From the NCBI GenBank assembly GCA_017461565.1, contig JAFTXQ010000014.1, positions 124,001 through 188,000 on the forward strand: 64,000 bases of DNA. Reading direction: 5' to 3'. This DNA is from Oscillospiraceae bacterium. Lineage in GTDB: Bacteria; Bacillota; Clostridia; Oscillospirales; Ruminococcaceae. Below, piece by piece: positions 1 through 64,000 of this stretch. Both the position numbers and the translations under genes were made by a program. The notes under the pieces were generated by a model. That model made no database searches, was not told the DNA's origin, and saw only the letters and a program-made list of their open reading frames with translations. Every line of letters starts with the position of its first letter. Within the stretch, counting starts at the first letter, position 1.

Positions 1-2150
1 TATGAGGTGCCGGTGTGTATCGAGGTCAGCCAGTCGCTGTTGAGACGGCACAGCAGGCGTGCGTCGATATATGCCTGCGGCAATGTAAGTATCGTCTGTC
101 CCTGATAGCAGCCTGACTGCGTAAGCTCCACAACCAGCGCAACATCGGGAGTGTCGGTTTCCGTAAGACAAAGCGGCAGCATCAGCGACATAGTGTTGCG
201 CTTGGGGAAATAAGACGGGATAGCAGTTTTATAGTTCCAGCGCACTCTTTTCCTTGCAAGCTCTATGGCATCCTTGATGCGGTTCTGTATGCGGATGAAC
301 AATCTGCTGTTATCCGTGATGAGTTCTTTAAGCTGATCGTAGATTTGACGTCTTGTATGCCTGTCGGAATGCTGTATGCTGCGGATGAGCTCTGCGGCCT
401 CGGGCGAGTCGTTGAGCTGATCTGAAAGGAACTTTACAGGCAGACGGTGAATATTGTCGATGATGATATGCTCGTAATCGGGGTGCAACGGCTTTTCAAG
501 ATCGAATATAAGATCGTCATTTTTTCTGATATAATGAGGAGGCTGTGGGAGCGGATTGAAGCAGTTGACAAGCTGCTTTCCGAGACCGCCTGAGGCAGCC
601 GTGCAGAAGCCTGCAAATTTCCACTTGGTCTCAAGTGCCGGTTCGTTAGGTACGAAGCAGGCGTAGATATCGTCGTAATGCTTATCTACAAGCCCGGTAT
701 TGAACGCTGAAAAGCTGCCGTCGGCGGATATACATATCTTATCTTCTTTTGTGAGCCTGTAAAAGGTATACTTGATATACTGTATCAGTATATGATTATC
801 CTTCGCATAGGAGTCTGCGAAATCCCACTCCTCCTGCACCGCCTTATCTGCCAGCTCGTTGAGGAACGACGACCAGCTGCCGAGAAATGCAAAGCTTTCA
901 AGCAGCTTTCCCGGGTAAACGGGTCTTGGCGTATTGGTTCGGCAGTTGGTATCTATATAGTTAAGATACCACGGCTTGCCGTCGTAGGTGCTTCGCTTGA
1001 GCGTAAGCTCAACAGGATCGCCGTTTTTCTTCAGATAACGGCAGGGGAAGAGCATTTTACCCTCATAGAAGCGTATTCCGCCATTGTTGCGTGCTGCTTC
1101 AAAATCCTCTGTCAAAGCAGTGCGTATGTCTTCAGTCGACGCTGTCTGACCCATGCTGCTGAGATGTGCCTGTATGATGGCAACGGGCTTTGGCGGGAGA
1201 TTGCAGAATTCCTCCAGCGGAAGCGTGGGTATGATGTTTTCGGGGGTGTCGGCTGCTTCGGCGGGCTGAACGGCGGGTTCCGAAGCCTCGTATATGTCGT
1301 CGCTGCGCCTGTGGAGAGTCACCATTATCTGCGGCACGCCGCCGAGCACCACGTCTGTCAGCTCAAGAAAGTCCATCTGTGCAAGGAGCTCTTTCATTTT
1401 ATAGCAACCGTATCGTGTGCGGTCGATATGATTATCGGTCAGCAGCTTGCTTATTGCTGCCATGTGCTGCGGCACATCGAACGGGAAGCTGGCGGACAGC
1501 AGCGCATATATCTCGTCCTTGTCGCTTATGCTTATCTCCTTGCGGACTGATGTGACGGCAGTGCTGCGTGGCGCAGCATCACAGAAGATTGCGGTTTTTT
1601 CAAATGAAAAATACAGGCTTTTTCCTCTGGGGCTGAGGTTTTTTGTGATTATGCCGTTTACAAGAAAACCGTCTGTACAGCAATCTATCGGGAAGGTGTA
1701 TCTTTCTGCAAAGAAATTGAGCGTATCGTTTTCCTTAGCTTCGGTGAAGCGTGCGTAGATCCGCTGCTTCATTTCCTGGACGGAAAGACCGTTGCCAAGC
1801 ACCTTTGTTAGCGCATAGAGCGACTGCTGCGACATCTCGATAATATCATCGTTAAGGAAAAGATTCGTACTGCCGAAGAAATTGTCGGCGGGATGCTCGC
1901 AGGAGCTGCATCTTGCGGCGCCGTTCCATTTTTTGATTATCACATAAGCTTCACCGCCCTCTGAAGGGTGCATTGAGAACGCCTCGGGGAAATCTGCGGC
2001 AAAGCTTTTAAAATCTGGATACCCGAGCGCCTGAAGCGAATATCCGTTTGTGGACAGCCACTCCGTTACCCTTGTCACTTTATATATTCCCATATCAGGG
2101 AACTGATTGAGTATACATCCGAATATCTCGGATTTTTTTTCATACGTCAA
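1..2150 (-). CDS. LOTUS (OST-HTH)-like plus DUF3825-like protein, 3' end cut by window
   Basis: A reverse-strand frame stays open from a TTG at 2150-2148 to the window edge (716 codons seen). The TTG follows AAAGGA by seven bases, and no ATG with a ribosome site lies nearby. The N-terminus (about residues 1-70) and a second stretch (about 220-300) look like tandem OST-HTH/LOTUS winged-helix units, with a YxxMKELL...FLEL pattern in the second. The C-terminal half, with LGSWSSFLNELADKA and FNTGLVDKHYDDIYACFVPN, matches my memory of DUF3825. LOTUS domains bind RNA in other proteins, so an RNA-related role is inferred. It is not a known phage gene. Family assignment is from pattern memory. Confidence 0.7.
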   Translation of the reverse strand, partial: MTYEKKSEIFGCILNQFPDMGIYKVTRVTEWLSTNGYSLQALGYPDFKSFAADFPEAFSMHPSEGGEAYVIIKKWNGAARCSSCEHPADNFFGSTNLFLNDDIIEMSQQSLYALTKVLGNGLSVQEMKQRIYARFTEAKENDTLNFFAERYTFPIDCCTDGFLVNGIITKNLSPRGKSLYFSFEKTAIFCDAAPRSTAVTSVRKEISISDKDEIYALLSASFPFDVPQHMAAISKLLTDNHIDRTRYGCYKMKELLAQMDFLELTDVVLGGVPQIMVTLHRRSDDIYEASEPAVQPAEAADTPENIIPTLPLEEFCNLPPKPVAIIQAHLSSMGQTASTEDIRTALTEDFEAARNNGGIRFYEGKMLFPCRYLKKNGDPVELTLKRSTYDGKPWYLNYIDTNCRTNTPRPVYPGKLLESFAFLGSWSSFLNELADKAVQEEWDFADSYAKDNHILIQYIKYTFYRLTKEDKICISADGSFSAFNTGLVDKHYDDIYACFVPNEPALETKWKFAGFCTAASGGLGKQLVNCFNPLPQPPHYIRKNDDLIFDLEKPLHPDYEHIIIDNIHRLPVKFLSDQLNDSPEAAELIRSIQHSDRHTRRQIYDQLKELITDNSRLFIRIQNRIKDAIELARKRVRWNYKTAIPSYFPKRNTMSLMLPLCLTETDTPDVALVVELTQSGCYQGQTILTLPQAYIDARLLCRLNSDWLTSIHTGTS

Positions 2151-2223
2151 AATATTATCCTTTCTCACACTGCGGTTAATCACTTGTATATTGTATTAAC
2201 CTGAACTCCTTAAAATACATCAA

Positions 2224-3225
2224 TTATTTTTCTGCTGTTTCGATCGTTTCGTGAACCTCTTCGGTCACATCCACAAGGTCCTCTATATAGTCCATGTCCT
2301 CAAGGTAGACGTAATTCACTTGTGCGGCAAGGTCTGACTCTGACCAGTCCTGCATGAACATTCCGTCAACATCGAGGCGGTAGCTGCTGAGGCGTCCCTC
2401 GCTTATGAACCTGAATTTTGTGACATGGATGCCGAGGAAGCGGTATCCGTCTATCACGGTTTTACATTCTGCTGCAAAATCATCGGGATCCTTATATGCT
2501 CCTGCAAACTCTACAGTTATCTCTACATTGTCGTCGGCGGAGAGAGACTCTATTCCTGATTTTCTTGCGTTGCCGTCGGGGTTAAGCTCCACTTTTACGT
2601 CTATCTCTGCGATATCTGCCGCATGGCGCAGCTCGTAATAGCCTTTTTCGTATATCTGTGCTGCGATAGAGCGGTTGTCGTATTCCTCACGGCTTTCCGT
2701 GTAGGAGCTGTTAAGCACTACTGCCATAGTACAGCAGCCTGCTATTATTACTGCGGAGATACATATTGCCGGGATATGTATGCGGAACTTTCTGCCTGAG
2801 ATAAGGTTGTAAACCAGCAGCTCGATACCGATGAGTATCGCTGCAACGGGTGACAGCTTAAGCGGCAGAAGGTAGTCGGGCGCATCCGAGAAAAAGCAGG
2901 TAAGTATCACAACGCCCATGAATATCAGTATAAGCGAGAGTGACAGTATTCCTGCGCCCTTGCGCACCACTCCGATGCAGAACTTTTCAAGTCCGCTTTC
3001 CTCCTGCTGTTGCGGACGCTTTGGCTGGGGCGCTTTCCGCTGGAGCATCTCGTCAAGTGCAGCCAATATATCACGGTCACGTGCTTCAAGCTCCTCCTGC
3101 TTTTTAAGTACGCTTTCCATGGGCGGGGCTTCAGCTGTATGCTCCGAAACAGGCTCAGCGGCAGGGGCAGGTGCTTTCAGAGCCTCCATCTCGTCGGGGG
3201 TAAGTATCTTTTCTTCTGTTGCCAT
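2224..3225 (-). CDS. Hypothetical membrane protein with acidic/Pro-rich cytosolic N-terminus
   Basis: This is a 333-residue protein. The start at 3225 is chosen because GGAGG lies eight bases upstream; an in-frame ATG 24 bases earlier has none. The first ~90 residues are charged and rich in Pro, Ala and Glu. Three hydrophobic helices follow at about residues 95-185 (GILSLSLILIFMGVVILTCF, then LSPVAAILIGIELLVYNLIS, then AICISAVIIAGCCTMAVVL). The remaining ~150 residues are soluble and probably extracellular or mixed alpha/beta. I do not recognise a family. It has a consensus promoter of its own and diverges from the phage portal gene. Confidence 0.8.
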   Translation of the reverse strand: MATEEKILTPDEMEALKAPAPAAEPVSEHTAEAPPMESVLKKQEELEARDRDILAALDEMLQRKAPQPKRPQQQEESGLEKFCIGVVRKGAGILSLSLILIFMGVVILTCFFSDAPDYLLPLKLSPVAAILIGIELLVYNLISGRKFRIHIPAICISAVIIAGCCTMAVVLNSSYTESREEYDNRSIAAQIYEKGYYELRHAADIAEIDVKVELNPDGNARKSGIESLSADDNVEITVEFAGAYKDPDDFAAECKTVIDGYRFLGIHVTKFRFISEGRLSSYRLDVDGMFMQDWSESDLAAQVNYVYLEDMDYIEDLVDVTEEVHETIETAEK

Positions 3226-3262
3226 TGTATTCCTCCTTTCAAATAACATTATTTCATTTTAT

Positions 3263-3291
3263 ATTATAGCAAAAAAGCACGGCTGTGTCAA
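3263..3291 (-). promoter_or_regulatory. Consensus sigma-A promoter of the 2224-3225 membrane protein gene
   Basis: On the reverse strand, TTGACA (3291-3286) and TATAAT (3268-3263) are separated by 17 bases. Both boxes match the consensus exactly. Confidence 0.75.
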
Positions 3292-3399
3292 TGGAACATC
3301 GTTTGTCATGCTGTGCTTTCAGGTCGATTTGTGATGTTTTTGCGCATTTGTTTCTTGTTGCAGTTTTTTTCATACAAAGGCGATATATCATTACGTCAG

Positions 3400-3438
3400 C
3401 GGAGGAGAGCTGCTCCTCCGTAACCGAATGAAAGGAGG
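3400..3438 (+). promoter_or_regulatory. Hairpin and Shine-Dalgarno ahead of the portal gene
   Basis: CGGAGGAG (3400-3407) can pair with CTCCTCCG (3413-3420), an 8-bp stem with a five-base loop. The ribosome site AAAGGAGG (3431-3438) follows. The 3' arm CTCCTCC could instead pair with that ribosome site, so two exclusive folds are possible. A regulatory role is inferred only from complementarity. Confidence 0.4.
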
Positions 3439-3446
3439 TAACGATA

Positions 3447-4805
3447 TTGAGTATCATCAACAGACTGTTCGGCAGGACAGCGCAGTCTAATGTCGCACAG
3501 CTTACGGGATACTATGCGGATGTTCAGCGCTGGGAGGATATCTACAACGGCGGCGGAGACTGGCGCTTCACACGTAAGGGCGGGCTTAATGGCGGCAGCC
3601 GCAGGGTGGCCTCGCTTGGAGCGGCCAAGGCGGTGTGTGCAGAGCTTTCAAGACTGTGCTTCACTGAAGGCTCTTCCGTGTGCAGCGCAGACCCCGAGAG
3701 CGAGAGCTTTATACGCAGTGTGCTTGAGGAGAACCGTTTCACAGAGCGTTTTCCTGCGTTCCTTGAGAGCGTATTTGCGCTTGGAGGCGGCGCTGTAAAG
3801 GTGTATTGGGACAACGGAGTTAAGCTCGATCTTGTGACGGCTGACTGCTTTGTGCCGACAGAGTGGGATGGGCGCCGTATAAACGGTGGCGCATTTGCTT
3901 CACGGATCTTCCGTGACGGCAGGTGCTATACTCTTGCGGAGACTCAGAGTCTTGACGGCGGCTCGCTGACGATAGAAAATCGCCTGTTTGACGAGAACGG
4001 TGCGCCGAAAAAGCTTTCCGAGGTGATTCAGGGGCTGCCCGAAAAAAGCGTTATAAAGGGGCTTGAAAAGCCGCTGTTCGTGTATTTCGGGACAGGTGCT
4101 TCAGGTGCTTCGCAGTGTAGGCTGCTGGGAGCCTCGGTGTTTGCAGGCGCTGTGGACACGCTGAAAAGTCTTGATCTTGTATTTGACAGCCTGAGCCGTG
4201 AATTTGTGCTGGGCAAAAAGAGGATCATAGTTCCCTACTATGCGGTGAGGGGCGAATACGACGAAAACGGAGACATCAGGAGGTATTTTGATGTCAACGA
4301 CGAGGTGTTTCAGGCAATGTCGGTGTCAGACACCGAGGATCTCAAGATCAGTGACAACACCGCAGAGCTGCGTGTTACGGAGCATACCGATGCGCTTTCG
4401 GCGCTGCTGGATATGCTGTGTATGCAGGTGGGGCTTTCTGAGGGAGCGTTGTCCTACAAGGATGGCACGATAAAAACTGCCGCAGAGGTAGTCAGCCGGA
4501 ACAGCCGCACCTATCGCACGCAGGCGTTTTACCGCAGCATGATTTCGGCTGGATTGTCAGAGGTGATGGAGCTTATCTGCATACTCGGAAAGATGGGTGG
4601 CAGGCTCAGAGACAGCGCCTCGGAAAAGGCGACAGTGATGTTTGCGGACGGGGCTGCGGAGGATGACGCATCAAGGATCGACAAGGCACTCAGGCTTTAC
4701 AGCGCAGGTGTGATCTCAAGGACCAGGGCGATATCGCAGATATACGGCGTTTCGCTTGAAGAAGCAGAAGGAATGGAAAGGACGGATTTCTATGGAGAAC
4801 AATAA
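3447..4805 (+). CDS. Phage portal protein (SPP1 gp6-like)
   Basis: This 452-residue protein resembles SPP1-type portal proteins, which form the dodecameric DNA channel at one capsid vertex and dock the terminase and head connectors. The TTG start follows AAAGGAGG by eight bases. N-terminal residues 14-35 (LTGYYADVQRWEDIYNGG), the central beta-rich region and the C-terminal helical part around GLSEGALSYKDGTIKTAAEV are typical of the family. Length is normal. It is the first gene of the phage-derived cassette, and its stop overlaps the next gene by 14 bases. No large or small terminase gene lies upstream, where one would be expected. Confidence 0.85.
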   Translation: MSIINRLFGRTAQSNVAQLTGYYADVQRWEDIYNGGGDWRFTRKGGLNGGSRRVASLGAAKAVCAELSRLCFTEGSSVCSADPESESFIRSVLEENRFTERFPAFLESVFALGGGAVKVYWDNGVKLDLVTADCFVPTEWDGRRINGGAFASRIFRDGRCYTLAETQSLDGGSLTIENRLFDENGAPKKLSEVIQGLPEKSVIKGLEKPLFVYFGTGASGASQCRLLGASVFAGAVDTLKSLDLVFDSLSREFVLGKKRIIVPYYAVRGEYDENGDIRRYFDVNDEVFQAMSVSDTEDLKISDNTAELRVTEHTDALSALLDMLCMQVGLSEGALSYKDGTIKTAAEVVSRNSRTYRTQAFYRSMISAGLSEVMELICILGKMGGRLRDSASEKATVMFADGAAEDDASRIDKALRLYSAGVISRTRAISQIYGVSLEEAEGMERTDFYGEQ

Positions 4806-5181
4806 TGTGACAGAGGTACAGACTCCCGAGACAGCGGTGCAGAATGTAATGCCCGAAGCTGCGCCTTCACTTGCGGAGCAGATAGTTGAGGCTACTGCTC
4901 CCGATGTGGAGTACAAGGCGCTTAAGGAGGCTTTGACAGAAGCAAGGACAAAGCTTGCACTGCTGCTTTGCGGTGTGGCAAAGGAAAAGCTTTCTGACGG
5001 TGCGAAGATCGCACTGGGTCTGGTTGCGGCAGGCATGGAGCCTGAGACCGCAGCGGCAAAGGCGGTAGAGGAATATCCTCATCTTAAGCTCGCTGTGCGT
5101 GAGGTGCCTAAATTTGCGGCGCAGGCAAGCGGAAGCGGTGATGGTTTTGCAGCGATAAAGAGCATTTTCGCTAAGAAGTAA
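4792..5181 (+). CDS. Small scaffold-like phage protein
   Basis: This is a 129-residue Ala/Glu-rich, mostly helical protein. The chosen ATG overlaps the portal stop. The position between portal and major capsid gene and the helical charged composition fit a capsid scaffold or assembly protein, but there is no diagnostic motif. Residues about 45-95 (EYKALKEALTEARTKLALLL onward) could form an amphipathic helix pair. The C-terminus is basic (SIFAKK), as scaffolds often are where they contact the shell. The role is an inference from place and shape. Confidence 0.6.
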   Translation: MENNNVTEVQTPETAVQNVMPEAAPSLAEQIVEATAPDVEYKALKEALTEARTKLALLLCGVAKEKLSDGAKIALGLVAAGMEPETAAAKAVEEYPHLKLAVREVPKFAAQASGSGDGFAAIKSIFAKK

Positions 5182-5348
5182 GCTTCATAGGTAATATGGG
5201 TGGGAGGCGGGTTTGATATAGATGTGGTATCCTGTGCAGTACGGTAGGTAACGGGCTTTCCGAGGTGAACAGCCGTCGACAGACAGGACTATCCGCAGAT
5301 GTCTGAATTATTGCTGAAATACGCTGTTATAACTATATAGTATATTGA

Positions 5349-5386
5349 AAGCCACTTTTGACGCTGTGTCAGAAGTGGCTTTTTGT
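5349..5386 (+). terminator. Intrinsic terminator after the portal/scaffold pair
   Basis: AAGCCACTT and AAGTGGCTT form a stem around GACGCTGTGTC, followed by TTTTTG. It would stop the portal transcript before it reaches the capsid gene. Confidence 0.8.
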
Positions 5387-5397
5387 TGTATGCGTCA

Positions 5398-5426
5398 TTG
5401 ACTTTGTTTGATGGTTCTGTTATAAT
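5398..5426 (+). promoter_or_regulatory. Promoter of the 5469 hypothetical gene
   Basis: TTGACT (5398-5403) and TATAAT (5421-5426) are spaced by 17 bases. Confidence 0.7.
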
Positions 5427-5468
5427 CAACATAGCAAAAATAAGAATTTTACGAGGGAGAGTGAATTT

Positions 5469-5780
5469 ATGAAAAAGGTATTACTCAGCCATGATGGCAA
5501 AATGAAGATGTATCTTGTACCCGATAATGTTGCAGATGACTTAAAAAAATATTGTATGGATTTTGGTTTCGATTGGATATTGAATAACCCTAATGCTCAA
5601 AAACTTCGTGTTGCCACTCCAAGCGGAGAGATTGGTTATATGTTTGGGGCACAGGATTTTATAGACTACTTGAATGACTTTATGTTTCCAAACCAAAAAT
5701 CCACATTGGTTGGTGAAATGGATTTTTATGATTATGAAATTCCAGAGGAATACAAGGATATTCCGTGGTTCAATTTTTAA
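5469..5780 (+). CDS. Hypothetical 103-residue protein
   Basis: This is a small acidic soluble protein with no signal peptide or membrane helix. It starts MKKVLLSHDGKMKMYLVPDN and ends with an acidic, aromatic tail. I do not recognise the family. It is more AT-rich than the phage genes on either side. With its own promoter upstream and a terminator downstream, it is a self-contained unit lodged inside the phage cassette. The ribosome site is GAGGGAG. Confidence 0.75.
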   Translation: MKKVLLSHDGKMKMYLVPDNVADDLKKYCMDFGFDWILNNPNAQKLRVATPSGEIGYMFGAQDFIDYLNDFMFPNQKSTLVGEMDFYDYEIPEEYKDIPWFNF

Positions 5781-5812
5781 GGAACAAATCCTGATTTATC
5801 TATAAGGTAACA

Positions 5813-5853
5813 AGATCCGGAGAAGTGATCATATCTTCTCCGGATCTTTCTTT
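5813..5853. terminator. Bidirectional terminator between the 5469 gene and the methyltransferase
   Basis: AGATCCGGAGAAG (5813-5825) pairs perfectly with CTTCTCCGGATCT (5835-5847). T-rich sequence follows on the plus strand. It sits between convergent genes and can serve both. Confidence 0.85.
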
Positions 5854-5889
5854 ATGACTATTCGCTGTACACTTGCGGCGTGTATAGTG

Positions 5890-6675
5890 TCATTTTCTTT
5901 TCAGCTCTGCCATGGCGGCGTAGTGTACTATATCGAACTCCTCGGGGGCGATGGAGCAGAGCAGTGCTTTGTGCTCCTTTTCCCACTCGGCTATCTCATC
6001 GGGTGCGAGCGAAGCGCCTACGCCTCGGCAGGCTTTTATCCTGCCATGCCAGCTTTCACGGGTGAAGCGGACGTTAAGGCGGTATTCCTCACTGTGGATA
6101 AGCTCAAAGCTGTCGTTGTAACAATCGGGGATAAAGATGGGGCGCATGGTCTCTCCGTGACCGCTCCAGGAGGGATTGTATCTCAGCACCAGCTTTTCGC
6201 TTTCGGAGGCTATCTTGTCCTCGTGGGGGAGCCACGCCATATACAGCACGAGTATACGTCCGTCGGGCTTGAGTATCCTGCGGAGGGTAGGCATTATCTG
6301 CTCGTGCTTAAAGTAGAAGAAGCACTGGCAGGCGGTTATCACATCGAATGACGCATCGGGGAAGTTGATTTCCTCGGCAGACATGGCGTGATACTTTATA
6401 TCCATCCCCTGTGACATCAGTTTTGCCTGTTCTATCTGGTTTTCAGAGATGTCCGTGGCGGTCCATTTTGCGCCGAAACGGTACATGTTTCTCGGAAGCA
6501 CTCCTGTGCCTGTGCCGAGGTCCAGAACTTTCTGCCCCTGTGTGCAAAGCCCTCTTTCAGTTATTCTGCGGTAGAATTCCTCGGGGTAGATGTCACGGTA
6601 CTTCGCATAGTCGGAGGAGGTGCGACCCCAGTCGAATGCCCTGCCTTTATCGATGTTGCGGTCGGTTATGTTCAT
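5890..6675 (-). CDS. Class I SAM-dependent methyltransferase
   Basis: This 261-residue protein has a Methyltransf_11-type fold. Motif I VLDLGTGTGVLPRNM is at about residues 47-61. The acidic loop TDISENQIEQA and the post-motif FDVITACQCFFYFKH are also visible. Small molecules are the usual targets of this group; the substrate is unknown. The start at 6675 is chosen because GAGGT precedes it; the longer frame lacks a ribosome site. It is transcribed against the phage genes from its own consensus promoter. It is unlikely to be part of the phage structural module. Confidence 0.85.
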   Translation of the reverse strand: MNITDRNIDKGRAFDWGRTSSDYAKYRDIYPEEFYRRITERGLCTQGQKVLDLGTGTGVLPRNMYRFGAKWTATDISENQIEQAKLMSQGMDIKYHAMSAEEINFPDASFDVITACQCFFYFKHEQIMPTLRRILKPDGRILVLYMAWLPHEDKIASESEKLVLRYNPSWSGHGETMRPIFIPDCYNDSFELIHSEEYRLNVRFTRESWHGRIKACRGVGASLAPDEIAEWEKEHKALLCSIAPEEFDIVHYAAMAELKRK

Positions 6676-6717
6676 TGATATTACCTCACTTATCGGATGA
6701 TGTCTGCGCTTACTGTG

Positions 6718-6746
6718 ATTATAACCTAAATCGTATTTTATGTCAA
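6718..6746 (-). promoter_or_regulatory. Consensus promoter of the methyltransferase gene
   Basis: On the reverse strand, TTGACA (6746-6741) and TATAAT (6723-6718) are separated by 17 bases. Confidence 0.75.
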
Positions 6747-6881
6747 TATCATCGACAGGAAGCCTTGCAGAAAAATGCAGTAAAGCGGAATTTATAATGT
6801 GCTTGCACGGGAGGGAAACTCCTGTGACGTGCACGAAGAAGCGGGGAGGACGCTCCCTTATTAACGAAAGGAGAAATCAAA

Positions 6882-7772
6882 ATGGCTAATACAATTGAAT
6901 ACGCAAAGCTTTTCCAGAAGGAGCTTGACAAGCAGATCCTGGAGGGTTCTACCTCAGGCTGGATGGAGGAGAACGCATCTCAGGTCATTTACAGCGGCGG
7001 TTCTGAGATCAAGATGCCCAAGATGTCGCTTCAGGGCCTGGGTACATATTCCAGAGATGATGGCTATGTGAACGGTGCTGTGACCTACTCTTTCGAGACA
7101 TTCACACTTACACAGGACAGAGGCAGACGCTTCCGAATCGACGCTATCGACGTTGATGAGAGCGGCTTCGGTCTTGCGGCGGCTAATGTCGCTTCCGAGT
7201 TCCAGCGTACAAAGGTCATCCCCGAGATCGACGCTTATCGTTATTCTAAGCTTGCATCCATGGCAGGCATCACCGAAACATACACTCCCGACAAGTCCAC
7301 TGTTATGAGCGATCTGCTTGATCAGCTCAGCCAGGTGCGTGACATCACAGGCGGCGAGGGAGAGGCTGTTATCATCATGTCCCGTCCCGTGTACGACAAG
7401 CTGATGCTTTCCAGCGAGCTGTCCTACTGCATCGACACTGCGCAGTTCTCTCAGGGCGAGGTGGATTTCACGGTCAAGACCATGAACGGCGTTCCTGTTA
7501 TCCCCGTGCCCTCCGCACGTATGAAGACCGCTTATGTGTTCTCCGCTGACGGTGAGGGTGGTTTCGCTCCCGCAGATGATGCTAAGGATATTAACTGGCT
7601 TATCTGCCCCAAGAGTGCACCTGTCGCAGTTTCCAAGACGGATAATGTGAAGATCATTACTCCCGAGTTGAATCAGTTTGCCGATGCGTGGGATGTGGAT
7701 TACAGAAAGTATCACGATCTTTTCGTTCCCGATAATAAGAAGGCTGCTATCGCCGTTTCAGTGTCTGAATAA
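6882..7772 (+). CDS. Phage major capsid protein (HK97-fold type)
   Basis: This 296-residue protein is the likely shell subunit. The N-terminus (MANTIEYAKLFQKELDKQIL) is the N-arm seen in many Firmicutes phage coat proteins. The middle has the EGEAVIIMSRPVYDKLM and TMNGVPVIPVPSARMKTAYV strands expected of an HK97-fold P-domain. The C-terminus holds the RKYHDLFV signature of this coat subgroup. AAAGGAG precedes the start. No capsid protease is adjacent. Its codon use (TCC, CCC, ATC, GAG, AAG) looks like that of the ribosomal and efp genes in this window and unlike the flanking phage genes, which hints at high expression. Confidence 0.85.
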   Translation: MANTIEYAKLFQKELDKQILEGSTSGWMEENASQVIYSGGSEIKMPKMSLQGLGTYSRDDGYVNGAVTYSFETFTLTQDRGRRFRIDAIDVDESGFGLAAANVASEFQRTKVIPEIDAYRYSKLASMAGITETYTPDKSTVMSDLLDQLSQVRDITGGEGEAVIIMSRPVYDKLMLSSELSYCIDTAQFSQGEVDFTVKTMNGVPVIPVPSARMKTAYVFSADGEGGFAPADDAKDINWLICPKSAPVAVSKTDNVKIITPELNQFADAWDVDYRKYHDLFVPDNKKAAIAVSVSE

Positions 7773-7817
7773 TTGAATTTGGGGGTAAGCGACGGGAGCT
7801 TGTGAAAGGAGAAAGCT

Positions 7818-8186
7818 ATGATCATTACCGCAGAGGAATATCGTGAAATGGGGTTTACTGCCGAAGATGACTCGCTCCTGGAAAGTTGCCTGCAAAGAGC
7901 TGAGTACACACTCATGGGGCTTACCGAGGGCAGAATTAAGTCTGCCCTTGCGGCAGGCGGTATGGCGGCAGATTATGTAAGACAGGCAGCAGGTTTTCAG
8001 ACCAACAAGCTTGTAAAAGAACAGCAGCTTGGCGGCGGAAGCCATTCCGAAAGGGTCGCAATTGGCGATTATTCATATTCTGTCAGTGACAGCGACGCCT
8101 GTGACGCTGTTTATGACATGAGTATGCAGGCGATACGTCTGCTAAAAGCAGCCGGCTGCCTCTTTGGGGGTAGGGAGGTGCTTTAA
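7818..8186 (+). CDS. Phage head-tail connector (adaptor) protein
   Basis: This is a 122-residue helical protein directly after the capsid gene, the usual place of a gp15/gp6-like adaptor that binds under the portal ring. The pattern ITAEEYREMGF then LLESCLQRAEYTLMGLT and the late ALRLL-like helix (SMQAIRLLKAAG) fit that family. A strong AAAGGAG site precedes it. The stop overlaps the next ATG by one base. Confidence 0.7.
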   Translation: MIITAEEYREMGFTAEDDSLLESCLQRAEYTLMGLTEGRIKSALAAGGMAADYVRQAAGFQTNKLVKEQQLGGGSHSERVAIGDYSYSVSDSDACDAVYDMSMQAIRLLKAAGCLFGGREVL

Positions 8187-8509
8187 TGACAATAAGACCT
8201 ATTCCGTCATCGCTTCTTAATGATACGGTCGTGCTGATGATACCTTCCGCAAGTGGATATATTTCACATGACATATCATCGGTCCGTGTCGTCAGGAGCT
8301 CAAAAGTCAGCGAGTATTCTGCTGTCAGGGTACGAGACAGCTCTGTTATAACAGTGTATTACGACTGTACTGTTTCAAAGCCGACAGGCATGGCGTTTTC
8401 GGCAGGTATGCTTATCGTATTTGACGGCGTAAGGTATGAGCTGCTCTCGGCTGAAGAATTTAAAGCGGAAGCACCGCACCATATCAGATTGACGGCAAAG
8501 AAAGTATAA
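8186..8509 (+). CDS. Putative minor capsid / head-closure protein
   Basis: This is a 107-residue beta-rich protein (RPIPSSLLNDTVVLMIPSAS at the start, LIVFDGVRYELLSAEEF later). Its order after the adaptor, its size and the beta-barrel character fit the putative minor capsid (stopper-like) proteins of Firmicutes siphophages. It is translationally coupled to the adaptor. The exact family is not certain. Confidence 0.65.
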   Translation: MTIRPIPSSLLNDTVVLMIPSASGYISHDISSVRVVRSSKVSEYSAVRVRDSSVITVYYDCTVSKPTGMAFSAGMLIVFDGVRYELLSAEEFKAEAPHHIRLTAKKV

Positions 8510-8566
8510 CGGCAGTACCGCCGTGCGGCTGAGCTGCACGGCGGTGTTTTGCGGAAAGGAGCTATC

Positions 8567-8716
8567 ATGACACAAAAAAAGTTGGCGAGCACAGCTGATA
8601 ATAAAAAGGCTTTGTCGGACAAACAGGATGGCTATCGTCTTGCAAAGCTGCTTAGGTCAGGTAACAGGGAGCTTATGCGTCAGCTCAACTCCAAAAAGAC
8701 CAGGCGTGATCGCTGA
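8567..8716 (+). CDS. Small basic protein in the phage cassette (49 residues)
   Basis: An ATG follows GAAAGGAG by six bases and opens a 49-codon frame (MTQKKLASTADNKKALSDKQ onward, ending TRRDR). It is strongly basic. Its stop overlaps the ribosome site of the next gene, as in a compact operon. I do not recognise a family. The tight spacing and ribosome sites at both ends support a real gene. Confidence 0.7.
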   Translation: MTQKKLASTADNKKALSDKQDGYRLAKLLRSGNRELMRQLNSKKTRRDR

Positions 8717-8726
8717 GGAGGTTTGA

Positions 8727-9071
8727 ATGACTATATACATCAATGGCATGGCGTTTGATAAAGTGACGTCTTTATCTGTCGACAGGGAGACACGCCGTAC
8801 CGAAATAAACTACAACACGCAGGGTGACATGCTTATCGACCTTGTGAACAGAAAATACAGACTTACTGTGACCTTCGGACTACTTACAGATGGCGAGCTT
8901 AAAGCGCTCCGTCAGCTTTCGCAGGAGATCTTTGTAACAGTAAGATTCCCCGCTCCCGAGGGCGAGACCGAGGCGCAGTTCCACATTTCGAAGGAGCCGG
9001 CTCCTGTTGTGACAGAGGTCAACCGGGTGGTCCTTTACAGCGGGGTGGAGCTGATTATGCAGCAGAAATGA
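8727..9071 (+). CDS. Phage tail-associated protein, DUF6711-like
   Basis: This is a 114-residue beta-rich protein. It opens MTIYINGMAFDKVTSLSVDR and has NTQGDMLIDLVNRKYRLTVT, which resembles the small siphophage structural proteins named DUF6711. Such proteins are found in tail modules. It is followed at once by the tail-hub gene; a tape-measure gene would normally lie nearby and is absent. GAGGAGG precedes the start. Confidence 0.55.
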   Translation: MTIYINGMAFDKVTSLSVDRETRRTEINYNTQGDMLIDLVNRKYRLTVTFGLLTDGELKALRQLSQEIFVTVRFPAPEGETEAQFHISKEPAPVVTEVNRVVLYSGVELIMQQK

Positions 9072-9081
9072 GGTGGAAGTT

Positions 9082-10581
9082 TTGGTTGCAGTATCCGATA
9101 ATTTCAAAAAACTGGCGCTGAGTGCAGGGCGCAGGGTGTATTGTCGTATCATAGCTGATGGAGAGGAGTTCCTTGACGACAGGCTGCTTGAATTTGATTT
9201 CGATGATGTGACGCATCCCGATTGGTTTACTGTCGGTACAGCCTGTGCGAATCGTTTTCATTTTTCTGCCGAGTTCAATGGCGTGCTTTCGGTGAATGGT
9301 CGTGTAATGCCTTATATCAGCTTTGACGGTACAGAATGGTGTCCGCTGGGTGTTTTCTACATATCACGGCGCTATCAGCGCAGAGGCATAATAAGCGTCA
9401 CCTGTTATGACAGGATGTATTCGCTTGATATGGAGCTTAAGTATAAGGGAGATTTTCCTATAAGCTCTGATAAGCTTCTTGGAGATATCTGTGCAGAACA
9501 TGGGATAGAGCTTTCGGGTGCAGGAATGGCATTTGAAATACAGCAGCTTCCCGAAGTATGCACCGTACGTGATATGATAGGCTATATTGCAGGACTTAAT
9601 CGTGCCTGTGCAAAATTTGACAGGTATGGCAGGCTTGTGATGAAGCAGTGCTCGGCACCCTCGGGAGGCGATATGCTGTCGCATCTCAACTGCATCGATA
9701 TACGCCGAAACATGGAAAGCTCTGTTGTCACCTGCATAAAAGCGGAGACGGAAACAGAATCGCTGGTATCGGGCGACGGGGCAGAGATATCCACCATAGA
9801 GATGTACAATCCCTTTATGACGCAGGAGCGTCTTGACAGTATGTGCGCCGCACTTAAAGGCTTTGAGTTCTACGGCGCAGATATCGAGATGCAGGGGATA
9901 CCGTTTCTTGAGTCGGGTGAGAGCATAATGTTGCGTGACCGTGACGAGGTATATCCCATCGTTATAAGCGAGATAGAATACATCTACGACGGCGGTCTGA
10001 CTGCCATGCTGTATTCCAGAAACAAGGCCAATATCGACGCAATTGTACACGAGGACGATCTTGAGGAGAGCTTGAAAAAGCTTGAAGCGAAGCTTATTGC
10101 CGTACCGATCGTGCAGACTAACGCTGAGGATATCGACATCAATGCACAAGAGCTGGTGATAGCGGATATTTCATTCAAAGCGGGAAGATACGCATTTGCG
10201 CAGCTTGATCTTAATGCAGTGGTTTCGGCAAAGCAGACTGCGGCACTGGAGCTTTCGGTAAACATAAATGGCAAGGACAGCGGACGGCGCATTCTGCATT
10301 CCCATTCCGGTGCAGGCGATGAGCTTCTGCTGCTTCATCATACCGAAGTGCAGCTTCCCGTGGGCGATAACAGGATATATGTCACGGCAAAGGCTGTATC
10401 GGGTACGGCGGTGATCTCTGCCGAAGCCATGCAGACGGCGCTTGTGATACACGGCGGACAGGGAACAGTCGCAGGCGGCGTGAGAGACAAGCTTTCGCTT
10501 TATGAGGAGCTTCCGTTTATCAGCGCCGAAAGATATGTCGCAGGGCTTGCGGACATCACGGCTGTACCTGTGACCGTTTAA
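9082..10581 (+). CDS. Phage tail hub / tail-associated protein
   Basis: This 499-residue protein resembles the distal tail hub and prophage endopeptidase-tail proteins of siphophages. The N-terminal part is beta-rich (FDDVTHPDWFTVGTACANRF, then PLGVFYISRRYQRRGIISVT, then CYDRMYSLD). The middle has the gp27-like hub pattern (SDKLLGDICAEHGIEL, YIAGLNRACAKFDRYGRL). The C-terminal ~150 residues look like a separate beta-sandwich. I chose TTG 9082, six bases after GAGGTG; a GTG at 9073 in frame lies inside that site. No catalytic endopeptidase motif is obvious. Confidence 0.65.
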   Translation: MVAVSDNFKKLALSAGRRVYCRIIADGEEFLDDRLLEFDFDDVTHPDWFTVGTACANRFHFSAEFNGVLSVNGRVMPYISFDGTEWCPLGVFYISRRYQRRGIISVTCYDRMYSLDMELKYKGDFPISSDKLLGDICAEHGIELSGAGMAFEIQQLPEVCTVRDMIGYIAGLNRACAKFDRYGRLVMKQCSAPSGGDMLSHLNCIDIRRNMESSVVTCIKAETETESLVSGDGAEISTIEMYNPFMTQERLDSMCAALKGFEFYGADIEMQGIPFLESGESIMLRDRDEVYPIVISEIEYIYDGGLTAMLYSRNKANIDAIVHEDDLEESLKKLEAKLIAVPIVQTNAEDIDINAQELVIADISFKAGRYAFAQLDLNAVVSAKQTAALELSVNINGKDSGRRILHSHSGAGDELLLLHHTEVQLPVGDNRIYVTAKAVSGTAVISAEAMQTALVIHGGQGTVAGGVRDKLSLYEELPFISAERYVAGLADITAVPVTV

Positions 10582-10598
10582 GTGAAAGGAGAGATCAG

Positions 10599-11927
10599 AT
10601 GAAAGGAAAAGCTACCATCATTCTCGCTGACGCTAAAACAGGCGAGGTGATAAGCAGAACAGAGGAGCACAATCTTGTCACAAATGCACTGAACAATATT
10701 TTTGCTCCGCCGCATTATGCCATGCTTCATAGCTTTAAGTATTCGTCGCTGTTTGGCGGCGGACTTCCGCTGTGGAAGGACCTTGCGGCAGGTATAATAC
10801 TTCTCGGCAATACTGTTGAAGAGGATGCGGACAACATCCTGCTTGGAAGCGATACTATACCGGTAGGTACTGCAGGCGGCGAATATGACGGAGACAATAT
10901 ATGGCGTGGTACGCTTAATCTCAACGAGAGCTACCAGACCGAGAATGGCTATCATTTTACATGGGATTTCGGAACGGATAAGTGCAACGGCACGATAAAG
11001 TGTGTAGCGCTTACAAGTAAGGAGTTCGGAAACGCAGGCTTTCATTCGGGAACAGAAACGGATGGCAGCTTATTGGTCCATCCTATGTACATCGGGCATA
11101 CGGACGTTGACCCTGATATCTTATTTGAGTACGGTACGGGTCAGTATCTGGGAACCTTTGAAAGCGGAATACACACCTTTGCGGAGCTTGACGAGAACAG
11201 CAACATCGTATTCAGGCGATATCGAAGCGTTGATCCCGATGCGCTGAAAATAAACGATGTCACGGGACTTGAATCGTTATCCGAGCCGATATCCGTGACG
11301 ACGGTGACACCAAGCGTGACGGTGAAATATGAGGAGCGCTTCTTTGTTGATCCGAAAAAACGACTTGTTTACTATTTTGGTGACAGTGTGCAGCTGAGCA
11401 GCACTCAGATGCAGATATGCTGGACGGCGATAAGCCTTGATACCTTTACCGTGATGGAAACAAAAACAGTCATCATCCCGAAGAACTGCACGAACCAGTG
11501 TATAGGCGCCGTATGGGACGGATATCTGTATTATCTGACATCCGATGGCGTGAGCAAGTTTACTCTTGACGGTGAGCTGATAAAGGATTACGAAGCGCCT
11601 TTTGAGCAGTACACGTTACTGTTTGCTATGGGTGACTGCCTTATGGCTCAGGCTGCCGGTGGAGATATATATTGCTTCTCATGGGGCGAAGAGAGCTGTC
11701 TGGTGACATACAGAAAATACCTTTTCCCTGCGTACAATGTTGATGCAAAGGCGCCGTATATATCTATATGCCGCCGAAGATATCACTTTGCGGGTGATGC
11801 TTCGATAACAGTGAAGCCTTCGCTTATGATGGCGGGCTGTTATATGGCGACGATAAACAACCTTTCGAAGCCAATAGAAAAGACCTCGGCACACACGCTG
11901 AAGATATCCTATGACATCACCAACTGA
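10599..11927 (+). CDS. Putative phage tail fibre / receptor-binding protein
   Basis: This is a 442-residue protein. It opens with MKGKATIILADAKTGEVISR and EEHNLVTNALNNIF, an N-terminus I associate with phage tail or baseplate fibres of gut Firmicutes. The middle and C-terminus have repeated WDGYLYYLTSDGVSKFTLDG and GGDIYCFSWGEE segments that suggest a beta-propeller-like domain, possibly the receptor-binding part. GAAAGGAG precedes the start. It is the last gene of the cassette and meets the ackA terminator. Confidence 0.6.
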   Translation: MKGKATIILADAKTGEVISRTEEHNLVTNALNNIFAPPHYAMLHSFKYSSLFGGGLPLWKDLAAGIILLGNTVEEDADNILLGSDTIPVGTAGGEYDGDNIWRGTLNLNESYQTENGYHFTWDFGTDKCNGTIKCVALTSKEFGNAGFHSGTETDGSLLVHPMYIGHTDVDPDILFEYGTGQYLGTFESGIHTFAELDENSNIVFRRYRSVDPDALKINDVTGLESLSEPISVTTVTPSVTVKYEERFFVDPKKRLVYYFGDSVQLSSTQMQICWTAISLDTFTVMETKTVIIPKNCTNQCIGAVWDGYLYYLTSDGVSKFTLDGELIKDYEAPFEQYTLLFAMGDCLMAQAAGGDIYCFSWGEESCLVTYRKYLFPAYNVDAKAPYISICRRRYHFAGDASITVKPSLMMAGCYMATINNLSKPIEKTSAHTLKISYDITN

Positions 11928-11948
11928 ACGGATCGATATAATAACAAA

Positions 11949-11974
11949 AGCGCCTCGGACAAAACCGAGGCGCT
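11949..11974 (-). terminator. Terminator of ackA
   Basis: AGCGCCTCGG and CCGAGGCGCT form a 10-bp stem with a six-base loop. On the reverse strand TTTTGTTATT follows. It also separates ackA from the converging phage fibre gene. Confidence 0.8.
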
Positions 11975-11992
11975 GAGTGTTATTGTGCTTTA

Positions 11993-13198
11993 TTACTTGA
12001 GGGAGTTTACAAGATCTCTTGTATCACGTGCGATAAGCAGCTCCTCATTGGTGGGAACTACCCAAACCTCAACCTTGGAGTCGGGAGCGGAGATCTTTGC
12101 AAGCTTTCCTCTGAGGCCTGCGTTTGCATTCTCGTCAAGCTTGATGCCGAGGATATCCATGTTGCGGCAAACGTCTGCACGCAGATCGTCGGAGTTTTCG
12201 CCGATACCGCCTGTGAACAGAACAGCGTCCAGACCGTTCATTGCGGCTGCGTAGGAGCCGATGTACTTCTTGATCTCGTAACGGAGCATCTCGCCTGCGA
12301 GGAGAGCCTTCTTGTCGCCCTTTTCAGCCGCAGCGGTGATATCACGGTTGTCGCTGGAGATACCGGAGATTCCGAGGAAGCCGGACTTCTTGTTGAGGTA
12401 GTTGCTCATCTCAGAGGGGGTCATGCCCATCTTGTCGGCAACGAATGTAACAGCGGAAGCGTCGATACAGCCGCAGCGTGTACCCATGATAACGCCGTCC
12501 AGGGGAGTGAAGCCCATGGATGTATCAACGGATTTGCCGCCATCGATAGCTGTGATGGAGGAGCCGTTGCCGAGGTGGCAGGATACGATCTTGAGATCCT
12601 TGATATCCTTGCCCATAGCCTCTGCAAGAGCCATGGATACGAAACGGTGGGATGTGCCGTGGAAGCCGTACTTTCTTACGTGGTAATTTTCGTAGCACTC
12701 ATAGGGCAGACCGAACATGAATGCCTTTTCGGGCATTGTCTGGTGGAAAGCTGTATCGAATACAACTACCTGAGGAGTTGTAGCGGGGATTACCTTCTTG
12801 CAAGCCCACAGAGCCAGTGCGTGGGGGTGGTTATGTACGGGAGCAAGCTCAGCCAGATCGTCTATCTGCTGGATTACCTCGTCTGTAACCAGTGTTGTCT
12901 TGCTGAAGATCTCAGCACCCTGCACGATACGGTGACCAACTGCGGAGATCTCGTCCATGCTGTCGAGCACCTTAGCCTCGCCTGTTGTGAGGACCTCTAC
13001 CAGCTTCTCAAAAGCCTCTGTATGTGTGGGGAATGTGCAGTCGATATCCACAACTGCGCCTGTGTAAGCTGTGTGCTTGATGTGACCGTCGATACCGATA
13101 CGGTCGCAGTTACCCTTAGCGATAACGCTCTCATCCTCCATATTGATGAGCTGATACTTCAGCGAGGAGCTGCCTGCATTGATGACCAGAATTTTCAT
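11993..13198 (-). CDS. ackA: Acetate kinase
   Basis: AckA converts acetyl phosphate and ADP to acetate and ATP, the energy-yielding last step of acetate fermentation, in the cytosol. The 401-residue length is standard. The phosphate-binding motif NAGSSSLKYQL is at residues 6-16, the family signature FGHGTSHRF-like segment reads YGFHGTSHRFVS, and FTGGIGENS lies near the C-terminus. The start at 13198 begins MKILVINAGSSS and follows AAAGGA. No pta is adjacent, which is usual in some clostridia only, so phosphotransacetylase must lie elsewhere. Confidence 0.97.
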   Translation of the reverse strand: MKILVINAGSSSLKYQLINMEDESVIAKGNCDRIGIDGHIKHTAYTGAVVDIDCTFPTHTEAFEKLVEVLTTGEAKVLDSMDEISAVGHRIVQGAEIFSKTTLVTDEVIQQIDDLAELAPVHNHPHALALWACKKVIPATTPQVVVFDTAFHQTMPEKAFMFGLPYECYENYHVRKYGFHGTSHRFVSMALAEAMGKDIKDLKIVSCHLGNGSSITAIDGGKSVDTSMGFTPLDGVIMGTRCGCIDASAVTFVADKMGMTPSEMSNYLNKKSGFLGISGISSDNRDITAAAEKGDKKALLAGEMLRYEIKKYIGSYAAAMNGLDAVLFTGGIGENSDDLRADVCRNMDILGIKLDENANAGLRGKLAKISAPDSKVEVWVVPTNEELLIARDTRDLVNSLK

Positions 13199-13285
13199 GT
13201 TATGTATGTCCTTTCGTATATGTTGTTGCCGCACGGAAATTCCGCCGAGTGTATTTCGACAACGTGCGGAAATAATTCACATAAT

Positions 13286-13314
13286 ATTTTATACCTTTTT
13301 GTCGGAAAAATCAA
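13286..13314 (-). promoter_or_regulatory. Promoter of ackA
   Basis: On the reverse strand, TTGATT (13314-13309) and TAAAAT (13291-13286) are spaced by 17 bases. The -35 box lies inside a 26-bp sequence that recurs at 14983-15008. Confidence 0.6.
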
Positions 13315-13321
13315 GCCCTTT
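13296..13321. repeat. 26-bp direct repeat, copy 1
   Basis: A run of five T, then GTCGGAAAAATCAAGCCCTT and T. An identical copy lies 1.69 kb to the right at 14983-15008. The two copies bracket the structured RNA and lipoprotein gene. Confidence 0.85.
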
Positions 13322-13375
13322 ACTGAAAAAATAAATTATTATGGTAAAATTCGTGCGCTTTTCTATAAAAAGAGC

Positions 13376-13404
13376 TTGTAAAGCTGTTTGTTTTGTGGTA
13401 TAAT
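13376..13404 (+). promoter_or_regulatory. Promoter of the structured RNA at 13411
   Basis: TTGTAA (13376-13381) and TATAAT (13399-13404) are 17 bases apart. TGG just before the -10 box makes it an extended -10. Transcription would begin near 13411. Confidence 0.75.
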
Positions 13405-13410
13405 ATAAAT

Positions 13411-13570
13411 TGCGACACAATTGAATAATCTCTTAAGGGACAGTATACACTTTTACTTGGTAAAAGTGCATGCTCTTTTTCGTATGCTTTTCTTTAAGAG
13501 ATTCGAAATTGTGTCGCAGCAATCGGAGTTATGCATTTTTCGGTGCGTAGCCTCGGCTGCGCACTTTTTT
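13411..13570 (+). ncRNA. Candidate structured RNA or leader with its own promoter and terminator
   Basis: The region runs from an expected start near 13411 to a terminator T-run ending at 13570, about 160 nt. Its 5' end, from TGCGACACAATT (13411-13422), pairs with AATTGTGTCGCA (13507-13518). After a small internal loop ATCTCTTAA pairs with TTAAGAGAT. The enclosed loop holds CACTTTTAC/GTAAAAGTG and a weaker GCAT/ATGC hairpin, giving a branched fold. A separate terminator hairpin follows. It could be a free small RNA or an attenuated leader of the lipoprotein gene. I match it to no riboswitch I know. A 6S-like RNA cannot be excluded, although it is short for that. Confidence 0.55.
13543..13570 (+). 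terminator. Intrinsic terminator of the 13411 RNA, upstream of the lipoprotein gene
   Basis: GTGCGTAGC pairs with GCTGCGCAC (one T-G pair) around a CTCG loop, followed by six T. It ends eight bases before the lipoprotein ribosome site, so the gene is read only by read-through or antitermination, unless another promoter exists. Confidence 0.8.
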
Positions 13571-13588
13571 ATTTTATGGAGGAAAAAC

Positions 13589-14947
13589 ATGAAGAAAAAA
13601 CTTTTTAGCATTGCGCTTATCGTGGCGATGGTTTTCAGTGCGACGGGTTGTGGCGAAGACGAAGGCGCATCAAGTGACGATGGTATTGTTTCTAATCAGT
13701 CTTCTGTAGAGCAAGGTTCAGCTGAACTGAACACTAATGACAGTGGTGCAGATATTACGGAATCAAGTGACGACGTCCCCGAGCTTGGTGGCGATAATGT
13801 CGACAGCGAGGAGCAGGAGGAAACTCCGAAAATCATTTCTGCTATTAATAATACCCTGTTGTTTAGAAATGGTTCTTGGATTTTTTCATTCGATGGAAAG
13901 AAATATCTATATAATATAGAAGATGAAAAGATCATTGAAATAGACTCAAGCATAAATAAAATAATTGATGTTTCGGGATATGCTGTTATCTATGACGGCG
14001 ATGGTTACCGAAAGGTTGTGAATGTTGAAACAGGTGAGGTTTATGTTGATGCAGAAAAAGATGATCTCTCAATAGTAAAAGCAGATGATTGTTATTTCAA
14101 TGGCGAGGATGGCTATTTTATTGATGATTCATTGCTTGTTATGAGAAAAGAAGATTCTTTTGATGGAACTACAGTTTCTTTTGGCACTATGAATAACAAG
14201 GGTGAGTACACAAACCCTTTTTCTGGCGACCACAATGTGGATCTAATCGATGTGCCTTATGAATGGAGAATACTCAATAAAGATATTATACTTATGCAAG
14301 CAACGTATTTTATTCTTCCGAATAAGCATACATGTTATTATGATATTGTAAACGATGAACAGCTTGTGTTTGATGACAATAATACTTACATTGCAGAAAA
14401 AGGTGTCGCAAAAATCGATGATCGTGAACAAAATATGAATGATGAAGCTATTGTTAAATTGGACGCTTGGCTTGGTGATGTATCGAAGGCGTATGTTACC
14501 GATGTGCAGACAGGTGAAGTAGATAGCTATGAGCTTTCGGAATATAATGTTGATAGCAGTGACCTGTTTCCTGTTCCTGCAAAGGATACGTTGTTATTTA
14601 TCAGTAATAAAAGCAACGGAGATTTTTTATGTGTCATGAATAAGAACGGAGAGCTTGAATTTGAACCTTTCAAAGTAACTTATTTTAATTTTATGACAGG
14701 GATTACATATGAAAACAACAAATACATTTGCTTGAATCCTTTGAATCAATTCATGTATAATGTTGAAACTAAGGAACTGTTCCGTTGCAATACAGACGAA
14801 AATGATGCAAGTTATATGGTGTTCAGATACTATGACAATGTAACAGATACTTTCCTTGTAGAAGCAAATCACCCGGAATACGGTAAAGGTTTCTATATGG
14901 CGCATCCTGATGACCTGACTACACTTGTTCACCCATTTGAGGGTTAA
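13589..14947 (+). CDS. Lipoprotein, hypothetical
   Basis: This 452-residue protein has a lipoprotein signal peptide: MKKKLFSIALIVAMVFSATG, then Cys21. A Ser/Asp/Glu-rich linker follows to about residue 75. The rest (YVDAEKDD-type repeats, many WRILNKD and Y-rich strands) looks like a beta-propeller or repeated beta-sheet domain on the cell surface. The start at 13589 follows GGAGG; the frame is open further upstream, but only through the RNA hairpins. It is clearly more AT-rich than its neighbours, which with the flanking repeats hints at acquisition. I do not recognise a family. Confidence 0.85.
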   Translation: MKKKLFSIALIVAMVFSATGCGEDEGASSDDGIVSNQSSVEQGSAELNTNDSGADITESSDDVPELGGDNVDSEEQEETPKIISAINNTLLFRNGSWIFSFDGKKYLYNIEDEKIIEIDSSINKIIDVSGYAVIYDGDGYRKVVNVETGEVYVDAEKDDLSIVKADDCYFNGEDGYFIDDSLLVMRKEDSFDGTTVSFGTMNNKGEYTNPFSGDHNVDLIDVPYEWRILNKDIILMQATYFILPNKHTCYYDIVNDEQLVFDDNNTYIAEKGVAKIDDREQNMNDEAIVKLDAWLGDVSKAYVTDVQTGEVDSYELSEYNVDSSDLFPVPAKDTLLFISNKSNGDFLCVMNKNGELEFEPFKVTYFNFMTGITYENNKYICLNPLNQFMYNVETKELFRCNTDENDASYMVFRYYDNVTDTFLVEANHPEYGKGFYMAHPDDLTTLVHPFEG

Positions 14948-14957
14948 ATACAGACTG

Positions 14958-14987
14958 AAGCGCAAGCAGAAAAGCTTGCGCTTTTTT
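14958..14987 (+). terminator. Terminator of the lipoprotein gene
   Basis: AAGCGCAAGC pairs with GCTTGCGCTT, followed by a run of T. The T-run merges with repeat copy 2. Confidence 0.85.
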
Positions 14988-15008
14988 GTCGGAAAAATCA
15001 AGCCCTTT
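14983..15008. repeat. 26-bp direct repeat, copy 2
   Basis: It is identical to 13296-13321, in the same orientation. Here it has no -10 box to its left and so is not a promoter. Confidence 0.85.
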
Positions 15009-15050
15009 TAGCCTGTTTTATAAAAAATTGTTAATTTTTTATTTATTATA

Positions 15051-15079
15051 TTGATTAATTCAGTGATTTGGTGTACAAT
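15051..15079 (+). promoter_or_regulatory. Promoter of the DUF3592-like gene
   Basis: TTGATT (15051-15056) and TACAAT (15074-15079) are 17 bases apart. Confidence 0.55.
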
Positions 15080-15113
15080 TATATTATTAGCTCACAAAAG
15101 GAGATGTAGCAAT

Positions 15114-15632
15114 ATGAATGATATCATGATTTTGGGAATAGTGACGGCTGCTGTCGGGCTTGTGATCGCTGTATTCGGTTTGGTTACATATTTCGTAAGA
15201 AAAAACGCTGTTGCAAAGGGTAAGTGGGTGCGCACCACAGCTGCGATAGTGGGCGAGTTCTCCTATACCGAGAGGCAGCTTCCGAGACTTAGCAAGGGTT
15301 ACAGAAGCCAGTCCAATCCCGTGACCTATACACAGGCGAGGATAGTTTACTCCGTAGATGGAGAGTTCTACGAAAAGACCGCATTCACCGATGAAGAGAA
15401 GGAAGTCGACATCTACTACAATATCAGCAAACCGTCACACTTCTATACAGCGGAGGAGTACGAAAAGCATTTTGAAAACAATATGCTTTTTGGACTGGTT
15501 GCAGGTTGTGTTGCAGGCGCTTTGATGATAGCGCTTGGTGTTGGTCTGATATGTTCAGGCGCAGATGATGCAAATGATATACCGATACTTGATGTATCGT
15601 CAGGGCAGGCACAGTTTGAACAGAAGGAATAA
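15114..15632 (+). CDS. DUF3592-like membrane protein
   Basis: This 172-residue protein has one membrane helix at about residues 3-25 (ILGIVTAAVGLVIAVFGLVT) and one near residues 128-150 (LFGLVAGCVAGALMIALGVG). Between them is a beta-rich domain with a VTYTQARIVYSVDGEFYEK-type strand pattern, as in DUF3592. Function of the family is unknown. The ATG at 15114 follows AAAGGAG; a longer frame has no ribosome site. It is four bases from the next gene, so the two are probably co-transcribed. Confidence 0.75.
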   Translation: MNDIMILGIVTAAVGLVIAVFGLVTYFVRKNAVAKGKWVRTTAAIVGEFSYTERQLPRLSKGYRSQSNPVTYTQARIVYSVDGEFYEKTAFTDEEKEVDIYYNISKPSHFYTAEEYEKHFENNMLFGLVAGCVAGALMIALGVGLICSGADDANDIPILDVSSGQAQFEQKE

Positions 15633-15636
15633 CAAA

Positions 15637-16080
15637 ATGCAGCTTTACATAAAACACTTTACCGAGCTTACTACATCGGAGCTATATAATATACTCCGTG
15701 CACGAGCGGAGATATTCGTGGTGGAGCAGAACTGCCCCTATCAGGATCTTGACAACAAGGATCTGAACGCATGGCACGTCTGGTATGAGGACGAGGATGG
15801 CGTTGCCGCCTACTGCCGTGTGCTGGACAAGGGTGTGTCCTATCCGAACGAAGGCTCCATCGGGCGTGTTATCACCGTAAAGCGTGGCACAGGTCTTGGC
15901 TTCAAGGTCATGATGGAGGGTATCCGTGTGGCGGAGGAAAAATTCTCTCAGACCTCGCTGCGCATCAGCGCTCAGCAGTACGCACAGGGTTTTTATGAAA
16001 AATGCGGATTTGTGCGTGTTTCGGAACCATATCTTGAGGATGATATCCCACATGTGGAGATGGTGAGGACAGGGAAATGA
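15637..16080 (+). CDS. GNAT N-acetyltransferase, ElaA family
   Basis: This 147-residue protein matches the ElaA group of GNAT acetyltransferases. The family pattern ELYNILRARAEIFVVEQNCP is at residues 14-33, followed by YQDLDNKD. GSIGRVITVKRGTGLGFKVM is the acetyl-CoA binding region, and QYAQGFYEKCGFV the late signature. The substrate is unknown. The start MQLYIKHF is chosen over a longer frame that runs back into the upstream gene. Confidence 0.88.
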   Translation: MQLYIKHFTELTTSELYNILRARAEIFVVEQNCPYQDLDNKDLNAWHVWYEDEDGVAAYCRVLDKGVSYPNEGSIGRVITVKRGTGLGFKVMMEGIRVAEEKFSQTSLRISAQQYAQGFYEKCGFVRVSEPYLEDDIPHVEMVRTGK

Positions 16081-16339
16081 TATGGAACGCAGACGGCGCA
16101 AGAAAATAAGGCTGAAAAATTACGACTATTCTCAAAACGGTGCATATTTTGTTACGATATGCACGCAGAACAGGGAAATGTTGTTCGGGGATGTTGTTGA
16201 TGGCGAAATGGTTTATAGTGATCTCGGGAAAATTGCGGTAGAGGAGATTGAACACACTAATATACAACGCAGAAAAGATGATATATTCATATCGAATTAT
16301 GTGGTAATGCCTAACCATGTTCATTTTATCGTTAATATT

Positions 16340-16363
16340 GTAGGGACACGGCTTGCCGTGTCC
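16340..16363 (+). repeat. REP palindrome inside the RAYT gene, copy 1
   Basis: GTAG plus GGACACGGCTTGCCGTGTCC, a palindrome with the GTAG head on the left. Residues 87-94 of the transposase are encoded by it. Confidence 0.9.
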
Positions 16364-16471
16364 ACAAAACCACAATTCGAAGCATTTTCAAAACCAACAG
16401 CCAAATCGCTTTCTTCGGTAATACGGTCGTACAAATCGGCAGTTACTAAAAGAATACGAGAAACTGCTGGC

Positions 16472-16495
16472 GGACACGGCAAGCCGTGTCCCTAC
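16472..16495 (-). repeat. REP palindrome inside the RAYT gene, copy 2, inverted
   Basis: It is the exact reverse complement of the copy at 16340-16363, with the CTAC head on the right. It encodes residues 131-138. Confidence 0.9.
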
Positions 16496-16627
16496 GTAAT
16501 TTGGCAATCCCGTTATTACGAACACATAATCCGCAATGAAGATGATTTTTTAAAAATATCTGAATATATAGTGTCCAATCCTTATCGATGGGAAGAGGAC
16601 AGATTTTATACGAAAGGATAGGTGTCT

Positions 16628-17782
16628 ATGACTACCGCAGCAGTAATATGCGAATACAACCCGTTCCATTACGGACATAAATATCAGCTTGCTAAGACCC
16701 GTGAGATGGGCGCGACACATATCGTGGCGGTGATGAGCGGCAATTTTACTCAGCGTGGCGATGTGGCGGTATACGACAAATACGAGAGGGCACGTATCGC
16801 CCTTGAAAACGGCGCTGATCTTGTGCTGGAGCTTCCGACGGTGTACAGCCTTTCAGCGGCTGAGGGCTTTGCAAGGGGCGCTGTCAGCATCATCGAGGCG
16901 CTTGGCTGCGTGGATGTGCTGTCCTTTGGCAGCGAGTGCGGCGATATTGCTGCATTGAAAGAGGCGGCAGGTGCAAGTGAATACGCACTGCACACAGACG
17001 AATTCAAGGATGCTATGCGCAAGGGTGCAAGCTTCCCTGCGGCGCTTGCAGAGGCAGTAAAGTCGTACTACACCGATGATGTGTGCGAGCTTCTCGCATC
17101 TCCCAACAATACCCTTGCGGTGGAGTATATCAAGGCACTGGACGACATCGGCAGCGGCATACAGCCTGTGACGATACAGCGCAGCGGCGCAGACCACGAC
17201 AGTGACGAGGAGAGCGAAAGCTTCGTCAGTGCTTCGTTTATAAGAAAGAAGATACTTGCATGCGAGGACTACTCAGCGTATGCGCCTGTTATCGGCACTC
17301 CGAAAGCCGACATAAAGCGCATTGAGAACGCTATACTTGCAAAGCTGCGCACGATGCGCCTTTCAGATTTCGAGAACATCTACGACTGCGCACAGGGAAT
17401 GTCCGAGCGCCTTTACAAGGCAGTGCGCAAAGCCTGTACCCTGGAGGAGCTGTATTTCCTTACAAAGACAAAGCGCTATACACTTGCCAGGATACGCCGT
17501 GCTGTGCTGTGCAGCTTCCTCGGGATAGACAAGAAGCTGCTCAACGAGCCGCCTGCATACATCCGTATACTCGGAATGAACGGCAGGGGCAGGGAGATAC
17601 TTTCGGCGGCGCAGTGCGGACTGCCTGTCGATACCTCACTCAAAAACCTCATGAAGCAGAGCCGTGAGGCGCATCGCCAGGGAGCTTTTGAGGAGCGTTG
17701 CGGAGATGTGTACTCCCTCGCATTTGAAAAGCCACGCCCCTGCGGCTATGAGTTCACGGCAAAGCCTGTTATCATTGAATGA
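16628..17782 (+). CDS. tmcAL: tRNA(Met) cytidine acetate ligase
   Basis: TmcAL activates acetate with ATP and transfers it to the wobble cytidine C34 of elongator tRNA(Met), giving ac4C. The 384-residue length fits. The nucleotidyltransferase-type signature VICEYNPFHYGHKYQL (HxGH at the end) is at residues 7-22. MSGNFTQRGDVAVYDKY and the FVSASFIRKKI segment are also typical. ATG 16628 is nine bases from AAAGGA; a GTG two codons earlier is in frame but too close. The ribosome site lies over the end of the RAYT gene. Confidence 0.92.
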   Translation: MTTAAVICEYNPFHYGHKYQLAKTREMGATHIVAVMSGNFTQRGDVAVYDKYERARIALENGADLVLELPTVYSLSAAEGFARGAVSIIEALGCVDVLSFGSECGDIAALKEAAGASEYALHTDEFKDAMRKGASFPAALAEAVKSYYTDDVCELLASPNNTLAVEYIKALDDIGSGIQPVTIQRSGADHDSDEESESFVSASFIRKKILACEDYSAYAPVIGTPKADIKRIENAILAKLRTMRLSDFENIYDCAQGMSERLYKAVRKACTLEELYFLTKTKRYTLARIRRAVLCSFLGIDKKLLNEPPAYIRILGMNGRGREILSAAQCGLPVDTSLKNLMKQSREAHRQGAFEERCGDVYSLAFEKPRPCGYEFTAKPVIIE

Positions 17783-17788
17783 GAAATT

Positions 17789-17853
17789 AGGAATTAGGAA
17801 TGAGGGATTTCGGTGTCGGCTGACGCCGACATATTAAAAAGCGGCTATGCCGC
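17789..17853. repeat. Intergenic palindromes and short tandem repeat
   Basis: AATTAGG is repeated in tandem from 17785. Two hairpins follow: TGTCGGC/GCCGACA with a TGAC loop (17814-17831) and GCGGC/GCCGC with a TAT loop (17841-17853). No T-run makes them clear terminators. The type resembles dispersed intergenic repeats of related genomes, but only this copy is in the window. Confidence 0.45.
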
Positions 17854-17904
17854 AATATGGATATATTCAATTTGAAACACATAAAATTATCGGAGGACAT
17901 AAAA

Positions 17905-18915
17905 ATGGTAAACGTAAGTGAGATAACCTACAAGAATTTCGGCAAGTGTCTTAAAATGGAGAACGAGACTGCTTCTCTTATCGTCACACTTGACGTGGGA
18001 CCACGTATCATCTCCTATTGCCTTAACGGCAAGGAGAACATACTTCTTGAGGACGAGGAGCGTGTATTCTTCGAGCGTGGCGAGTCATTCAGAGAATATT
18101 TCGGCGATGACAAGACATGGTACATCTACGGCGGTCACAGGCTGTGGAGCAGTCCCGAAAGTATGCCGCACAGCTATGTCCCTGATAATGAGCCTGTGAA
18201 ATATGAGCTGTACCACTCTCATTGGAACGATGAGGATGACAATGTCGGTGTCAGCCTGACCCCTCCTCCCACGAGGACAGGTCAGCAGCACACTATCGTG
18301 ATATGGATGGATAATGACAGCTCCCGTGTTCAGATCAACCACAATATCACAAATGTTTCGGGTGCTATCGTGACGCTTGCGCCATGGCCTATGACGGTAT
18401 GCAGCGCAGGCGGAGTTGAGATATTCCCGCAGAGCACAAAGGACAACGGTCTGCTTTCTAATCGCAGAAACGTTTTCTGGCCTTATTCCGATATCAACGA
18501 CCCTCGGTTCTTCCTGGGCAATAAGTACGGCACGCTGAAGCAGGTGCCGGGCAGCGACGGTAAGTTCAAGATTGGCATGAACAACGAGGATGGCTGGGCG
18601 GCTTACATCAACAAGGGACAGATATTCTTAAAGAATTTTGAGATGAACGTTGATGGCGAGTATCCCGATTTCGGCTGCAATTTTGAGACGTTTACAAACG
18701 GCATCTTCCTTGAGTGTGAGAGCCTCGGAGAGCTCAAGACGCTCAAAAACGGACAGACCACAAGCATCACCGAGGAGTGGGAGCTTATCGGGTGCGACGA
18801 TACTTTCGACCCACGAAACGAGGACAGCATCGACGGCTTTGTGAAGAAATACGACCTGCGAAACAAGACAGGCGCACCGAGATGTGCAGCTCACACTGCT
18901 GTCAGACACGGATGA
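17905..18915 (+). CDS. DUF4380-like protein (carbohydrate-mutarotase-like fold)
   Basis: This 336-residue beta-rich protein carries VGPRIISYCLNGKENILLED near its start and YGGHRLWSSPESMPHSYVPD, a GGHrLW-type pattern I associate with DUF4380, which has a mutarotase-like beta-sandwich. The biochemical role is unknown. It has no signal peptide and is cytosolic. The start at 17905 follows GGAGG. A MurL-type gene lies 46 bases downstream, so it may belong to the same transcript. Confidence 0.7.
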   Translation: MVNVSEITYKNFGKCLKMENETASLIVTLDVGPRIISYCLNGKENILLEDEERVFFERGESFREYFGDDKTWYIYGGHRLWSSPESMPHSYVPDNEPVKYELYHSHWNDEDDNVGVSLTPPPTRTGQQHTIVIWMDNDSSRVQINHNITNVSGAIVTLAPWPMTVCSAGGVEIFPQSTKDNGLLSNRRNVFWPYSDINDPRFFLGNKYGTLKQVPGSDGKFKIGMNNEDGWAAYINKGQIFLKNFEMNVDGEYPDFGCNFETFTNGIFLECESLGELKTLKNGQTTSITEEWELIGCDDTFDPRNEDSIDGFVKKYDLRNKTGAPRCAAHTAVRHG

Positions 18916-18961
18916 TCGTTTGATCCTTCACTCCTGAACACTGAATAAAAAAGGAGCAGCT

Positions 18962-20311
18962 ATGACCCTTTACGAACAGCTTCGCAGGAAGCATAGTACA
19001 TTTATCTACCACAGCTATGAATTTCTGAAAGAGGACGGAAAAAATGTCCTGCGCTTTCATTTTTCGATAGACGAACATCACTTTTATCCGCAGTGGACAT
19101 GGGACTTCGAAACACCTGACAACTGCGACATAACGCTTATTGACGAGCTTGCTTTCTCTCTCGGCATGGCGGAGCTTGTTTCATACTGGAAGTGTGCCTG
19201 CTGTCCCGAGGTGGAGGTGCGCTGCGGTGCGCTTACCGAGTGGCAGAAGAACTGGTGGAAGAAGCTTTATTTCAACGGACTGGGCGAGTTCTTTTACAGA
19301 AACGGAATAGAACCCGATTTCGACGGATTTATGCACATCACTGCACCCGTGAGCGTTGAAAGGCGTGCGCTTTACAGCCGCAGGACCGAACTGAAAGGTA
19401 TGCTGGTGCCGATAGGCGGCGGCAAGGACAGCGTTGTTTCGGTCGAACTGCTGAAAAAACACGGAGCTGAGATATTCCCCTATATCATCAATCCCCGTGG
19501 TGCAACTCTCGGCTGCGTTGAGGCGGCAGGTATTTCTGCGGAAATGATAGTGGGGGTGCGCCGCACTATCGACAAGACGCTGCTTGAGCTCAACAAGCTT
19601 GGTTATCTCAACGGTCACACGCCGTTTTCGGCGGTGGTGGCGTTCTCAGCAGAGCTTTTCGCTGCCATGAAGGGACTTAAGTACATCGCACTTTCCAACG
19701 AGAGCAGTGCGAACGAGGCCTATGTCGACGGCACCGATATCAACCACCAGTACAGCAAATCCACAGAGTTTGAGCGGGATTTCCGTGAGTACGGCGAGCA
19801 TATCTTCGGCGGCATTGCAAAGGACGGCTATCCCGAGTATTTCAGCCTGCTCCGTCCGTGGAGCGAGTGGCAGATCGCCCGTGAATTTGTGAAGCATCCG
19901 CAGTATTTCGGAGTGTTCCAGAGCTGCAATCTCGGCAGCAAGACGGATGTGTGGTGCGGCGAGTGCGCAAAGTGCCTGTATGTTTATATACTGCTTGCGG
20001 CGTTCCTTGACGATGAAACGCTTGTGAAGATATTCGGCTGCAATATGCTGGAAAAATCCGAGCTTCTGGGGATGTTTGACGGGCTTGTGCTGGACGGCGA
20101 GGATAAGCCGTTTGAGTGCGTGGGTACCCGTGACGAGATACGCCTTTCGCTTGATATGGCACTGAAAATGAGGGGGGCAGGTGCGCCTGCGCTTCTGAGG
20201 TGCTATGCAGGCTATCGTGAGACAGGCGGCTTTGACATCCCCGATCTTACAGATTTCTTTGACGAGGACAATTTCGTCCCCGAGGAATTTATCTATCTGC
20301 TTAAAAACTGA
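18962..20311 (+). CDS. murL: UDP-MurNAc-L-Ala-L-Glu epimerase (MurL-type)
   Basis: MurL converts the L-Glu of UDP-MurNAc-L-Ala-L-Glu to D-Glu, with ATP. The 449-residue length fits the family. A PP-loop-like motif GGGKDSVVSVELL is near residues 152-164. SNESSANEAYVDGTDINHQY and SKSTEFERDFREY are the strongest family marks, and the CGECAKCLYVY segment has paired cysteines. A MurD-like ligase starts seven bases after the stop, which matches the murL-murD2 arrangement known in Xanthomonas. The annotation 'endonuclease domain' sometimes given to this family is likely wrong here. AAAAGGAGC precedes the ATG. Confidence 0.82.
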   Translation: MTLYEQLRRKHSTFIYHSYEFLKEDGKNVLRFHFSIDEHHFYPQWTWDFETPDNCDITLIDELAFSLGMAELVSYWKCACCPEVEVRCGALTEWQKNWWKKLYFNGLGEFFYRNGIEPDFDGFMHITAPVSVERRALYSRRTELKGMLVPIGGGKDSVVSVELLKKHGAEIFPYIINPRGATLGCVEAAGISAEMIVGVRRTIDKTLLELNKLGYLNGHTPFSAVVAFSAELFAAMKGLKYIALSNESSANEAYVDGTDINHQYSKSTEFERDFREYGEHIFGGIAKDGYPEYFSLLRPWSEWQIAREFVKHPQYFGVFQSCNLGSKTDVWCGECAKCLYVYILLAAFLDDETLVKIFGCNMLEKSELLGMFDGLVLDGEDKPFECVGTRDEIRLSLDMALKMRGAGAPALLRCYAGYRETGGFDIPDLTDFFDEDNFVPEEFIYLLKN

Positions 20312-20318
20312 GGTTATT

Positions 20319-21629
20319 ATGGATATTTCGATACTTAAGCCCTTTTTTGAGGGCAGGCGTGCTGCGATACTCGGCTTCGGAAGAGAGGGCAGAGTGTGGC
20401 TTGAGATACTTAAAAAGCTTTCCTGCTGTGCGGAGATAGCAGTTGCTGACATGAACGATGTAAACGCCGAGGGCGTGACGCTCCTGTGCGGTGAGGATTA
20501 CCTCGACAGGGCAAAGGAATACGATGTTATTCTGCAATCCCCAGGGGTCATCATAAAGGATAAGCTTACCGCCGAGGAAAAGGCGAAGATACTTACGCAG
20601 ACGGAGCTTCTGCTGCGCCTTAAGCCGTGCAGAATAATCGGTGTGACGGGAACAAAGGGAAAGTCAACTACATCCTCGCTGATATATCATTTCCTTAAGG
20701 CAAACGGAATGGATACAATGCTCATCGGCAACATCGGAGTCCCTCCGCTGGAGCGGTTTGAGGAGATGAGCTCCGATACTGTTGCGGTGTGCGAGCTTTC
20801 CTGTCATCAGCTTGAATTTGCGAAGCATTCTCCCGATATTGCGGTACTGCTGAATGTTTTCCCCGAGCATCTCGATCACTACACAGGCTTTGAAGCGTAC
20901 AAAGCGGCAAAGGAGAACGTGTATCTGCATCAGAGTAAGGGCGGCCTTGCGATAATAAATGCGGACATACAGCCGAAGCCGTTTTTGGGGGAGCTTGTCA
21001 CGGCTTCCTTTGGCGGCGAGGGCGACATAAAGACCGATGGCGGAGATATTACGCTGTGCGGCGAGGTCATCCCAGACGAAAGGATACAGACAAGGCTTCT
21101 TGGAAAGCACAATATATACAATGTGGCGGTGGCACTGAAAGCGGCTGCTGCGGCAGGTGCGGATGTTGAAAAGTGCCTAGACAGCCTGCCCGATTTTAAT
21201 GGACTTGAGCACAGGCTGGAGCGTGTGGCGGTGATAGATGGAGTGGAGTATGTCAACGACAGTATCTGTACCATCCCCGAGGCGGCTATCGCCGCAGTGG
21301 AGGCTGTCGGCGGATGCGATGTGCTGATAATCGGCGGAATGGACAGGAATATTCCCTACACAAAGCTTACGGAGTACCTCAACACGGGGGCTGTTAAGAA
21401 CGTGATTCTTCTCCCTGACAGCGGCTGGCGCATAGCGACAAGCCTTGACAATGAGAAATTCAACGTTGTGAAAGCAAAGGACCTTGCCGATGCAGTGAAG
21501 CTTGCGCACGGCAGGGCTCAAAAGCGTGTGGTGCTGAGTCCCGCAGCGGCAAGCTACGGCTTCTACAAGAATTTCGAGGAGCGAGGAAAGCATTTCAAGG
21601 AGCTGGTGAAGGAGCTTGAAAACGACTGA
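20319..21629 (+). CDS. murD2: MurD-like ligase, probably UDP-MurNAc-L-Ala--L-Glu ligase (MurD2)
   Basis: This 436-residue Mur ligase has the nucleotide-binding start AAILGFGREGRVWLEIL and the P-loop VTGTKGKSTTSS (Lys115 region). NVFPEHLDHY and LEHRLERVAVIDGVEYVNDS are the next Mur-ligase signatures. A normal MurD adds D-Glu. The adjacent MurL suggests this one adds L-Glu, which MurL then inverts. The sequence alone cannot tell L- from D-Glu use, so murD is the fallback name. The start follows GAGGTT closely and overlaps nothing. Confidence 0.75.
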   Translation: MDISILKPFFEGRRAAILGFGREGRVWLEILKKLSCCAEIAVADMNDVNAEGVTLLCGEDYLDRAKEYDVILQSPGVIIKDKLTAEEKAKILTQTELLLRLKPCRIIGVTGTKGKSTTSSLIYHFLKANGMDTMLIGNIGVPPLERFEEMSSDTVAVCELSCHQLEFAKHSPDIAVLLNVFPEHLDHYTGFEAYKAAKENVYLHQSKGGLAIINADIQPKPFLGELVTASFGGEGDIKTDGGDITLCGEVIPDERIQTRLLGKHNIYNVAVALKAAAAAGADVEKCLDSLPDFNGLEHRLERVAVIDGVEYVNDSICTIPEAAIAAVEAVGGCDVLIIGGMDRNIPYTKLTEYLNTGAVKNVILLPDSGWRIATSLDNEKFNVVKAKDLADAVKLAHGRAQKRVVLSPAAASYGFYKNFEERGKHFKELVKELEND

Positions 21630-21978
21630 GCTGCACAGTCTTGCACAAAGGCTGCATATCACGATAGTCGGAAACGGCTATATCGACTGGATATGTCCGA
21701 AAGAAAATATCGCAGAGTTTATAGACGAAGCGGAGCGACTTTGCATACGGATAACAGGGCTTACGTGGTGGTGCCATGTCCATGACGGGCACAAGCCGTG
21801 CGGGATGGGAGGTCCGCCCGATGAATACGGCGATGGCTGGTACAGCGAGATGTGCTTTGGCGATGTGCATGAATTTCCCGACCATGACGCTTTGAAGAAA
21901 TACCTGTTCGATGACTTTCCGAAAAGCACAGTATATCGTGAGTGCTTGGTTCCTGCTTTCTGGATTGCCATGGAATAG
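21616..21978 (+). CDS. Hypothetical protein with Trp/Cys-rich motif
   Basis: This is up to 120 residues long, in the frame beginning at TTG 21616, inside the end of the MurD-like gene. The start is uncertain: AAGGAG lies only two bases before the TTG. Conserved-looking segments are YIDWICPKENIAEFIDEAE, WWCHVHDGHKPCGMGGP and EYGDGWYSEM, with the look of a small metal-binding or enzyme domain. I do not recognise the family. No signal peptide or membrane helix is visible. Confidence 0.65.
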   Translation: MKTTELHSLAQRLHITIVGNGYIDWICPKENIAEFIDEAERLCIRITGLTWWCHVHDGHKPCGMGGPPDEYGDGWYSEMCFGDVHEFPDHDALKKYLFDDFPKSTVYRECLVPAFWIAME

Positions 21979-22028
21979 TTCCGTCTGTGCGGCGCATACT
22001 AATCTCCGAGAAAAACGGAGGTGGTATC

Positions 22029-22238
22029 ATGACCGACAAAAACGGACTTCACATCAGTGCAAGGGACAGGCTCCTTATTGCGTGGCAGCGCTCAACGGAG
22101 CTTGTGAGAGACTATCAGGCATACAAGGCGGAAACGGCAGAGGATGAGACGGTTTCCGCAAAATTCGGAGAGTACGCTCACGATGAGGCTGTTCATGCTG
22201 CGGAGCTCCTGGATATGCTGCACAAATACGACGGATGA
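22029..22238 (+). CDS. Small hypothetical protein (69 residues)
   Basis: The ATG at 22029 follows GGAGGTGG. The protein is short, acidic and mostly helical (ARDRLLIAWQRSTELVRDYQ and HDEAVHAAELLDMLHKY). It could be a small ferritin-like or regulatory helical protein, but nothing diagnostic is seen. A terminator follows at once, so it ends the murL operon. Confidence 0.7.
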   Translation: MTDKNGLHISARDRLLIAWQRSTELVRDYQAYKAETAEDETVSAKFGEYAHDEAVHAAELLDMLHKYDG

Positions 22239-22244
22239 TCCGTT

Positions 22245-22280
22245 GCGACCTCGTGGGCGATCACTCACGGGGTCGTTTTT
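22245..22280 (+). terminator. Terminator of the murL operon
   Basis: GCGACCTCGTG and CACGGGGTCG form an imperfect stem, followed by TTTTTG. Confidence 0.75.
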
Positions 22281-22298
22281 GTCTATGCACTGCGTGTG

Positions 22299-22327
22299 TT
22301 GACTTTGACAGGGGAGTGTGCTATAAT
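22299..22327 (+). promoter_or_regulatory. Promoter of the small lipoprotein gene
   Basis: TTGACT (22299-22304) and TATAAT (22322-22327) are 17 bases apart. Confidence 0.7.
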
Positions 22328-22364
22328 TAGCAAGGATGAAATATATACAAAGGAGAATACAAAA

Positions 22365-22799
22365 ATGAAAAAGCTTGTTGCAACTTTACTTTTACTGGCT
22401 ATGACGCTCGCTATGACAGCCTGCGGCACTCTTGATATAAGTAAGATCGAGGGTGAATGGACGCTTTCTACGATTGGCGGTTTGTCTATAGAGGAGTATG
22501 CGGAGGCTATAGGTGCAAGCGTAACAGATTGCTATGTAAACTGGACAGTTTCTGACGGCACTGTTTTATCGATAAACTCTGTTGTTTCTTCTTCGTTTGA
22601 TATCTCGGTCAAGTCCAATGGCTTTGAAATAATGAAGGATAGTTCTATCGTTATGTCCGTTGTGTATAAGAATGATACTCTTACATATTCCGTTGACTAC
22701 GGAAACGGACCTGTTGAACACGTTTTTGTGAAGGGTAAGAACGAATTTACAGCTTCGGCGGGTGATACCTATGAGGGCACAGCCACAACGGAAGCCTGA
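22365..22799 (+). CDS. Small lipoprotein, hypothetical
   Basis: This 144-residue protein has a signal peptide MKKLVATLLLLAMTLAMTA and a lipobox Cys at about residue 20. The mature part (KIEGEWTLSTIGGLSIEEYA, then beta strands ending YSVDYGNGPVEHVFVKG) looks like a small lipocalin-like or META-type beta barrel; this is a shape guess. It stands alone between its own promoter and terminator. GGAG precedes the ATG. Confidence 0.8.
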   Translation: MKKLVATLLLLAMTLAMTACGTLDISKIEGEWTLSTIGGLSIEEYAEAIGASVTDCYVNWTVSDGTVLSINSVVSSSFDISVKSNGFEIMKDSSIVMSVVYKNDTLTYSVDYGNGPVEHVFVKGKNEFTASAGDTYEGTATTEA

Positions 22800-22822
22800 A
22801 ACGACTGACCTTAATATGATAC

Positions 22823-22860
22823 GATCCTCCGTGCGATCATGTGCGGAGGATCATTGTTTT
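22823..22860 (+). terminator. Terminator of the small lipoprotein gene
   Basis: GATCCTCCG and CGGAGGATC form a 9-bp stem, followed by ATTGTTTT. Confidence 0.75.
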
Positions 22861-22933
22861 CCGCAAAATACACAATTGTTACAGAGAATTTCTGTATGGT
22901 TGAATGAAAATCCGTATTAACATCCTGCTTTGC

Positions 22934-22962
22934 TTGAATTTTAACGATCCCGGTGTTATAAT
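22934..22962 (+). promoter_or_regulatory. Promoter of fruK-ptsI
   Basis: TTGAAT (22934-22939) and TATAAT (22957-22962) are 17 bases apart. Confidence 0.65.
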
Positions 22963-22995
22963 TAAACTAAGATAAGATCAAGGCAGGAAATACCT

Positions 22996-23895
22996 ATGAT
23001 ATATACAGTTACATTCAATCCGGCAGTGGATTATGTTGTCCGTGCGGAAAAAATAATCAGCGGTGAGGTCAACCGCTCTGACTCCGAGGAGATATACTTC
23101 GGTGGCAAAGGTATAAACGTTTCCCTTGTGCTGGCGCAGCTTGGAATAAAGAGCTGTGCACTTGGATTTGTGGCAGGCTTCACAGGCTGTGCCATAGAGC
23201 AGGGCGTTCTTGACGCAGGTGTTGAAACGGAGTTTGTTCATCTTGAAAAGGGGTTTTCCCGTATAAACGTTAAGTTAAAGTCTGAGCAGGAGACTGAGAT
23301 AAACGGACAGGGCCCCGATATCGGTGAAGAAGCGCTTGCACAGCTCTATGAAAAGCTTGACCGGCTTAAGAGCGGTGATACGTTGGTGCTTGCGGGCAGC
23401 GTTCCGAAAGCATTGCCCTCCGATATCTACGAGAGTATACTCGCAAGGCTGTCTGGAAAGGGCGTGCGCTTTGTGGTGGACGCCTCGGGGCAGCTTCTGA
23501 TGAACGTCCTTAAATACCGCCCGTTCCTTATAAAGCCCAACGATAAGGAGCTTTCCGAGATGTTCGGTGTTAAGCTCACTGATACGGAGCAGATAGCAGA
23601 ATATGCCGAAAAGCTGCGTGAAATGGGTGCGCAGAACGTACTTGTTTCAATGGCAGGCGACGGTGCGCTGCTGGTTGACGAAAACGGCTCGGTTCGCCGT
23701 TGCGGCGTGTGCAAGGGCACGGTCAGAAACTCCGTCGGCGCAGGCGACTCCATGGTGGCAGGCTTTGTTGCAGGCGCGGACAAGGGATATGACTATGCGC
23801 TTAGGCTTGGTACGGCCTGTGGAGGTGCGACCGCTTTTTCGGACGGACTGGCACAGCGTAAGGATATAGACAGACTTCTTGAAGAACTGAAATAA
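22996..23895 (+). CDS. fruK: 1-phosphofructokinase (PfkB family)
   Basis: FruK phosphorylates fructose 1-phosphate to fructose 1,6-bisphosphate. The 299-residue protein begins TVTFNPAVDYVVRAEKI and has FGGKGINVSLVLAQLGI, the PfkB/FruK/LacC substrate region. NSVGAGDSMVAGFVAGADKG near residue 245 is the catalytic anion-hole signature. The LacC (tagatose 6-phosphate) and FruK groups are close, so the sugar is not fully certain. ptsI follows 22 bases after, in the same transcript. No fructose EII gene is seen. Confidence 0.88.
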   Translation: MIYTVTFNPAVDYVVRAEKIISGEVNRSDSEEIYFGGKGINVSLVLAQLGIKSCALGFVAGFTGCAIEQGVLDAGVETEFVHLEKGFSRINVKLKSEQETEINGQGPDIGEEALAQLYEKLDRLKSGDTLVLAGSVPKALPSDIYESILARLSGKGVRFVVDASGQLLMNVLKYRPFLIKPNDKELSEMFGVKLTDTEQIAEYAEKLREMGAQNVLVSMAGDGALLVDENGSVRRCGVCKGTVRNSVGAGDSMVAGFVAGADKGYDYALRLGTACGGATAFSDGLAQRKDIDRLLEELK

Positions 23896-23917
23896 ACGGC
23901 AAAGGCAGGTGTGCATT

Positions 23918-25582
23918 ATGAAAATGCTGTACGGAAAAGGCGTTTCCTCGGGTATCGCATTCGGCAGGATAGTGTTCTTCCGCCATGACGAGGTCAGTGT
24001 GACACGCACACGTGTCGATGACACCGATGCAGAGGTGGTGCGTTACCTTGAGGCGAAGAAAAAGGCTATGTCACAGCTGGACGAGCTTTACGAGCACGCT
24101 CTTAAACAGGTGGGCGAGGAGGACGCACTTATATTCTCCATGCACCGCATGATGCTTGAGGATCCTGATTTCAACAGCTCCGTGGAGCGCATAATCCGTC
24201 GTCAGGGCATAAATGCGGAATACGCCGTGGCGCTTACATCACGTAATTTTGCCGAGATGTTCAGCCTTATCGAGGATGACTATATGCGTGAGCGTGCCGC
24301 AGATGTCAAGGATATATCAAACCGACTTGTCCGCTGCCTTATGAACAAGACGGCAAAGGCGCAGGAGCATAAGGGCAAGTGCGTTATCTGTGCAGATGAC
24401 CTGTCCCCCTCGGAAACGGTCCAGATGGACAGGAAGACCGTCCGTGCGATATGCACCGCAAGAGGCTCTGCTACATCGCATACTGCGATACTTGCTCGTA
24501 CCATGAACATCCCGGCTGTTGTGGGACTTGGTGAGGAGTTCTACTCCCTTTGCGACGGCGATGAGATAATCGTAGACGGCGGTACGGGAGCGCTTTACGT
24601 TAACCCCGATGAGCAGACAAAGCTTGAGATGCTTAGAAAGCAGACGGAGGAGATATATCGCAGCGAGCGTCTGTACAGCCTGCGCGGACACGATAATGTC
24701 ACCCGTGACGGTTGCAGGATAGACATATATGCCAATGTAGGCGGTATCGAGGATATCGGTGCGGCACTTGCAAACGATTGTGGCGGTATCGGTCTGTTCA
24801 GAAGCGAGTTCCTTTATCTTGAAAGCAGCGAGGCACCCTCTGAGGAGCTTCAGTTTCAGGTGTACAAGCAGATACTTGAGCGTATGTGCGGCAAGCGCGT
24901 TATCATACGAACCTTGGATATCGGAGCGGATAAGGTCGCACGTTGTTTTACCATCCCCCGCGAGGAGAATCCTGCACTTGGCGTGCGCGGAATACGTTTC
25001 TGCTTCGCCCGTCCCGAGGTGTTCAAAACTCAGCTCAGGGCATTGTTCCGTGCCTCGGTATACGGTCGGTTGGGAATAATGTTCCCTATGATTATCGCGA
25101 TGGACGAGATATATGAAATTAAAGATATGATCGAGCAGGTCAAGAGTGAGCTGCGCTCCGAAAATATTCCTTACAGTATAGATGTGCAGATAGGTGTGAT
25201 GATAGAGACACCTGCTGCCGTCATGATAAGCGATATGCTTGCCCGACAGGTGGATTTCTTCAGTGTAGGCTCCAACGATCTTACGCAATATGCACTTGCA
25301 GCCGACAGACAGAACCCGGGGCTGGAGCGCTACTGCAACCCACGCCATCTGGCTTTGCTCAGGATGATACGCATAGCGACAGAAAACGCACACGCAAACG
25401 GTGCGTGGATAGGAATATGCGGCGAGATAGCGTCTGATCTGGAGCTTACCGAGGCTTTCCTTGCCATCGGCGTGGACGAGCTTTCTGTGACGCCCTCTGC
25501 GATACTCCATCTGCGTGACAAGGTGATGAGCCTTGACATGAGCAGGAGAGCGCTTCTACTTGAAGCGATAGGAAGAGTCTGA
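23918..25582 (+). CDS. ptsI: Phosphoenolpyruvate-protein phosphotransferase (PTS enzyme I)
   Basis: Enzyme I takes phosphate from PEP onto a histidine and passes it to HPr, the first step of sugar PTS uptake. The 554-residue protein starts MKMLYGKGVSSGIAFG. The phospho-histidine is His188 in GSATSHTAILARTM. GGIGLFRSEFLYL and TLDIGADK, then GSNDLTQYALAADRQN, are the PEP-binding barrel signatures. The start at 23918 precedes a second Met two codons on. HPr is not adjacent. The gene ends at a strong terminator shared with the converging regulator. Confidence 0.96.
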   Translation: MKMLYGKGVSSGIAFGRIVFFRHDEVSVTRTRVDDTDAEVVRYLEAKKKAMSQLDELYEHALKQVGEEDALIFSMHRMMLEDPDFNSSVERIIRRQGINAEYAVALTSRNFAEMFSLIEDDYMRERAADVKDISNRLVRCLMNKTAKAQEHKGKCVICADDLSPSETVQMDRKTVRAICTARGSATSHTAILARTMNIPAVVGLGEEFYSLCDGDEIIVDGGTGALYVNPDEQTKLEMLRKQTEEIYRSERLYSLRGHDNVTRDGCRIDIYANVGGIEDIGAALANDCGGIGLFRSEFLYLESSEAPSEELQFQVYKQILERMCGKRVIIRTLDIGADKVARCFTIPREENPALGVRGIRFCFARPEVFKTQLRALFRASVYGRLGIMFPMIIAMDEIYEIKDMIEQVKSELRSENIPYSIDVQIGVMIETPAAVMISDMLARQVDFFSVGSNDLTQYALAADRQNPGLERYCNPRHLALLRMIRIATENAHANGAWIGICGEIASDLELTEAFLAIGVDELSVTPSAILHLRDKVMSLDMSRRALLLEAIGRV

Positions 25583-25598
25583 ATCATATCATAGAAAT

Positions 25599-25638
25599 AA
25601 AGCCGCTTACGGTAAAATGCTACCGAAAGCGGCTTTTT
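25599..25638. terminator. Bidirectional terminator between ptsI and the LuxR-type gene
   Basis: AAGCCGCTT and AAGCGGCTT, with GGTA/TACC inside, form a long stem followed by T on the plus strand and by A-rich sequence on the left, so it serves both directions. Confidence 0.8.
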
Positions 25639-25655
25639 GTGTTTTGCTGTGAGGG

Positions 25656-28220
25656 CTATTCTCTGAAAATGAATATATGCTTCAACTGCCCTCGTGAGCG
25701 TATCCCAAGCTTTGCGAAGGTGCGCTTGAGGCTGCTCTTGACGCTGTCTGCGGTGGTTTCGTTGATTGCGGCGATCTCTTTGTTTGATATTCCTCTTGAA
25801 GCAAATATGGCATATTTCAGCGCCTTTCTGGTGAGGCCGTATTTTTTTCGCAGGTCTTCCAGTGCGTCCATTGCGGAGTTCAGCGTCATCATCATTGCCT
25901 GTTGCTGACGATTGGCGGCTCCGGTTTCGGTAAGCTCCTGTGTGCGTATCGCTTCAATGCAGCGCCTGGGCTGCTTTGCGGTTTCGGTTATCGTAGTGAT
26001 AAGCGTGTGATATTCTTCGGGCAGTGCCTGTTCCGCAAATGCAAACAGCTGCGGTTGATGTATGCAAAGCTCTGTTGCAGGTATGATTGTGCCTGAGTTG
26101 CGCAGGGAGTCCAGCACCTCTTTTATGTACAGTGCGGCGTTTGCTGTGTCGCCTGTCCTGAAATACGCCGCTGATATGGTAAGCTTTAGCATCAGATATA
26201 CTGTCTCGTTGCGGATGTTAAGCGCAGAGTTCAGATAGTACTCCTTTTTGGAAAGCAGTATGCCGTAGTCGCCGTGCGACATCATAGCAAAACTGCGCAC
26301 AAAGAAATAGAACGGCGCCGAATAGCGGTTGAGCAGCACTTCGGAGTCGGGTGTGGTGATGACAGGCCAGATGTCCTCTTCGCTGCCTCCTTTGAGGCAG
26401 CATATAGATGACAGGCACAGCATTGCCAGCTCGCCCACCTCGTTGCTGGTGTTTTTCCTGATTATACCGCAAATTGCGTCGGTGCTGCGCTTGTAAATAT
26501 CGTAGCTTCCGTTCATCAGTGCACAGCGTGCCGCAAGGCACAGTGCGATAAGCTTTGAGGGCAGATAGTATTCGGTGCAGGAGTCTGCTATCTCAAGTGC
26601 GCAGGAAAGTGCATTATCAAAATCCCCCAGATAATAGTGAAGCTCGGCGGCGTACAGGCTGTCGCCGTGTTTTCCGTGTTTTATCATCTCGGAGTACATA
26701 CGGTGATATCGTACGAATTGTTCGGATTCTGTTGACAGAGGTATGTCAAAGCGGTGTATAAGGCAGAATACCGACGGAGTGTACAGCGACCAGGAATAGA
26801 ACGGAGGATTTGACAGTGTGCCGCCTGAATAAAGATCGTATGCACGTTTGATGTTCATGCCCATTTTCTCAAGCATGTAGAAGTCCTCGTATGTGCGCAG
26901 TGCATAGGCGTAGGAGAGAATGTTGCGGCGTTCACGCTCGGTGTAGTCGGGAGAGCGCTGTATATGCTGTATTATCTCGTCAAAGCGGTATTTCACAAGG
27001 TCACGGTGCGGCGTCAGCATAAGCAGCGCCAGCAATCGGAGCAGTCTTGGGATGATGTTTTTCTGTTCAAGAGGACATTCCTGCACGAATTTAAGTATCA
27101 GATCCTTGCTGCGCATCAGGAGTTCAAACGAGATGCGCTCTTCGAAGGGTATCGCAGCGCATTTTTCGTAGTCGCCTGCAAGAAAATACTGGCAGAATGC
27201 ACGGAAGGTCTTTTTGCTGCGCATATAGTCCTTTGCGGAGCATATATGAAACGCCCTGCGCACATCCTCGGGCAGGGAGAGAAAACGCTTGTACGTAGCA
27301 CGCTTCAGCAGTATATGGGGCGAATATGTACCCTGTTTTTTGTTGTGTGTTATCAGCGGTATCAGATTGTTTGCGAGCTCTGTGCATTCCTCTATGTCGG
27401 AGGCACTGAAGCTCTTTATCTGAAAATGTCGGACAATGCTCTCTTCTTCCATAATGCTGCGGCAGGTCTGCTCGTCGATATGCTCAAATGCGCATAAGCA
27501 TATCACCGAAAGCCATGCCTTTTTGTCAAGACGGTCAAGCAGCGCACTTCCGATAAGCTCGTTTATCGCATAGCTGCGGATGCTTTCTCCACGGCTGAGT
27601 ATCATCATGCACAATCTGGTTTTGGATATATTGCCTGATATCATTTCGTGTATATGGTATGCGTTGTATACGTCGTCATCGGAAAGTCCGAAAAGAGCCA
27701 GATAGTTTCTGGTTTCGTCGATGGTCAGGGCAAGCTGTCTAGAGGTGATGAGATTTATATTCAGCGCCTGTATCAGCCTGTCGTACTGGCGGGCAAGCTT
27801 CGGACAGGTGATGACGAGCGAGATATGCGAGCTTTCTGTGAAGAGCCTTGCGCAGTAAAGGTTGCGCAGCAGCATATCCTGTGCCGCATCACAGTCCAGT
27901 ACGATCACGGCAGGCTTATCGGGGAGAGTTTCAGAGAACAGCCTGCACAGGCGGATGTGGTCGTCGGCGCTGAGAGGAATGTGTTCCTCGTGCCCGAGGA
28001 CGATCCGACACACCTTTGCAAAGCACTCGTTAGCGTCTGTGCAGCCTGTGATAAATCGGCAGGATATGCCTTCGGGTCGTGAGCGCCGCACAAACTCCCT
28101 TAATATCGTTGAACGGCCGCTGCCATCTGGAGCGGATACAACAGTGACTTTTCTGGTGTATATGCTCTTGAGCAGCTCATACATCCTGGGCGGAATATAT
28201 ATGTGCGAACTGTTTTTCAT
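25656..28220 (-). CDS. Large LuxR/MalT-type ATP-binding transcriptional regulator
   Basis: This 854-residue protein has a MalT-like layout. An NTPase part begins YIPPRMYELLKSIYTRKVTV with the P-loop SAPDGSGRSTIL near residues 34-45, and AVIVLDCDAAQ is the Walker B candidate. Helical repeats fill the middle. A LuxR-type helix-turn-helix closes it, with RGISNKEIAAINETTADSVK and SLKRTFAKLGIRSRGQLKH. Such proteins are inducer-responsive activators; the ligand is unknown. It converges with ptsI, so a sugar link is possible but not shown. GAAAGGAG precedes the ATG on the reverse strand. Confidence 0.85.
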   Translation of the reverse strand: MKNSSHIYIPPRMYELLKSIYTRKVTVVSAPDGSGRSTILREFVRRSRPEGISCRFITGCTDANECFAKVCRIVLGHEEHIPLSADDHIRLCRLFSETLPDKPAVIVLDCDAAQDMLLRNLYCARLFTESSHISLVITCPKLARQYDRLIQALNINLITSRQLALTIDETRNYLALFGLSDDDVYNAYHIHEMISGNISKTRLCMMILSRGESIRSYAINELIGSALLDRLDKKAWLSVICLCAFEHIDEQTCRSIMEEESIVRHFQIKSFSASDIEECTELANNLIPLITHNKKQGTYSPHILLKRATYKRFLSLPEDVRRAFHICSAKDYMRSKKTFRAFCQYFLAGDYEKCAAIPFEERISFELLMRSKDLILKFVQECPLEQKNIIPRLLRLLALLMLTPHRDLVKYRFDEIIQHIQRSPDYTERERRNILSYAYALRTYEDFYMLEKMGMNIKRAYDLYSGGTLSNPPFYSWSLYTPSVFCLIHRFDIPLSTESEQFVRYHRMYSEMIKHGKHGDSLYAAELHYYLGDFDNALSCALEIADSCTEYYLPSKLIALCLAARCALMNGSYDIYKRSTDAICGIIRKNTSNEVGELAMLCLSSICCLKGGSEEDIWPVITTPDSEVLLNRYSAPFYFFVRSFAMMSHGDYGILLSKKEYYLNSALNIRNETVYLMLKLTISAAYFRTGDTANAALYIKEVLDSLRNSGTIIPATELCIHQPQLFAFAEQALPEEYHTLITTITETAKQPRRCIEAIRTQELTETGAANRQQQAMMMTLNSAMDALEDLRKKYGLTRKALKYAIFASRGISNKEIAAINETTADSVKSSLKRTFAKLGIRSRGQLKHIFIFRE

Positions 28221-28308
28221 GTCGGCGCTCCTTTCCGTTTGTCTTTATGGTTATTTTATCACATATTGCGGCAAAAGTACAGCAAAAGAAAAAATTTTTC
28301 AAAAGCCC

Positions 28309-28337
28309 TTGACAAATCGTTTTGGATGTTGTATAAT
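28309..28337 (+). promoter_or_regulatory. Consensus promoter of infC-rpmI-rplT
   Basis: TTGACA (28309-28314) and TATAAT (28332-28337) are 17 bases apart. An AAAATTTTTCAAAAG tract lies just upstream, as expected of an UP element. Confidence 0.8.
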
Positions 28338-28342
28338 TATCG

Positions 28343-28496
28343 AGTAATAAAGCAGAGCCACCACACTCTCACCCGCCGGCGTTCGTTCTGTCAGGCGTGG
28401 TCATCTTAATGAGAATATCGCCTTCGGGCTTTCCTGTTAAGCGTGAGTAGTGTGTACTCACGCTTATTTTATTTCTTAAAGAGCAAACGATTTTAT
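28343..28496 (+). promoter_or_regulatory. infC operon leader with attenuator-like hairpin
   Basis: The leader is about 150 nt. GCGTGAGTA (28441-28449) pairs with TACTCACGC (28455-28463), followed by TTATTTTATTT, a weak terminator ahead of infC. Upstream CTCAC and CGCC/GGCG segments could form alternative pairs. Ribosomal protein L20 regulates the infC-rpmI-rplT leader of other Firmicutes by attenuation; the same here is inferred. Confidence 0.55.
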
Positions 28497-29033
28497 ATGG
28501 AAAGGCGGTGCTTCAATATCGGCACTAAAGAACAGCTCATCAATGAGGAGATCCGTGAAAAGGAAGTAAGAGTCATCGGCGCAGACGGTGAGCAGCTTGG
28601 CATCATGGCCACGGCTGACGCACTCGATAAGGCAGTAGAGGCTGACCTTGATCTGGTGCTCATCGCTCCTACGGCAGTTCCTCCGGTATGTCGTATAATG
28701 GATTATGGCAAATACCGTTTCGAGCAGACCAAGAGGGAAAAGGAAGCTAAGAAGAACCAGAAACAGGCCGAGGTAAAGGAGATCAAGATGTCGCTCAATA
28801 TCGACACCAACGATTTCAATATCAAGGTCAAGAACTGCATCAAGTTCCTTCAGAACGGTGACAAGGTAAAGGTCACTATCCGCTTCAGACGTGCGAGAGA
28901 GATGTCTCACATGAACCTCAGCGAAGAATTGATGAAGAGATTTATGGATGCCGTATCGGAGTACGGCGGCTCCGAAAAGCCGTCTAAGCTCGAGGGTAAG
29001 AACTACGCAGTGGTACTCAGCCCCAAGAAATAA
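28497..29033 (+). CDS. infC: Translation initiation factor IF-3
   Basis: IF-3 binds the 30S subunit and checks start codons. The body TKEQLINEEIREKEVRVIGA and IMDYGKYRFEQTKREKEAKK plus TIRFRRAREMSHMNL is unmistakable. The listed ATG at 28497 has no good ribosome site upstream. AAAGGCGGTG at 28501-28510 lies inside the frame, and an ATC at 28518 (9 bases from GGCGG) would give a protein beginning at GTKEQ. Other bacteria start infC with AUU so that IF-3 limits its own synthesis, so a rare start at 28518 is plausible. It would be 178 residues from the ATG or 171 from the ATC. Confidence 0.9.
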   Translation: MERRCFNIGTKEQLINEEIREKEVRVIGADGEQLGIMATADALDKAVEADLDLVLIAPTAVPPVCRIMDYGKYRFEQTKREKEAKKNQKQAEVKEIKMSLNIDTNDFNIKVKNCIKFLQNGDKVKVTIRFRRAREMSHMNLSEELMKRFMDAVSEYGGSEKPSKLEGKNYAVVLSPKK

Positions 29034-29083
29034 GATAGCGCCGACGGCGCACTTTAAAAAGAAAACTCAAGGAGGATACCAAA

Positions 29084-29281
29084 ATGCCTAAGATCAAAAC
29101 TCACAGCGGAGCTAAAAAGCGCTTCAAGCTGACAAAGTCCGGTAAGGTAAAGATGCAGCACTGCAACAAGCGTCACATCCTTACAAAGAAGTCCACAAAG
29201 CGTAAGAGAGGATTAAGAGCAGGCGCATACGCTGACGTTACCAACGTAGCTGCAGTAAAGAGCCTTATTCCGTACAAATAA
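29084..29281 (+). CDS. rpmI: Ribosomal protein L35
   Basis: This 65-residue basic protein ([35 protein letters not shown]) is a component of the 50S subunit. It follows infC by 50 bases and has an AAGGAGG ribosome site. It is the standard middle gene of the infC-rpmI-rplT operon. Confidence 0.98.
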
Positions 29282-29345
29282 TCACAAAGCGTAATAACGC
29301 AGCGGAATGAGCTTTTCCGCAGAAAAAACTAGGAGGTAATGAAAC

Positions 29346-29699
29346 ATGGCACGCATTAAGGGCGCACTCGCTACTCGTAAGAGAAGAAATAAAACATTAA
29401 AGCTGGCAAAGGGCTACTGGGGCGGTAAGAGCAGACTGTTCAAGACTGCTAAGGAAGCCGTAATGAAGTCCGGTCAGTATGCTTATGTAGGCAGAAAGCT
29501 GAAGAAGAGAGATTTCAGAAGACTCTGGATCACAAGAATCTCCGCAGCTTGCAAGGCTAACGGCATGAACTACTCTACATTTATGAACGGTCTGAAGAAG
29601 GCTGGCATCGCTCTCAACAGAAAGATGCTCTCCGAGATCGCTATCAACGACGCAGCCGGCTTCACAGCACTCGCTGAGAAGGCAAAGGCAGCACTTTAA
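29346..29699 (+). CDS. rplT: Ribosomal protein L20
   Basis: This 117-residue protein ([40 protein letters not shown]) binds 23S rRNA early in 50S assembly. It may also repress its own operon at the leader. A GGAGGTAATG site precedes it. A strong terminator follows. Confidence 0.98.
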
Positions 29700-29708
29700 T
29701 CGAGATAT

Positions 29709-29741
29709 ATCTCACGTTTCTTCACGGGACGTGAGATTTTT
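29709..29741 (+). terminator. Terminator of infC-rpmI-rplT
   Basis: ATCTCACGT and ACGTGAGAT form a 9-bp stem, followed by TTTT. Confidence 0.85.
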
Positions 29742-29764
29742 CGCTATGTAGGGGGTATATTCCG

Positions 29765-30526
29765 ATGGAGCTTACATCCAGGAAAAATGACATCGTGCGG
29801 CGCTTTCGTGAGCTTTCACGGGACAAGAAGCTGCGTGATGCACAGGGCGCTTTTGTGGCGGAGGGCGACCATCTCTGCAAGGAGGCGGTGCAGTCCTCGC
29901 TTGAGATAAGCTTTGCGCTTGTGACGGAAAGGGCGCTTAAAAAATACCCTGCGGCACAGGAGCTTATCGCAGCCGCAAAGGGGTATGCTGTAATATCCGA
30001 GGACATAGCGGAATATATTTCCGATACCAAGGCACCGCAGGGGCTTTTTGCCGAGATACGCCGCAGCGCTGCTGCACAAATGCCATCGGGAAAGCTGGTA
30101 ATGCTTGACGGGGTACAGGATCCCGGCAATGTCGGCACGATCATCCGTACAGCTGAGGCGCTGGGAATAAAAGCAGTGCTTTTAAGCCCCGCCTGCGCCG
30201 ATGTGTACTCGCCAAAGACCCTGAGGGCTTCGATGGGAAGCGTTTTCAGGCTGCCGTGCATAACCTGCGACATACCGCAGATGATAGCTACACTCAGAAG
30301 CGATGGCTATTCCGTTTATGGTTCGATGCTGGACGAGGCTGCACAGCGGCTGGGTGACATCAGCTTTCCGGATAAGTCAGCGGTGGTGATAGGCAGCGAG
30401 GGCAGCGGAATATCCGATGCAACCGCAAGCGCCTGCACGGGAGGTCTTTATATCCCGATAAGCGGCGCAGAGTCGCTTAATGCAGCGGCGGCGGCTTCCA
30501 TAATCCTGTGGGAGCTGTCAAAATAA
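29765..30526 (+). CDS. TrmH-family (SpoU) RNA 2'-O-methyltransferase
   Basis: This 253-residue SPOUT enzyme probably methylates a ribose of rRNA or tRNA. The N-terminal substrate-binding domain (RKNDIVRRFRELSRDKKLRD then AFVAEGDHLCKEA) is followed by the SpoU knot: MLDGVQDPGNVGTIIRTAEA, LSPACADVYSPKTLRASMGS, VIGSEGSGISD and IPISGAESLNAAAAASIILW. Those are the SAM-binding motifs. Which nucleotide is modified cannot be told. Its start follows GGGGG. Confidence 0.93.
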   Translation: MELTSRKNDIVRRFRELSRDKKLRDAQGAFVAEGDHLCKEAVQSSLEISFALVTERALKKYPAAQELIAAAKGYAVISEDIAEYISDTKAPQGLFAEIRRSAAAQMPSGKLVMLDGVQDPGNVGTIIRTAEALGIKAVLLSPACADVYSPKTLRASMGSVFRLPCITCDIPQMIATLRSDGYSVYGSMLDEAAQRLGDISFPDKSAVVIGSEGSGISDATASACTGGLYIPISGAESLNAAAAASIILWELSK

Positions 30527-30588
30527 GCTTTCTGCCATGGCGGAAAGCATCGCAAAGCCGAAAGCCTTCGCTTCGGGTTTTGCGATGC
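30527..30588. other. Two adjoining hairpins between the SpoU gene and topA
   Basis: GCTTTC..GCC/GGC..GAAAGC (30528-30549) is an inverted repeat, followed by GCATCGCAAA/TTTGCGATGC enclosing CCGAA/TTCGG (30547-30588). No T-run follows either. They may slow or process the transcript, but no function is shown. Confidence 0.4.
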
Positions 30589-30645
30589 TGACAGCAGGCA
30601 CTGATCCCTGAATGAGGGATAAATTAAGAGCATGGGGGAAAACAA

Positions 30646-32742
30646 GTGGCACACCTTGTAATATTAGAGTCGCCGTCCAAGGCGAAAACAGTTAAGAAAT
30701 ATCTCGGAGACGGGTATGACGTTATAGCTTCCACAGGTCATGTCATAGACCTGCCGAAGTCTAAGATGGGCGTGGATATCGAGAATGATTTCACACCTCA
30801 GTATGTCAATATGAAGGATAAGTCTGAGATCATAAAGGAACTCAAAAAGCGTGCAAAGAGCAGCGATATAATATATCTTGCAACTGACCCGGACCGTGAG
30901 GGCGAGGCGATAGCGTGGCATCTTTCACACCTGCTGGGTATCGGCGAGAACGAGCCTGTGAGAGTCACCTTTAATGAGATAACAAAAAGCGGAATACAGG
31001 CAGGTATGAGCAGCCCCAGAAAGATAGACACGGATATCGTTGATGCACAGCAGGCAAGACGTATCCTTGACCGTATCGTGGGCTACAAGCTCTCTCCGTT
31101 TCTGTGGAAAAAGGTAAGACGCGGTCTTTCCGCAGGACGAGTTCAGTCCGTTGCGGTGCGTCTCATCGTTGACCGTGAGAACGAGATCCGCAATTTCGTG
31201 TCCCAGGAATACTGGAGCATAGACGCAAAGCTGATCGCATCCTCTTCAAAGAGAGGGTTCGCTGCAAAGCTCGCAGAAGTAGACGGAGAAAAGGTGGAGA
31301 TAACGGATCAGGCGCAGGCAGACGCAATCCTCAAGCGCCTTGAGGGCGCAGACTATATCGTCAGCGGACTTAAAAAGTCACAGCGCAAGAAGCAGCCTGC
31401 ACCGCCGTTCACCACATCTACACTCCAGCAGGAAGCTTCCAGAAAGCTGTCCTTCCAGGCACGCAGGACGATGAAGGCGGCTCAGGAGCTTTACGAGGGC
31501 GTTGAGGTCCCGGGAATGGGCGCTGTGGGTCTTATTACCTACATGAGAACCGACTCGCTGCGCATCTCGGACGAGGCTAAGGCAGCGGCCGCAGAGCTTA
31601 TCAAGGATATGTACGGTGCGGAGTATCTTCCCGAGAAGCCACGCACATTTAAATCCAAAAGCAATGCGCAGGATGCGCACGAGGCTATCCGTCCCACAAC
31701 GGTAAGCCTTACGCCCGATCAGGTGAAGTCTGCGCTCACAAGCGACCAGTATAAGCTGTACAAGCTTGTGTGGGAGCGTTTTATGGCAAGCCAGATGCAG
31801 AATGCTGTTCTGGATACCGTATCAGTTGACATCACAGCGGCGGACTGTCTGTTCAAGGCAAGCGGATATTCCGTAAAGTTCGATGGCTTTACAAAGCTTT
31901 ACGTTGACAGCGGCGCAGCGGAGAGCGAGCAGGGCGGAGCACTTCCCGTCATCACAAAGGGCGAGAAGCTGAAGGCAAAGGAGGTAAAGGGCAATCAGCA
32001 CTTTACACAGCCTCCCGCAAGATACAACGAAGCTTCTCTCATCAAGGAGCTTGAGGAGAACGGCATCGGCCGTCCTTCTACCTATGCGCCCACCATCTCC
32101 ACCATCCTCGACAGGCATTATGTCGAGCGTGAGAGCGGCAACCAGCTCAAGCCCACCTCCCTCGGCGAGGTCATCATAGAGCTGCTGAAGGGTCACTTCG
32201 ACAACATAGTTGATGTGAAGTTCACAGCTAAGATGGAAACAGAGCTGGATAACATCGAAAAGGGCAGCATTGAGTGGGTGCAGGTACTGAAGAGCTTCTA
32301 TGGCAGATTTGCAAAGACGCTCGAAAAGGCGGAAGCCGACATGGAGGGCAAGCGTGTAAAGGTCCCCGATGAGCCTACCGATATCGTATGCGAGGAATGC
32401 GGCAAGAATATGGTGATAAAGATCGGTCCGTACGGAAAGTTCCTCGGCTGCTCGGGCTTCCCCGAGTGCAAGTTCACAAAGAAGATCGTTACCGAGACGA
32501 AGGGCAACTGCCCCGTCTGCGGTAAGAAGATGCTTGCAAAGAAGTCCAAGAAGGGCAAGCCTTTCTTTGGCTGCGAGAACTTCCAGACCTGCAACTTTAT
32601 GACATGGGATCAGCCTATCGAGGAAAAATGCCCCGAGTGCGGCGTTACCCTGTTCAAAAAGACAGGCAAGCTGGGTAAGATCTACTGTGCGAAAGAGGGC
32701 TGCACATACGAGCGTCCTCTCGATAATGCAAAGGATAAATGA
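30646..32742 (+). CDS. topA: DNA topoisomerase I
   Basis: TopA relaxes negative supercoils. The 698-residue type IA enzyme has the TOPRIM start LVILESPSKAKTVKKYL and DPDREGEAIAWHLSHLL. The active-site tyrosine is Tyr299 in GLITYMRTDSLR. SAGRVQSVAVRLI and RPSTYAPTISTIL are also diagnostic. Three C-terminal zinc ribbons (CEECGKNM...CSGFPEC, CPVCGKKM...CENFQTC, CPECGVTL...CAKEGC) finish it. The start is GTG after GGGGGAAAAC. The stop overlaps the start of trmFO, so the two are coupled. Confidence 0.98.
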   Translation: MAHLVILESPSKAKTVKKYLGDGYDVIASTGHVIDLPKSKMGVDIENDFTPQYVNMKDKSEIIKELKKRAKSSDIIYLATDPDREGEAIAWHLSHLLGIGENEPVRVTFNEITKSGIQAGMSSPRKIDTDIVDAQQARRILDRIVGYKLSPFLWKKVRRGLSAGRVQSVAVRLIVDRENEIRNFVSQEYWSIDAKLIASSSKRGFAAKLAEVDGEKVEITDQAQADAILKRLEGADYIVSGLKKSQRKKQPAPPFTTSTLQQEASRKLSFQARRTMKAAQELYEGVEVPGMGAVGLITYMRTDSLRISDEAKAAAAELIKDMYGAEYLPEKPRTFKSKSNAQDAHEAIRPTTVSLTPDQVKSALTSDQYKLYKLVWERFMASQMQNAVLDTVSVDITAADCLFKASGYSVKFDGFTKLYVDSGAAESEQGGALPVITKGEKLKAKEVKGNQHFTQPPARYNEASLIKELEENGIGRPSTYAPTISTILDRHYVERESGNQLKPTSLGEVIIELLKGHFDNIVDVKFTAKMETELDNIEKGSIEWVQVLKSFYGRFAKTLEKAEADMEGKRVKVPDEPTDIVCEECGKNMVIKIGPYGKFLGCSGFPECKFTKKIVTETKGNCPVCGKKMLAKKSKKGKPFFGCENFQTCNFMTWDQPIEEKCPECGVTLFKKTGKLGKIYCAKEGCTYERPLDNAKDK

Positions 32743-34052
32743 TGACAGTTAAGGTAATAGGCGCAGGTCTTGCGGGCTGTGAGGCAGCCGTGCAGCTTGC
32801 GAAGCGTGGCTTCGATGTAGAGCTTTATGAGATGAAGCCGCATAAATATTCGCCTGCGCATAAATATCAGGGCTTTGCGGAGCTTGTCTGCTCAAACTCG
32901 CTCAAGGCGGCGAGGGTGGAGAGTGCCTGCGGCCTGCTTAAAGAGGAGATGCGCAGACTTGGCTCGGTGATACTTGAGGCGGCGGAAAAGACCGCTGTCC
33001 CCGCAGGCGGAGCGCTTGCGGTGAACCGCACCGAGTTCTCGGACGAGGTGACCCGCCTTGTGAGAGCTTACCCGAATATCAGCGTGATAGAGGGCGAGGT
33101 AACGGAGCTTCCCACGGAAAACGCAGTGATATGTACGGGACCGCTCACCTCCGATGCGCTTGCGGAAAAGATACGTGCGGTCTGCGGAGAGGGACTCAGC
33201 TTCTACGATGCGGCGGCACCGATAGTCACTGCCGAGAGCATAGATTTCAGCAAGGCGTTCTTTCAGACACGATATGACAAGGGCGATGCGGATTACATCA
33301 ACTGCCCGATGAACAAAGAGGAGTACGAGGCGTTTTACGAGGCACTCGTGAATGCGGAGTCCGTACCTCTCAAGGAGTTCGACCGTCCCGATGAAAAGGC
33401 GGGCATGACCGTGTACGAGGGCTGTATGCCCGTTGAGGTGCTTGCAAAGCGTGGCATCGAAAGCGTGCGCTACGGCTGCATGAAGCCTGTGGGACTTACC
33501 GACCCGAGAACGGGACGCCGTCCCTGGGCGGCGGTACAGCTCCGCAAGGAGAACAAAGAGGGCACACTGTATAATCTCGTGGGATTTCAGACTAATCTGA
33601 AATTCGGTGAGCAGAAAAGGGTGTTCTCGATGATACCCGGACTTGAAAATGCGGAGTTCGCACGCTACGGCGTTATGCACCGCAATACGTTTATAGACAG
33701 CCCCAGACTGCTGGACTGCCACTTTATGCTGAAAGGCTCGGATAACGTGTTCTTCGGAGGTCAGATAACAGGCGTGGAGGGCTATGTTGAAAGTGCCGCA
33801 AGCGGCATCGTGGCAGGCAGGGCGCTTGCCGATATCCTTTCGGGTAAAGAGCCGCTTACATTCCCTAAGACAACAATGCTTGGCGCACTTTCCGCCTATA
33901 TCAGCGACGAGAGCGTAACGGATTTTCAGCCGATGGGCAGCAACATGGGAATACTCCCGCCCATTGATGTCCGCGTAAAGCTCAAGCAGGAGAAATATGC
34001 GATATATGCTCAGAGGGCACTGAGCGATCTTGATAAGTTATTGAGTGATTGA
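32742..34052 (+). CDS. trmFO: tRNA m5U54 methyltransferase, folate-dependent
   Basis: TrmFO makes ribothymidine at tRNA position 54 with methylenetetrahydrofolate and FAD. The 436-residue protein begins with the FAD site VIGAGLAGCEAAVQLAKRG. FAELVCSNSLKA, GGALAVNRTEFS and YEGCMPVEVLAKRG then PVGLTDPRTGRRP are family-specific. Two adjacent ATGs exist; the second, six bases from AAAGGA, is preferred. Either start overlaps the topA stop. Confidence 0.96.
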   Translation: MTVKVIGAGLAGCEAAVQLAKRGFDVELYEMKPHKYSPAHKYQGFAELVCSNSLKAARVESACGLLKEEMRRLGSVILEAAEKTAVPAGGALAVNRTEFSDEVTRLVRAYPNISVIEGEVTELPTENAVICTGPLTSDALAEKIRAVCGEGLSFYDAAAPIVTAESIDFSKAFFQTRYDKGDADYINCPMNKEEYEAFYEALVNAESVPLKEFDRPDEKAGMTVYEGCMPVEVLAKRGIESVRYGCMKPVGLTDPRTGRRPWAAVQLRKENKEGTLYNLVGFQTNLKFGEQKRVFSMIPGLENAEFARYGVMHRNTFIDSPRLLDCHFMLKGSDNVFFGGQITGVEGYVESAASGIVAGRALADILSGKEPLTFPKTTMLGALSAYISDESVTDFQPMGSNMGILPPIDVRVKLKQEKYAIYAQRALSDLDKLLSD

Positions 34053-34076
34053 CGGTTTTTTGAAACGGAGGTCAAT

Positions 34077-35108
34077 ATGAAGATAGTAATAGACGGCTTC
34101 GGCGGCGATAATTCCCCTGACGAGGTGCTGAAAGGCGCTGCGCTTGCAGTAAAGGAGCTTGGCATAGAGGTCGCAGTAACAGGCGATACAGAGCTTCTTG
34201 AAAAGCGCATGGAGGAGCTTAAGCTGTCCTCCGAGGGAATAGAATTCGTCCACGCAGAGGGCGTTATTGAGGTGGAGGATAACCCCCGCTCCATACTTAA
34301 GGAAAAATCAGGCACATCCATGGGTGTTGCGTTCAAGTATCTCGCTGACGGAAAGGCCGACGCTGTCATCAGCGCAGGCAGCACCGCAGCTATCGTAATG
34401 GGCGGCACCATGATAGGAAAGCGTATTAAGGGCGTCAAGCGCACTGCGCTGGTGCCGTTGATGCCTGCAAAGGGCGGCGCACGCTACTGCGTACTGGACG
34501 GCGGCGCAAATCTCGAGTGCAGACCCGAGATGCTGCAGCAGTTTGCGATAATGGGCAGCCTGTTCATGGAAAAGACGATGGGCATTAAAAACCCCCGTGT
34601 AGGTCTGCTCAATATCGGCACAGAGGATGAAAAGGGCAGAGAGCTTGAGCAGGAAACACTGGCACTGCTGAGAAACACTCCCTCCATCAACTTTGTCGGC
34701 TTTGTAGAGGCGAGGGATGTTCCACTCGGCGCAGTTGACGTGCTTGTAACGGACGGCTTTACGGGAAATGTTTATCTCAAGGCGTGTGAGGGCATGGGCG
34801 GACTTATGAAGGATGCACTGAAATCCATCTTTTTCGCAAATCTCCTTACAAAGATAGGCGCACTGTGCGTGAAGAAGCACCTCGGCGTGTTCATGAAGCA
34901 GATGGACTACAAGACCATCGGCGGCTCGCCGCTGCTTGGCACGGCAAAGCCTGTGTTCAAGGCGCACGGAAGCTCCGATGCAACAGCCTTCCTCGGTGCT
35001 TTCAGACAGGCAAAGCTTTTTGTTGAAAACAACGCTATCGAGGAGATGTCTGCGGCTATATCACAGCTAAGTTCTAAGGAAGAGGATCGACATGGCATCG
35101 CTGAATGA
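34077..35108 (+). CDS. plsX: Phosphate acyltransferase
   Basis: PlsX makes acyl phosphate from acyl-ACP, the entry to phosphatidic acid synthesis. The 343-residue protein begins MKIVIDGFGGDNSPDEVLKG. SAGSTAAIVMGG and DGGANLECRPEML then LNIGTEDEKGRE and VTDGFTGNVYLK are signatures of the family. GGAGG precedes the start. Its end overlaps rnc by 17 bases, as in many Firmicutes. Confidence 0.97.
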   Translation: MKIVIDGFGGDNSPDEVLKGAALAVKELGIEVAVTGDTELLEKRMEELKLSSEGIEFVHAEGVIEVEDNPRSILKEKSGTSMGVAFKYLADGKADAVISAGSTAAIVMGGTMIGKRIKGVKRTALVPLMPAKGGARYCVLDGGANLECRPEMLQQFAIMGSLFMEKTMGIKNPRVGLLNIGTEDEKGRELEQETLALLRNTPSINFVGFVEARDVPLGAVDVLVTDGFTGNVYLKACEGMGGLMKDALKSIFFANLLTKIGALCVKKHLGVFMKQMDYKTIGGSPLLGTAKPVFKAHGSSDATAFLGAFRQAKLFVENNAIEEMSAAISQLSSKEEDRHGIAE

Positions 35109-35781
35109 TTTACAGAAAACGATAGGATACAGTTTTAAAAACGTGGCCTATCTTGAGCAGGCTATGACACACTCAAGCTTTGCGGGAGGCAAGAACAACG
35201 GCAGCAACGAGCGACTTGAGTTCCTCGGTGATGCAGTGCTGCAGCTTACGGTATCCCGTTACCTGTTCACAGGCATGAACGAGGAGCCCGAGGGCGGCAT
35301 GACCAAGCTGCGTGCATCCATCGTGTGCGAGAACTCGCTGTACAGCTTTGCAAAGAAGATAGACCTCGGCAGCTATATGCTGCTTGGCAAGGGCGAGGAG
35401 ATGACAGGCGGCCGTGACAGACGCTCCATCCTTGCGGATGCGTTTGAGGCGCTCATCGCAGCTATATATCTCGATGGCGGCATGGAGGAGGCTCAGCGCT
35501 TCATCCTGCGCTTCGTGCCCTCGATAGAGGCATTGAAGAGCGGCAAGGTAAAGCTTGGCGACTACAAGACCATCCTGCAGGAGATAATCCAGCAGAACCC
35601 CGAGGAGCGTGTATCCTACGAGGTATCGGAGCAGGACGGCGAGAATCACCACAAGATATTCCACGCCACTGTGCTGCTTAACGGACAGGCTATCGGAAAG
35701 GGCAGCGGTCACAGCAAAAAGGAAGCCGAGCAGGCTGCTGCAAAGGAAGCCATCGGGCTTATGGGCTATGAAACAGACTAA
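35092..35781 (+). CDS. rnc: Ribonuclease III
   Basis: RNase III cuts double-stranded RNA in rRNA maturation and mRNA decay. The 229-residue protein has the catalytic ERLEFLGDAVLQL at about residues 40-52 and ILADAFEALIAAIYLDGG as the second acidic site. A dsRNA-binding domain fills about residues 155-225. The start lies inside the end of plsX. Confidence 0.97.
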   Translation: MASLNDLQKTIGYSFKNVAYLEQAMTHSSFAGGKNNGSNERLEFLGDAVLQLTVSRYLFTGMNEEPEGGMTKLRASIVCENSLYSFAKKIDLGSYMLLGKGEEMTGGRDRRSILADAFEALIAAIYLDGGMEEAQRFILRFVPSIEALKSGKVKLGDYKTILQEIIQQNPEERVSYEVSEQDGENHHKIFHATVLLNGQAIGKGSGHSKKEAEQAAAKEAIGLMGYETD

Positions 35782-36766
35782 TATTTCAATATTCATACCG
35801 CACATAGGATGTCCGCACAGGTGCAGCTTCTGCGACCAGAAGAGCATCTCGGGCGAGCAGAAGGCTCCTCGTGGCGGGGATGTTGCAAAGCTCCTGGAAG
35901 AGCAGGCGCAGCATCTTCGTGAGCGTGGCATGACAGCGGAGATAGCCTTTTTCGGGGGCAGCTTCACCGCCATCCCCGAGGGCTATATGACGGAGCTTCT
36001 TGAAGCGGCAGACGCCGCCGTGAAGCGTTATCCTGAGGTGTACTGCGGCATACGTTGTTCTACCCGTCCCGATTGTATTTCTGCTGAGATACTGGACAGG
36101 CTCAAGGGCTACGGAATGACAGCGATAGAGCTTGGTGCGCAGTCTATGTCGGACGAGGTGCTTGCAGCAAACCACCGCGGACACAGCGCCGAGGATGTGC
36201 GCAGGGCTTCGCAGCTTATCAGAAGCAGCGGCATAGAGCTGGGACTCCAGATGATGACGGGACTCTACCGTGACAGCAGGGAAGCGGTGCTTCACACCAT
36301 GAGGGAGTTTATCGCACTTTCTCCAAAGACCGTGCGCATATATCCCACGGTGATACTGGATGGCACGGAGCTTGGCAGGCTGTACAAAAGCGGAGAGTAC
36401 ACCACGTTTTCCTTTGAGGAAACGGCAGACCTCTGCGCGGTGCTGCTGAGGGAGTTCACAGACAGCGGCATAGCCGTCATCCGCATGGGACTTCACGCAA
36501 GCCCCGAGGTTGAAAAGGCGATGCTGGGAGGAGTATACCACCCCGCATTCCGTGAGATATGCGAGAGCAGGATATTCCTTGAGGATATTAAAAAAGAGAT
36601 CATACTGCTTGAAAAAGGCAGCTATATCATATACACCGACCCTAAGAACATCAGCCGTGCAACAGGTCAGAAGAGGTGCAACATCTCGGCGCTGGAGCAG
36701 CTTGGCTACAGGGTATCTGTAAAGCCCCTCGCAGGGGAATACATCAGAATTTCGAAAATCAATTGA
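35768..36766 (+). CDS. Radical SAM protein, Elp3-related
   Basis: This 332-residue protein has Cys15-x3-Cys19-x2-Cys22 (IGCPHRCSFCDQK) for the Fe-S cluster, then AEIAFFGGSFTAIPEGYM and YGMTAIELGAQSMSDEV. These are the marks of the Elp3-like radical SAM group. No acetyltransferase domain follows, so it is not full Elp3. The substrate is unknown. The ATG overlaps the rnc stop by 14 bases, which supports it even without a strong ribosome site. smc follows 13 bases later. Confidence 0.9.
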   Translation: MKQTNISIFIPHIGCPHRCSFCDQKSISGEQKAPRGGDVAKLLEEQAQHLRERGMTAEIAFFGGSFTAIPEGYMTELLEAADAAVKRYPEVYCGIRCSTRPDCISAEILDRLKGYGMTAIELGAQSMSDEVLAANHRGHSAEDVRRASQLIRSSGIELGLQMMTGLYRDSREAVLHTMREFIALSPKTVRIYPTVILDGTELGRLYKSGEYTTFSFEETADLCAVLLREFTDSGIAVIRMGLHASPEVEKAMLGGVYHPAFREICESRIFLEDIKKEIILLEKGSYIIYTDPKNISRATGQKRCNISALEQLGYRVSVKPLAGEYIRISKIN

Positions 36767-36779
36767 GATGAGGTAATTA

Positions 36780-39700
36780 ATGTTCTTCAAATCACTTGAA
36801 ATCCACGGCTTCAAGTCCTTTGCGGACAAGACCGTGCTGAATTTCGACACAAGAACTACCGCCGTAGTCGGAAGCAACGGCAACGGCAAGAGCAATATAA
36901 GCGATGCGCTCCGCTGGGTAATGGGCGAGCAGGGCGCAAAGACGCTGCGTGGCGAGAAAATGGAGGATGTTATCTTCCACGGCACCGTAGAGCGAAAGCC
37001 TATGGGCTTTGCAAAGGTGGCACTCACCATCGATAACTGCGACCGTGCGCTCGGCGTGGATGCGGACGAGGTGGTCATCTCCCGTAAGCTGTACCGCTCG
37101 GGCGAGAGCGAGTACCTTATAAACGGGCAGAAGTCCCGCCTTAAGGATATACAGGAGATGCTGATGGGCACAGGCCTCGGACGTGACGGATATTCCATCG
37201 TCGGACAGGGCCGTGTTGCGGAGATAGTAAACGCAAGAGGCTCGCAGCGCCGTGAGATATTCGAGGAGGCAGCGGGAGTTTCGCTGTTTCTGCACAAAAA
37301 GGCAGAGGCTGAAAAGCAGCTTGCACACGCAGAGGAGAATATCACCCGTCAGAAGGATATCATCCGTGTTGACGAGGAGCGTCTGCCTGTGCTGAAAAGG
37401 CAGTCCGAAAAGGCGGCGCTTGCCGCAGAACTGTATGCGGAGAAAAAGGAGCTTGAGATCTCCGTAAGCACCGCAAGGCTCTCTCAGCACCGTGACGGGC
37501 TAAAAAAGCTGGATGACGATCTGCTTCTTAACCGTGCCGAGAGCGAGCATTATGAACACGACATACAGAAGCTTGAGGACAGCATTGAGGAATGTTCCGA
37601 AAAGCGCATGAAGATACAGGCGGAGCTGGAACGCTTCCGCAGAAACAGACAGGCTGTCAATGACGAGATCGCCGAGCAGCGTGCGAATATCCAGGTGCTT
37701 GAGAACGATCTTCGCCATAACGAGGAGCGTCGCCAGGAGCTTGCACAGCAGATAGCCGATGCGGAGAAGAGCAGCAGCGGCTTCGATGAGGATATCAAAG
37801 CGACTGAGCAGAAGATCTCCGCAAAGGAGCAGGATATCTCGGATATTGCAAAGCGCCGCAGCGAAACTCAGGATAAGCTTTCCGAGATAGCGGAGCAGAG
37901 CGCCGAGGCTGACAAGGCGTACTCTGCATTGGAGACGGCGCTTGCGCAGTGCTACCGGGAAAAGACCGAGGCAGGAATACTCAGTGCCCAGGCAGAGCGT
38001 GCCGAGGCTGAGGCCCAGGAGCAGAAGAGGGTCTTTCTTGAGGGGCTTAACGACAGCGAGGCAAAGCTTAAGGAATACACCGACAGCAAGAGCGAAGCTG
38101 CAAAGCAGCTCTCCGTGATAACCGAGAAGCGTGCTGCTACGAAGAACAAGCTTTCGGGATACGAGCGGCTCAATGATGGCAAGAAACGCCGCATGAACGA
38201 GGCAAAGACCGCCCTTGACGAGGTCAGCGCAGAGCTTCTCAGCAAACAGCAGCGTTATAACGTGCTCCGTGATGTGGAAAACAACATGGAGGGCTATTAC
38301 CGGAGCGTAAAGGATATCATAAAAGCAAGCAAGTCGGGCAGGATAAGCGGTATTCACGGCATCGTTGCTGATGTCATCAGCGTTGAGGAACGCTATGTAA
38401 CAGCTATCGAAACGGTGCTCCAGCCCGTTATGCAGCATATCATAGTAGACAACGAGGAAACAGCCAAGCGCTGTATCCGTTTTCTTAAGGAGACCAACGC
38501 AGGCCGTGCCACGATGCTTCCGCTGACCAGCATAAAGGGGCGTTCGCTGAACGAGCCGAGGCTCGCATCCGAGCAGGGCTTTGAGGGCATTGCAAGCGAC
38601 CTTGTACAGTACGACGACGAGTACTCCGAGATAGTGAAAAACATCCTCGGCACCACCGCAGTGGTGGACGATATCGACACGGCGGCGTACATCGGTAAGC
38701 GTTATGGCAACAAGTTCCGTATCGTCACACTTGACGGACAGGTAGTCAATGCGGGCGGCTCCTTTACAGGTGGTAGTAAGGTCAGCGCAGGCGGCATCAT
38801 CTCCCGTAAGCAGGAGATAGAAACGCTGTATGCGGAGATCGCAAAGCTCCGTCAGTCGCAGAATGAAAAGAGCGAGGCGTACCGTCAGTATCAGGCGGAG
38901 ATGGCAAAGTTCGACATCGAGATGGAGGGAATGCAGGACGAGCTGCGTGCCCTTGATAACGAGGAGATACGCATAAATGCGGAGCTTTCACGTCTGGACA
39001 GCCTTATCGCACAGCTTTCGCAGCAGGGAGAGACCGCAAAGCTCACGATAGAGCGCTTTGATGCACAGATAACGCAGCAGCGCTCCGTTATGGAGAACAG
39101 TGCTTCGGTAACAGCAAGGACCGATGCGGAAATAGAGCGGCTTGAAGCGCAGCTTTCGGAGTCGGGCAGCGAGCGTGACAGCGCAGCGGAGGACATAAAG
39201 CGCCTTTCTGACGAGATCTCGCAGCTTAACATCAGCGAGGTCGCCGCACAAAAGGATATTGACGCCCTGCGTGCCGAGATAAGAAACATAGAAAATAACC
39301 GCAAAATGCTGTTTGAAAACAGCGGAAGCTATAAAGAGGCAGTCGAAAGGCTTGAGTCTAACGACAAGGAGATACGCCTTGAGATAGAGCGTATCAGGCT
39401 GTCCATACAGCAGCAGAGCGAGAGCCTTTCAGAGAATGACAGCGATATCGAGCGCAGCACTCAGGAGATGACCTCGCTTGAGCAGCGTATAGAGACCATG
39501 CACCGTGACGTGCGTGAGGCTACGGGCAACAAGGAGAAATTTAACCGTGAGGTGGCACGCCTTGAGGAGCGCCGTGCAGGCGTACAGAAGGACTACGACA
39601 GCATAGTGAAGCTGCTTTACGACAGGTACGAGCTTACCGTTTCCATGGCGGTGGAGCAGTCAAAGCCCCTTGAAAACCTCATGGCGGCTGAAAACGACCT

Positions 39701-40349
39701 TGCCGAGCTTAACAAGCGCATAAGCGCCCTTGGCAGCGTAAATATGGACTCCATCGAGGAATACCGCACGGTGTCCGAGCGATACGAGTTCCAGACGGCA
39801 CAGCTTCAGGATATCGAAAGCTCCAAGAGAGAGCTTGAAAAGCTCATCGATCAGCTTACATCGGATATCAAGACACGTTTCCTCAACAGCTTTGAGGATA
39901 TAAACAGGCACTTCAAGGAGATATTCGTAAGCATCTTCGGCGAGGGCGCAAGGGCAGAGCTTGAGCTTACCGACCCCGAGGATGTGCTGAATTCGGGCAT
40001 CGAGATAAATGCGGCACCCCCGGGAAAGGTCATCAAGAACCTTATCTCCCTTTCGGGCGGCGAGCAGACGATGGTCGCAATAACGATCTACTTTGCAATA
40101 CTCAAGCACCGTCCCACGCCGTTCTGTATGCTGGACGAGGTGGACGCTGCGCTTGACGATGTCAATGTTGACAAGTACATCACCTATCTTAATCAGTTCT
40201 GCAATCAGACGCAGCTTATGGTCATCACGCATCGTCGTGGCACCATCGAGGGCTGCGAGGTGCTTTACGGCGTATTCATGCAGGAAAAGGGCGTGTCCCG
40301 TCTGCTGCGCCGTCAGCTTACCGACGAGCTTGATGTTGAGCTGAAATAA
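36780..40349 (+). CDS. smc: Chromosome segregation protein SMC
   Basis: SMC dimers with ScpA and ScpB organise and segregate the chromosome. The 1189 residues give the full domain set: Walker A VVGSNGNGKSNISDALRWV (residues 30-48), a long coiled coil, the hinge near GIHGIVADVISVEERYVTAI, the second coiled coil, then the signature LSGGEQTMVAITIYFAIL and Walker B MLDEVDAALDDVNV. It lies between the radical SAM gene and ftsY, as expected. Confidence 0.97.
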   Translation: MFFKSLEIHGFKSFADKTVLNFDTRTTAVVGSNGNGKSNISDALRWVMGEQGAKTLRGEKMEDVIFHGTVERKPMGFAKVALTIDNCDRALGVDADEVVISRKLYRSGESEYLINGQKSRLKDIQEMLMGTGLGRDGYSIVGQGRVAEIVNARGSQRREIFEEAAGVSLFLHKKAEAEKQLAHAEENITRQKDIIRVDEERLPVLKRQSEKAALAAELYAEKKELEISVSTARLSQHRDGLKKLDDDLLLNRAESEHYEHDIQKLEDSIEECSEKRMKIQAELERFRRNRQAVNDEIAEQRANIQVLENDLRHNEERRQELAQQIADAEKSSSGFDEDIKATEQKISAKEQDISDIAKRRSETQDKLSEIAEQSAEADKAYSALETALAQCYREKTEAGILSAQAERAEAEAQEQKRVFLEGLNDSEAKLKEYTDSKSEAAKQLSVITEKRAATKNKLSGYERLNDGKKRRMNEAKTALDEVSAELLSKQQRYNVLRDVENNMEGYYRSVKDIIKASKSGRISGIHGIVADVISVEERYVTAIETVLQPVMQHIIVDNEETAKRCIRFLKETNAGRATMLPLTSIKGRSLNEPRLASEQGFEGIASDLVQYDDEYSEIVKNILGTTAVVDDIDTAAYIGKRYGNKFRIVTLDGQVVNAGGSFTGGSKVSAGGIISRKQEIETLYAEIAKLRQSQNEKSEAYRQYQAEMAKFDIEMEGMQDELRALDNEEIRINAELSRLDSLIAQLSQQGETAKLTIERFDAQITQQRSVMENSASVTARTDAEIERLEAQLSESGSERDSAAEDIKRLSDEISQLNISEVAAQKDIDALRAEIRNIENNRKMLFENSGSYKEAVERLESNDKEIRLEIERIRLSIQQQSESLSENDSDIERSTQEMTSLEQRIETMHRDVREATGNKEKFNREVARLEERRAGVQKDYDSIVKLLYDRYELTVSMAVEQSKPLENLMAAENDLAELNKRISALGSVNMDSIEEYRTVSERYEFQTAQLQDIESSKRELEKLIDQLTSDIKTRFLNSFEDINRHFKEIFVSIFGEGARAELELTDPEDVLNSGIEINAAPPGKVIKNLISLSGGEQTMVAITIYFAILKHRPTPFCMLDEVDAALDDVNVDKYITYLNQFCNQTQLMVITHRRGTIEGCEVLYGVFMQEKGVSRLLRRQLTDELDVELK

Positions 40350-40359
40350 CGGAGGTATT

Positions 40360-41556
40360 ATGGGATTTTTTGATAAATTCAAAAAGAAGAAGCAGGAGGA
40401 TACAGAAGAGCTTCAGGATGAACAGCTTCTGGAAACGGCAGAGGAAGCAGCCGAAGAGCCACAGGAGGATATTCCTGAGGAAACGGAGGAGGTAGCATCC
40501 GAAGCCGAGGAGATCGCTGAGGAGCTCCCCGAGGCGGAGGAAGAAGCTGAGGAGTTAGCCGAGGAACTCCCTGAGGATCAGGAAGAATCCGAGGATATAG
40601 CGACAGAAGAGGAGATCTCCGATGAAGCTGACAAGGACGGCGAAAAGAAGCTGAACTTCTTTGAAAAGCTCAGGGATGGCCTCAAAAAGACAAAGGACGG
40701 CTTCTTAAGCAAGATAGAGCTGCTGATGAACAGTTTCACGAAGATAGACGAGGACTTCTTCGAGGAGCTTGAGGAGATGCTCATCCTTTCGGATATCGGT
40801 GCGGAGACATCTTGTGATATCTGCGACAAGCTACGTGCGGCGGTAAAGCGCACAGGTGCGACCGACCCCGCCGATGTAAAGCAGCTTCTGCGTGACATCA
40901 TCGCCGAAATACTGACAGGAGACAACGAGCTTAAGCTTGACTCGAAACCTGCCGTTGTGATGGTCATCGGTGTAAACGGCGCAGGAAAGACCACCACCAT
41001 CGGTAAGCTTTCCGCAAACCTTAAAAAGCAGGGCAAGCGTGTTATCGTGGCGGCTGCGGATACGTTCCGTGCTGCGGCTATCGACCAGCTCAACGTGTGG
41101 ACCGACCGTGCTGGCGTTGACATCGTAAAGCACAGCGAGGGCAGCGATCCTGCCGCAGTCGTGTTCGATGCCATAAATGCCGCAAAGGCGAGGGGCGCAG
41201 ATGTTGTTCTCTGTGACACCGCAGGCAGACTCCACAACAAAAAGCATCTTATGGAGGAGCTTAAGAAGATATCCCGAGTTATCACCCGTGAGCTTCCCGA
41301 AGCAAGCATAGAGACCCTGCTGGTGCTGGATGCCACGACAGGACAGAACGCCGTAAATCAGGCTAAGCTGTTCAGCGAGACCGCCGAGATAACAGGCATC
41401 GCACTCACAAAGCTTGACGGTACCGCAAAGGGCGGTATCATAATCCCCATCAAGAACGAGCTTGGCATCCCCGTAAAGCTTGTGGGAGTAGGCGAGAAGA
41501 TAGACGATCTTCAGCCGTTTATCCCTGCGGATTATGTAAACGCGCTGTTTGAGTAA
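40360..41556 (+). CDS. ftsY: Signal recognition particle receptor FtsY
   Basis: FtsY is the membrane receptor of the SRP. The 398-residue protein has a very acidic Glu-rich N-terminal region to about residue 90. The NG GTPase domain follows: [20 protein letters not shown] (G1), [30 protein letters not shown] and [17 protein letters not shown] precedes the start. It follows smc by 10 bases. Confidence 0.97.
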
Positions 41557-41597
41557 CAAGGAAACAATATAATTTTAAATAAACGAAAGGAACTGAA

Positions 41598-42248
41598 ATG
41601 GAAAAACAACTTCATCATTCTGCCGAGGACAAACCTGCCGCGAGTTCGCCTGACCGACAGCGGCTGATAATCGCATCAAACAACGAGGGCAAGCTGCGTG
41701 AATTCCGCAAGCTGCTTGAGCCCTTCGGATTTGACGTGATATCCATGCGACAGGCAGGCTTTACAGACGAAATAATCGAGGACGGCGATACCTTTGAGGA
41801 GAACGCTCACATCAAGGCACGTGCCGTGTTCGAGGCTACGGGACTTCCGACCATTGCGGACGACAGCGGCCTTGAGATAGACTTTCTCAACGGTGCGCCC
41901 GGAATCTACTCCGCACGTTATGCGGGAGAGAACGCCACCGACAAGGAGCGCTGCGAAAAGGTACTGGAGGAGATGCACGACGTTGCAAGACCTCTGCGTG
42001 ACGCACGCTTTGTCTGCTCGATATACTTCATTCTCAATGAAGAGGACGAGTATTCCGTAAACGGCACCGTAGAGGGCTACATAGGCGATGAAATGGTAGG
42101 CGACAACGGCTTCGGCTACGACCCTATCTTCATGCTGGACGATGATGAAAGCATGGCGACCATCGGCGAGGACGAGAAGAACAGGATAAGCCACCGTGCA
42201 AAGGCTTTTGAGAAGCTTGCCGAGATATTCAGGACCATCGCAAAGTGA
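41598..42248 (+). CDS. rdgB: XTP/dITP diphosphatase (RdgB/HAM1 family)
   Basis: This enzyme hydrolyses deaminated purine NTPs such as XTP and dITP. After ~20 extra N-terminal residues (MEKQLHHSAEDKPAASSPDR) the core begins LIIASNNEGKLREFRKLL. TIADDSGLEIDFLNGAPGIY and GDNGFGYDPIFMLDD then RISHRAKAFEKL are family signatures. Length 216 is slightly above the usual ~200. AAAGGA precedes the ATG. Confidence 0.95.
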   Translation: MEKQLHHSAEDKPAASSPDRQRLIIASNNEGKLREFRKLLEPFGFDVISMRQAGFTDEIIEDGDTFEENAHIKARAVFEATGLPTIADDSGLEIDFLNGAPGIYSARYAGENATDKERCEKVLEEMHDVARPLRDARFVCSIYFILNEEDEYSVNGTVEGYIGDEMVGDNGFGYDPIFMLDDDESMATIGEDEKNRISHRAKAFEKLAEIFRTIAK

Positions 42249-42270
42249 TATATAAGGAGAAATACAGTTA

Positions 42271-42567
42271 ATGCTTACAAGTAAACAGAGGGCGCATCTG
42301 CGCTCCATAGCACAGGGCTATAATGCCATCTTCTTCGTAGGAAAGCAGGGCATCGGCGAGGAGCTTATAAAGCAGCTTGACGATGTGCTCAACAGCCGTG
42401 AGCTTATCAAGGTCGGCGTTCAGGAGAACTGCGAATACACCGCAAGAGAGGCTGCCGACGAGATCGCAGCACAGCTCAACGCAGACGTTGTACAGGTCAT
42501 CGGACGCAAATTCGTTCTGTGGAGAAGAAGCAAGGACCCCAAGAAGAGGGTGATAGAACTTGATTAA
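42271..42567 (+). CDS. yhbY: CRM-domain ribosome assembly protein
   Basis: This 98-residue CRM domain protein (LTSKQRAHLRSIAQGYNAIF, VGKQGIGEELIKQLDDVLN, ending VIGRKFVLWRRSKD) binds pre-50S particles. It overlaps nadD by eight bases, as in the Bacillus yqeG-yqeL region. Confidence 0.95.
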   Translation: MLTSKQRAHLRSIAQGYNAIFFVGKQGIGEELIKQLDDVLNSRELIKVGVQENCEYTAREAADEIAAQLNADVVQVIGRKFVLWRRSKDPKKRVIELD

Positions 42568-43156
42568 GACAGGTATTTTCGGTGGTGCGTTCAACCCCGT
42601 GCATAACGGTCACGTCCGCCTTGCGGAGGAGGCTGTAAAGCAGCTGAAGCTTAAAAAGCTGCTTATCATCCCCACCTTTGAGTCTCCGCACAAGACGACA
42701 AAGCTTGCCCCCTTTGATGTAAGGGCAGAGATGTGCCGCCGTGCATTCTCCCATATCGAGGGTGCGGAGGTCTGCGATATCGAGCGTCGCTTAGGCGGTA
42801 TAAGCTTTACCATAAACACAGTACGCGCACTGAAGGAGGAGCGTCCCGACGAGCAGTTCTTTCTGCTTATCGGCGGCGATATGCTGTTCTGCTTCGACAA
42901 GTGGTACAAGTACGAGTCGCTGCTTAAGGAAACAAAGGTGTGCGCCGTTGCCCGTGACAACGACAGCCTTGTGGATATGATGGAGTTCGCAAACGAGATG
43001 GGCAGGGTGAAGGTGCTTCCCACGAAGGCGGTAGAGATATCCTCCACAGAGGTGCGTGAAAAAGCGGCAAAGGGCGAGGATATCTCGCAGCTTGTGCCTG
43101 CTTCGGTCGCAGAGTACCTCTCGCATGATCCTGTATATACGGAGGGCGCAGATTGA
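42560..43156 (+). CDS. nadD: Nicotinate-nucleotide adenylyltransferase
   Basis: NadD makes deamido-NAD from nicotinate mononucleotide and ATP. The 198-residue protein has the nucleotidyltransferase signature TGIFGGAFNPVHNGHVRLAE and the late ISSTEVREKAAKGEDISQL (ISST-type). The TTG start lies within yhbY. yqeK follows with a short overlap. Confidence 0.95.
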   Translation: MIKTGIFGGAFNPVHNGHVRLAEEAVKQLKLKKLLIIPTFESPHKTTKLAPFDVRAEMCRRAFSHIEGAEVCDIERRLGGISFTINTVRALKEERPDEQFFLLIGGDMLFCFDKWYKYESLLKETKVCAVARDNDSLVDMMEFANEMGRVKVLPTKAVEISSTEVREKAAKGEDISQLVPASVAEYLSHDPVYTEGAD

Positions 43157-43746
43157 GCAGGTACAAGGAATTCGACAGCTATGAGCAGCTTATAAAGGAG
43201 CGCCTTTCAAAAAAGCGTTTCAATCACAGCATGAATGTGGCGGAGGCTTGCTATGACCTCGCCGGGTGTTACGGCGCCGACAAGAAAAGGTGCTATCTCG
43301 CAGGACTTCTGCACGATGTTATGAAGGAAGAGGAGAAGTCTGTGCAGCATCGTATGACGCTGGAGAGCGGACTCTCTCCCGACCCTGCGGAGTGTGACAC
43401 GCCTGCACTGTGGCACGGCGTTGCGGGAGCAGCCTATGTAAGGGATGTCCTGCATATCGGGGATGAGGAGATCATCCGTGCGATACGTTTCCACACGATC
43501 GGCTGCGCGGAGATGTCACTGCTTGAAAAGATCGTGTATCTCGGGGATATGATCTCCGAGGAGAGGGACTATAAGGACGTTGACAAATTCCGCAGATTCT
43601 GCTATGATGATATAGACAAGGCTATGTCCATAGGGCTTACCTACGGTATCGAGAGCGTGTGTAAAAAATGCGGACAGATCCCCCGCTACACATTTGAAGC
43701 ATACAATTATTATTTGAAATACAATGAAAAGAAGGAGCATTTATGA
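43153..43746 (+). CDS. yqeK: HD-domain Ap4A hydrolase, YqeK
   Basis: YqeK cleaves diadenosine tetraphosphate to two ADP. The 197-residue HD protein has RFNHSMNVAEACYDLAGCYG, then the HD doublet LAGLLHDVMKEE and the later AIRFHTIGCAEM. The TTG start overlaps nadD; the end overlaps rsfS by four bases. The nadD-yqeK-rsfS order is standard in Firmicutes. Confidence 0.93.
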   Translation: MSRYKEFDSYEQLIKERLSKKRFNHSMNVAEACYDLAGCYGADKKRCYLAGLLHDVMKEEEKSVQHRMTLESGLSPDPAECDTPALWHGVAGAAYVRDVLHIGDEEIIRAIRFHTIGCAEMSLLEKIVYLGDMISEERDYKDVDKFRRFCYDDIDKAMSIGLTYGIESVCKKCGQIPRYTFEAYNYYLKYNEKKEHL

Positions 43747-44099
43747 CCGACAGAGAAGAGTTAGAGATCGCCGTAAAGGCGCTTGATTCCAAGAAAGCAA
43801 AGGATATAAAGGCAATGAAGGTGGATGAGCTTACAACTCTTACAAGCTATTTCGTTATTGCCTCCGCAACCAGCACCACACAGGTAAAGGCACTTGCCGA
43901 TGAGGTAGAGTTTAAGCTCGGCGAAAAGGGCGTGCAGGCAAAGAGCATCGAGGGCTATCAGAGCAAGACATGGATCTGCCTCGACTATATCGATGTTATC
44001 GTGCACATCTTCCTTGAGAACGACAGAGAGTTCTATCAGCTTGAGCATCTGTGGGCTGACGGCACTCCCGTTGACATCAGCGAGTGGGTAACAGATTAA
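43743..44099 (+). CDS. rsfS: Ribosomal silencing factor
   Basis: RsfS binds L14 and blocks subunit joining when nutrients are short. The 118-residue protein has the family pattern DIKAMKVDELTTLTSYFVIA and YQSKTWICLDYIDVIVHIFL then FYQLEHLWADG. It ends the yhbY-nadD-yqeK-rsfS set. Confidence 0.95.
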   Translation: MTDREELEIAVKALDSKKAKDIKAMKVDELTTLTSYFVIASATSTTQVKALADEVEFKLGEKGVQAKSIEGYQSKTWICLDYIDVIVHIFLENDREFYQLEHLWADGTPVDISEWVTD

Positions 44100-44147
44100 C
44101 GGTATCAGCATAAACTCACCGTATAAAGAAAAATTTTCTAAAAAGAC

Positions 44148-44176
44148 TTGACAAAACATAATAGGTGTTGTATAAT
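44148..44176 (+). promoter_or_regulatory. Consensus promoter of rpsU
   Basis: TTGACA (44148-44153) and TATAAT (44171-44176) are 17 bases apart. An AAAAATTTTCTAAAAAG tract lies just upstream. Confidence 0.8.
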
Positions 44177-44249
44177 AAAGTATATACTTTTTGTATAACT
44201 ACTATTTTGTAGATAACCTATGCCGTTTGGCAAAGGGAGGGAAATATAG

Positions 44250-44423
44250 ATGGCAGAAATTCGTCTTGGTAAAAATGAATCTCTTGATACCGCTCTCAAG
44301 CGTTTCAAGCGTTCATGCGCAAGGGACGGCGTTCTTGCTGAAGTTCGTAAAAGAGAGCATTACGAAAAGCCTTCGGTAAAACGTAAGAAGAAGTCCGAAG
44401 CTGCTCGCAAGCGCAAGTTCTGA
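44250..44423 (+). CDS. rpsU: Ribosomal protein S21
   Basis: An ATG after GGGAGGG opens a 57-codon frame: [20 protein letters not shown], then [20 protein letters not shown] and a Lys/Arg-rich end. This is S21, a basic 30S protein that helps mRNA pairing with 16S rRNA. It has its own consensus promoter and a hairpin downstream, so it is a single-gene unit. Confidence 0.96.
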
Positions 44424-44461
44424 TTTACGGACTGCATTTGCTACTTAAAAACAAACGGTTG

Positions 44462-44490
44462 AAGCGGACATACTGTGTCCGCTTTAATTG
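44462..44490 (+). terminator. Terminator of rpsU
   Basis: AAGCGGACA and TGTCCGCTT form a 9-bp stem. The T tract after it is short (TAATTGTT). Confidence 0.65.
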
Positions 44491-44553
44491 TTATGTATAG
44501 TTTTTTGCTGCGGATGATATCCGTAGATGATAATATGTCAATTCGGAGGTACT

Positions 44554-45054
44554 ATGCTGTTTAAGCCCACATTCTGGCTGAAAAGCGTCCTGGATATAGA
44601 TGAGGAGTTCCTGCAAAAGAACGGCGTGAGAGCGCTGGTGCTGGATCTTGACAACACACTGTCCATGCACGGAAACCCTGCCGCAGAGGCAGGCGTCACC
44701 GAGTGGCTGGACGAGATGCGCAGGCTTGGTATAAAGATGCGTGTTGTATCAAATAACACGAACAGGCGTGTTGCGCCTCTGGCGGCAAAGCTCGGGCTTC
44801 CGTTCACGGCAAACGGCGCAAAGCCGCTGACGTTCGGCATCACCAAAGCAATGAAGGCGATGGGCAGTACAAAAGCCGATACGCTTGTTGTGGGAGATCA
44901 GATCTTCACTGATGTTATGGGCGGCAATCTCAAGGGTGTGCGCACGGTGCTTGTGGAGCCGTTCCACCTTGAAAAAACGTGGACGTTCCGCCTGAAACGC
45001 AAGGTAGAGAGCCTTGTGTTTAAGAGAGATTATTCAAAACTGGAAATAAAGTAG
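44554..45054 (+). CDS. yqeG: YqeG-family HAD phosphatase
   Basis: This 166-residue HAD-IIIA protein has the nucleophile motif VLDLDNTLSMHG near residue 30 and GVTEWLDEMRRLGIKMRVVS. VVGDQIFTDVMGGNLKGVRT is the last motif. The family is near phosphatidylglycerophosphatase, but its substrate is unsettled. The start at 44554 follows GGAGG. Its TAG stop lies inside a REP palindrome (45051-45074). Confidence 0.9.
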   Translation: MLFKPTFWLKSVLDIDEEFLQKNGVRALVLDLDNTLSMHGNPAAEAGVTEWLDEMRRLGIKMRVVSNNTNRRVAPLAAKLGLPFTANGAKPLTFGITKAMKAMGSTKADTLVVGDQIFTDVMGGNLKGVRTVLVEPFHLEKTWTFRLKRKVESLVFKRDYSKLEIK

Positions 45055-45074
45055 GGGCACGGCTTGCCGTGTCC
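45051..45074 (+). repeat. REP palindrome at the yqeG stop codon
   Basis: GTAGGGGCAC then GGCTTGCCGTGTCC. It differs from the copy inside the RAYT gene (16340) by one base, and it supplies the stop codon of yqeG. Confidence 0.85.
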
Positions 45075-45101
45075 GTAAATATATTTTTACGGAGATAATA
45101 T

Positions 45102-45944
45102 ATGTCGATATCATTCGGACCGGGAGGAAACTCCCTTAGCTGGGGAAAAAGGAAATTCCCCAAGGATCTGCCCGAGTACCTTGCTTCAATGGGGCTCAAC
45201 GGCTACGAGATAGAGTGCGGCAGGGGCGTAAGGCTCAGCGCTGATACTGTTTCACAGCTTCCTGACCTTGCAAAGCAGCACGGGATATATGTAACGCTTC
45301 ATGCGCCTTATTTCATCTCGCTTTCCTCGGTGGAGGAGGCAACTCGCCTTAAAAGCGTTGATTACATCATGCAGAGCGCACAGGCGGCAAAGCAGGTGGG
45401 CGCACAGAAGATAGTGGTACATTCGGGCTCCTGTTCAAAGATGAGCCGTGAGGAGGCAACCGTACTCGCTGCCGATACGCTTAAAAGGGCGCAGGCAGCA
45501 CTTGACGAGGCAGGACTTTCGGATATCATAATTTGTCCCGAAACGATGGGCAAGATAAACCAGCTCGGCACTCTCGAGGAGGTGGTGGAGCTGTGCGGCG
45601 TGGATGAACGCTTCCTGCCCTGCGTGGACTTCGGACACCTTAATGCCCGTACCCTCGGCGGTATCAGGGGCAGGGAGGAGTATGCTCAGATACTGGATTA
45701 TATCGGGCATAAGCTCGGACAGGACAGACTCTCCCGTATGCATATCCATTTCAGCAGGATAGAGTTCACTGCAGGCGGCGAAAAACGCCACGTGACCTTT
45801 GCTGACACCGAGTGGGGCCCCGAGTATCAGCCGCTTATGGAGGAGATACACAGGCGCGGGCTTTCCCCCTCGATAATCTGCGAGTCTGACGGCACACAGG
45901 CCGAGGACGTTGCGGAAATGAAACGCTATTACGAATCATTATAA
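45102..45944 (+). CDS. nfo: Endonuclease IV-like TIM barrel (AP endonuclease family 2)
   Basis: This 280-residue protein has the zinc ligands of endonuclease IV spread over the barrel: TLHAPYFISL, VVHSGSCSKM, CPETMGKINQ, CVDFGHLNAR, MHIHFSRIEF and ICESDGTQAE. Such enzymes cut at abasic sites. It is a little short and divergent from classic Nfo, so another barrel-type phosphoesterase cannot be excluded. The ribosome site is ACGGAG. It begins 48 bases after yqeG, beyond the REP element. Confidence 0.8.
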   Translation: MSISFGPGGNSLSWGKRKFPKDLPEYLASMGLNGYEIECGRGVRLSADTVSQLPDLAKQHGIYVTLHAPYFISLSSVEEATRLKSVDYIMQSAQAAKQVGAQKIVVHSGSCSKMSREEATVLAADTLKRAQAALDEAGLSDIIICPETMGKINQLGTLEEVVELCGVDERFLPCVDFGHLNARTLGGIRGREEYAQILDYIGHKLGQDRLSRMHIHFSRIEFTAGGEKRHVTFADTEWGPEYQPLMEEIHRRGLSPSIICESDGTQAEDVAEMKRYYESL

Positions 45945-45963
45945 CTCAGGCAGGATGTCCTCG

Positions 45964-45991
45964 TTCAGCAGGGGATGTATCGTCTGCTGAA
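45964..45991. other. Hairpin ahead of aroQ
   Basis: TTCAGCAG and CTGCTGAA form an 8-bp stem with a 12-base loop. No T-run follows, so a terminator is not certain. Confidence 0.35.
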
Positions 45992-46031
45992 TGGCTAGCC
46001 ACTTATTGAAAAACTGACGGAGGTAATTATC

Positions 46032-46475
46032 ATGAAAATACTTGTTATGAACGGACCTAACCTCAATCTTCTCGGCGAGCGTGAGCCGAATATCTACGGC
46101 GGCGATACGCTTAAGTCCATCAACAGCGAGATTCAGGAAGAGGCGATGGCGATGGGCTATGAGGTGACCTTTTTCCAGAGCAACTCCGAGGGAGGTCTTA
46201 TCGATCGCCTGCACGAGGCTCGTCTTGACTGCGCAGGAGTCATCCTCAATGCGGGAGCGTATACGCATTACAGCTACGCTATCCGTGACGCTATCTCGGC
46301 GATAAAGATACCCGTTGTTGAGGTGCATCTCTCCAACGTGAACAGCCGTGACGAGTTCCGTAAGAACTCCGTTATCGCTCCCGTGTGCTGCGGCAGCATA
46401 GCAGGCTTCGGAAAGTACAGCTACATACTGGGCCTGTATGCACTCAACAACAAGCTCGGAGGCAACGATGAGTAA
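46032..46475 (+). CDS. aroQ: 3-dehydroquinate dehydratase, type II
   Basis: AroQ makes 3-dehydroshikimate in the shikimate pathway. The 147-residue protein begins MKILVMNGPNLNLLGEREPN, with the active Tyr in IYGGDTL, SNSEGGLIDRLHEAR, NAGAYTHYSYAIRDAI and VEVHLSNVNSRDEFR. GGAGG precedes the start. It overlaps the peptidase by eight bases. Confidence 0.97.
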   Translation: MKILVMNGPNLNLLGEREPNIYGGDTLKSINSEIQEEAMAMGYEVTFFQSNSEGGLIDRLHEARLDCAGVILNAGAYTHYSYAIRDAISAIKIPVVEVHLSNVNSRDEFRKNSVIAPVCCGSIAGFGKYSYILGLYALNNKLGGNDE

Positions 46476-47538
46476 TATACTTCGCCTTGCAGAGCTTCTC
46501 ACGGACGACACTCATGGCGCACTGATAACCTCGGATGTAAGCAGGCGATATTTCTGCGGCTTCAAGTCCTCGGCAGGTGTTATACTTGTGACTAAGGAGT
46601 GCTCCTATCTCATCATCGATTCCCGTTACTACGACAAGGCGTGCGAGCGTGTCACGGATTGTCAGGTCATCCTCATGGACGATATGAGAAAGCAGCTCCT
46701 TGACCTTATGATACGCCACAACATCACTCGTCTTTCGGTTGAGAGCGCATATCTCACCCTCAAGGAATATGAGGAGTACAAGGATAAGCTGTTTTACGCC
46801 GAGCTTGACGGAAGCTCATGGTTATCCGATAAGATATCGGGTATGCGTGTGATAAAGTCGGCGGAGGAGGTAAAGCTCATCGTAAAAGCACAGCGTATTG
46901 CAGAGGCGGCGTTTGAGCGGCTTCTGGAGCGTATGCGCAAGGGTATGACCGAAAAGCAGGTGGCGGCACTCCTGAATTACTACATGATGGACTGCGGCGC
47001 AGACGACCTCTCCTTTGAAACGATAGCGGCATCGGGAATAAATTCCGCATCTCCCCATGCGGTGCCGACAGATAAGCCTTTGCAGGAGGGCGAGTTCCTC
47101 ACCCTTGACTTCGGTGCGGTGTGCGACGGATATCACTCTGATATGACAAGGACGCTGGTCATCGGCGAGCCTACCCCCGAGATGGAGGAGCTTTACAATG
47201 CGGTGTTCTATGCAAATCTTGACGGACTTAAGGCGGTGCGCTCCGATATCGGCGGCGCAGTGGTGGACAGCGTGGCAAGAAGCACCCTCAACGGCTGGGG
47301 CGGTTACGACAAGTATTTCGGTCACGGTCTGGGTCACGGAGTGGGTCTTGAGATACACGAGGCACCCACACTCTCCCGAAAGAGCAGCTCCATGCTGCGT
47401 GCGGGAATGATAGTCACCGTAGAGCCGGGAGCGTATATCTCGGGCAGGTACGGCGTGCGTATCGAGGATATGGTGCTTGTGACTGATGACGGCTGTGAAA
47501 ACCTCACAATGACCACGAAAAAGCTCATCCGCATATAA
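46468..47538 (+). CDS. M24 family Xaa-Pro peptidase
   Basis: This 356-residue protein has a creatinase-like N-terminal domain and the M24 pita-bread domain. The metal ligands are in LTLDFGAVCDGYHSDMTRTL, FGHGLGHGVGLEIHEAPTLS, VTVEPGAYISGRYGVRIED and the last acidic residue. It should cleave X-Pro bonds. The start at 46468 lies inside aroQ. efp follows in the same direction, a common neighbour in Firmicutes. Confidence 0.94.
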   Translation: MSNILRLAELLTDDTHGALITSDVSRRYFCGFKSSAGVILVTKECSYLIIDSRYYDKACERVTDCQVILMDDMRKQLLDLMIRHNITRLSVESAYLTLKEYEEYKDKLFYAELDGSSWLSDKISGMRVIKSAEEVKLIVKAQRIAEAAFERLLERMRKGMTEKQVAALLNYYMMDCGADDLSFETIAASGINSASPHAVPTDKPLQEGEFLTLDFGAVCDGYHSDMTRTLVIGEPTPEMEELYNAVFYANLDGLKAVRSDIGGAVVDSVARSTLNGWGGYDKYFGHGLGHGVGLEIHEAPTLSRKSSSMLRAGMIVTVEPGAYISGRYGVRIEDMVLVTDDGCENLTMTTKKLIRI

Positions 47539-47574
47539 ATTATAAGAAAATTTCTGTTTTTTTATAAAAAGCAC

Positions 47575-47603
47575 TTGAAAAATTCCGCAATATAGGGTAA
47601 AAT
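47575..47603 (+). promoter_or_regulatory. Promoter of efp
   Basis: TTGAAA (47575-47580) and TAAAAT (47598-47603) are 17 bases apart. Confidence 0.65.
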
Positions 47604-47682
47604 ATAAAGGATGTATAGACTAGCGGTATTATGTGACCGCAGTTCGTATTAAATAAAAACAAAACAATTGGAGGTTCCTACT

Positions 47683-48243
47683 ATGGTAACAGCAGGAGAT
47701 TTCAGAAATGGCATGACCTTTGAAGAGGAAGGCAACGTAATGCAGATCATCGAGTTCCAGCACGTTAAGCCCGGTAAGGGTGCAGCGTTCGTAAGAACAA
47801 AGGTGAGAAACGTTATTACAGGTTCCGTGGTTGAAAAGACCTACAACCCTTCCGCTAAGTTCCCCACAGCTTACGTTGAGAGAAAGGATATGGAGTACAC
47901 ATATTCCGACGGCGAGCTGTATCACTTCATGGATCCCGAGACCTACGAGGATGTTCCCGTAAACGCTTCCGACCTGGGCGACAGCTTCAAGTTCGTTAAG
48001 GAGAACATGGTTTGTAAGGTACTGTCCTACAAGGGCAAGGTATTCGGCGTAGAGCCCCCCAACTTCGTTGAGCTTGAGGTTACACAGACAGATCCCGGCT
48101 TCGCAGGCAACACAGCTACAAACGCTACAAAGCCCGCTACACTGGAGACAGGCGCAGAGATCCGTGTTCCCTTGTTCATCAACGAGGGCGAGCTCATCCG
48201 TATCGACACCAGAACAGGCGAGTATATGGAGCGTGTAAAGTAA
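47683..48243 (+). CDS. efp: Elongation factor P
   Basis: EF-P rescues ribosomes at polyproline stretches. The 186-residue protein has [14 protein letters not shown], with Lys32 at the tip of domain I, the residue modified in some Firmicutes. Domains II and III follow ([20 protein letters not shown], then [15 protein letters not shown] at the end). Codon use is of the high-expression kind. The ATG at 47683 follows GGAGG. Confidence 0.97.
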
Positions 48244-48289
48244 TTTCCGACGCAGAGCAATTTAAAATATAAGGAAAGGATTGAATATT

Positions 48290-48697
48290 ATGACAATCGG
48301 TGAAAAGGTTTCCTACATTAAGGGTCTTGCTGAGGGTCTTGCCCTTGACGAGTCCACAAAGGAAGGCAAGATTCTTGCCGCAATGCTTGATGTACTTTCC
48401 GACATCGCAGAGAACCTCAAGGAGGTCGATGACGAGCTCAACGATATCGCTGATGTAATGACCGATATGGAGGAGAGCGTTGCAGATCTCGAGGATATCG
48501 TATACGATATCGATGATGAGGATGATGACGAGGACGATTTCGATGATGATCTCGACGAGCTGTACGAGACCACCTGTCCCGCTTGCAGCAACACTATCCG
48601 CTTCGATTACGAGCAGGCTGCAACAGGCGGCATGGATTGCCCCAACTGCGGTCAGCATCTCGAGTTTGAGCTTGACGATGAGGACGACGCAGACTGA
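48290..48697 (+). CDS. CD1247-type N-terminal domain protein with zinc ribbon
   Basis: This 135-residue protein begins MTIGEKVSYIKGLAEGLALD, which is the CD1247 N-terminal domain of clostridia. A highly acidic stretch (DIDDEDDDEDDFDDDLDELY) follows, then a zinc ribbon with CPACSNTIRFDYE and CPNCGQHLEFELD. Function is unknown; a transcription- or translation-linked adaptor is possible. It follows efp closely. ATG 48290 is nine bases from GGAAAGGA. Confidence 0.85.
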   Translation: MTIGEKVSYIKGLAEGLALDESTKEGKILAAMLDVLSDIAENLKEVDDELNDIADVMTDMEESVADLEDIVYDIDDEDDDEDDFDDDLDELYETTCPACSNTIRFDYEQAATGGMDCPNCGQHLEFELDDEDDAD

Positions 48698-48723
48698 TCC
48701 GTTATCTGCATGAGATGAAACGC

Positions 48724-48750
48724 AGGCGGGTGACTTTATGTCGTCCGCCT
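48724..48750. repeat. 27-bp direct repeat, copy 1 (terminator-like hairpin)
   Basis: AGGCGG, GTGACTTTATGTCGT, CCGCCT: a 6-bp stem with a 15-base loop. The identical copy is at 48942-48968. Confidence 0.85.
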
Positions 48751-48756
48751 CATAAC

Positions 48757-48935
48757 GTCGAAAAAGTCCTTTCGGACTTTTCCGCCGAAGCATCCGCACT
48801 GCCCGCACTGCGTTGAATGCTTTGCATTCAACTTGCACAGTTGTGCGGATAGAAGTGTTTTTTGGCGTGGCAGAGCCACACCAAAAAAAGTTATCGAAAT
48901 TGCCCGCTTAGCGGGCTAAACCACGGTTTTTCGAC
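48757..48935. repeat. Structured 179-bp element with inverted ends
   Basis: It starts GTCGAAAAA and ends TTTTTCGAC, a perfect 9-bp inverted end pair. Inside are AAAAGTCC/GGACTTTT, ATCCGCAC/GTGCGGAT enclosing GTTGAATGC/GCATTCAAC, GGCGTGGC/GCCACACC flanked by T and A runs, and GCCCGC/GCGGGC. It carries no open frame. This looks like a MITE-like or structured intergenic repeat inserted between two copies of the terminator. Confidence 0.65.
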
Positions 48936-48941
48936 AAACTG

Positions 48942-48975
48942 AGGCGGGTGACTTTATGTCGTCCGCCTGTTTTTG
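48942..48975 (+). terminator. 27-bp repeat copy 2, terminator-like hairpin before hisC
   Basis: The same AGGCGG/CCGCCT hairpin as at 48724, here followed by GTTTTTG, so it can act as a terminator. The first copy has lost that T-run to the inserted element. Confidence 0.65.
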
Positions 48976-48991
48976 TTTGAAAGGAGATACA

Positions 48992-50044
48992 ATGAGCTGG
49001 AGAGATAATCTTATAAAGATAGAGCCGTACGTTGCAGGCGAGCAGCCCAACAAGACGGATTTCATAAAGCTTAACGCAAACGAGAACCCCTATCCTCCTG
49101 CGCCCGGAGTGCTGAAGGCAATAGAGCGTTTCAATGCAGAGGGGCTTAAAAAGTATCCCGACGCCGATGCGAAGCCCCTTGCGGCAGCGATCGCAAAGCG
49201 TGTGGGTCTTGAAAGGGAGAATGTGTTTGTAGGAAACGGCTCGGATGATGTGCTGGCATTGTGCTTCCGTGCATTCTTCAATTCCGACAAGCCTGTTATC
49301 TACCCCGATATCACATACTCGTTCTATCCCGTGTGGTGCGAGATGCTGCGCATCCCCTTCGAGACTATACCCGTTGACGGGGATTTCAGCATCAATGCCG
49401 AGGACTACAAGCGTCCCAACGGCGGCGTGGTTATCGCTAATCCCAACGCACCCACAAGCATCGCGAGGGGTCTTGACTTCATCCGTGAGATACTGGACGC
49501 TAACAAGGACAGCGTTGTCATCGTTGATGAGGCTTATGTTGATTTCGGCGGAGAGAGCGCAGTACCGCTGCTTTCCGAGTACGAGAACCTTGTTGTTACG
49601 CAGACTTTCTCAAAGTCACGCTCCATGGCAGGCATGAGGATCGGCTGTGCATTCGGCAACAAGGAGATAATCTCTGCGTTGTATGCCGCAAAGGACAGCT
49701 ACAATTCATATCCGATGGACAGCATAGCCATCGAGGCAGGTGTGGCTTCCGTCGAGGATGAAGAGTATTTCCTAGCCACGCTGAAAAAGGTTATTGCGAC
49801 ACGTGACAGGCTCACCGCTGAGCTGCGTGAAATGGGCTTTTCGCTCCCCGACAGCAGCACCAACTTCGTTTTTGCGGAGCATGAGAAATACAGGGCAAAG
49901 GATATCTGCGAATTCTTAAAGACAAAGGATATCTATGTGCGTTACTTCTCAAAGCCGAGGATAGATAACCGCCTGCGTATAACGATAGGTACGGACGAGG
50001 AGATAGACGCTCTTATCGCCGCACTTAAGGAATATATAGGCTGA
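48992..50044 (+). CDS. hisC: Histidinol-phosphate aminotransferase
   Basis: HisC is the PLP-dependent aminotransferase of histidine synthesis. The 350-residue protein has FIKLNANENPYPPAPGVLKA at its start, NGSDDVLALCFRAFF, IVDEAYVDFGGE and the PLP-lysine region TFSKSRSMAGMRIGCAFG. The rest of the his operon is not nearby. ATG 48992 follows AAAGGAG; a longer frame runs back through the terminator hairpin. Confidence 0.93.
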   Translation: MSWRDNLIKIEPYVAGEQPNKTDFIKLNANENPYPPAPGVLKAIERFNAEGLKKYPDADAKPLAAAIAKRVGLERENVFVGNGSDDVLALCFRAFFNSDKPVIYPDITYSFYPVWCEMLRIPFETIPVDGDFSINAEDYKRPNGGVVIANPNAPTSIARGLDFIREILDANKDSVVIVDEAYVDFGGESAVPLLSEYENLVVTQTFSKSRSMAGMRIGCAFGNKEIISALYAAKDSYNSYPMDSIAIEAGVASVEDEEYFLATLKKVIATRDRLTAELREMGFSLPDSSTNFVFAEHEKYRAKDICEFLKTKDIYVRYFSKPRIDNRLRITIGTDEEIDALIAALKEYIG

Positions 50045-50068
50045 GATAAACTGCTGAAAATAAAAAAC

Positions 50069-50110
50069 AGACCCGTAATCAGGATGTGACTTCCGATTAC
50101 GGGTCTTTTG
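50069..50110. terminator. Bidirectional terminator of hisC and the SPFH operon
   Basis: AGACCCGTAATC and GATTACGGGTCT form a 12-bp stem, with TTTTG after it and AAAAAA before it. It lies between convergent genes. Confidence 0.85.
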
Positions 50111-50488
50111 TTATCTGGGATCGCCGTTTTTATCGAAACGCTCCCGCAGTGCCTTTTCTGTCATTCCGATAACAGCAAACAGCAGAATCACATCTGCGGC
50201 TATCACTACAACGGACAGCGTTGTAAAGTCGTTATCGCTGATGTCAGCTATAAAACCGATGAGCTCGGCGGCTGCTGACAGTACCAGCGCAGGCAGGAAG
50301 CTTATAAACATCGCCCTGCCGCAGTAGACCTGTGCAAAGTGCCATGTTGCAGGGTTCTTTTCCGACATCGCTGTGCGGTAGCCAAGACCATTGAATGACG
50401 GCGGGAATTTCCATATAATAAACCCAGCCAGAACAAATACTACACAGAACAATATCGTAATTATCATAAGCATTATGTTGCCATACAT
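50111..50488 (-). CDS. SdpI-family membrane protein
   Basis: This 125-residue protein has three membrane helices (ITILFCVVFVLAGFIIW, FISFLPALVLSAAAELIGF and VVVIAADVILLFAVIGM) and the NGLGYRTAMSEKNPATWHFA motif. That motif is typical of the SdpI/DUF1648-related family, which includes the Bacillus SdpC immunity protein. Its role here need not be immunity. The start at 50488 follows AAAGGA. It is the last gene of the SPFH operon. Confidence 0.8.
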   Translation of the reverse strand: MYGNIMLMIITILFCVVFVLAGFIIWKFPPSFNGLGYRTAMSEKNPATWHFAQVYCGRAMFISFLPALVLSAAAELIGFIADISDNDFTTLSVVVIAADVILLFAVIGMTEKALRERFDKNGDPR

Positions 50489-50505
50489 TATGTTCCGTCC
50501 TTTCG

Positions 50506-50679
50506 TCAGTCTTCCTTTTTCGGATGCTTTTTGTGATACTTCACGCACTCCGTAAGAAGATACTCTATCTGTCCGTTCACGGAGCGGAAATCATCCTCCG
50601 CCCACTTCATGAGGTCGTTATACAGGCTTGCGGAAAGGCGCAGCGGCACCTGCTTTTTAGTGTTCTTTTCCTCTGCCAA
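50506..50679 (-). CDS. Ribbon-helix-helix (Arc-like) DNA-binding protein
   Basis: A TTG start at 50679 lies eight bases after AAAGGAGG and opens 57 codons. The protein is MAEEKNTKKQVPLRLSASLY, then NDLMKWAEDDFRSVNGQIEY and a Lys-rich tail. This is a ribbon-helix-helix protein of the Arc type. A small Arc-like protein next to an SPFH gene is a known pairing. It may repress its own operon at the palindrome at 51742-51763. Confidence 0.85.
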   Translation of the reverse strand: MAEEKNTKKQVPLRLSASLYNDLMKWAEDDFRSVNGQIEYLLTECVKYHKKHPKKED

Positions 50680-50727
50680 AGCCGCACCCTCCTTTCAGAA
50701 ATCGCATACGATACAATATGTGCGTCA

Positions 50728-51714
50728 TTAATAGATAGTACCGCTGTTCACGATGGGCTGTGCGTCCTTGTTGCCGCAGAGTACCACCAGCAGGTTGGAT
50801 ACCATCTGTGCCTTGCGCTCCTCGTCCAGCTCGCATACGTTGCTTTCGGAGAGCTTGTTGAGCGCCATCTCTACCATGCCCACTGCGCCGTCAACTATCT
50901 TCTGTCTTGCCTCGATTATTGCGGTAGCCTGCTGACGCTGAAGCATAGCCGCAGCTATCTCGGGAGCATAAGCTAGGTGAGTTATGCGTGCTTCGATTAT
51001 CTCAAGACCTGCCTGCTCAACACGCTGCTGAAGTCTTTCACGCAGAAGCTCGCAAACCTCCTGAGAGGAGCCTCTCAGGGTCTTCTCATCGCTGTCGGTG
51101 GAATCGTAAGGGTAGCAGCGTACCACGTCACGCAGTACGGAATCTGCCTGGATGGAGAGGTATGTCTTGTAGTTGTCAACATTGAACACAGCCTTTGCGG
51201 TGTTAACAACACGCCAGATAACAACGATGCCCACCTCTATAGGATTGCCCATCTGATCGTTGATCTTCTGTCTGTGGTTGTCGTGGGTAAGTGCCTTAAG
51301 GGAGATCTTGCTCTTTGTCAGCTTTACGGAGGTGCCGTCAGGGCTGAGGCTTACAGACGGCTCGCCGTCTACCTGAGGGTTTACAGCAGAGCTGAAAGGA
51401 TTGATGAAATAGAAGCCCTCTCTCTTAAGAGTACCTGTGTATTTTCCGAACAGGGTCAGTACCAGAGCCTCGTTGGGCTTGATGATGCGCAGGCCAATGA
51501 ATGGGATCCAGCCGATTGCAAGCCATATAATGCTTACTACTAACATAGTACCGCCGAGTGCACTGTTTTCATCCGCCTCAAGCTGTATTCCTGCAAATAT
51601 CGCCAGACCGATAGCACCGAGATAAAGAAGAATGGTCACTATAAGTACCAGCCAGCCGCTGGGAGCGTTGAGCTCACGCTCTTCATATTCGTTCCTGTTG
51701 ATTACCTTATCCAT
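50728..51714 (-). CDS. SPFH / band-7 domain membrane protein
   Basis: This 328-residue protein has two N-terminal membrane helices (about residues 20-42 and 50-75) and an SPFH domain starting near [28 protein letters not shown]-like turns and a C-terminal coiled coil ([20 protein letters not shown]) follow. SPFH proteins scaffold membrane microdomains and proteases. AAGGAGG precedes the ATG. It is the first gene of the leftward operon. Confidence 0.9.
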
Positions 51715-51741
51715 ATTGAGCCTCCTTGAAGGATGTATGTA

Positions 51742-51763
51742 TTTGATATCAAATTGATATCAT
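51742..51763. promoter_or_regulatory. Palindromic operator-like site at the SPFH transcription start
   Basis: TTTGATATCAAA (51742-51753) is a perfect 12-bp palindrome, and TTGATATCA follows within one turn (51754-51762). Together they cover about +1 to +22 of the leftward transcript. This is the place a small repressor would bind. The link to the RHH protein is inferred. Confidence 0.55.
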
Positions 51764-51769
51764 AATGTT

Positions 51770-51798
51770 AGTATAACATCCATTTATTTATTTGTCAA
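51770..51798 (-). promoter_or_regulatory. Promoter of the SPFH operon
   Basis: On the reverse strand, TTGACA (51798-51793) and TATACT (51775-51770) are 17 bases apart. Confidence 0.75.
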
Positions 51799-51857
51799 GA
51801 TGTTTATCGAAAAAATGTCGATCAGTCGGAAATTTTATAAAATATGGTCGGTAAGTA

Positions 51858-51886
51858 TTGCTTTTTATTGGATTAAGTAGTATAAT
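51858..51886 (+). promoter_or_regulatory. Promoter of the diguanylate cyclase gene
   Basis: TTGCTT (51858-51863) and TATAAT (51881-51886) are 17 bases apart. Confidence 0.6.
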
Positions 51887-51919
51887 ATTTCTGAAAAATA
51901 TTATTCGGGAGTTGATGGA

Positions 51920-53569
51920 ATGAGATCTATACAATCTAAATTCATAATCCTTATACTCATAGGTATCGTTTTGTCAGCTTCGCTGATAGGTGCGATAGCA
52001 ATAAGCCGTGTAGAGATAAATGCAAACAGAGAGTCCACGGCGCTGTTCAATCAGCTTGCGGATACCAATGCCGCTGATATCAACGGACTTATGGGACGTA
52101 TAGAGCAGTCGGTTGAGGTCATTGCAGGCTGTGCCACCGATTACGTTGACAGTGTGGAGCGCTTTTCGGATGACGGCTTCTGCGACCGTTATATGGATTA
52201 TCTTGAGCCGATACTGCTAAATGCGGCACGCTCGACAGACGGCTCAGTCGCCGTTTATATAAGGTTAAATCCCGAGATATCCACGCCCGTTTCGGGTCTG
52301 TTCTTTACAAAGACGGGCGCTGACACCGAGCTTGCGCTTGAGCCTAACACTGATATGTCACTGTATGATCCGTCAGATGTGGAGCACGTGGGATGGTACT
52401 ACATCCCTGTCAGCGCAGGCAAGCCGACATGGGTGGGTCCGTATATCAATAAGAATATAAATATCTATATGATATCCTATGTCATTCCGATATACTGTGG
52501 AGAGGAGCTGCTGGGCATCGTCGGCATGGATATTGATTTCACCATGCTCCAGGAGAGCGTTGACAGCATAAAAGTAATGGATACAGGTTATGCTTATCTT
52601 GCAGATCCCGATTTCAATATAGTATATCATCGTATGCTTGACAAGGGCGTATCTGCTGCCGATGAAAAGATCAATTTCGTATCTGTATATAACAAGTATG
52701 CAACCGAAGACACATACGGAAATCTGTATGAGTATGAGCATAACGGCGTAAAACGCCGCATGAGCTACCGTCCTCTCAACAACGGTATATATCTGTGTGT
52801 TACCGCTCCGCAGAGCGAGATAGACGCTCCCAAGAACGAGCTGTCCATGCAGATAGTGATGATCACGGTGATAATAGCCGCTGTATTCGTCGTTGTCACT
52901 ATACTGATATGCAGGACGCTGATAAGGCCGCTTAAAAAGCTGACAAAGGCGGCGAAGAAGATAGCCACGGGCGATCTTAATGTTGAGATAAAGGCGCAGA
53001 CAAGAGATGAGATAGGCACGCTTGCATCTGTTTTTTCAAACACAGTGGATAAGCTGAGAGAGTATATCGGAGAGATAAACAGGCTTGCCTACATCGACGC
53101 ACTGACAGGCGTTGAAAACAAGACCGCCTACAACAATACTGTGATAAGGCTTGAAAAGTCCATCCGAAAGGGCGAGGCTGAATTTGCGGTTGCGGTGCTT
53201 GATATCAACGGACTCAAGCAGACAAACGACACCCACGGACATCATTACGGCGATATGCTGATATCCAATGCCGCAACGCTGATATCCACCACTTTCCATG
53301 AATGCCCCGTCTACCGTGTGGGCGGTGATGAATTCGTTGTGGTGTTTGAGGATGAGCATTATCACGACAGAGAATCTTTCTGTGCGGACTTCGCAGCTGC
53401 CATGGAAACCGAGCATAAGCGTGATACCAATATACCGATATCCATCGCATTCGGAATCTCCGAATACGACCCAAGTCACGATGAGTCCTTTAACGATGTA
53501 TTCAGCCGTGCTGATGTGGCGATGTACAAAAACAAAAAAGAGATCAAGGCGTCTCTTAAGATTGATTAA
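51920..53569 (+). CDS. Cache-HAMP-GGDEF diguanylate cyclase
   Basis: This 549-residue membrane protein makes cyclic di-GMP in response to an outside signal. It has an N-terminal helix (FIILILIGIVLSASLIGAIA), an extracellular double Cache domain (WYYIPVSAGKPTWVGPYINK is typical), a second helix near residue 310, a HAMP-like linker (IRPLKKLTKAAKKIATGDLN) and a C-terminal GGDEF domain with intact VYRVGGDEFVVVFED. The A-site is complete, so it should be active. No effector gene lies adjacent. GGGAG precedes the ATG. Confidence 0.93.
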   Translation: MRSIQSKFIILILIGIVLSASLIGAIAISRVEINANRESTALFNQLADTNAADINGLMGRIEQSVEVIAGCATDYVDSVERFSDDGFCDRYMDYLEPILLNAARSTDGSVAVYIRLNPEISTPVSGLFFTKTGADTELALEPNTDMSLYDPSDVEHVGWYYIPVSAGKPTWVGPYINKNINIYMISYVIPIYCGEELLGIVGMDIDFTMLQESVDSIKVMDTGYAYLADPDFNIVYHRMLDKGVSAADEKINFVSVYNKYATEDTYGNLYEYEHNGVKRRMSYRPLNNGIYLCVTAPQSEIDAPKNELSMQIVMITVIIAAVFVVVTILICRTLIRPLKKLTKAAKKIATGDLNVEIKAQTRDEIGTLASVFSNTVDKLREYIGEINRLAYIDALTGVENKTAYNNTVIRLEKSIRKGEAEFAVAVLDINGLKQTNDTHGHHYGDMLISNAATLISTTFHECPVYRVGGDEFVVVFEDEHYHDRESFCADFAAAMETEHKRDTNIPISIAFGISEYDPSHDESFNDVFSRADVAMYKNKKEIKASLKID

Positions 53570-53573
53570 AACA

Positions 53574-53615
53574 AAAGCCGCTGTGCCGTATCAAACGGCA
53601 TAGCGGCTCTTTTTG
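53574..53615. terminator. Terminator between the diguanylate cyclase gene and comM
   Basis: AAAGCCGCTGTGCCGT and ACGGCATAGCGGCT form a long stem, followed by TTTTTG. Confidence 0.8.
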
Positions 53616-53660
53616 TGAAAATGTATCTGCGCAGGAGGGAGATTTTCGGCGCAGTTATGC

Positions 53661-55190
53661 TTATCTGTTCCAGTATTTCCTGTCAAGGCTGCGGTAGCTT
53701 ATAGCCTGCGCTATGTGATCCTTTGTTATGTCGTCGCTTGCTGCGAGGTCTGCGCAGGTACGTGCGACCTTAAGTATCCTGTCGTAGGCACGTGCGGACA
53801 TTCCGAGCTTTTCAAATGCACGGCGCATCATGTCCTCAGCATCGGGGGTAAGGCGGCAGACCTCTGCTATTATGTCGGAGGTTATGCCGCTGTTGCTTTT
53901 TATACCTGTTCCCGCAAAACGCTTTGCCTGTATGTCACGGGCTTTCTGTATCCTTTCGGCTATGGCTGCGGAGCTTTCCTGCGGTGTTCGGTGGCTGAGG
54001 TCGCTGTATTCCACGGGTTTTACTTCTATCTGTATATCTATTCTGTCAAGCACAGGCTGAGATATCTTGTTGAGATATCCCGAGACCTGCTGCGGAGTGC
54101 AGCGACACTTCTTGGCAGGGTTTCCAAAGTTTCCGCAGGGACAGGGATTCATAGCAGCAACAAGCATAACATCGCATGGATAGCAGGCTGAGCCGCTTGC
54201 ACGGGAGATGTTTATTTCTCCGTTTTCGAGAGGCTGACGTAGTGTTTCCAGCACCTTGCGGTCAAACTCGGGAAGCTCATCCAGAAAAAGCACGCCGTTG
54301 TGCGCCAGGGATATCTCGCCGGGACGGGGGATGCTGCCGCCGCCGATAAGTCCTACTGCGGAGGCAGTGTGGCTGACTGCACGGAACGGTCTGCGTGTCA
54401 CGAGCGGCTCGGCAGGGTCGATCATTCCTGCGATGGAATGTATCTGGGTGGTCTCGATGCTCTCTGCAAAGGTTATCCTCGGCATTATCGAGGGGATGCG
54501 CTTAGCGAGCATGGATTTTCCCGAGCCGGGAGGCCCCAGCATAAGTATGTTGTGCGAGCCTGCCGCAGCGGTCTCAATGGCTGCCTTTGCGCTCTGCTGG
54601 CCCATGACCTCGGCGAAATCCGCCGTGTGGAGCAGTGCGCTTTCGGAGGGAGTATACGGCTCCTCGGGAGTAAGCCCGCTGCCGTTTTTCAAAAATGTAA
54701 TAAGCTGTGACAGATGCTCAACACCGTACACCTCTATTCCGTCAGCAACAGACGCTTCCTTTGCATTCTGTTTCGGCAGGAAGATTCGCTTTGCGCCGCT
54801 TGCGGCAGCGGTTAGCGTCATGCTGAGTGCGCCGTTTATCGGGGCGAGCGATCCGTTGAGCGATATCTCTCCGATGAACACATCATTGCAAAGCTCACAT
54901 TCTATTACGCCGCCCAGCTTCATCAGCGCCACTGTGATCGGCAGGTCGAACATCGAGCCGATCTTCTTTACGCTTGCGGGTGCCAGGTTTACCGTCACCT
55001 TGCCGTTGAGAAGGTAGTTCAGCTCCATGTGTGCAAGCGCCGCCTTTATTCGTGAGCGGCTCTCCTGGACTGCCACATCGGGCATACCTACTATATCGAA
55101 TGACGGCTGTCCCGCAGAGCTGCTTGCTTCGGCAGTGACTGGAAATGCGTTGAGCCCGAAGAGTCCCACGCTGTTTATCTGACTGTACAT
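53661..55190 (-). CDS. comM: ComM/YifB-family ATPase
   Basis: This 509-residue protein is the Mg-chelatase-like AAA+ YifB/ComM. In competent bacteria ComM drives branch migration during natural transformation. The N-terminal Lon-like part begins MYSQINSVGLFGLNAFPVTA. The Walker A motif is in MLGPPGSGKSMLAKRIPSIM, Walker B in LAHNGVLFLDELPEFDRKVL. A Zn-like CPCGNFGNPAKKCRC and the C-terminal MgsA-like part complete it. The start at 55190 follows GAGG. YifB is also present in non-competent species. Confidence 0.93.
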   Translation of the reverse strand: MYSQINSVGLFGLNAFPVTAEASSSAGQPSFDIVGMPDVAVQESRSRIKAALAHMELNYLLNGKVTVNLAPASVKKIGSMFDLPITVALMKLGGVIECELCNDVFIGEISLNGSLAPINGALSMTLTAAASGAKRIFLPKQNAKEASVADGIEVYGVEHLSQLITFLKNGSGLTPEEPYTPSESALLHTADFAEVMGQQSAKAAIETAAAGSHNILMLGPPGSGKSMLAKRIPSIMPRITFAESIETTQIHSIAGMIDPAEPLVTRRPFRAVSHTASAVGLIGGGSIPRPGEISLAHNGVLFLDELPEFDRKVLETLRQPLENGEINISRASGSACYPCDVMLVAAMNPCPCGNFGNPAKKCRCTPQQVSGYLNKISQPVLDRIDIQIEVKPVEYSDLSHRTPQESSAAIAERIQKARDIQAKRFAGTGIKSNSGITSDIIAEVCRLTPDAEDMMRRAFEKLGMSARAYDRILKVARTCADLAASDDITKDHIAQAISYRSLDRKYWNR

Positions 55191-55221
55191 ACAATACCTC
55201 CGACCAAAGATCATCGTATTA

Positions 55222-55250
55222 AGTATAGCATATTTCCGGGACAATTACAA
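55222..55250 (-). promoter_or_regulatory. Promoter of comM
   Basis: On the reverse strand, TTGTAA (55250-55245) and TATACT (55227-55222) are 17 bases apart. Confidence 0.55.
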
Positions 55251-55338
55251 TACTGTGGGGCAAGAGATGATGGAAGGCGCTCAGCGGTCATTTTGCCGAT
55301 ATATTGAAAATGCACAAAAAATCTGTGCAAAATGCAGA

Positions 55339-55366
55339 TTGACAAATTTTTCATATATGCTATACT
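55339..55366 (+). promoter_or_regulatory. Promoter of the aquaporin gene
   Basis: TTGACA (55339-55344) and TATACT (55361-55366) are 16 bases apart. Confidence 0.6.
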
Positions 55367-55410
55367 ATTATTAACGGGAGATCCCCGTAAAAAACAAGGA
55401 GGTTTTTAAA

Positions 55411-56106
55411 ATGAAGAAGTATATTGCAGAATTCATTGGTACAGCAGTGCTTGTTATCCTCGGCTGTGGAACGGCTATGCTCGTCGGATGTAGCGCAGCG
55501 CAGGGCGGTGGTTATGTGCTGACAGCGCTTGCTTTTGGTCTTGTTATCGTTGGCATGGCTTACTGTGTGGGAAATATCTCGGGATGTCATATAAATCCTG
55601 CTGTTTCGCTTGGAGTTCTTTTAAGCGGCGGTATGTCCGTTAAGGATTTCGTCGGATATGTGGTTTCCCAGTGCCTCGGTGCACTTGCAGGCGCAGGCGT
55701 GCTGGCTGCTATCTTCGGTCTCGGTAATGTCACCGATATGACAGGCGGCTTCGGCTCCAACGGTCTTGCAGGCGTAAATGGAAGCGCCGTTGCAGGTCTT
55801 ATCGTTGAGGTAGTCCTTACCTTCATATTTGTTATGACCATCCTCGGCGTAACATCCAAAAAAGCAGGCCACGGCAGCTTCGGCGGTCTTGTTATCGGTC
55901 TGACCCTTACTCTGGTACATATCCTCGGTATTGGTCTGACAGGCACATCCGTAAACCCCGCACGCTCCATCGGTCCCGCTATCGTTGCTGCTATCAATGG
56001 CAACACTGCTCCCATCGCTGATGTATGGGTGTTCATCGTAGGCCCTCTCGCAGGTGCTGCGCTTGCTGCTGTTGTTTACAAGTTCCTTGAGAAGAGCAAG
56101 GACTGA
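55411..56106 (+). CDS. Aquaporin / MIP-family channel
   Basis: This 231-residue six-helix membrane channel has both NPA motifs: HINPAVSLGVLLSGG near residue 65 and SVNPARSIGPAIVAA near residue 185. Those motifs form the pore constriction. It may pass water or small solutes such as glycerol. AAGGAGG precedes the start, and a hairpin follows. It stands alone, with no glycerol kinase nearby, so water transport is as likely as glycerol. Confidence 0.95.
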   Translation: MKKYIAEFIGTAVLVILGCGTAMLVGCSAAQGGGYVLTALAFGLVIVGMAYCVGNISGCHINPAVSLGVLLSGGMSVKDFVGYVVSQCLGALAGAGVLAAIFGLGNVTDMTGGFGSNGLAGVNGSAVAGLIVEVVLTFIFVMTILGVTSKKAGHGSFGGLVIGLTLTLVHILGIGLTGTSVNPARSIGPAIVAAINGNTAPIADVWVFIVGPLAGAALAAVVYKFLEKSKD

Positions 56107-56135
56107 TGTGAAAGCTCACAACTGAATAATATCGG

Positions 56136-56170
56136 TATCCGCTTCGGCATAACGCTGAAGCGGATATTTC
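56136..56170 (+). terminator. Terminator of the aquaporin gene
   Basis: TATCCGCTTC and GAAGCGGATA form a 10-bp stem, followed by TTTCTG. Confidence 0.7.
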
Positions 56171-56277
56171 TGTATGTATGGGAATCAACCGTAAATAATA
56201 GGTGCAGGTGGCTTGTTTATCGTAATTCTTACACATAAACTTCCTTATATTTTATCGGTTTTTGGAATATATGCTAC

Positions 56278-56306
56278 TTGAAATTTGATTTTCTGTATGC
56301 TATAAT
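56278..56306 (+). promoter_or_regulatory. Promoter of the phosphohexomutase gene
   Basis: TTGAAA (56278-56283) and TATAAT (56301-56306) are 17 bases apart. Confidence 0.7.
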
Positions 56307-56354
56307 TTAAAAGTATTGATATATTCCGATTTTATTTACAGGAGGATGACCCCT

Positions 56355-58073
56355 ATGGCAGATATACAGAAGATGTTTGACCTGTGGCTCGCCAACGCAA
56401 CAGCAGACCCCGACCTCAAGGCGGAGCTTGAAAGCGTAAAGAATGACGAGGACGCAAAGAGCGACCGTTTCTACCGTGACCTTGAGTTCGGTACGGGCGG
56501 ACTTCGTGGCGTTATCGGTGCAGGTACCAACAGAATGAATGTTTACACCGTAAAGAAGGCAACACAGGGTCTTGCAGAGTACATTCTTGACGGCGGTGTT
56601 ACAAAGAGCGTAGCACTCTCCTACGACAGCCGTATCAAGTCCGACTACTTCGCAAAGAGCGCTGCTGAGGTGCTTGCTGCAAACGGTATCGAGGTGCATA
56701 TTTATAAGGAGCTCATGCCCACTCCCATGCTTTCCTGGGCAACAAGAGCGCTTAAGTGCGGCGCAGGCGTTATGGTTACAGCATCCCACAACCCCGCAAA
56801 GTACAACGGCTACAAGGTATACGGCTCCGATGGCTGCCAGGTAACACTGGAGGCTGCTGAGGCTATCCTTGGCAAGATCAATAACATCGACATCTTCAGC
56901 GGCGTAAAGTCGGTTGATTTCGACAAGGCTGTTGCTGACGGAATGGTAAAGTTCATCGATGACAGCGTTATCGACGAGTATATGGATAAGGTAAGAGAGC
57001 AGGGTCTGCACACAGATCTCGTTGCAGACAGCGGCCTTAAGGTGGTATACACTCCTCTCAACGGTACAGGCAACAAGCCCGTTCGCCGTATCCTCAGCGA
57101 GATCGGCATCAAGGACGTTGTAGTAGTTCCCGAGCAGGAGCTGCCCGATGGCAACTTCACCACCTGCCCCTATCCCAATCCCGAGATACAGGAGGCACTT
57201 CAGGTAGGACTCAACCTCTGCGATAAGGAGAAGCCCGACCTGCTGCTGGCTACCGACCCCGACTGCGACCGTGTCGGCATCGCAGTTCCCGACGGCGACC
57301 ACTACGAGCTGTTCACAGGTAACGAGGTAGGCGCACTGCTGCTTGAGTACATCTGCAAGGAGCGTATCGCACTCGGCACAATGCCCGAGAACCCCGTTGC
57401 AGTAAAGACTATCGTAACAACAGACATCACCAAGGCGATCTGCCAGAAGTACGGCGTAGAGCTGCGTGAGGTGCTTACAGGCTTCAAGTTCATCGGCGAG
57501 CAGATCGGCTGGCTGGAGGAAAAGGGCGAGGAGCAGCGTTATATCTTCGGCTTTGAGGAGAGCTACGGCTACCTTGCAGGCGGATATGTACGTGACAAGG
57601 ATGCAGTAGTTGCTTCCATGCTGATATGCGAGATGGCAGCATTCTACCGCACAAAGGGCATCTCCCTTATCGAGGCACGCAAGAGAATGTACGACGAGTA
57701 CGGCGTATACTTCAACAAGCTTGAGAACTTCACCTGCGAGGGCGCAAGCGGTATGCAGCGCATGAAGGAGATCATGACTGGCCTTCGCGAGAACGCTCCC
57801 AAGACCATTGGCGGCGTTAAGGTCCTTGCAGTGGCTGACTATGCGGCTTCCGTAAAGAAGTGTGCTGAAACAGGAGCCGAGGAGGCTATCACACTTCCCA
57901 AGTCCGATGTTATCACATTCTATCTCGAGGACGACGCAAGCGTTATCATCAGACCCTCCGGTACAGAGCCCAAGATCAAGGTGTACTACACCACAAAGGG
58001 TGCTGACAAGGCTGCGGCAACCGCACTCCAGAGCGCACTTTCCGCTGATTTTACAAAAATACTCGGATTTTAA
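56355..58073 (+). CDS. pgcA: Phosphoglucomutase/phosphomannomutase
   Basis: This 572-residue phosphohexomutase interconverts hexose 1- and 6-phosphates. Signatures: FGTGGLRGVIGAGTNRMNVY near the start, the phosphoserine loop VTASHNPAKYNGYKVYG, the metal loop ATDPDCDRVGIAVPDG, FGFEESYGYLAGGYVRDKDA and RPSGTEPKIKVYYTTKG. Length fits the bacterial PgcA type. ATG 56355 is nine bases from AGGAGG; an in-frame ATG directly after the site is too close. Codon use suggests high expression. Confidence 0.93.
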   Translation: MADIQKMFDLWLANATADPDLKAELESVKNDEDAKSDRFYRDLEFGTGGLRGVIGAGTNRMNVYTVKKATQGLAEYILDGGVTKSVALSYDSRIKSDYFAKSAAEVLAANGIEVHIYKELMPTPMLSWATRALKCGAGVMVTASHNPAKYNGYKVYGSDGCQVTLEAAEAILGKINNIDIFSGVKSVDFDKAVADGMVKFIDDSVIDEYMDKVREQGLHTDLVADSGLKVVYTPLNGTGNKPVRRILSEIGIKDVVVVPEQELPDGNFTTCPYPNPEIQEALQVGLNLCDKEKPDLLLATDPDCDRVGIAVPDGDHYELFTGNEVGALLLEYICKERIALGTMPENPVAVKTIVTTDITKAICQKYGVELREVLTGFKFIGEQIGWLEEKGEEQRYIFGFEESYGYLAGGYVRDKDAVVASMLICEMAAFYRTKGISLIEARKRMYDEYGVYFNKLENFTCEGASGMQRMKEIMTGLRENAPKTIGGVKVLAVADYAASVKKCAETGAEEAITLPKSDVITFYLEDDASVIIRPSGTEPKIKVYYTTKGADKAAATALQSALSADFTKILGF

Positions 58074-58093
58074 GAAAAAATTTTAAAAACCTA

Positions 58094-58122
58094 TTGCTTT
58101 TTTGAAAAAAGTATGGTATAAT
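58094..58122 (+). promoter_or_regulatory. Promoter of rpmE
   Basis: TTGCTT (58094-58099) and TATAAT (58117-58122) are 17 bases apart. AAAAAATTTTAAAAAC lies just upstream. Confidence 0.65.
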
Positions 58123-58168
58123 TACATCTTGTAATGATTAAATAAAATTACGGATTGAGGTGACATAC

Positions 58169-58372
58169 ATGAAGGAAGGAATCCATCCCGCATACGAAGC
58201 TGCTGTTATCAGATGTGCTTGCGGTAACGAGATCGAGACACGCTCCACAAAGGGTGATATCAGAGTAGAGATCTGCTCCAAGTGCCACCCCTTCTTCACT
58301 GGAAAGCAGAAGCTGGTTGATACAGGCGGACGTGTTGACAGATTTAAGAAGCGTTACAACATCGGCAAGTAA
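58169..58372 (+). CDS. rpmE: Ribosomal protein L31, zinc-binding type
   Basis: This 67-residue 50S protein has the zinc cysteines in [11 protein letters not shown] and [20 protein letters not shown], so it is the zinc-containing form. The ATG at 58169 follows GAGGTG. A terminator ends the unit. Confidence 0.97.
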
Positions 58373-58394
58373 TTTTAAATTGCAGTATATCCAA

Positions 58395-58428
58395 AACTCA
58401 CGCATAGCATAATGTGCGTGAGTTTTTG
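58395..58428 (+). terminator. Terminator of rpmE
   Basis: AACTCACGCA and TGCGTGAGTT form a 10-bp stem, followed by a run of T. Confidence 0.85.
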
Positions 58429-58443
58429 CGTTTTTGTGCATTT

Positions 58444-58515
58444 GTAGGGGCACGACGTGTCGTGCCCGTAGACAACGGATATCACATTAATGGGCACGGC
58501 ACGCCGTGCCCCTAC
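58444..58515. repeat. REPIN-like pair of inverted REP palindromes
   Basis: A REP palindrome at 58444-58467 (GTAGGGGCACGA then CGTGTCGTGCCC) faces a second at 58492-58515 (GGGCACGGCACG then CCGTGCCCCTAC), with 24 bp between. The GTAG heads point outward. This is the arrangement of a REPIN mobilised by a RAYT. The cores differ from those in the RAYT gene by a few bases. Confidence 0.8.
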
Positions 58516-58526
58516 GGAAGGAAATT

Positions 58527-58853
58527 ATGATCGGAGATATCGTCACCGTAACAGTGGACCGCCCTCTCGGAAGCTATCACCCTGAGCATCCCGATATGTA
58601 TTACCCGGTAAATTACGGCTACATAAAGGGCATAATGGCTCCTGACGGTGAGGAGCAGGATGCGTACATCCTCGGGGTTTGTGAGCCTGTAAAGGAGTTT
58701 ACGGGATGCGTCATCGCCGTTATCCGCCGTTTTGACGATGTTGAGGAAAAATGGGTGGTTGCGCCTGAGGGAGTTTTGTTCACGAAAGAGGAGATAGCGG
58801 AACAGGTGCGGTTTCAGGAGCAGTATTTTCAGTCGGAGATAATAAGTGGTTGA
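58527..58853 (+). CDS. Inorganic pyrophosphatase-like protein
   Basis: This 108-residue protein has YYPVNYGYIKGIMAPDGEEQ then DAYILGVCEPVKEFTGCVIA. That is the core of the soluble inorganic pyrophosphatase fold, with the acidic residues DGEEQDAY placed like the metal site. It is much shorter than family I pyrophosphatases (about 175 residues), so full activity is doubtful. GGAAGGAAA precedes the ATG. The REPIN lies just before it. Confidence 0.7.
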   Translation: MIGDIVTVTVDRPLGSYHPEHPDMYYPVNYGYIKGIMAPDGEEQDAYILGVCEPVKEFTGCVIAVIRRFDDVEEKWVVAPEGVLFTKEEIAEQVRFQEQYFQSEIISG

Positions 58854-58963
58854 CAGATTGGAATTTGTAGAGATACGCTCCGCAGTGTTTCCTTTGCGAA
58901 AACGTAGTACATTGTCGTAGGATGTCTGCGCAACTGTTAACATGTTGTCGACAAATATATTAC

Positions 58964-58987
58964 GTAGGGGCACGACGTGTCGTGCCC
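58964..58987 (+). repeat. REP palindrome, single copy
   Basis: Identical to 58444-58467 over the full 24 bases. Confidence 0.85.
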
Positions 58988-59118
58988 GTTAATGCGCAAT
59001 ATCCGTTGATTGTATTGTAAGACCGTCGTTTCGTTTCCTTCGACACGGTATACCTGTTAAAAGACAGAATTGCGTGTCGAGGCACTCGATAAATTCCGAT
59101 TTATCAAGGAGGTAACCC

Positions 59119-59745
59119 ATGGAATACAAGACCATCGCCGCGCCCTGCGAGGCGAAATTTATCGAAAAAAAGAGCGAGTTCATAGGCTACCTCTGTCCCG
59201 TGCAGACCGAGGAGCAGGCGATAGCGTTTATCGAGCAGATACGCTCCATGCACCGCAAGGCGACGCATAACTGCTACGCCTATATCCTGCGTGATAACAA
59301 TGCCGCACGCCACTCTGACGACGGCGAGCCCGGCGGCACTGCGGGAGTCCCCATCTACGAGGTGCTCCGCAAGGAGGGCCTCACCGATGTGTGCTGCGTG
59401 GTCACCCGCTATTTCGGCGGAATAATGCTGGGTGCAGGGGGACTTGTCAGGGCATACACAAAGGGCGCAAAGGACGCTGTTGACGCCGCACAGATAAAGT
59501 GCATGGCTGCTGCGGAGCAGCTTGTCGTGACGGTGGATTACGGACTATACGGCAGGATGCCGCAGGTGTTCCTTGACTTTGATGCAAGGGTGGAGAACGA
59601 GGAGTTTGCAGACAACGTGAAGATAACCCTCTATGTCCGTGAGGAGCAGGCACAGAAGCTCCGTGATAAATTAGTGGACACCTGCAACGGAAATGTTGCT
59701 ATCGAAATTGTACAAAAACTCAACTATGATTTTGCGCAGAATTAA
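59119..59745 (+). CDS. yigZ: YigZ / IMPACT family protein
   Basis: This 208-residue protein has the family pattern IEKKSEFIGYLCPVQTEEQA, HNCYAYILRDNNAARHSDDG, EPGGTAGVPIYEVLRKEGL and YFGGIMLGAGGLVRAYTKGA. The IMPACT N-terminal domain is followed by a ferredoxin-like C-terminal domain. The bacterial function is unknown; a link to translation is suggested by eukaryotic IMPACT. GGAGGTAACCC precedes the ATG. The 265-bp region before it holds only the REP palindrome. Confidence 0.93.
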   Translation: MEYKTIAAPCEAKFIEKKSEFIGYLCPVQTEEQAIAFIEQIRSMHRKATHNCYAYILRDNNAARHSDDGEPGGTAGVPIYEVLRKEGLTDVCCVVTRYFGGIMLGAGGLVRAYTKGAKDAVDAAQIKCMAAAEQLVVTVDYGLYGRMPQVFLDFDARVENEEFADNVKITLYVREEQAQKLRDKLVDTCNGNVAIEIVQKLNYDFAQN

Positions 59746-59840
59746 CAAAAATGTTTTTGACGAAAAGGTTTAGTCGGGTCGAAATCTGTATATAATTATA
59801 GGTGAGTGTTTTTTGTCCCGACAACATTTCAGGAGGATCT

Positions 59841-60242
59841 ATGGATATCTGGGAAAAGCTGTACAGAGAAGCTAAGCGTGTTCAGAACGGACGTGTCATC
59901 TCTCCTTTTATGGAGGCAGGCGGCGTTGCGGCGGCTGTGCTTACAAAGTCAGGCAATATCTATGTCGGAGTGTGTATCGACACCTGCTCCTCTCTCGGAA
60001 TGTGCGCCGAGCGCAACGCTATGGCTAACATGATAACAAACGGCGAGCAGGAGATAGACAAAGTGCTTGCGATAATGCCGGATGGCAGAGTAGGTCCGCC
60101 TTGCGGAGCCTGCCGTGAGTTTATGATGCAGCTTGACAAAAACAGCGGCGATATTGAGATCCTCATGGATCTTGAAAGCCGCAGGACCATCAGACTGAAA
60201 GAGCTGGTTCCCGATTGGTGGGGAACAGAGCGTTTTGAATAG
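59841..60242 (+). CDS. Cytidine deaminase-like protein
   Basis: This 133-residue zinc deaminase has LGMCAERNAMANMITNGEQE and GPPCGACREFMMQLDK. The first Cys with Glu and the later Cys pair bind zinc and act in catalysis. It is of the cytidine/blasticidin deaminase group; the substrate is not certain, since a His replacement of the usual pattern is absent. The start at 59841 follows AGGAGG. Confidence 0.85.
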   Translation: MDIWEKLYREAKRVQNGRVISPFMEAGGVAAAVLTKSGNIYVGVCIDTCSSLGMCAERNAMANMITNGEQEIDKVLAIMPDGRVGPPCGACREFMMQLDKNSGDIEILMDLESRRTIRLKELVPDWWGTERFE

Positions 60243-60267
60243 ATCACGATAACAGGAGGGATGTGCG

Positions 60268-61290
60268 ATGCTTCCACGTGAGCGCATTATGGAAAACGAA
60301 AGGCTTACTCTCAGCGAGTATGCCTGTAAGTCCTCGGCCAGCCGTGGAAGAGCTGTTTTCGAAAAGCCGTGTGATTTCCGCACGGATTTCCAGCGAGACC
60401 GTGACAGGATAATCCACTGCAACGCATTCCGTCGCCTGAAGCATAAGACTCAGGTGTTCCTTATCCCCCATTCCGACCATTACAGAACAAGGCTCACCCA
60501 CACGCTGGAGGTAAATCAGATCTCCCGCACCGTTGCCTGTGCGCTGGGACTGAACGAGGATCTCACCGAGGCTATCGCACTGGGTCACGATCTGGGACAT
60601 ACCCCTTTCGGACATGACGGAGAGAGGGCGCTTGCTGCGCTCCTGCCGAACGGATTTTCCCACAATATGCAGGGAAAGCGTGTAGTGGAGCTTATCGAAA
60701 AGGACGGCAAGGGACTTAACCTCACTGCCGAGGTTATAGACGGCATCGTGGGACACACCACCTCGGGAAATGCGCCCGAGCCTTACACAAGAGAGGGCAT
60801 GGTGGTGCGCTACTGCGACAAGATAGCCTACATCAACCACGATATAGAGGACGCCATCCGTGGCGGAGTCATAAAGGACAGCGACCTGCCAGGGTTTCCT
60901 GTGCGCATACTGGGCGATACAAAATCCGCCCGCATCTCCTCGCTTGTGAGGTCGCTTGTGGAGCACGGTGCGGAGCATATCGGCATGGATGCCGAGGTCA
61001 AAAAGGCCCATGACGAGCTGAGGCAGTTCATGTTTGAAAAGGTGTACAGAGCCGCTCCCACTATCTCGGAGATGGGCAAGGCACATCACATCGTGGAGTT
61101 CCTGTTCAACTATTTCAGCGAAAATAAGGATAAGATGCCGCCGCTTTATCTCCGCCTTTCGGAGAAGTACGGCCTTGAGACCGCCGTCGGCGATTTCATC
61201 AGCGGCATGACGGATGATTACGCCGTCAGCCTGTTCAAGGAGATATGCCTGCCCAAGGGCTGGCTGGGCGGAGCTGCAAGGCTCGGATAG
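60268..61290 (+). CDS. dgt: dGTP triphosphohydrolase-like HD protein
   Basis: This 340-residue protein releases triphosphate from dNTPs. It has RDRIIHCNAFRRLKHKTQVF, RTRLTHTLEVNQI (first His), IALGHDLGHTPFGHDGERAL (HD) and FSHNMQGKRVVELIE. It is shorter than E. coli Dgt and of the clostridial/Gram-positive type found before dnaG. GGAGGG precedes the ATG. Confidence 0.95.
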   Translation: MLPRERIMENERLTLSEYACKSSASRGRAVFEKPCDFRTDFQRDRDRIIHCNAFRRLKHKTQVFLIPHSDHYRTRLTHTLEVNQISRTVACALGLNEDLTEAIALGHDLGHTPFGHDGERALAALLPNGFSHNMQGKRVVELIEKDGKGLNLTAEVIDGIVGHTTSGNAPEPYTREGMVVRYCDKIAYINHDIEDAIRGGVIKDSDLPGFPVRILGDTKSARISSLVRSLVEHGAEHIGMDAEVKKAHDELRQFMFEKVYRAAPTISEMGKAHHIVEFLFNYFSENKDKMPPLYLRLSEKYGLETAVGDFISGMTDDYAVSLFKEICLPKGWLGGAARLG

Positions 61291-61299
61291 GAGTGGTAT

Positions 61300-61548
61300 A
61301 TGGATTGTCCTTTCTGTGGATGTGAAATGCATACAGGTGAGGTGCGTGGCGAGATGATGATTTCTGTCGAAAAAGATACAGGTATCTTCTGGTGCCGTTC
61401 CGACAGGACTAAGCTGCAGAAGATTTTCGACGCAGATAAGCGGCTGCTCACCGACAACAAGAACATACTGGGGTACAGGATACCTGCGCACTACTGTTCA
61501 AAATGCAAGAAGGTGATCCTCGACGCTGAGGTGGAGGATCTCGTCTGA
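61300..61548 (+). CDS. DUF6487 (PF20097)-type zinc-ribbon protein
   Basis: This 82-residue protein has CPFCGCEMHTGEVRG at the start and HYCSKCKKVILDAEV near the end. These are four zinc cysteines in a single ribbon, as in PF20097. Function is unknown. It follows dgt by nine bases and precedes dnaG by 23, so it belongs to the dgt-dnaG-rpoD operon. Confidence 0.85.
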   Translation: MDCPFCGCEMHTGEVRGEMMISVEKDTGIFWCRSDRTKLQKIFDADKRLLTDNKNILGYRIPAHYCSKCKKVILDAEVEDLV

Positions 61549-61571
61549 TATAATACAAGGAGGGATATCGC

Positions 61572-63323
61572 ATGGCTTTGCCCGACGGGTTCCTGCGTGA
61601 ACTTCGCGATAATAATGACATAGTGTCGGTGATGCAGAGCTATGTGGAGCTTAAGCGTGCAGGCAGCACCTATTCCTGCCGCTGCCCGTTTCACTCGGAG
61701 AGAACTCCGTCCTTTCACGTTTATCCCGACACACAGAGCTATTACTGCTTCGGCTGCGGCGCAGGCGGCGATGTTGTCACATTCATAAAGAGCATAGAAA
61801 ACCTCGATTATATGGAGGCGGTGCGCTTCCTTGCGCAGCGTGCAGGCATGGCGATGCCCGAGGACAAGGATGACGGCTCGGCGAGATTTCGTCAGCGTCT
61901 GTACGAGATAAACCGTACAGCGGGACGATATTTTCACGAGATGCTGTTCTCACCGGAGGGCAAAGAGGGCTACGAATACATCACACGCAGAGGGCTTTCG
62001 CAGCACACGATAAAGCGCTTCGGAATAGGCTATGCCCCCGATGATTACCACAAGCTGCATTACTATATGAAAAGCAAGGGCTTCACTGAGGACGAGCTTC
62101 TTTCGGCTGCGCTGCTTGCAAGAAACAACAACCGTGTCTATGATAAATTCCGTCACCGTGTAATGTTTCCCATCTTTGACACAAGGGGGAATGTGATAGC
62201 CTTCGGCGGACGTGCGCTTTCGGCGGACGCCCCCGCAAAGTACCTCAACAGTGACGAGACCTTCGTGTTCCAGAAAAGGGAAACGCTGTTTGCGCTGAAC
62301 TACGCCAAGAACTCAAAGGCGGATTACTTCATCCTCTGTGAGGGCTACATGGATGTCATCGCCATGCATCAGGCAGGTTTCGACAGTGCCGTGGCGACTC
62401 TCGGTACCGCGATAACTCCCACGCAGGCACGTCTTATCGGCCGCATGGGAAAAAGCGAGGTCATCCTTTCCTATGACTCGGACGGGCCGGGACAAAAGGC
62501 GGCGTCACGGGGCATAAATCTGCTCACCGAGGCTGGCGTAAAGGCGAGGGTGCTTAAAATGACAGGCGCAAAGGACCCCGACGAGTTTATACAAAAATTC
62601 GGAGCGGAGGCGTTTGCGCATCTTATCGAAAACTCGGGCGGTGCGATCGATTATGAGCTATCTAAGCTCCAGAACGGTCTGGACCTTGTAAATAAGACTG
62701 AGGATCGTTCCGCTTATCTGAAAAAAGCGGTGGTGTTCCTTGCACAGATATCCAATCCGCTGGACAGGGATGTTTACATCTCACGCACGGCGGAAACGGC
62801 GGGAATTCCCGCTGACACGGTACGCTTTGCCGTAAACGGCGAAATAAGTCGTCAGAAAAAGCGTGATAAGCGAGACCAGTACAGAAATCTGGTGTCACCA
62901 AGAAATAACGACAAGATCAATCCACAGTCGGCAAAGCTTCCTAGGGAGGAAAAGGCGGAGCGAGGCATAATATGCTTCCTTTACCACAATCCGGACAAGC
63001 TGGAGCATATCCGCAAAAACCTTACGGGCGGATTCGCTACCGATTTCAACCGCCGTGTGTTTGAATTTATTTCGGGAAGGATATCCAATGGCTTCGGCCT
63101 TGAAATGACAGCCTTCAACGAGGAATTTGACGGCGCAGAGATGGGCAGGATAACAGGTATACTGAACGATTTTGCCGCATTTTCACATGATATACAGGCT
63201 CTTGCAGACTATATAAAGATACTTAACGATTACAGCGAGAGCAGTAAAAATATGAGTGCAGGCAGTATGTCCGCTGAGGAGCTGCTGGCATTTGTACAAA
63301 AGCAAAAGGAGAAAAACAAATGA
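61572..63323 (+). CDS. dnaG: DNA primase
   Basis: DnaG makes RNA primers for replication. The 583-residue protein has the zinc-binding [20 protein letters not shown] and [20 protein letters not shown], then the [46 protein letters not shown] and a C-terminal helicase-binding domain. AAGGAGGG precedes the ATG. The stop overlaps the rpoD start by four bases, as in many Firmicutes. Confidence 0.97.
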
Positions 63324-64000
63324 CTGAGAACACAACGAATTCGGCGTCGCTGCGTGAACTGCTGAATCAGGGAAAGCAGAAGGGCAGCCTTACCACCAAG
63401 GAGATAACAGATGTCCTTGAGGAGCTGAATTTCGACGCAGATCAGATCAACGGTCTGTATGAGGAGCTTGATAACATGAACATCAAGATCGTCGATGATT
63501 ACACTGCCGATCTTGATATCGAAAATATTCTGGAGCTTGCGGAGAGCGAGGATTACGACGACAGCTATGACTCCGACGGTATGCTGGCGGATGACTCGGT
63601 AAAGCTGTACCTTAAGGAGATAGGCCGTATCCCGCTGCTCACCACCGAGGAGGAGATAAAGCTTGCGGAGCGCATGGCTACAGGCGATCCCGCCGCAAAG
63701 AAGCGACTCAGCGAAGCGAACCTCAGACTTGTGGTAAGTATAGCAAAGAAATATGTAAGACGTGGTATGCAGTTCCTGGATCTTATCCAGGAGGGAAACC
63801 TCGGACTTATCAAGGCAGTAGACAAGTTTGATTATACCAAGGGCTTCAAGTTCTCTACCTATGCCACATGGTGGATAAGACAGTCGATAACCCGTGCGAT
63901 AGCAGATCAGGCACGTACCATCCGTATCCCTGTCCACATGGTTGAGACCATCACAAAGGTAAAGAAGATGCAGAGCCAGCTTCTCCACGAAAACGGTTGC
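63320..64000 (+). CDS. rpoD: RNA polymerase primary sigma factor, 3' end cut by window
   Basis: RpoD (SigA) directs RNA polymerase to housekeeping promoters like those seen through this window. 227 codons are visible. Region 1.1 is [20 protein letters not shown] onward. The conserved part follows: [20 protein letters not shown] (1.2), [20 protein letters not shown] (2.1), [20 protein letters not shown] and [20 protein letters not shown]. It continues beyond the right edge. It overlaps dnaG as ATGA. Confidence 0.97.

Follow-up and report, generated by a model that had tools for sequence, protein, structure and literature searches.

A run of phage-type structural genes at positions 3447-11927 of a 64,000-nt stretch of an Oscillospiraceae genome (the window) raises the question of whether such genes are the remains of a dead virus or parts of a particle that the bacteria keep. 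The first-pass annotation had described intact frames for portal, scaffold, capsid, connector, tail-like, hub and fibre proteins, had preferred a domesticated capsid-bearing element akin to a gene transfer agent (GTA) or a satellite over a prophage remnant, and had proposed HMM searches against phage families and comparison of synteny and dN/dS across relatives. The frames are intact, and PHROG and Pfam profile matches bore out their identities: portal, scaffold, capsid, two connectors, tip protein, hub and fibre.

The SPP1 gp6-like portal protein (3447..4805, + strand; phrog_533, E 8e-103; Pfam PF05133) is followed by a head scaffolding protein (4792..5181, +) with a weak profile match (phrog_2303, E 0.0035) and the same position in relatives. 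The major capsid protein (MCP; 6882..7772, +) matched the major head protein family phrog_422 (E 2e-100) and precedes head-tail adaptor 1 (7818..8186, +; phrog_541, E 3e-9) and the Minor_capsid_1-like head-tail adaptor 2 (8186..8509, +; phrog_793, E 0.0013; PF10665 under its cut-off). Further downstream are a tail-tip protein that probably has the tail-tube superfold (8727..9071, +; phrog_1194, E 3e-12), a tail hub protein (9073..10581, +; phrog_6616, E 5e-27; start GTG at 9073 or TTG at 9082) and a fibre or probable receptor-binding protein with an N-terminal domain and a beta-propeller-like part (10599..11927, +; phrog_19291, E 7e-33). Ribosome-site-like sequences stand before most starts, rather than before all as first annotated, and the cassette is interrupted at 5469-6675 by a 103-aa ORF with no family in profile searches (5469..5780, +) and a reverse-strand SAM-dependent methyltransferase (5890..6675, -; PF08241, E 9e-20). 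Neither was matched in the 39 loci searched, by tblastn in the case of the ORF, and the methyltransferase is probably not a particle component.

Beside the cassette, the 64-kb window showed no recognisable terminase, tail-tube or long tape-measure gene and no gene for an integrase or for replication; integrase, replication and complete morphogenesis genes do not come together in one element as in an intact prophage. Three neighbours were searched against Pfam (a DUF3825 protein, one without a significant family and acetate kinase) and the remaining window was judged by eye from ORF lists; on this footing, host-kept head and tail genes stand with no integrase or replication gene alongside. A gene that frequently follows the cassette, c12, encodes an alpha/beta hydrolase-like protein.

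The lack of a tail tube, already noticed in the first pass, is real. The tube of L056, a contiguous cluster from another lineage, is 50-88 % identical to the tubes of other contiguous clusters; as a query it matched convincingly in only three of the 43 genomes of the window's genus, which speaks against a tail shaft kept at a separate locus. In one of the three, G012, the tube lies on the same contig as a TerL of 37 % identity, and this element is probably a phage. This system has lost its tail tube. A long tape measure is likewise missing, but a 49-aa ORF at 8567..8716 (+) had been overlooked and is, by profile match, probably a tape-measure remnant comprising the C-terminal end only. A profile of 16 such ORFs, searched against ORFs from L031-L070 and from the window together with reversed controls, matched the C-terminus of the L056 tape measure (E 5e-5), with the next non-member at E 0.42 and three of seven tape measures matched. 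The best Foldseek matches of the tip protein (AF2 model, pLDDT 85) were phage tail, connector and baseplate chains and two GTA-particle chains (6TBA, 6TOA), all of them weak (E 1.4e-3 and weaker, none at or below 0.001). For the fibre protein (AF2 model, pLDDT 86), beta-propeller proteins made up many of the top matches, with low TM-scores.

An MCP match was found in 40 of the 43 genus genomes. Of these MCPs, 38, including that of the window's own genome, are of the cassette type (68-90 % identity); those of G030 and G032 (52 % identity) resemble the prophage type. G014 (98 % complete) yielded neither a cassette MCP nor a GTA-type TerL. The order portal-scaffold-MCP-adaptors-tip-hub(-fibre) is constant in the 29 genus loci compared, except in G026, whose cassette locus is without portal and scaffold, and chromosomal neighbours (plsC, ispH, cmk, phoH, ybeY, sigF, spoIIA, apgM, lepA and mutL, names that we assigned from sequence) are common to 19-20 of the 29. 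Protein lengths are steady in the 29 genomes examined (portal 448-462 aa, MCP 294-299, tip 113-120). Frequent inactivating mutations in relatives, which the first-pass annotation held would mark an ordinary remnant or full prophage, were not seen; the only internal stop in these genomes is in the hub of G020. Apparent gaps in the G023 portal were runs of N, not decay, and the MCP of G037 is split by an integrated element, with an identical junction in G028. Values of dN/dS (NG86, 14 closest pairs, non-independent) were 0.03-0.12 for MCP, 0.05-0.17 for portal and 0.10-0.32 for hub, and the fibre gene had the highest among the genes compared. In several pairs the dS of hub and fibre exceeded that of MCP and neighbours; hub and fibre may therefore be exchanged. 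Vertical inheritance and purifying selection extend across the lineage, and by their sequences the cassette genes look like kept genes of a virus-like particle, not dead-virus leftovers.

The first-pass statement that packaging and lysis genes are missing holds locally; in relatives packaging genes stand apart from the cassette, and in the window's own genome lysis genes do. A GTA-type TerL (at least 54 % identity) is present in 36 of the 43 genus genomes, unlinked to the cassette and with an internal TGA in one of the 36, which rules out terminase loss across the genus. TerS adjoins TerL in all 20 loci fetched, and no other L056-cluster genes were found in those 20 stretches. Neither TerS nor a GTA-type TerL was found in the window's own genome (assembly 92.8 % complete), where the junction that carries TerS-TerL in G026 is clean and the sole TerL seen is a prophage TerL (47-49 % identity); G002 (97 % complete) has the cassette and no TerL. 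These two genomes speak for a domesticated particle that, at least in the window's lineage, no longer packages DNA and would serve as a capsid-plus-tip killing or delivery device, a kind of particle employed by Bacillus subtilis in the form of PBSX (PMC12946183). The retention of tail-tip genes and of a fast-evolving fibre would fit as well. However, most of the genus keeps portal and TerL with a common promoter element, and a tip without tube or sheath would make an odd killing device, and we consider this explanation unlikely.

The common element is TGCAGT-N4-TGCAGT, of which 103 exact sites occur in 37 of the 43 genus genomes against one site for the reversed control; 145 genomes of other genera hold eight sites (one control site in 148 sampled). 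Exact copies lie upstream of 24 of 33 portals, 13 of 34 TerL genes and both unlinked MCP operons, namely those of G026 and G037, in which portal-scaffold and capsid are apart and the MCP has its own exact motif with the portal on a different contig. Allowing up to two mismatches, the motif was present in 24 of 29 portal upstreams, 10 of 18 terS upstreams and none of 133 control upstreams. The window's own genome has no exact copy. The best match in the 64 kb is TTGCAGAAAAATGCAGT, with one mismatch, before the capsid gene; followed after 11 bp by TATAAT, it forms the probable promoter of the capsid operon (6765..6798, +). A second site at about 23886 has two mismatches, and the reversed window has none at two or fewer. 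At the probable promoter of the portal operon (3358..3391, +), which consists of TTGCAGTTTTTTTCATAC and then a -10-like ATATATCAT, only one motif half is intact. An inverted repeat in the 5'-UTR (3400..3420, +; CGGAGGAG-AGCTG-CTCCTCCG) was read from the sequence and folded, and a stem is present at the equivalent place in a number of relatives. The portal upstream also has a 15-bp core, CAGTNTTTTTCATAC, in common with the holin-endolysin upstream of the same genome. The core was noticed first and the genome searched afterwards; the pattern made from these two sites has no perfect match elsewhere in the 2.19-Mb genome. A third copy of the own-genome variant, with one mismatch, falls inside a coding region read as an ATPase subunit and was taken as chance.

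The motif is also found in front of genes that look replication-like or glycosyltransferase-like, and of others (labels that, save where a family match is cited, are readings of the sequences), and its activator therefore serves more than the particle. Of 40 extra motif loci read by eye, at least 13 stand before replication-like genes, which would suit a site for a common phage- or ICE-type activator with the loci as mere passengers and not parts of one machine. Yet what the loci encode fits together as one virion plus a lysis set, and the motif is rare outside the genus; the passenger explanation is accordingly improbable. As to that lysis set, genes for a small membrane protein, a holin and a GH25 enzyme form a stand-alone locus in the window's genome, unlinked to the cassette and with no motif within two mismatches. 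Lysis loci in the genus carry an amidase/endolysin (phrog_15001, E 6e-45) or GH25, and a holin with a weak match (phrog_297, E 6e-4). Seven of the 26 holin loci read have the exact motif, six of these seven having been located via the motif; among 20 loci reached through the holin, nine have it at two or fewer mismatches and 11 do not.

We therefore favour a GTA-like reading, because of near genus-wide conservation, purifying selection, the lack of integration and replication genes beside the cassette, and packaging and lysis loci under the same promoter type. The cassette probably encodes the capsid and tail tip of a dispersed GTA that most of this uncultured gut Oscillospiraceae genus has kept, in keeping with what the first-pass annotation had preferred. 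A putative activator would turn on several unlinked operons through TGCAGT-N4-TGCAGT. Portal, scaffold and capsid protein would assemble a small head, which TerS-TerL from a separate locus would load with host DNA. Because the tail tube has been discarded along with almost the whole tape measure, the connectors would attach straight to the tube-fold tip protein, hub and fibre, giving a short-tailed particle, and holin and endolysin from a third locus would lyse the producer cell. We infer that the particle packages DNA; packaging and lysis genes located elsewhere behind the same type of switch suggest that these bacteria pass pieces of their own DNA to each other. A more specific version, which we hold with less assurance but still lean towards, is a near genus-wide GTA in at least three independent operons (packaging, portal-capsid-tip and lysis, with a separate fibre in some genomes), many with their own copy of the activator site, and with its tape measure reduced to a 49-residue anchor.

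A phage satellite, or a capsid decoy acting on infecting siphophages with related capsids, might be suggested by prophage-like loci of the same genus whose MCPs are of ~49-62 % identity, but it is most improbable: no integrase or satellite regulator was recognised, the cassette is not a mobile island with an integrase and its own terminase, the pattern is vertical, and TerS-TerL and lysis loci are under the same promoter type. An ordinary prophage remnant heading for decay would account for the missing tail tube, full tape measure, integrase and replication genes, but is equally hard to credit and was rejected on ORF integrity and low dN/dS, with the cassette-type MCP widespread, gene order constant and promoters common to unlinked loci. 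A split terminase, which the first-pass annotation would have read as the mark of a remnant or ordinary prophage, is no such sign here, because one type of promoter serves the separate loci and most of the genus retains them.

Few lineages are known to have GTAs, and literature searches at title and abstract level found no paper on a GTA of this genus. That of Rhodobacter and relatives (RcGTA) has a siphovirus-type tail and one main cluster. The system described here resembles it in vertically inherited, host-kept structural and packaging genes and in the GTA-particle chains among the tip protein's weak fold matches; unlike RcGTA, with its tube and tape measure, it has lost the tail shaft, retains at most a 49-aa tape-measure end and has scattered genes. 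By published description, the nearest in kind is best read as FpGTA of Faecalibacterium prausnitzii, which its authors report as the first GTA in the human gut microbiome (Borodovich et al. 2026, PMC12946183). FpGTA is described there as having TerS, TerL, portal, scaffold and capsid genes and no replication genes; operon I holds TerS-TerL and head genes, and operon II, a second locus with additional parts, holds baseplate, fibre and lysis genes, including holin and endolysin. Its particle, about 40 nm and without a visible tail, was judged most likely podovirus-like; the words 'promoter' and 'tape measure' do not occur in the paper's main text. The two systems are alike in a gut Clostridia host, in the five packaging and head genes, in lacking replication genes alongside and in lysis genes at another locus. 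They differ in that here TerS-TerL is split off and unlinked instead of sharing one operon with portal, scaffold and capsid, hub and fibre stand with the head genes, and lysis genes form a third locus. Tube loss and a shortened tape measure would fit a tailless particle such as that of FpGTA. For Ruminococcus callidus (4.6-kb fragments) and for other taxa, the same paper reports packaging of a GTA-like kind; R. callidus is not named among the MAGs that it lists as searched for GTA operons (PMC12946183).

If the dispersed reading is correct, a phage has been converted into a host regulon by steps, first contiguous, then tailless, then scattered, and a second, differently organised gut system with a recognisable promoter signature would provide a genomic search key for more GTAs. 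With tubed, tubeless and scattered forms to compare, the route from a prophage to DNA export run by the host becomes testable, and the 49-aa remnant, if real, would be a natural minimal case for the setting of tail length and of tip assembly. In other lineages, contiguous clusters have homologous TerS, TerL, portal, MCP, tip and hub but, unlike the cassette, are single clusters with the terminase in front. Terminase and tail tube are both present in L056, L152, L160, L162-L164 and L168; L154 and L165 have the tube and their sequence begins near the MCP, and L141/G169 has the terminase and no tube. No integrase or replication gene was read by eye beside L163, L160 or L141. In L152 an integrase-like ORF lies about 5 kb upstream, and some contiguous clusters may therefore be more phage-like. 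Siphophages with phrog_422 capsids have the same portal and capsid families but are complete phages that have tails and carry genes for replication and lysogeny. Among GenBank phage MCPs, the best eight matches listed were 43-47 % identical and all 80 were below 60 %. A scan of viral contigs gave six relatives, five at 66-70 % identity, and the three of these six that were inspected resemble the contiguous clusters.

The cassette genes at 3447..11927 proved to be real phage-family members, as the first-pass annotation had proposed, with matches for portal, scaffold, major capsid protein (MCP), two adaptors, a phrog_1194 tip protein, hub and fibre, although those for scaffold and adaptor 2 were weak. 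The cassette is interrupted at 5469-6675 by two genes, a 103-aa ORF and a methyltransferase on the reverse strand, and a 49-aa ORF at 8567-8716 had been overlooked. Pfam searches of neighbouring genes identified a DUF3825 protein, one protein without an assigned family and an acetate kinase. For the tip protein, AF2 (pLDDT 85) predicted a beta sandwich carrying a single helix; Foldseek matched it to chains of phage tails and baseplates and to two chains from GTA-particle entries, none at E <=0.001. The AF model of the fibre resembles an N-terminal domain with a beta-propeller (low Foldseek TM-scores). The portal 5' UTR begins with a hairpin (3400-3420) that recurs, with altered stem letters, in several genomes of the genus. 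The host is uncultured, and the nearest named records of the genus are gut MAGs classified under Oscillospiraceae or Clostridia.

Across the 43 genomes of the genus, the MCP query matched 40, including the window's own genome, and did not match G008, G014 or G023. The last of these does have a cassette-type portal, and what looked like a break in this genome was traced to runs of N. Cassette-type MCPs (68-90% identity) were present in 38 of 43 genomes, while those of G030 and G032 (52%) appeared prophage-type. Gene order was identical across 29 loci compared, except in G026, which lacks portal and scaffold there. The flanks shared by 19-20 of these loci (plsC-like and ispH-like genes at one end, a phoH-like gene at the other) differ from those of the window cassette. 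Portal, MCP and tip lengths were uniform in the 29 genomes, scaffold start positions were uncertain, hub length varied (341-508 aa), the fibre was located in 18, and the single internal stop lay in the hub of G020. Ratios of dN/dS (NG86; 14 closest pairs, non-independent because pairs share genomes) were 0.03-0.12 for MCP, 0.05-0.17 for portal and 0.10-0.32 for hub, with 0.16-0.34 for fibre (8 pairs). The dS of MCP and portal was of about the same order as that of neighbouring genes, but hub and fibre dS often exceeded it, which may reflect exchange. The synteny and dN/dS comparisons thus agree with the absence of decay first noted (presence in 38/43, kept gene order, low dN/dS), and the head genes are kept by selection in most of the genus. 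A fuller, siphophage-like prophage is present elsewhere in the own genome (locus L051, G000:C9), with a terminase of its own and a related MCP (61-62%).

A reference for the missing functions was provided by L056, a contiguous cluster from another genus of the same family, which holds TerS, TerL, portal, scaffold, MCP, both adaptors, two minor head proteins, tail tube, two further proteins (one gp15-like), a 244-aa tape measure, tip protein, hub and fibre. The L056 TerL matched 41 of 43 genus genomes. By table reading, 36 of these carry GTA-type TerL (54% identity or more), of which two lie in contig-end pieces and one has an internal TGA; only prophage-like or remote copies were seen in the remaining five. 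TerS lay directly ahead of TerL in 20/20 fetched loci, and none of the L056-cluster genes from portal to hub was found beside the pair in these 20 stretches of up to 20 kb. Terminase and capsid loci were on separate contigs or, in G034, 71 kb apart. The claim of a cassette without packaging genes therefore holds for the locus but not for the genus, where TerS-TerL is unlinked. In the own genome neither TerS nor GTA-type TerL was found and the sigF-apgM-like junction, which holds TerS-TerL in G026, is clean; at an assembly completeness of 92.8%, this does not prove loss. In G002 (97% complete), too, the cassette is present and TerL gave no match. In G026 the pair (L091 4466-6195) follows, on the same strand, genes read as spoIIAA-spoIIAB-sigF, a position that could tie packaging to sporulation control.

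Among contiguous clusters, terminase and tube are both kept in L056, L152, L160, L162-L164 and L168; L154 and L165 keep the tube on contigs starting near MCP, and L141 has the terminase in front and no tube. By eye, recombinase-like ORFs were seen at the hub end of two viral-contig clusters (L367 13895-15718; L369 10424-12070) and an integrase-like ORF (L152 389-1402) was seen some 5 kb ahead of the cluster in L152.

The reported lack of a tail tube was borne out, as the L056-type tube had a convincing match in only 3 of the 43 genus genomes, and this gene appears to be gone from the genus. The tape measure has probably shrunk to its tail end. Sixteen small ORFs that lie between adaptor 2 and tip were made into a profile, which was searched with reversed controls against ORFs of loci L031-L070 and the window. 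It matched residues 218-241 of the 244-aa L056 tape measure (E 5e-5; best non-member 0.42) and in all hit 3 of 7 tape measures, with weaker agreement by hhalign (probability 23%, E 9e-4). The 16 ORFs were chosen with a loose pattern of the tape-measure end, but an 8-member cluster had emerged earlier without it. Of 33 named loci, one of which (L141) is from another genus, 15 yielded such an ORF, as did the window. In 12 loci the gap is too short for one, indicating that the remnant is not needed everywhere.

Upstream of portal and terS, a direct repeat, TGCAGT-N4-TGCAGT, was found, with a layout and spacing that we take to recall the lambda CII site. Exact copies numbered 103 in 37 of 43 genus genomes (reversed pattern, 1), whereas a family sample gave matches in 10 of 148 genomes, two of them from the genus (reversed, 1), with 8 sites in 145 genomes of other genera. 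The motif lay within 450 bp of 24 of 33 located portals and within 800 bp of 13 of 34 TerL, and in the two genomes with the portal on another contig, G026 and G037, the capsid operon has a copy to itself. With up to two mismatches it preceded 24 of 29 portals and 10 of 18 terS, compared with none of 133 regions ahead of eight control genes. The exact motif was not found in the own genome; the best site in the window is at 6766-6781, 100 bp ahead of MCP and followed by TATAAT. By eye, a looser TTGCA/TTTCA direct repeat, about 10 bp apart and ahead of a -10-like box, was seen upstream of TerS in contiguous clusters (L056, L150, L160, L163 and L168), so the control element may be older than the dispersal of the loci; a stricter scan of these clusters returned a site in L168 only (two mismatches).

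Forty further motif loci were read, some of which may be chance sites. Six precede operons of a small membrane protein, holin and endolysin, and four precede fibre-like proteins (one tested, phrog_4492); no cassette fibre was found in three of these four genomes (G029, G013 and G019, not G021). At least 13 lie ahead of replication-like proteins, and the motif activator may be common to mobile elements. These genes (L279, L283, L290, L291, L294-L296, L298, L299, L302, L306, L310 and L314) are phage/ICE-like by our reading; of two that were tested, one proved to contain an HTH_36 domain. A glycosyltransferase-like gene is preceded by the motif in three genomes (L292, L300, L308).

Holin was present in 35 of 43 genus genomes, some copies within prophages; of 20 loci reached through it, nine had the motif within 1.1 kb (up to two mismatches) and 11, including that of the own genome, did not. 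Lysis genes are absent from the cassette, as first described, but the own genome has a small membrane protein, holin and GH25 genes at an unlinked locus, standing alone between lepA-like and mutL-like genes. The upstreams of this locus and of the window portal share CAGTNTTTTTCATAC, a pattern derived from the two sites themselves, which both fit it by construction. Elsewhere in the 2.19-Mb genome there is no perfect copy and one with a single mismatch, inside a gene; the reversed control gave 2 copies at up to 1 mismatch.

The genes for complementary portions of a single virion and for lysis occupy unlinked loci, many with one promoter type. Together with the selection on head genes, this is best accounted for by a dispersed gene transfer agent (GTA) with a short tail. 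The nearest published case is the Faecalibacterium prausnitzii GTA, with two operons and particles of ~40 nm containing 8.4-8.9 kb of host DNA (PMC12946183). The arrangement described here differs from it. GTA-like packaging is reported there for Ruminococcus callidus as well, a species absent from the MAGs that section 9 lists as searched for GTA operons (PMC12946183).

The MCP gene is itself a mobile-element target. In G037 an element is integrated at about codon 237 and bounded on either side by a common 16-bp core; an identical junction sequence occurs at this position in G028 (2 of 43 genomes; L227 2783, L228 8720, L231 37). Contigs of G003 also stop at this site. In the window the core lies at 7591-7606 and the site is unoccupied.
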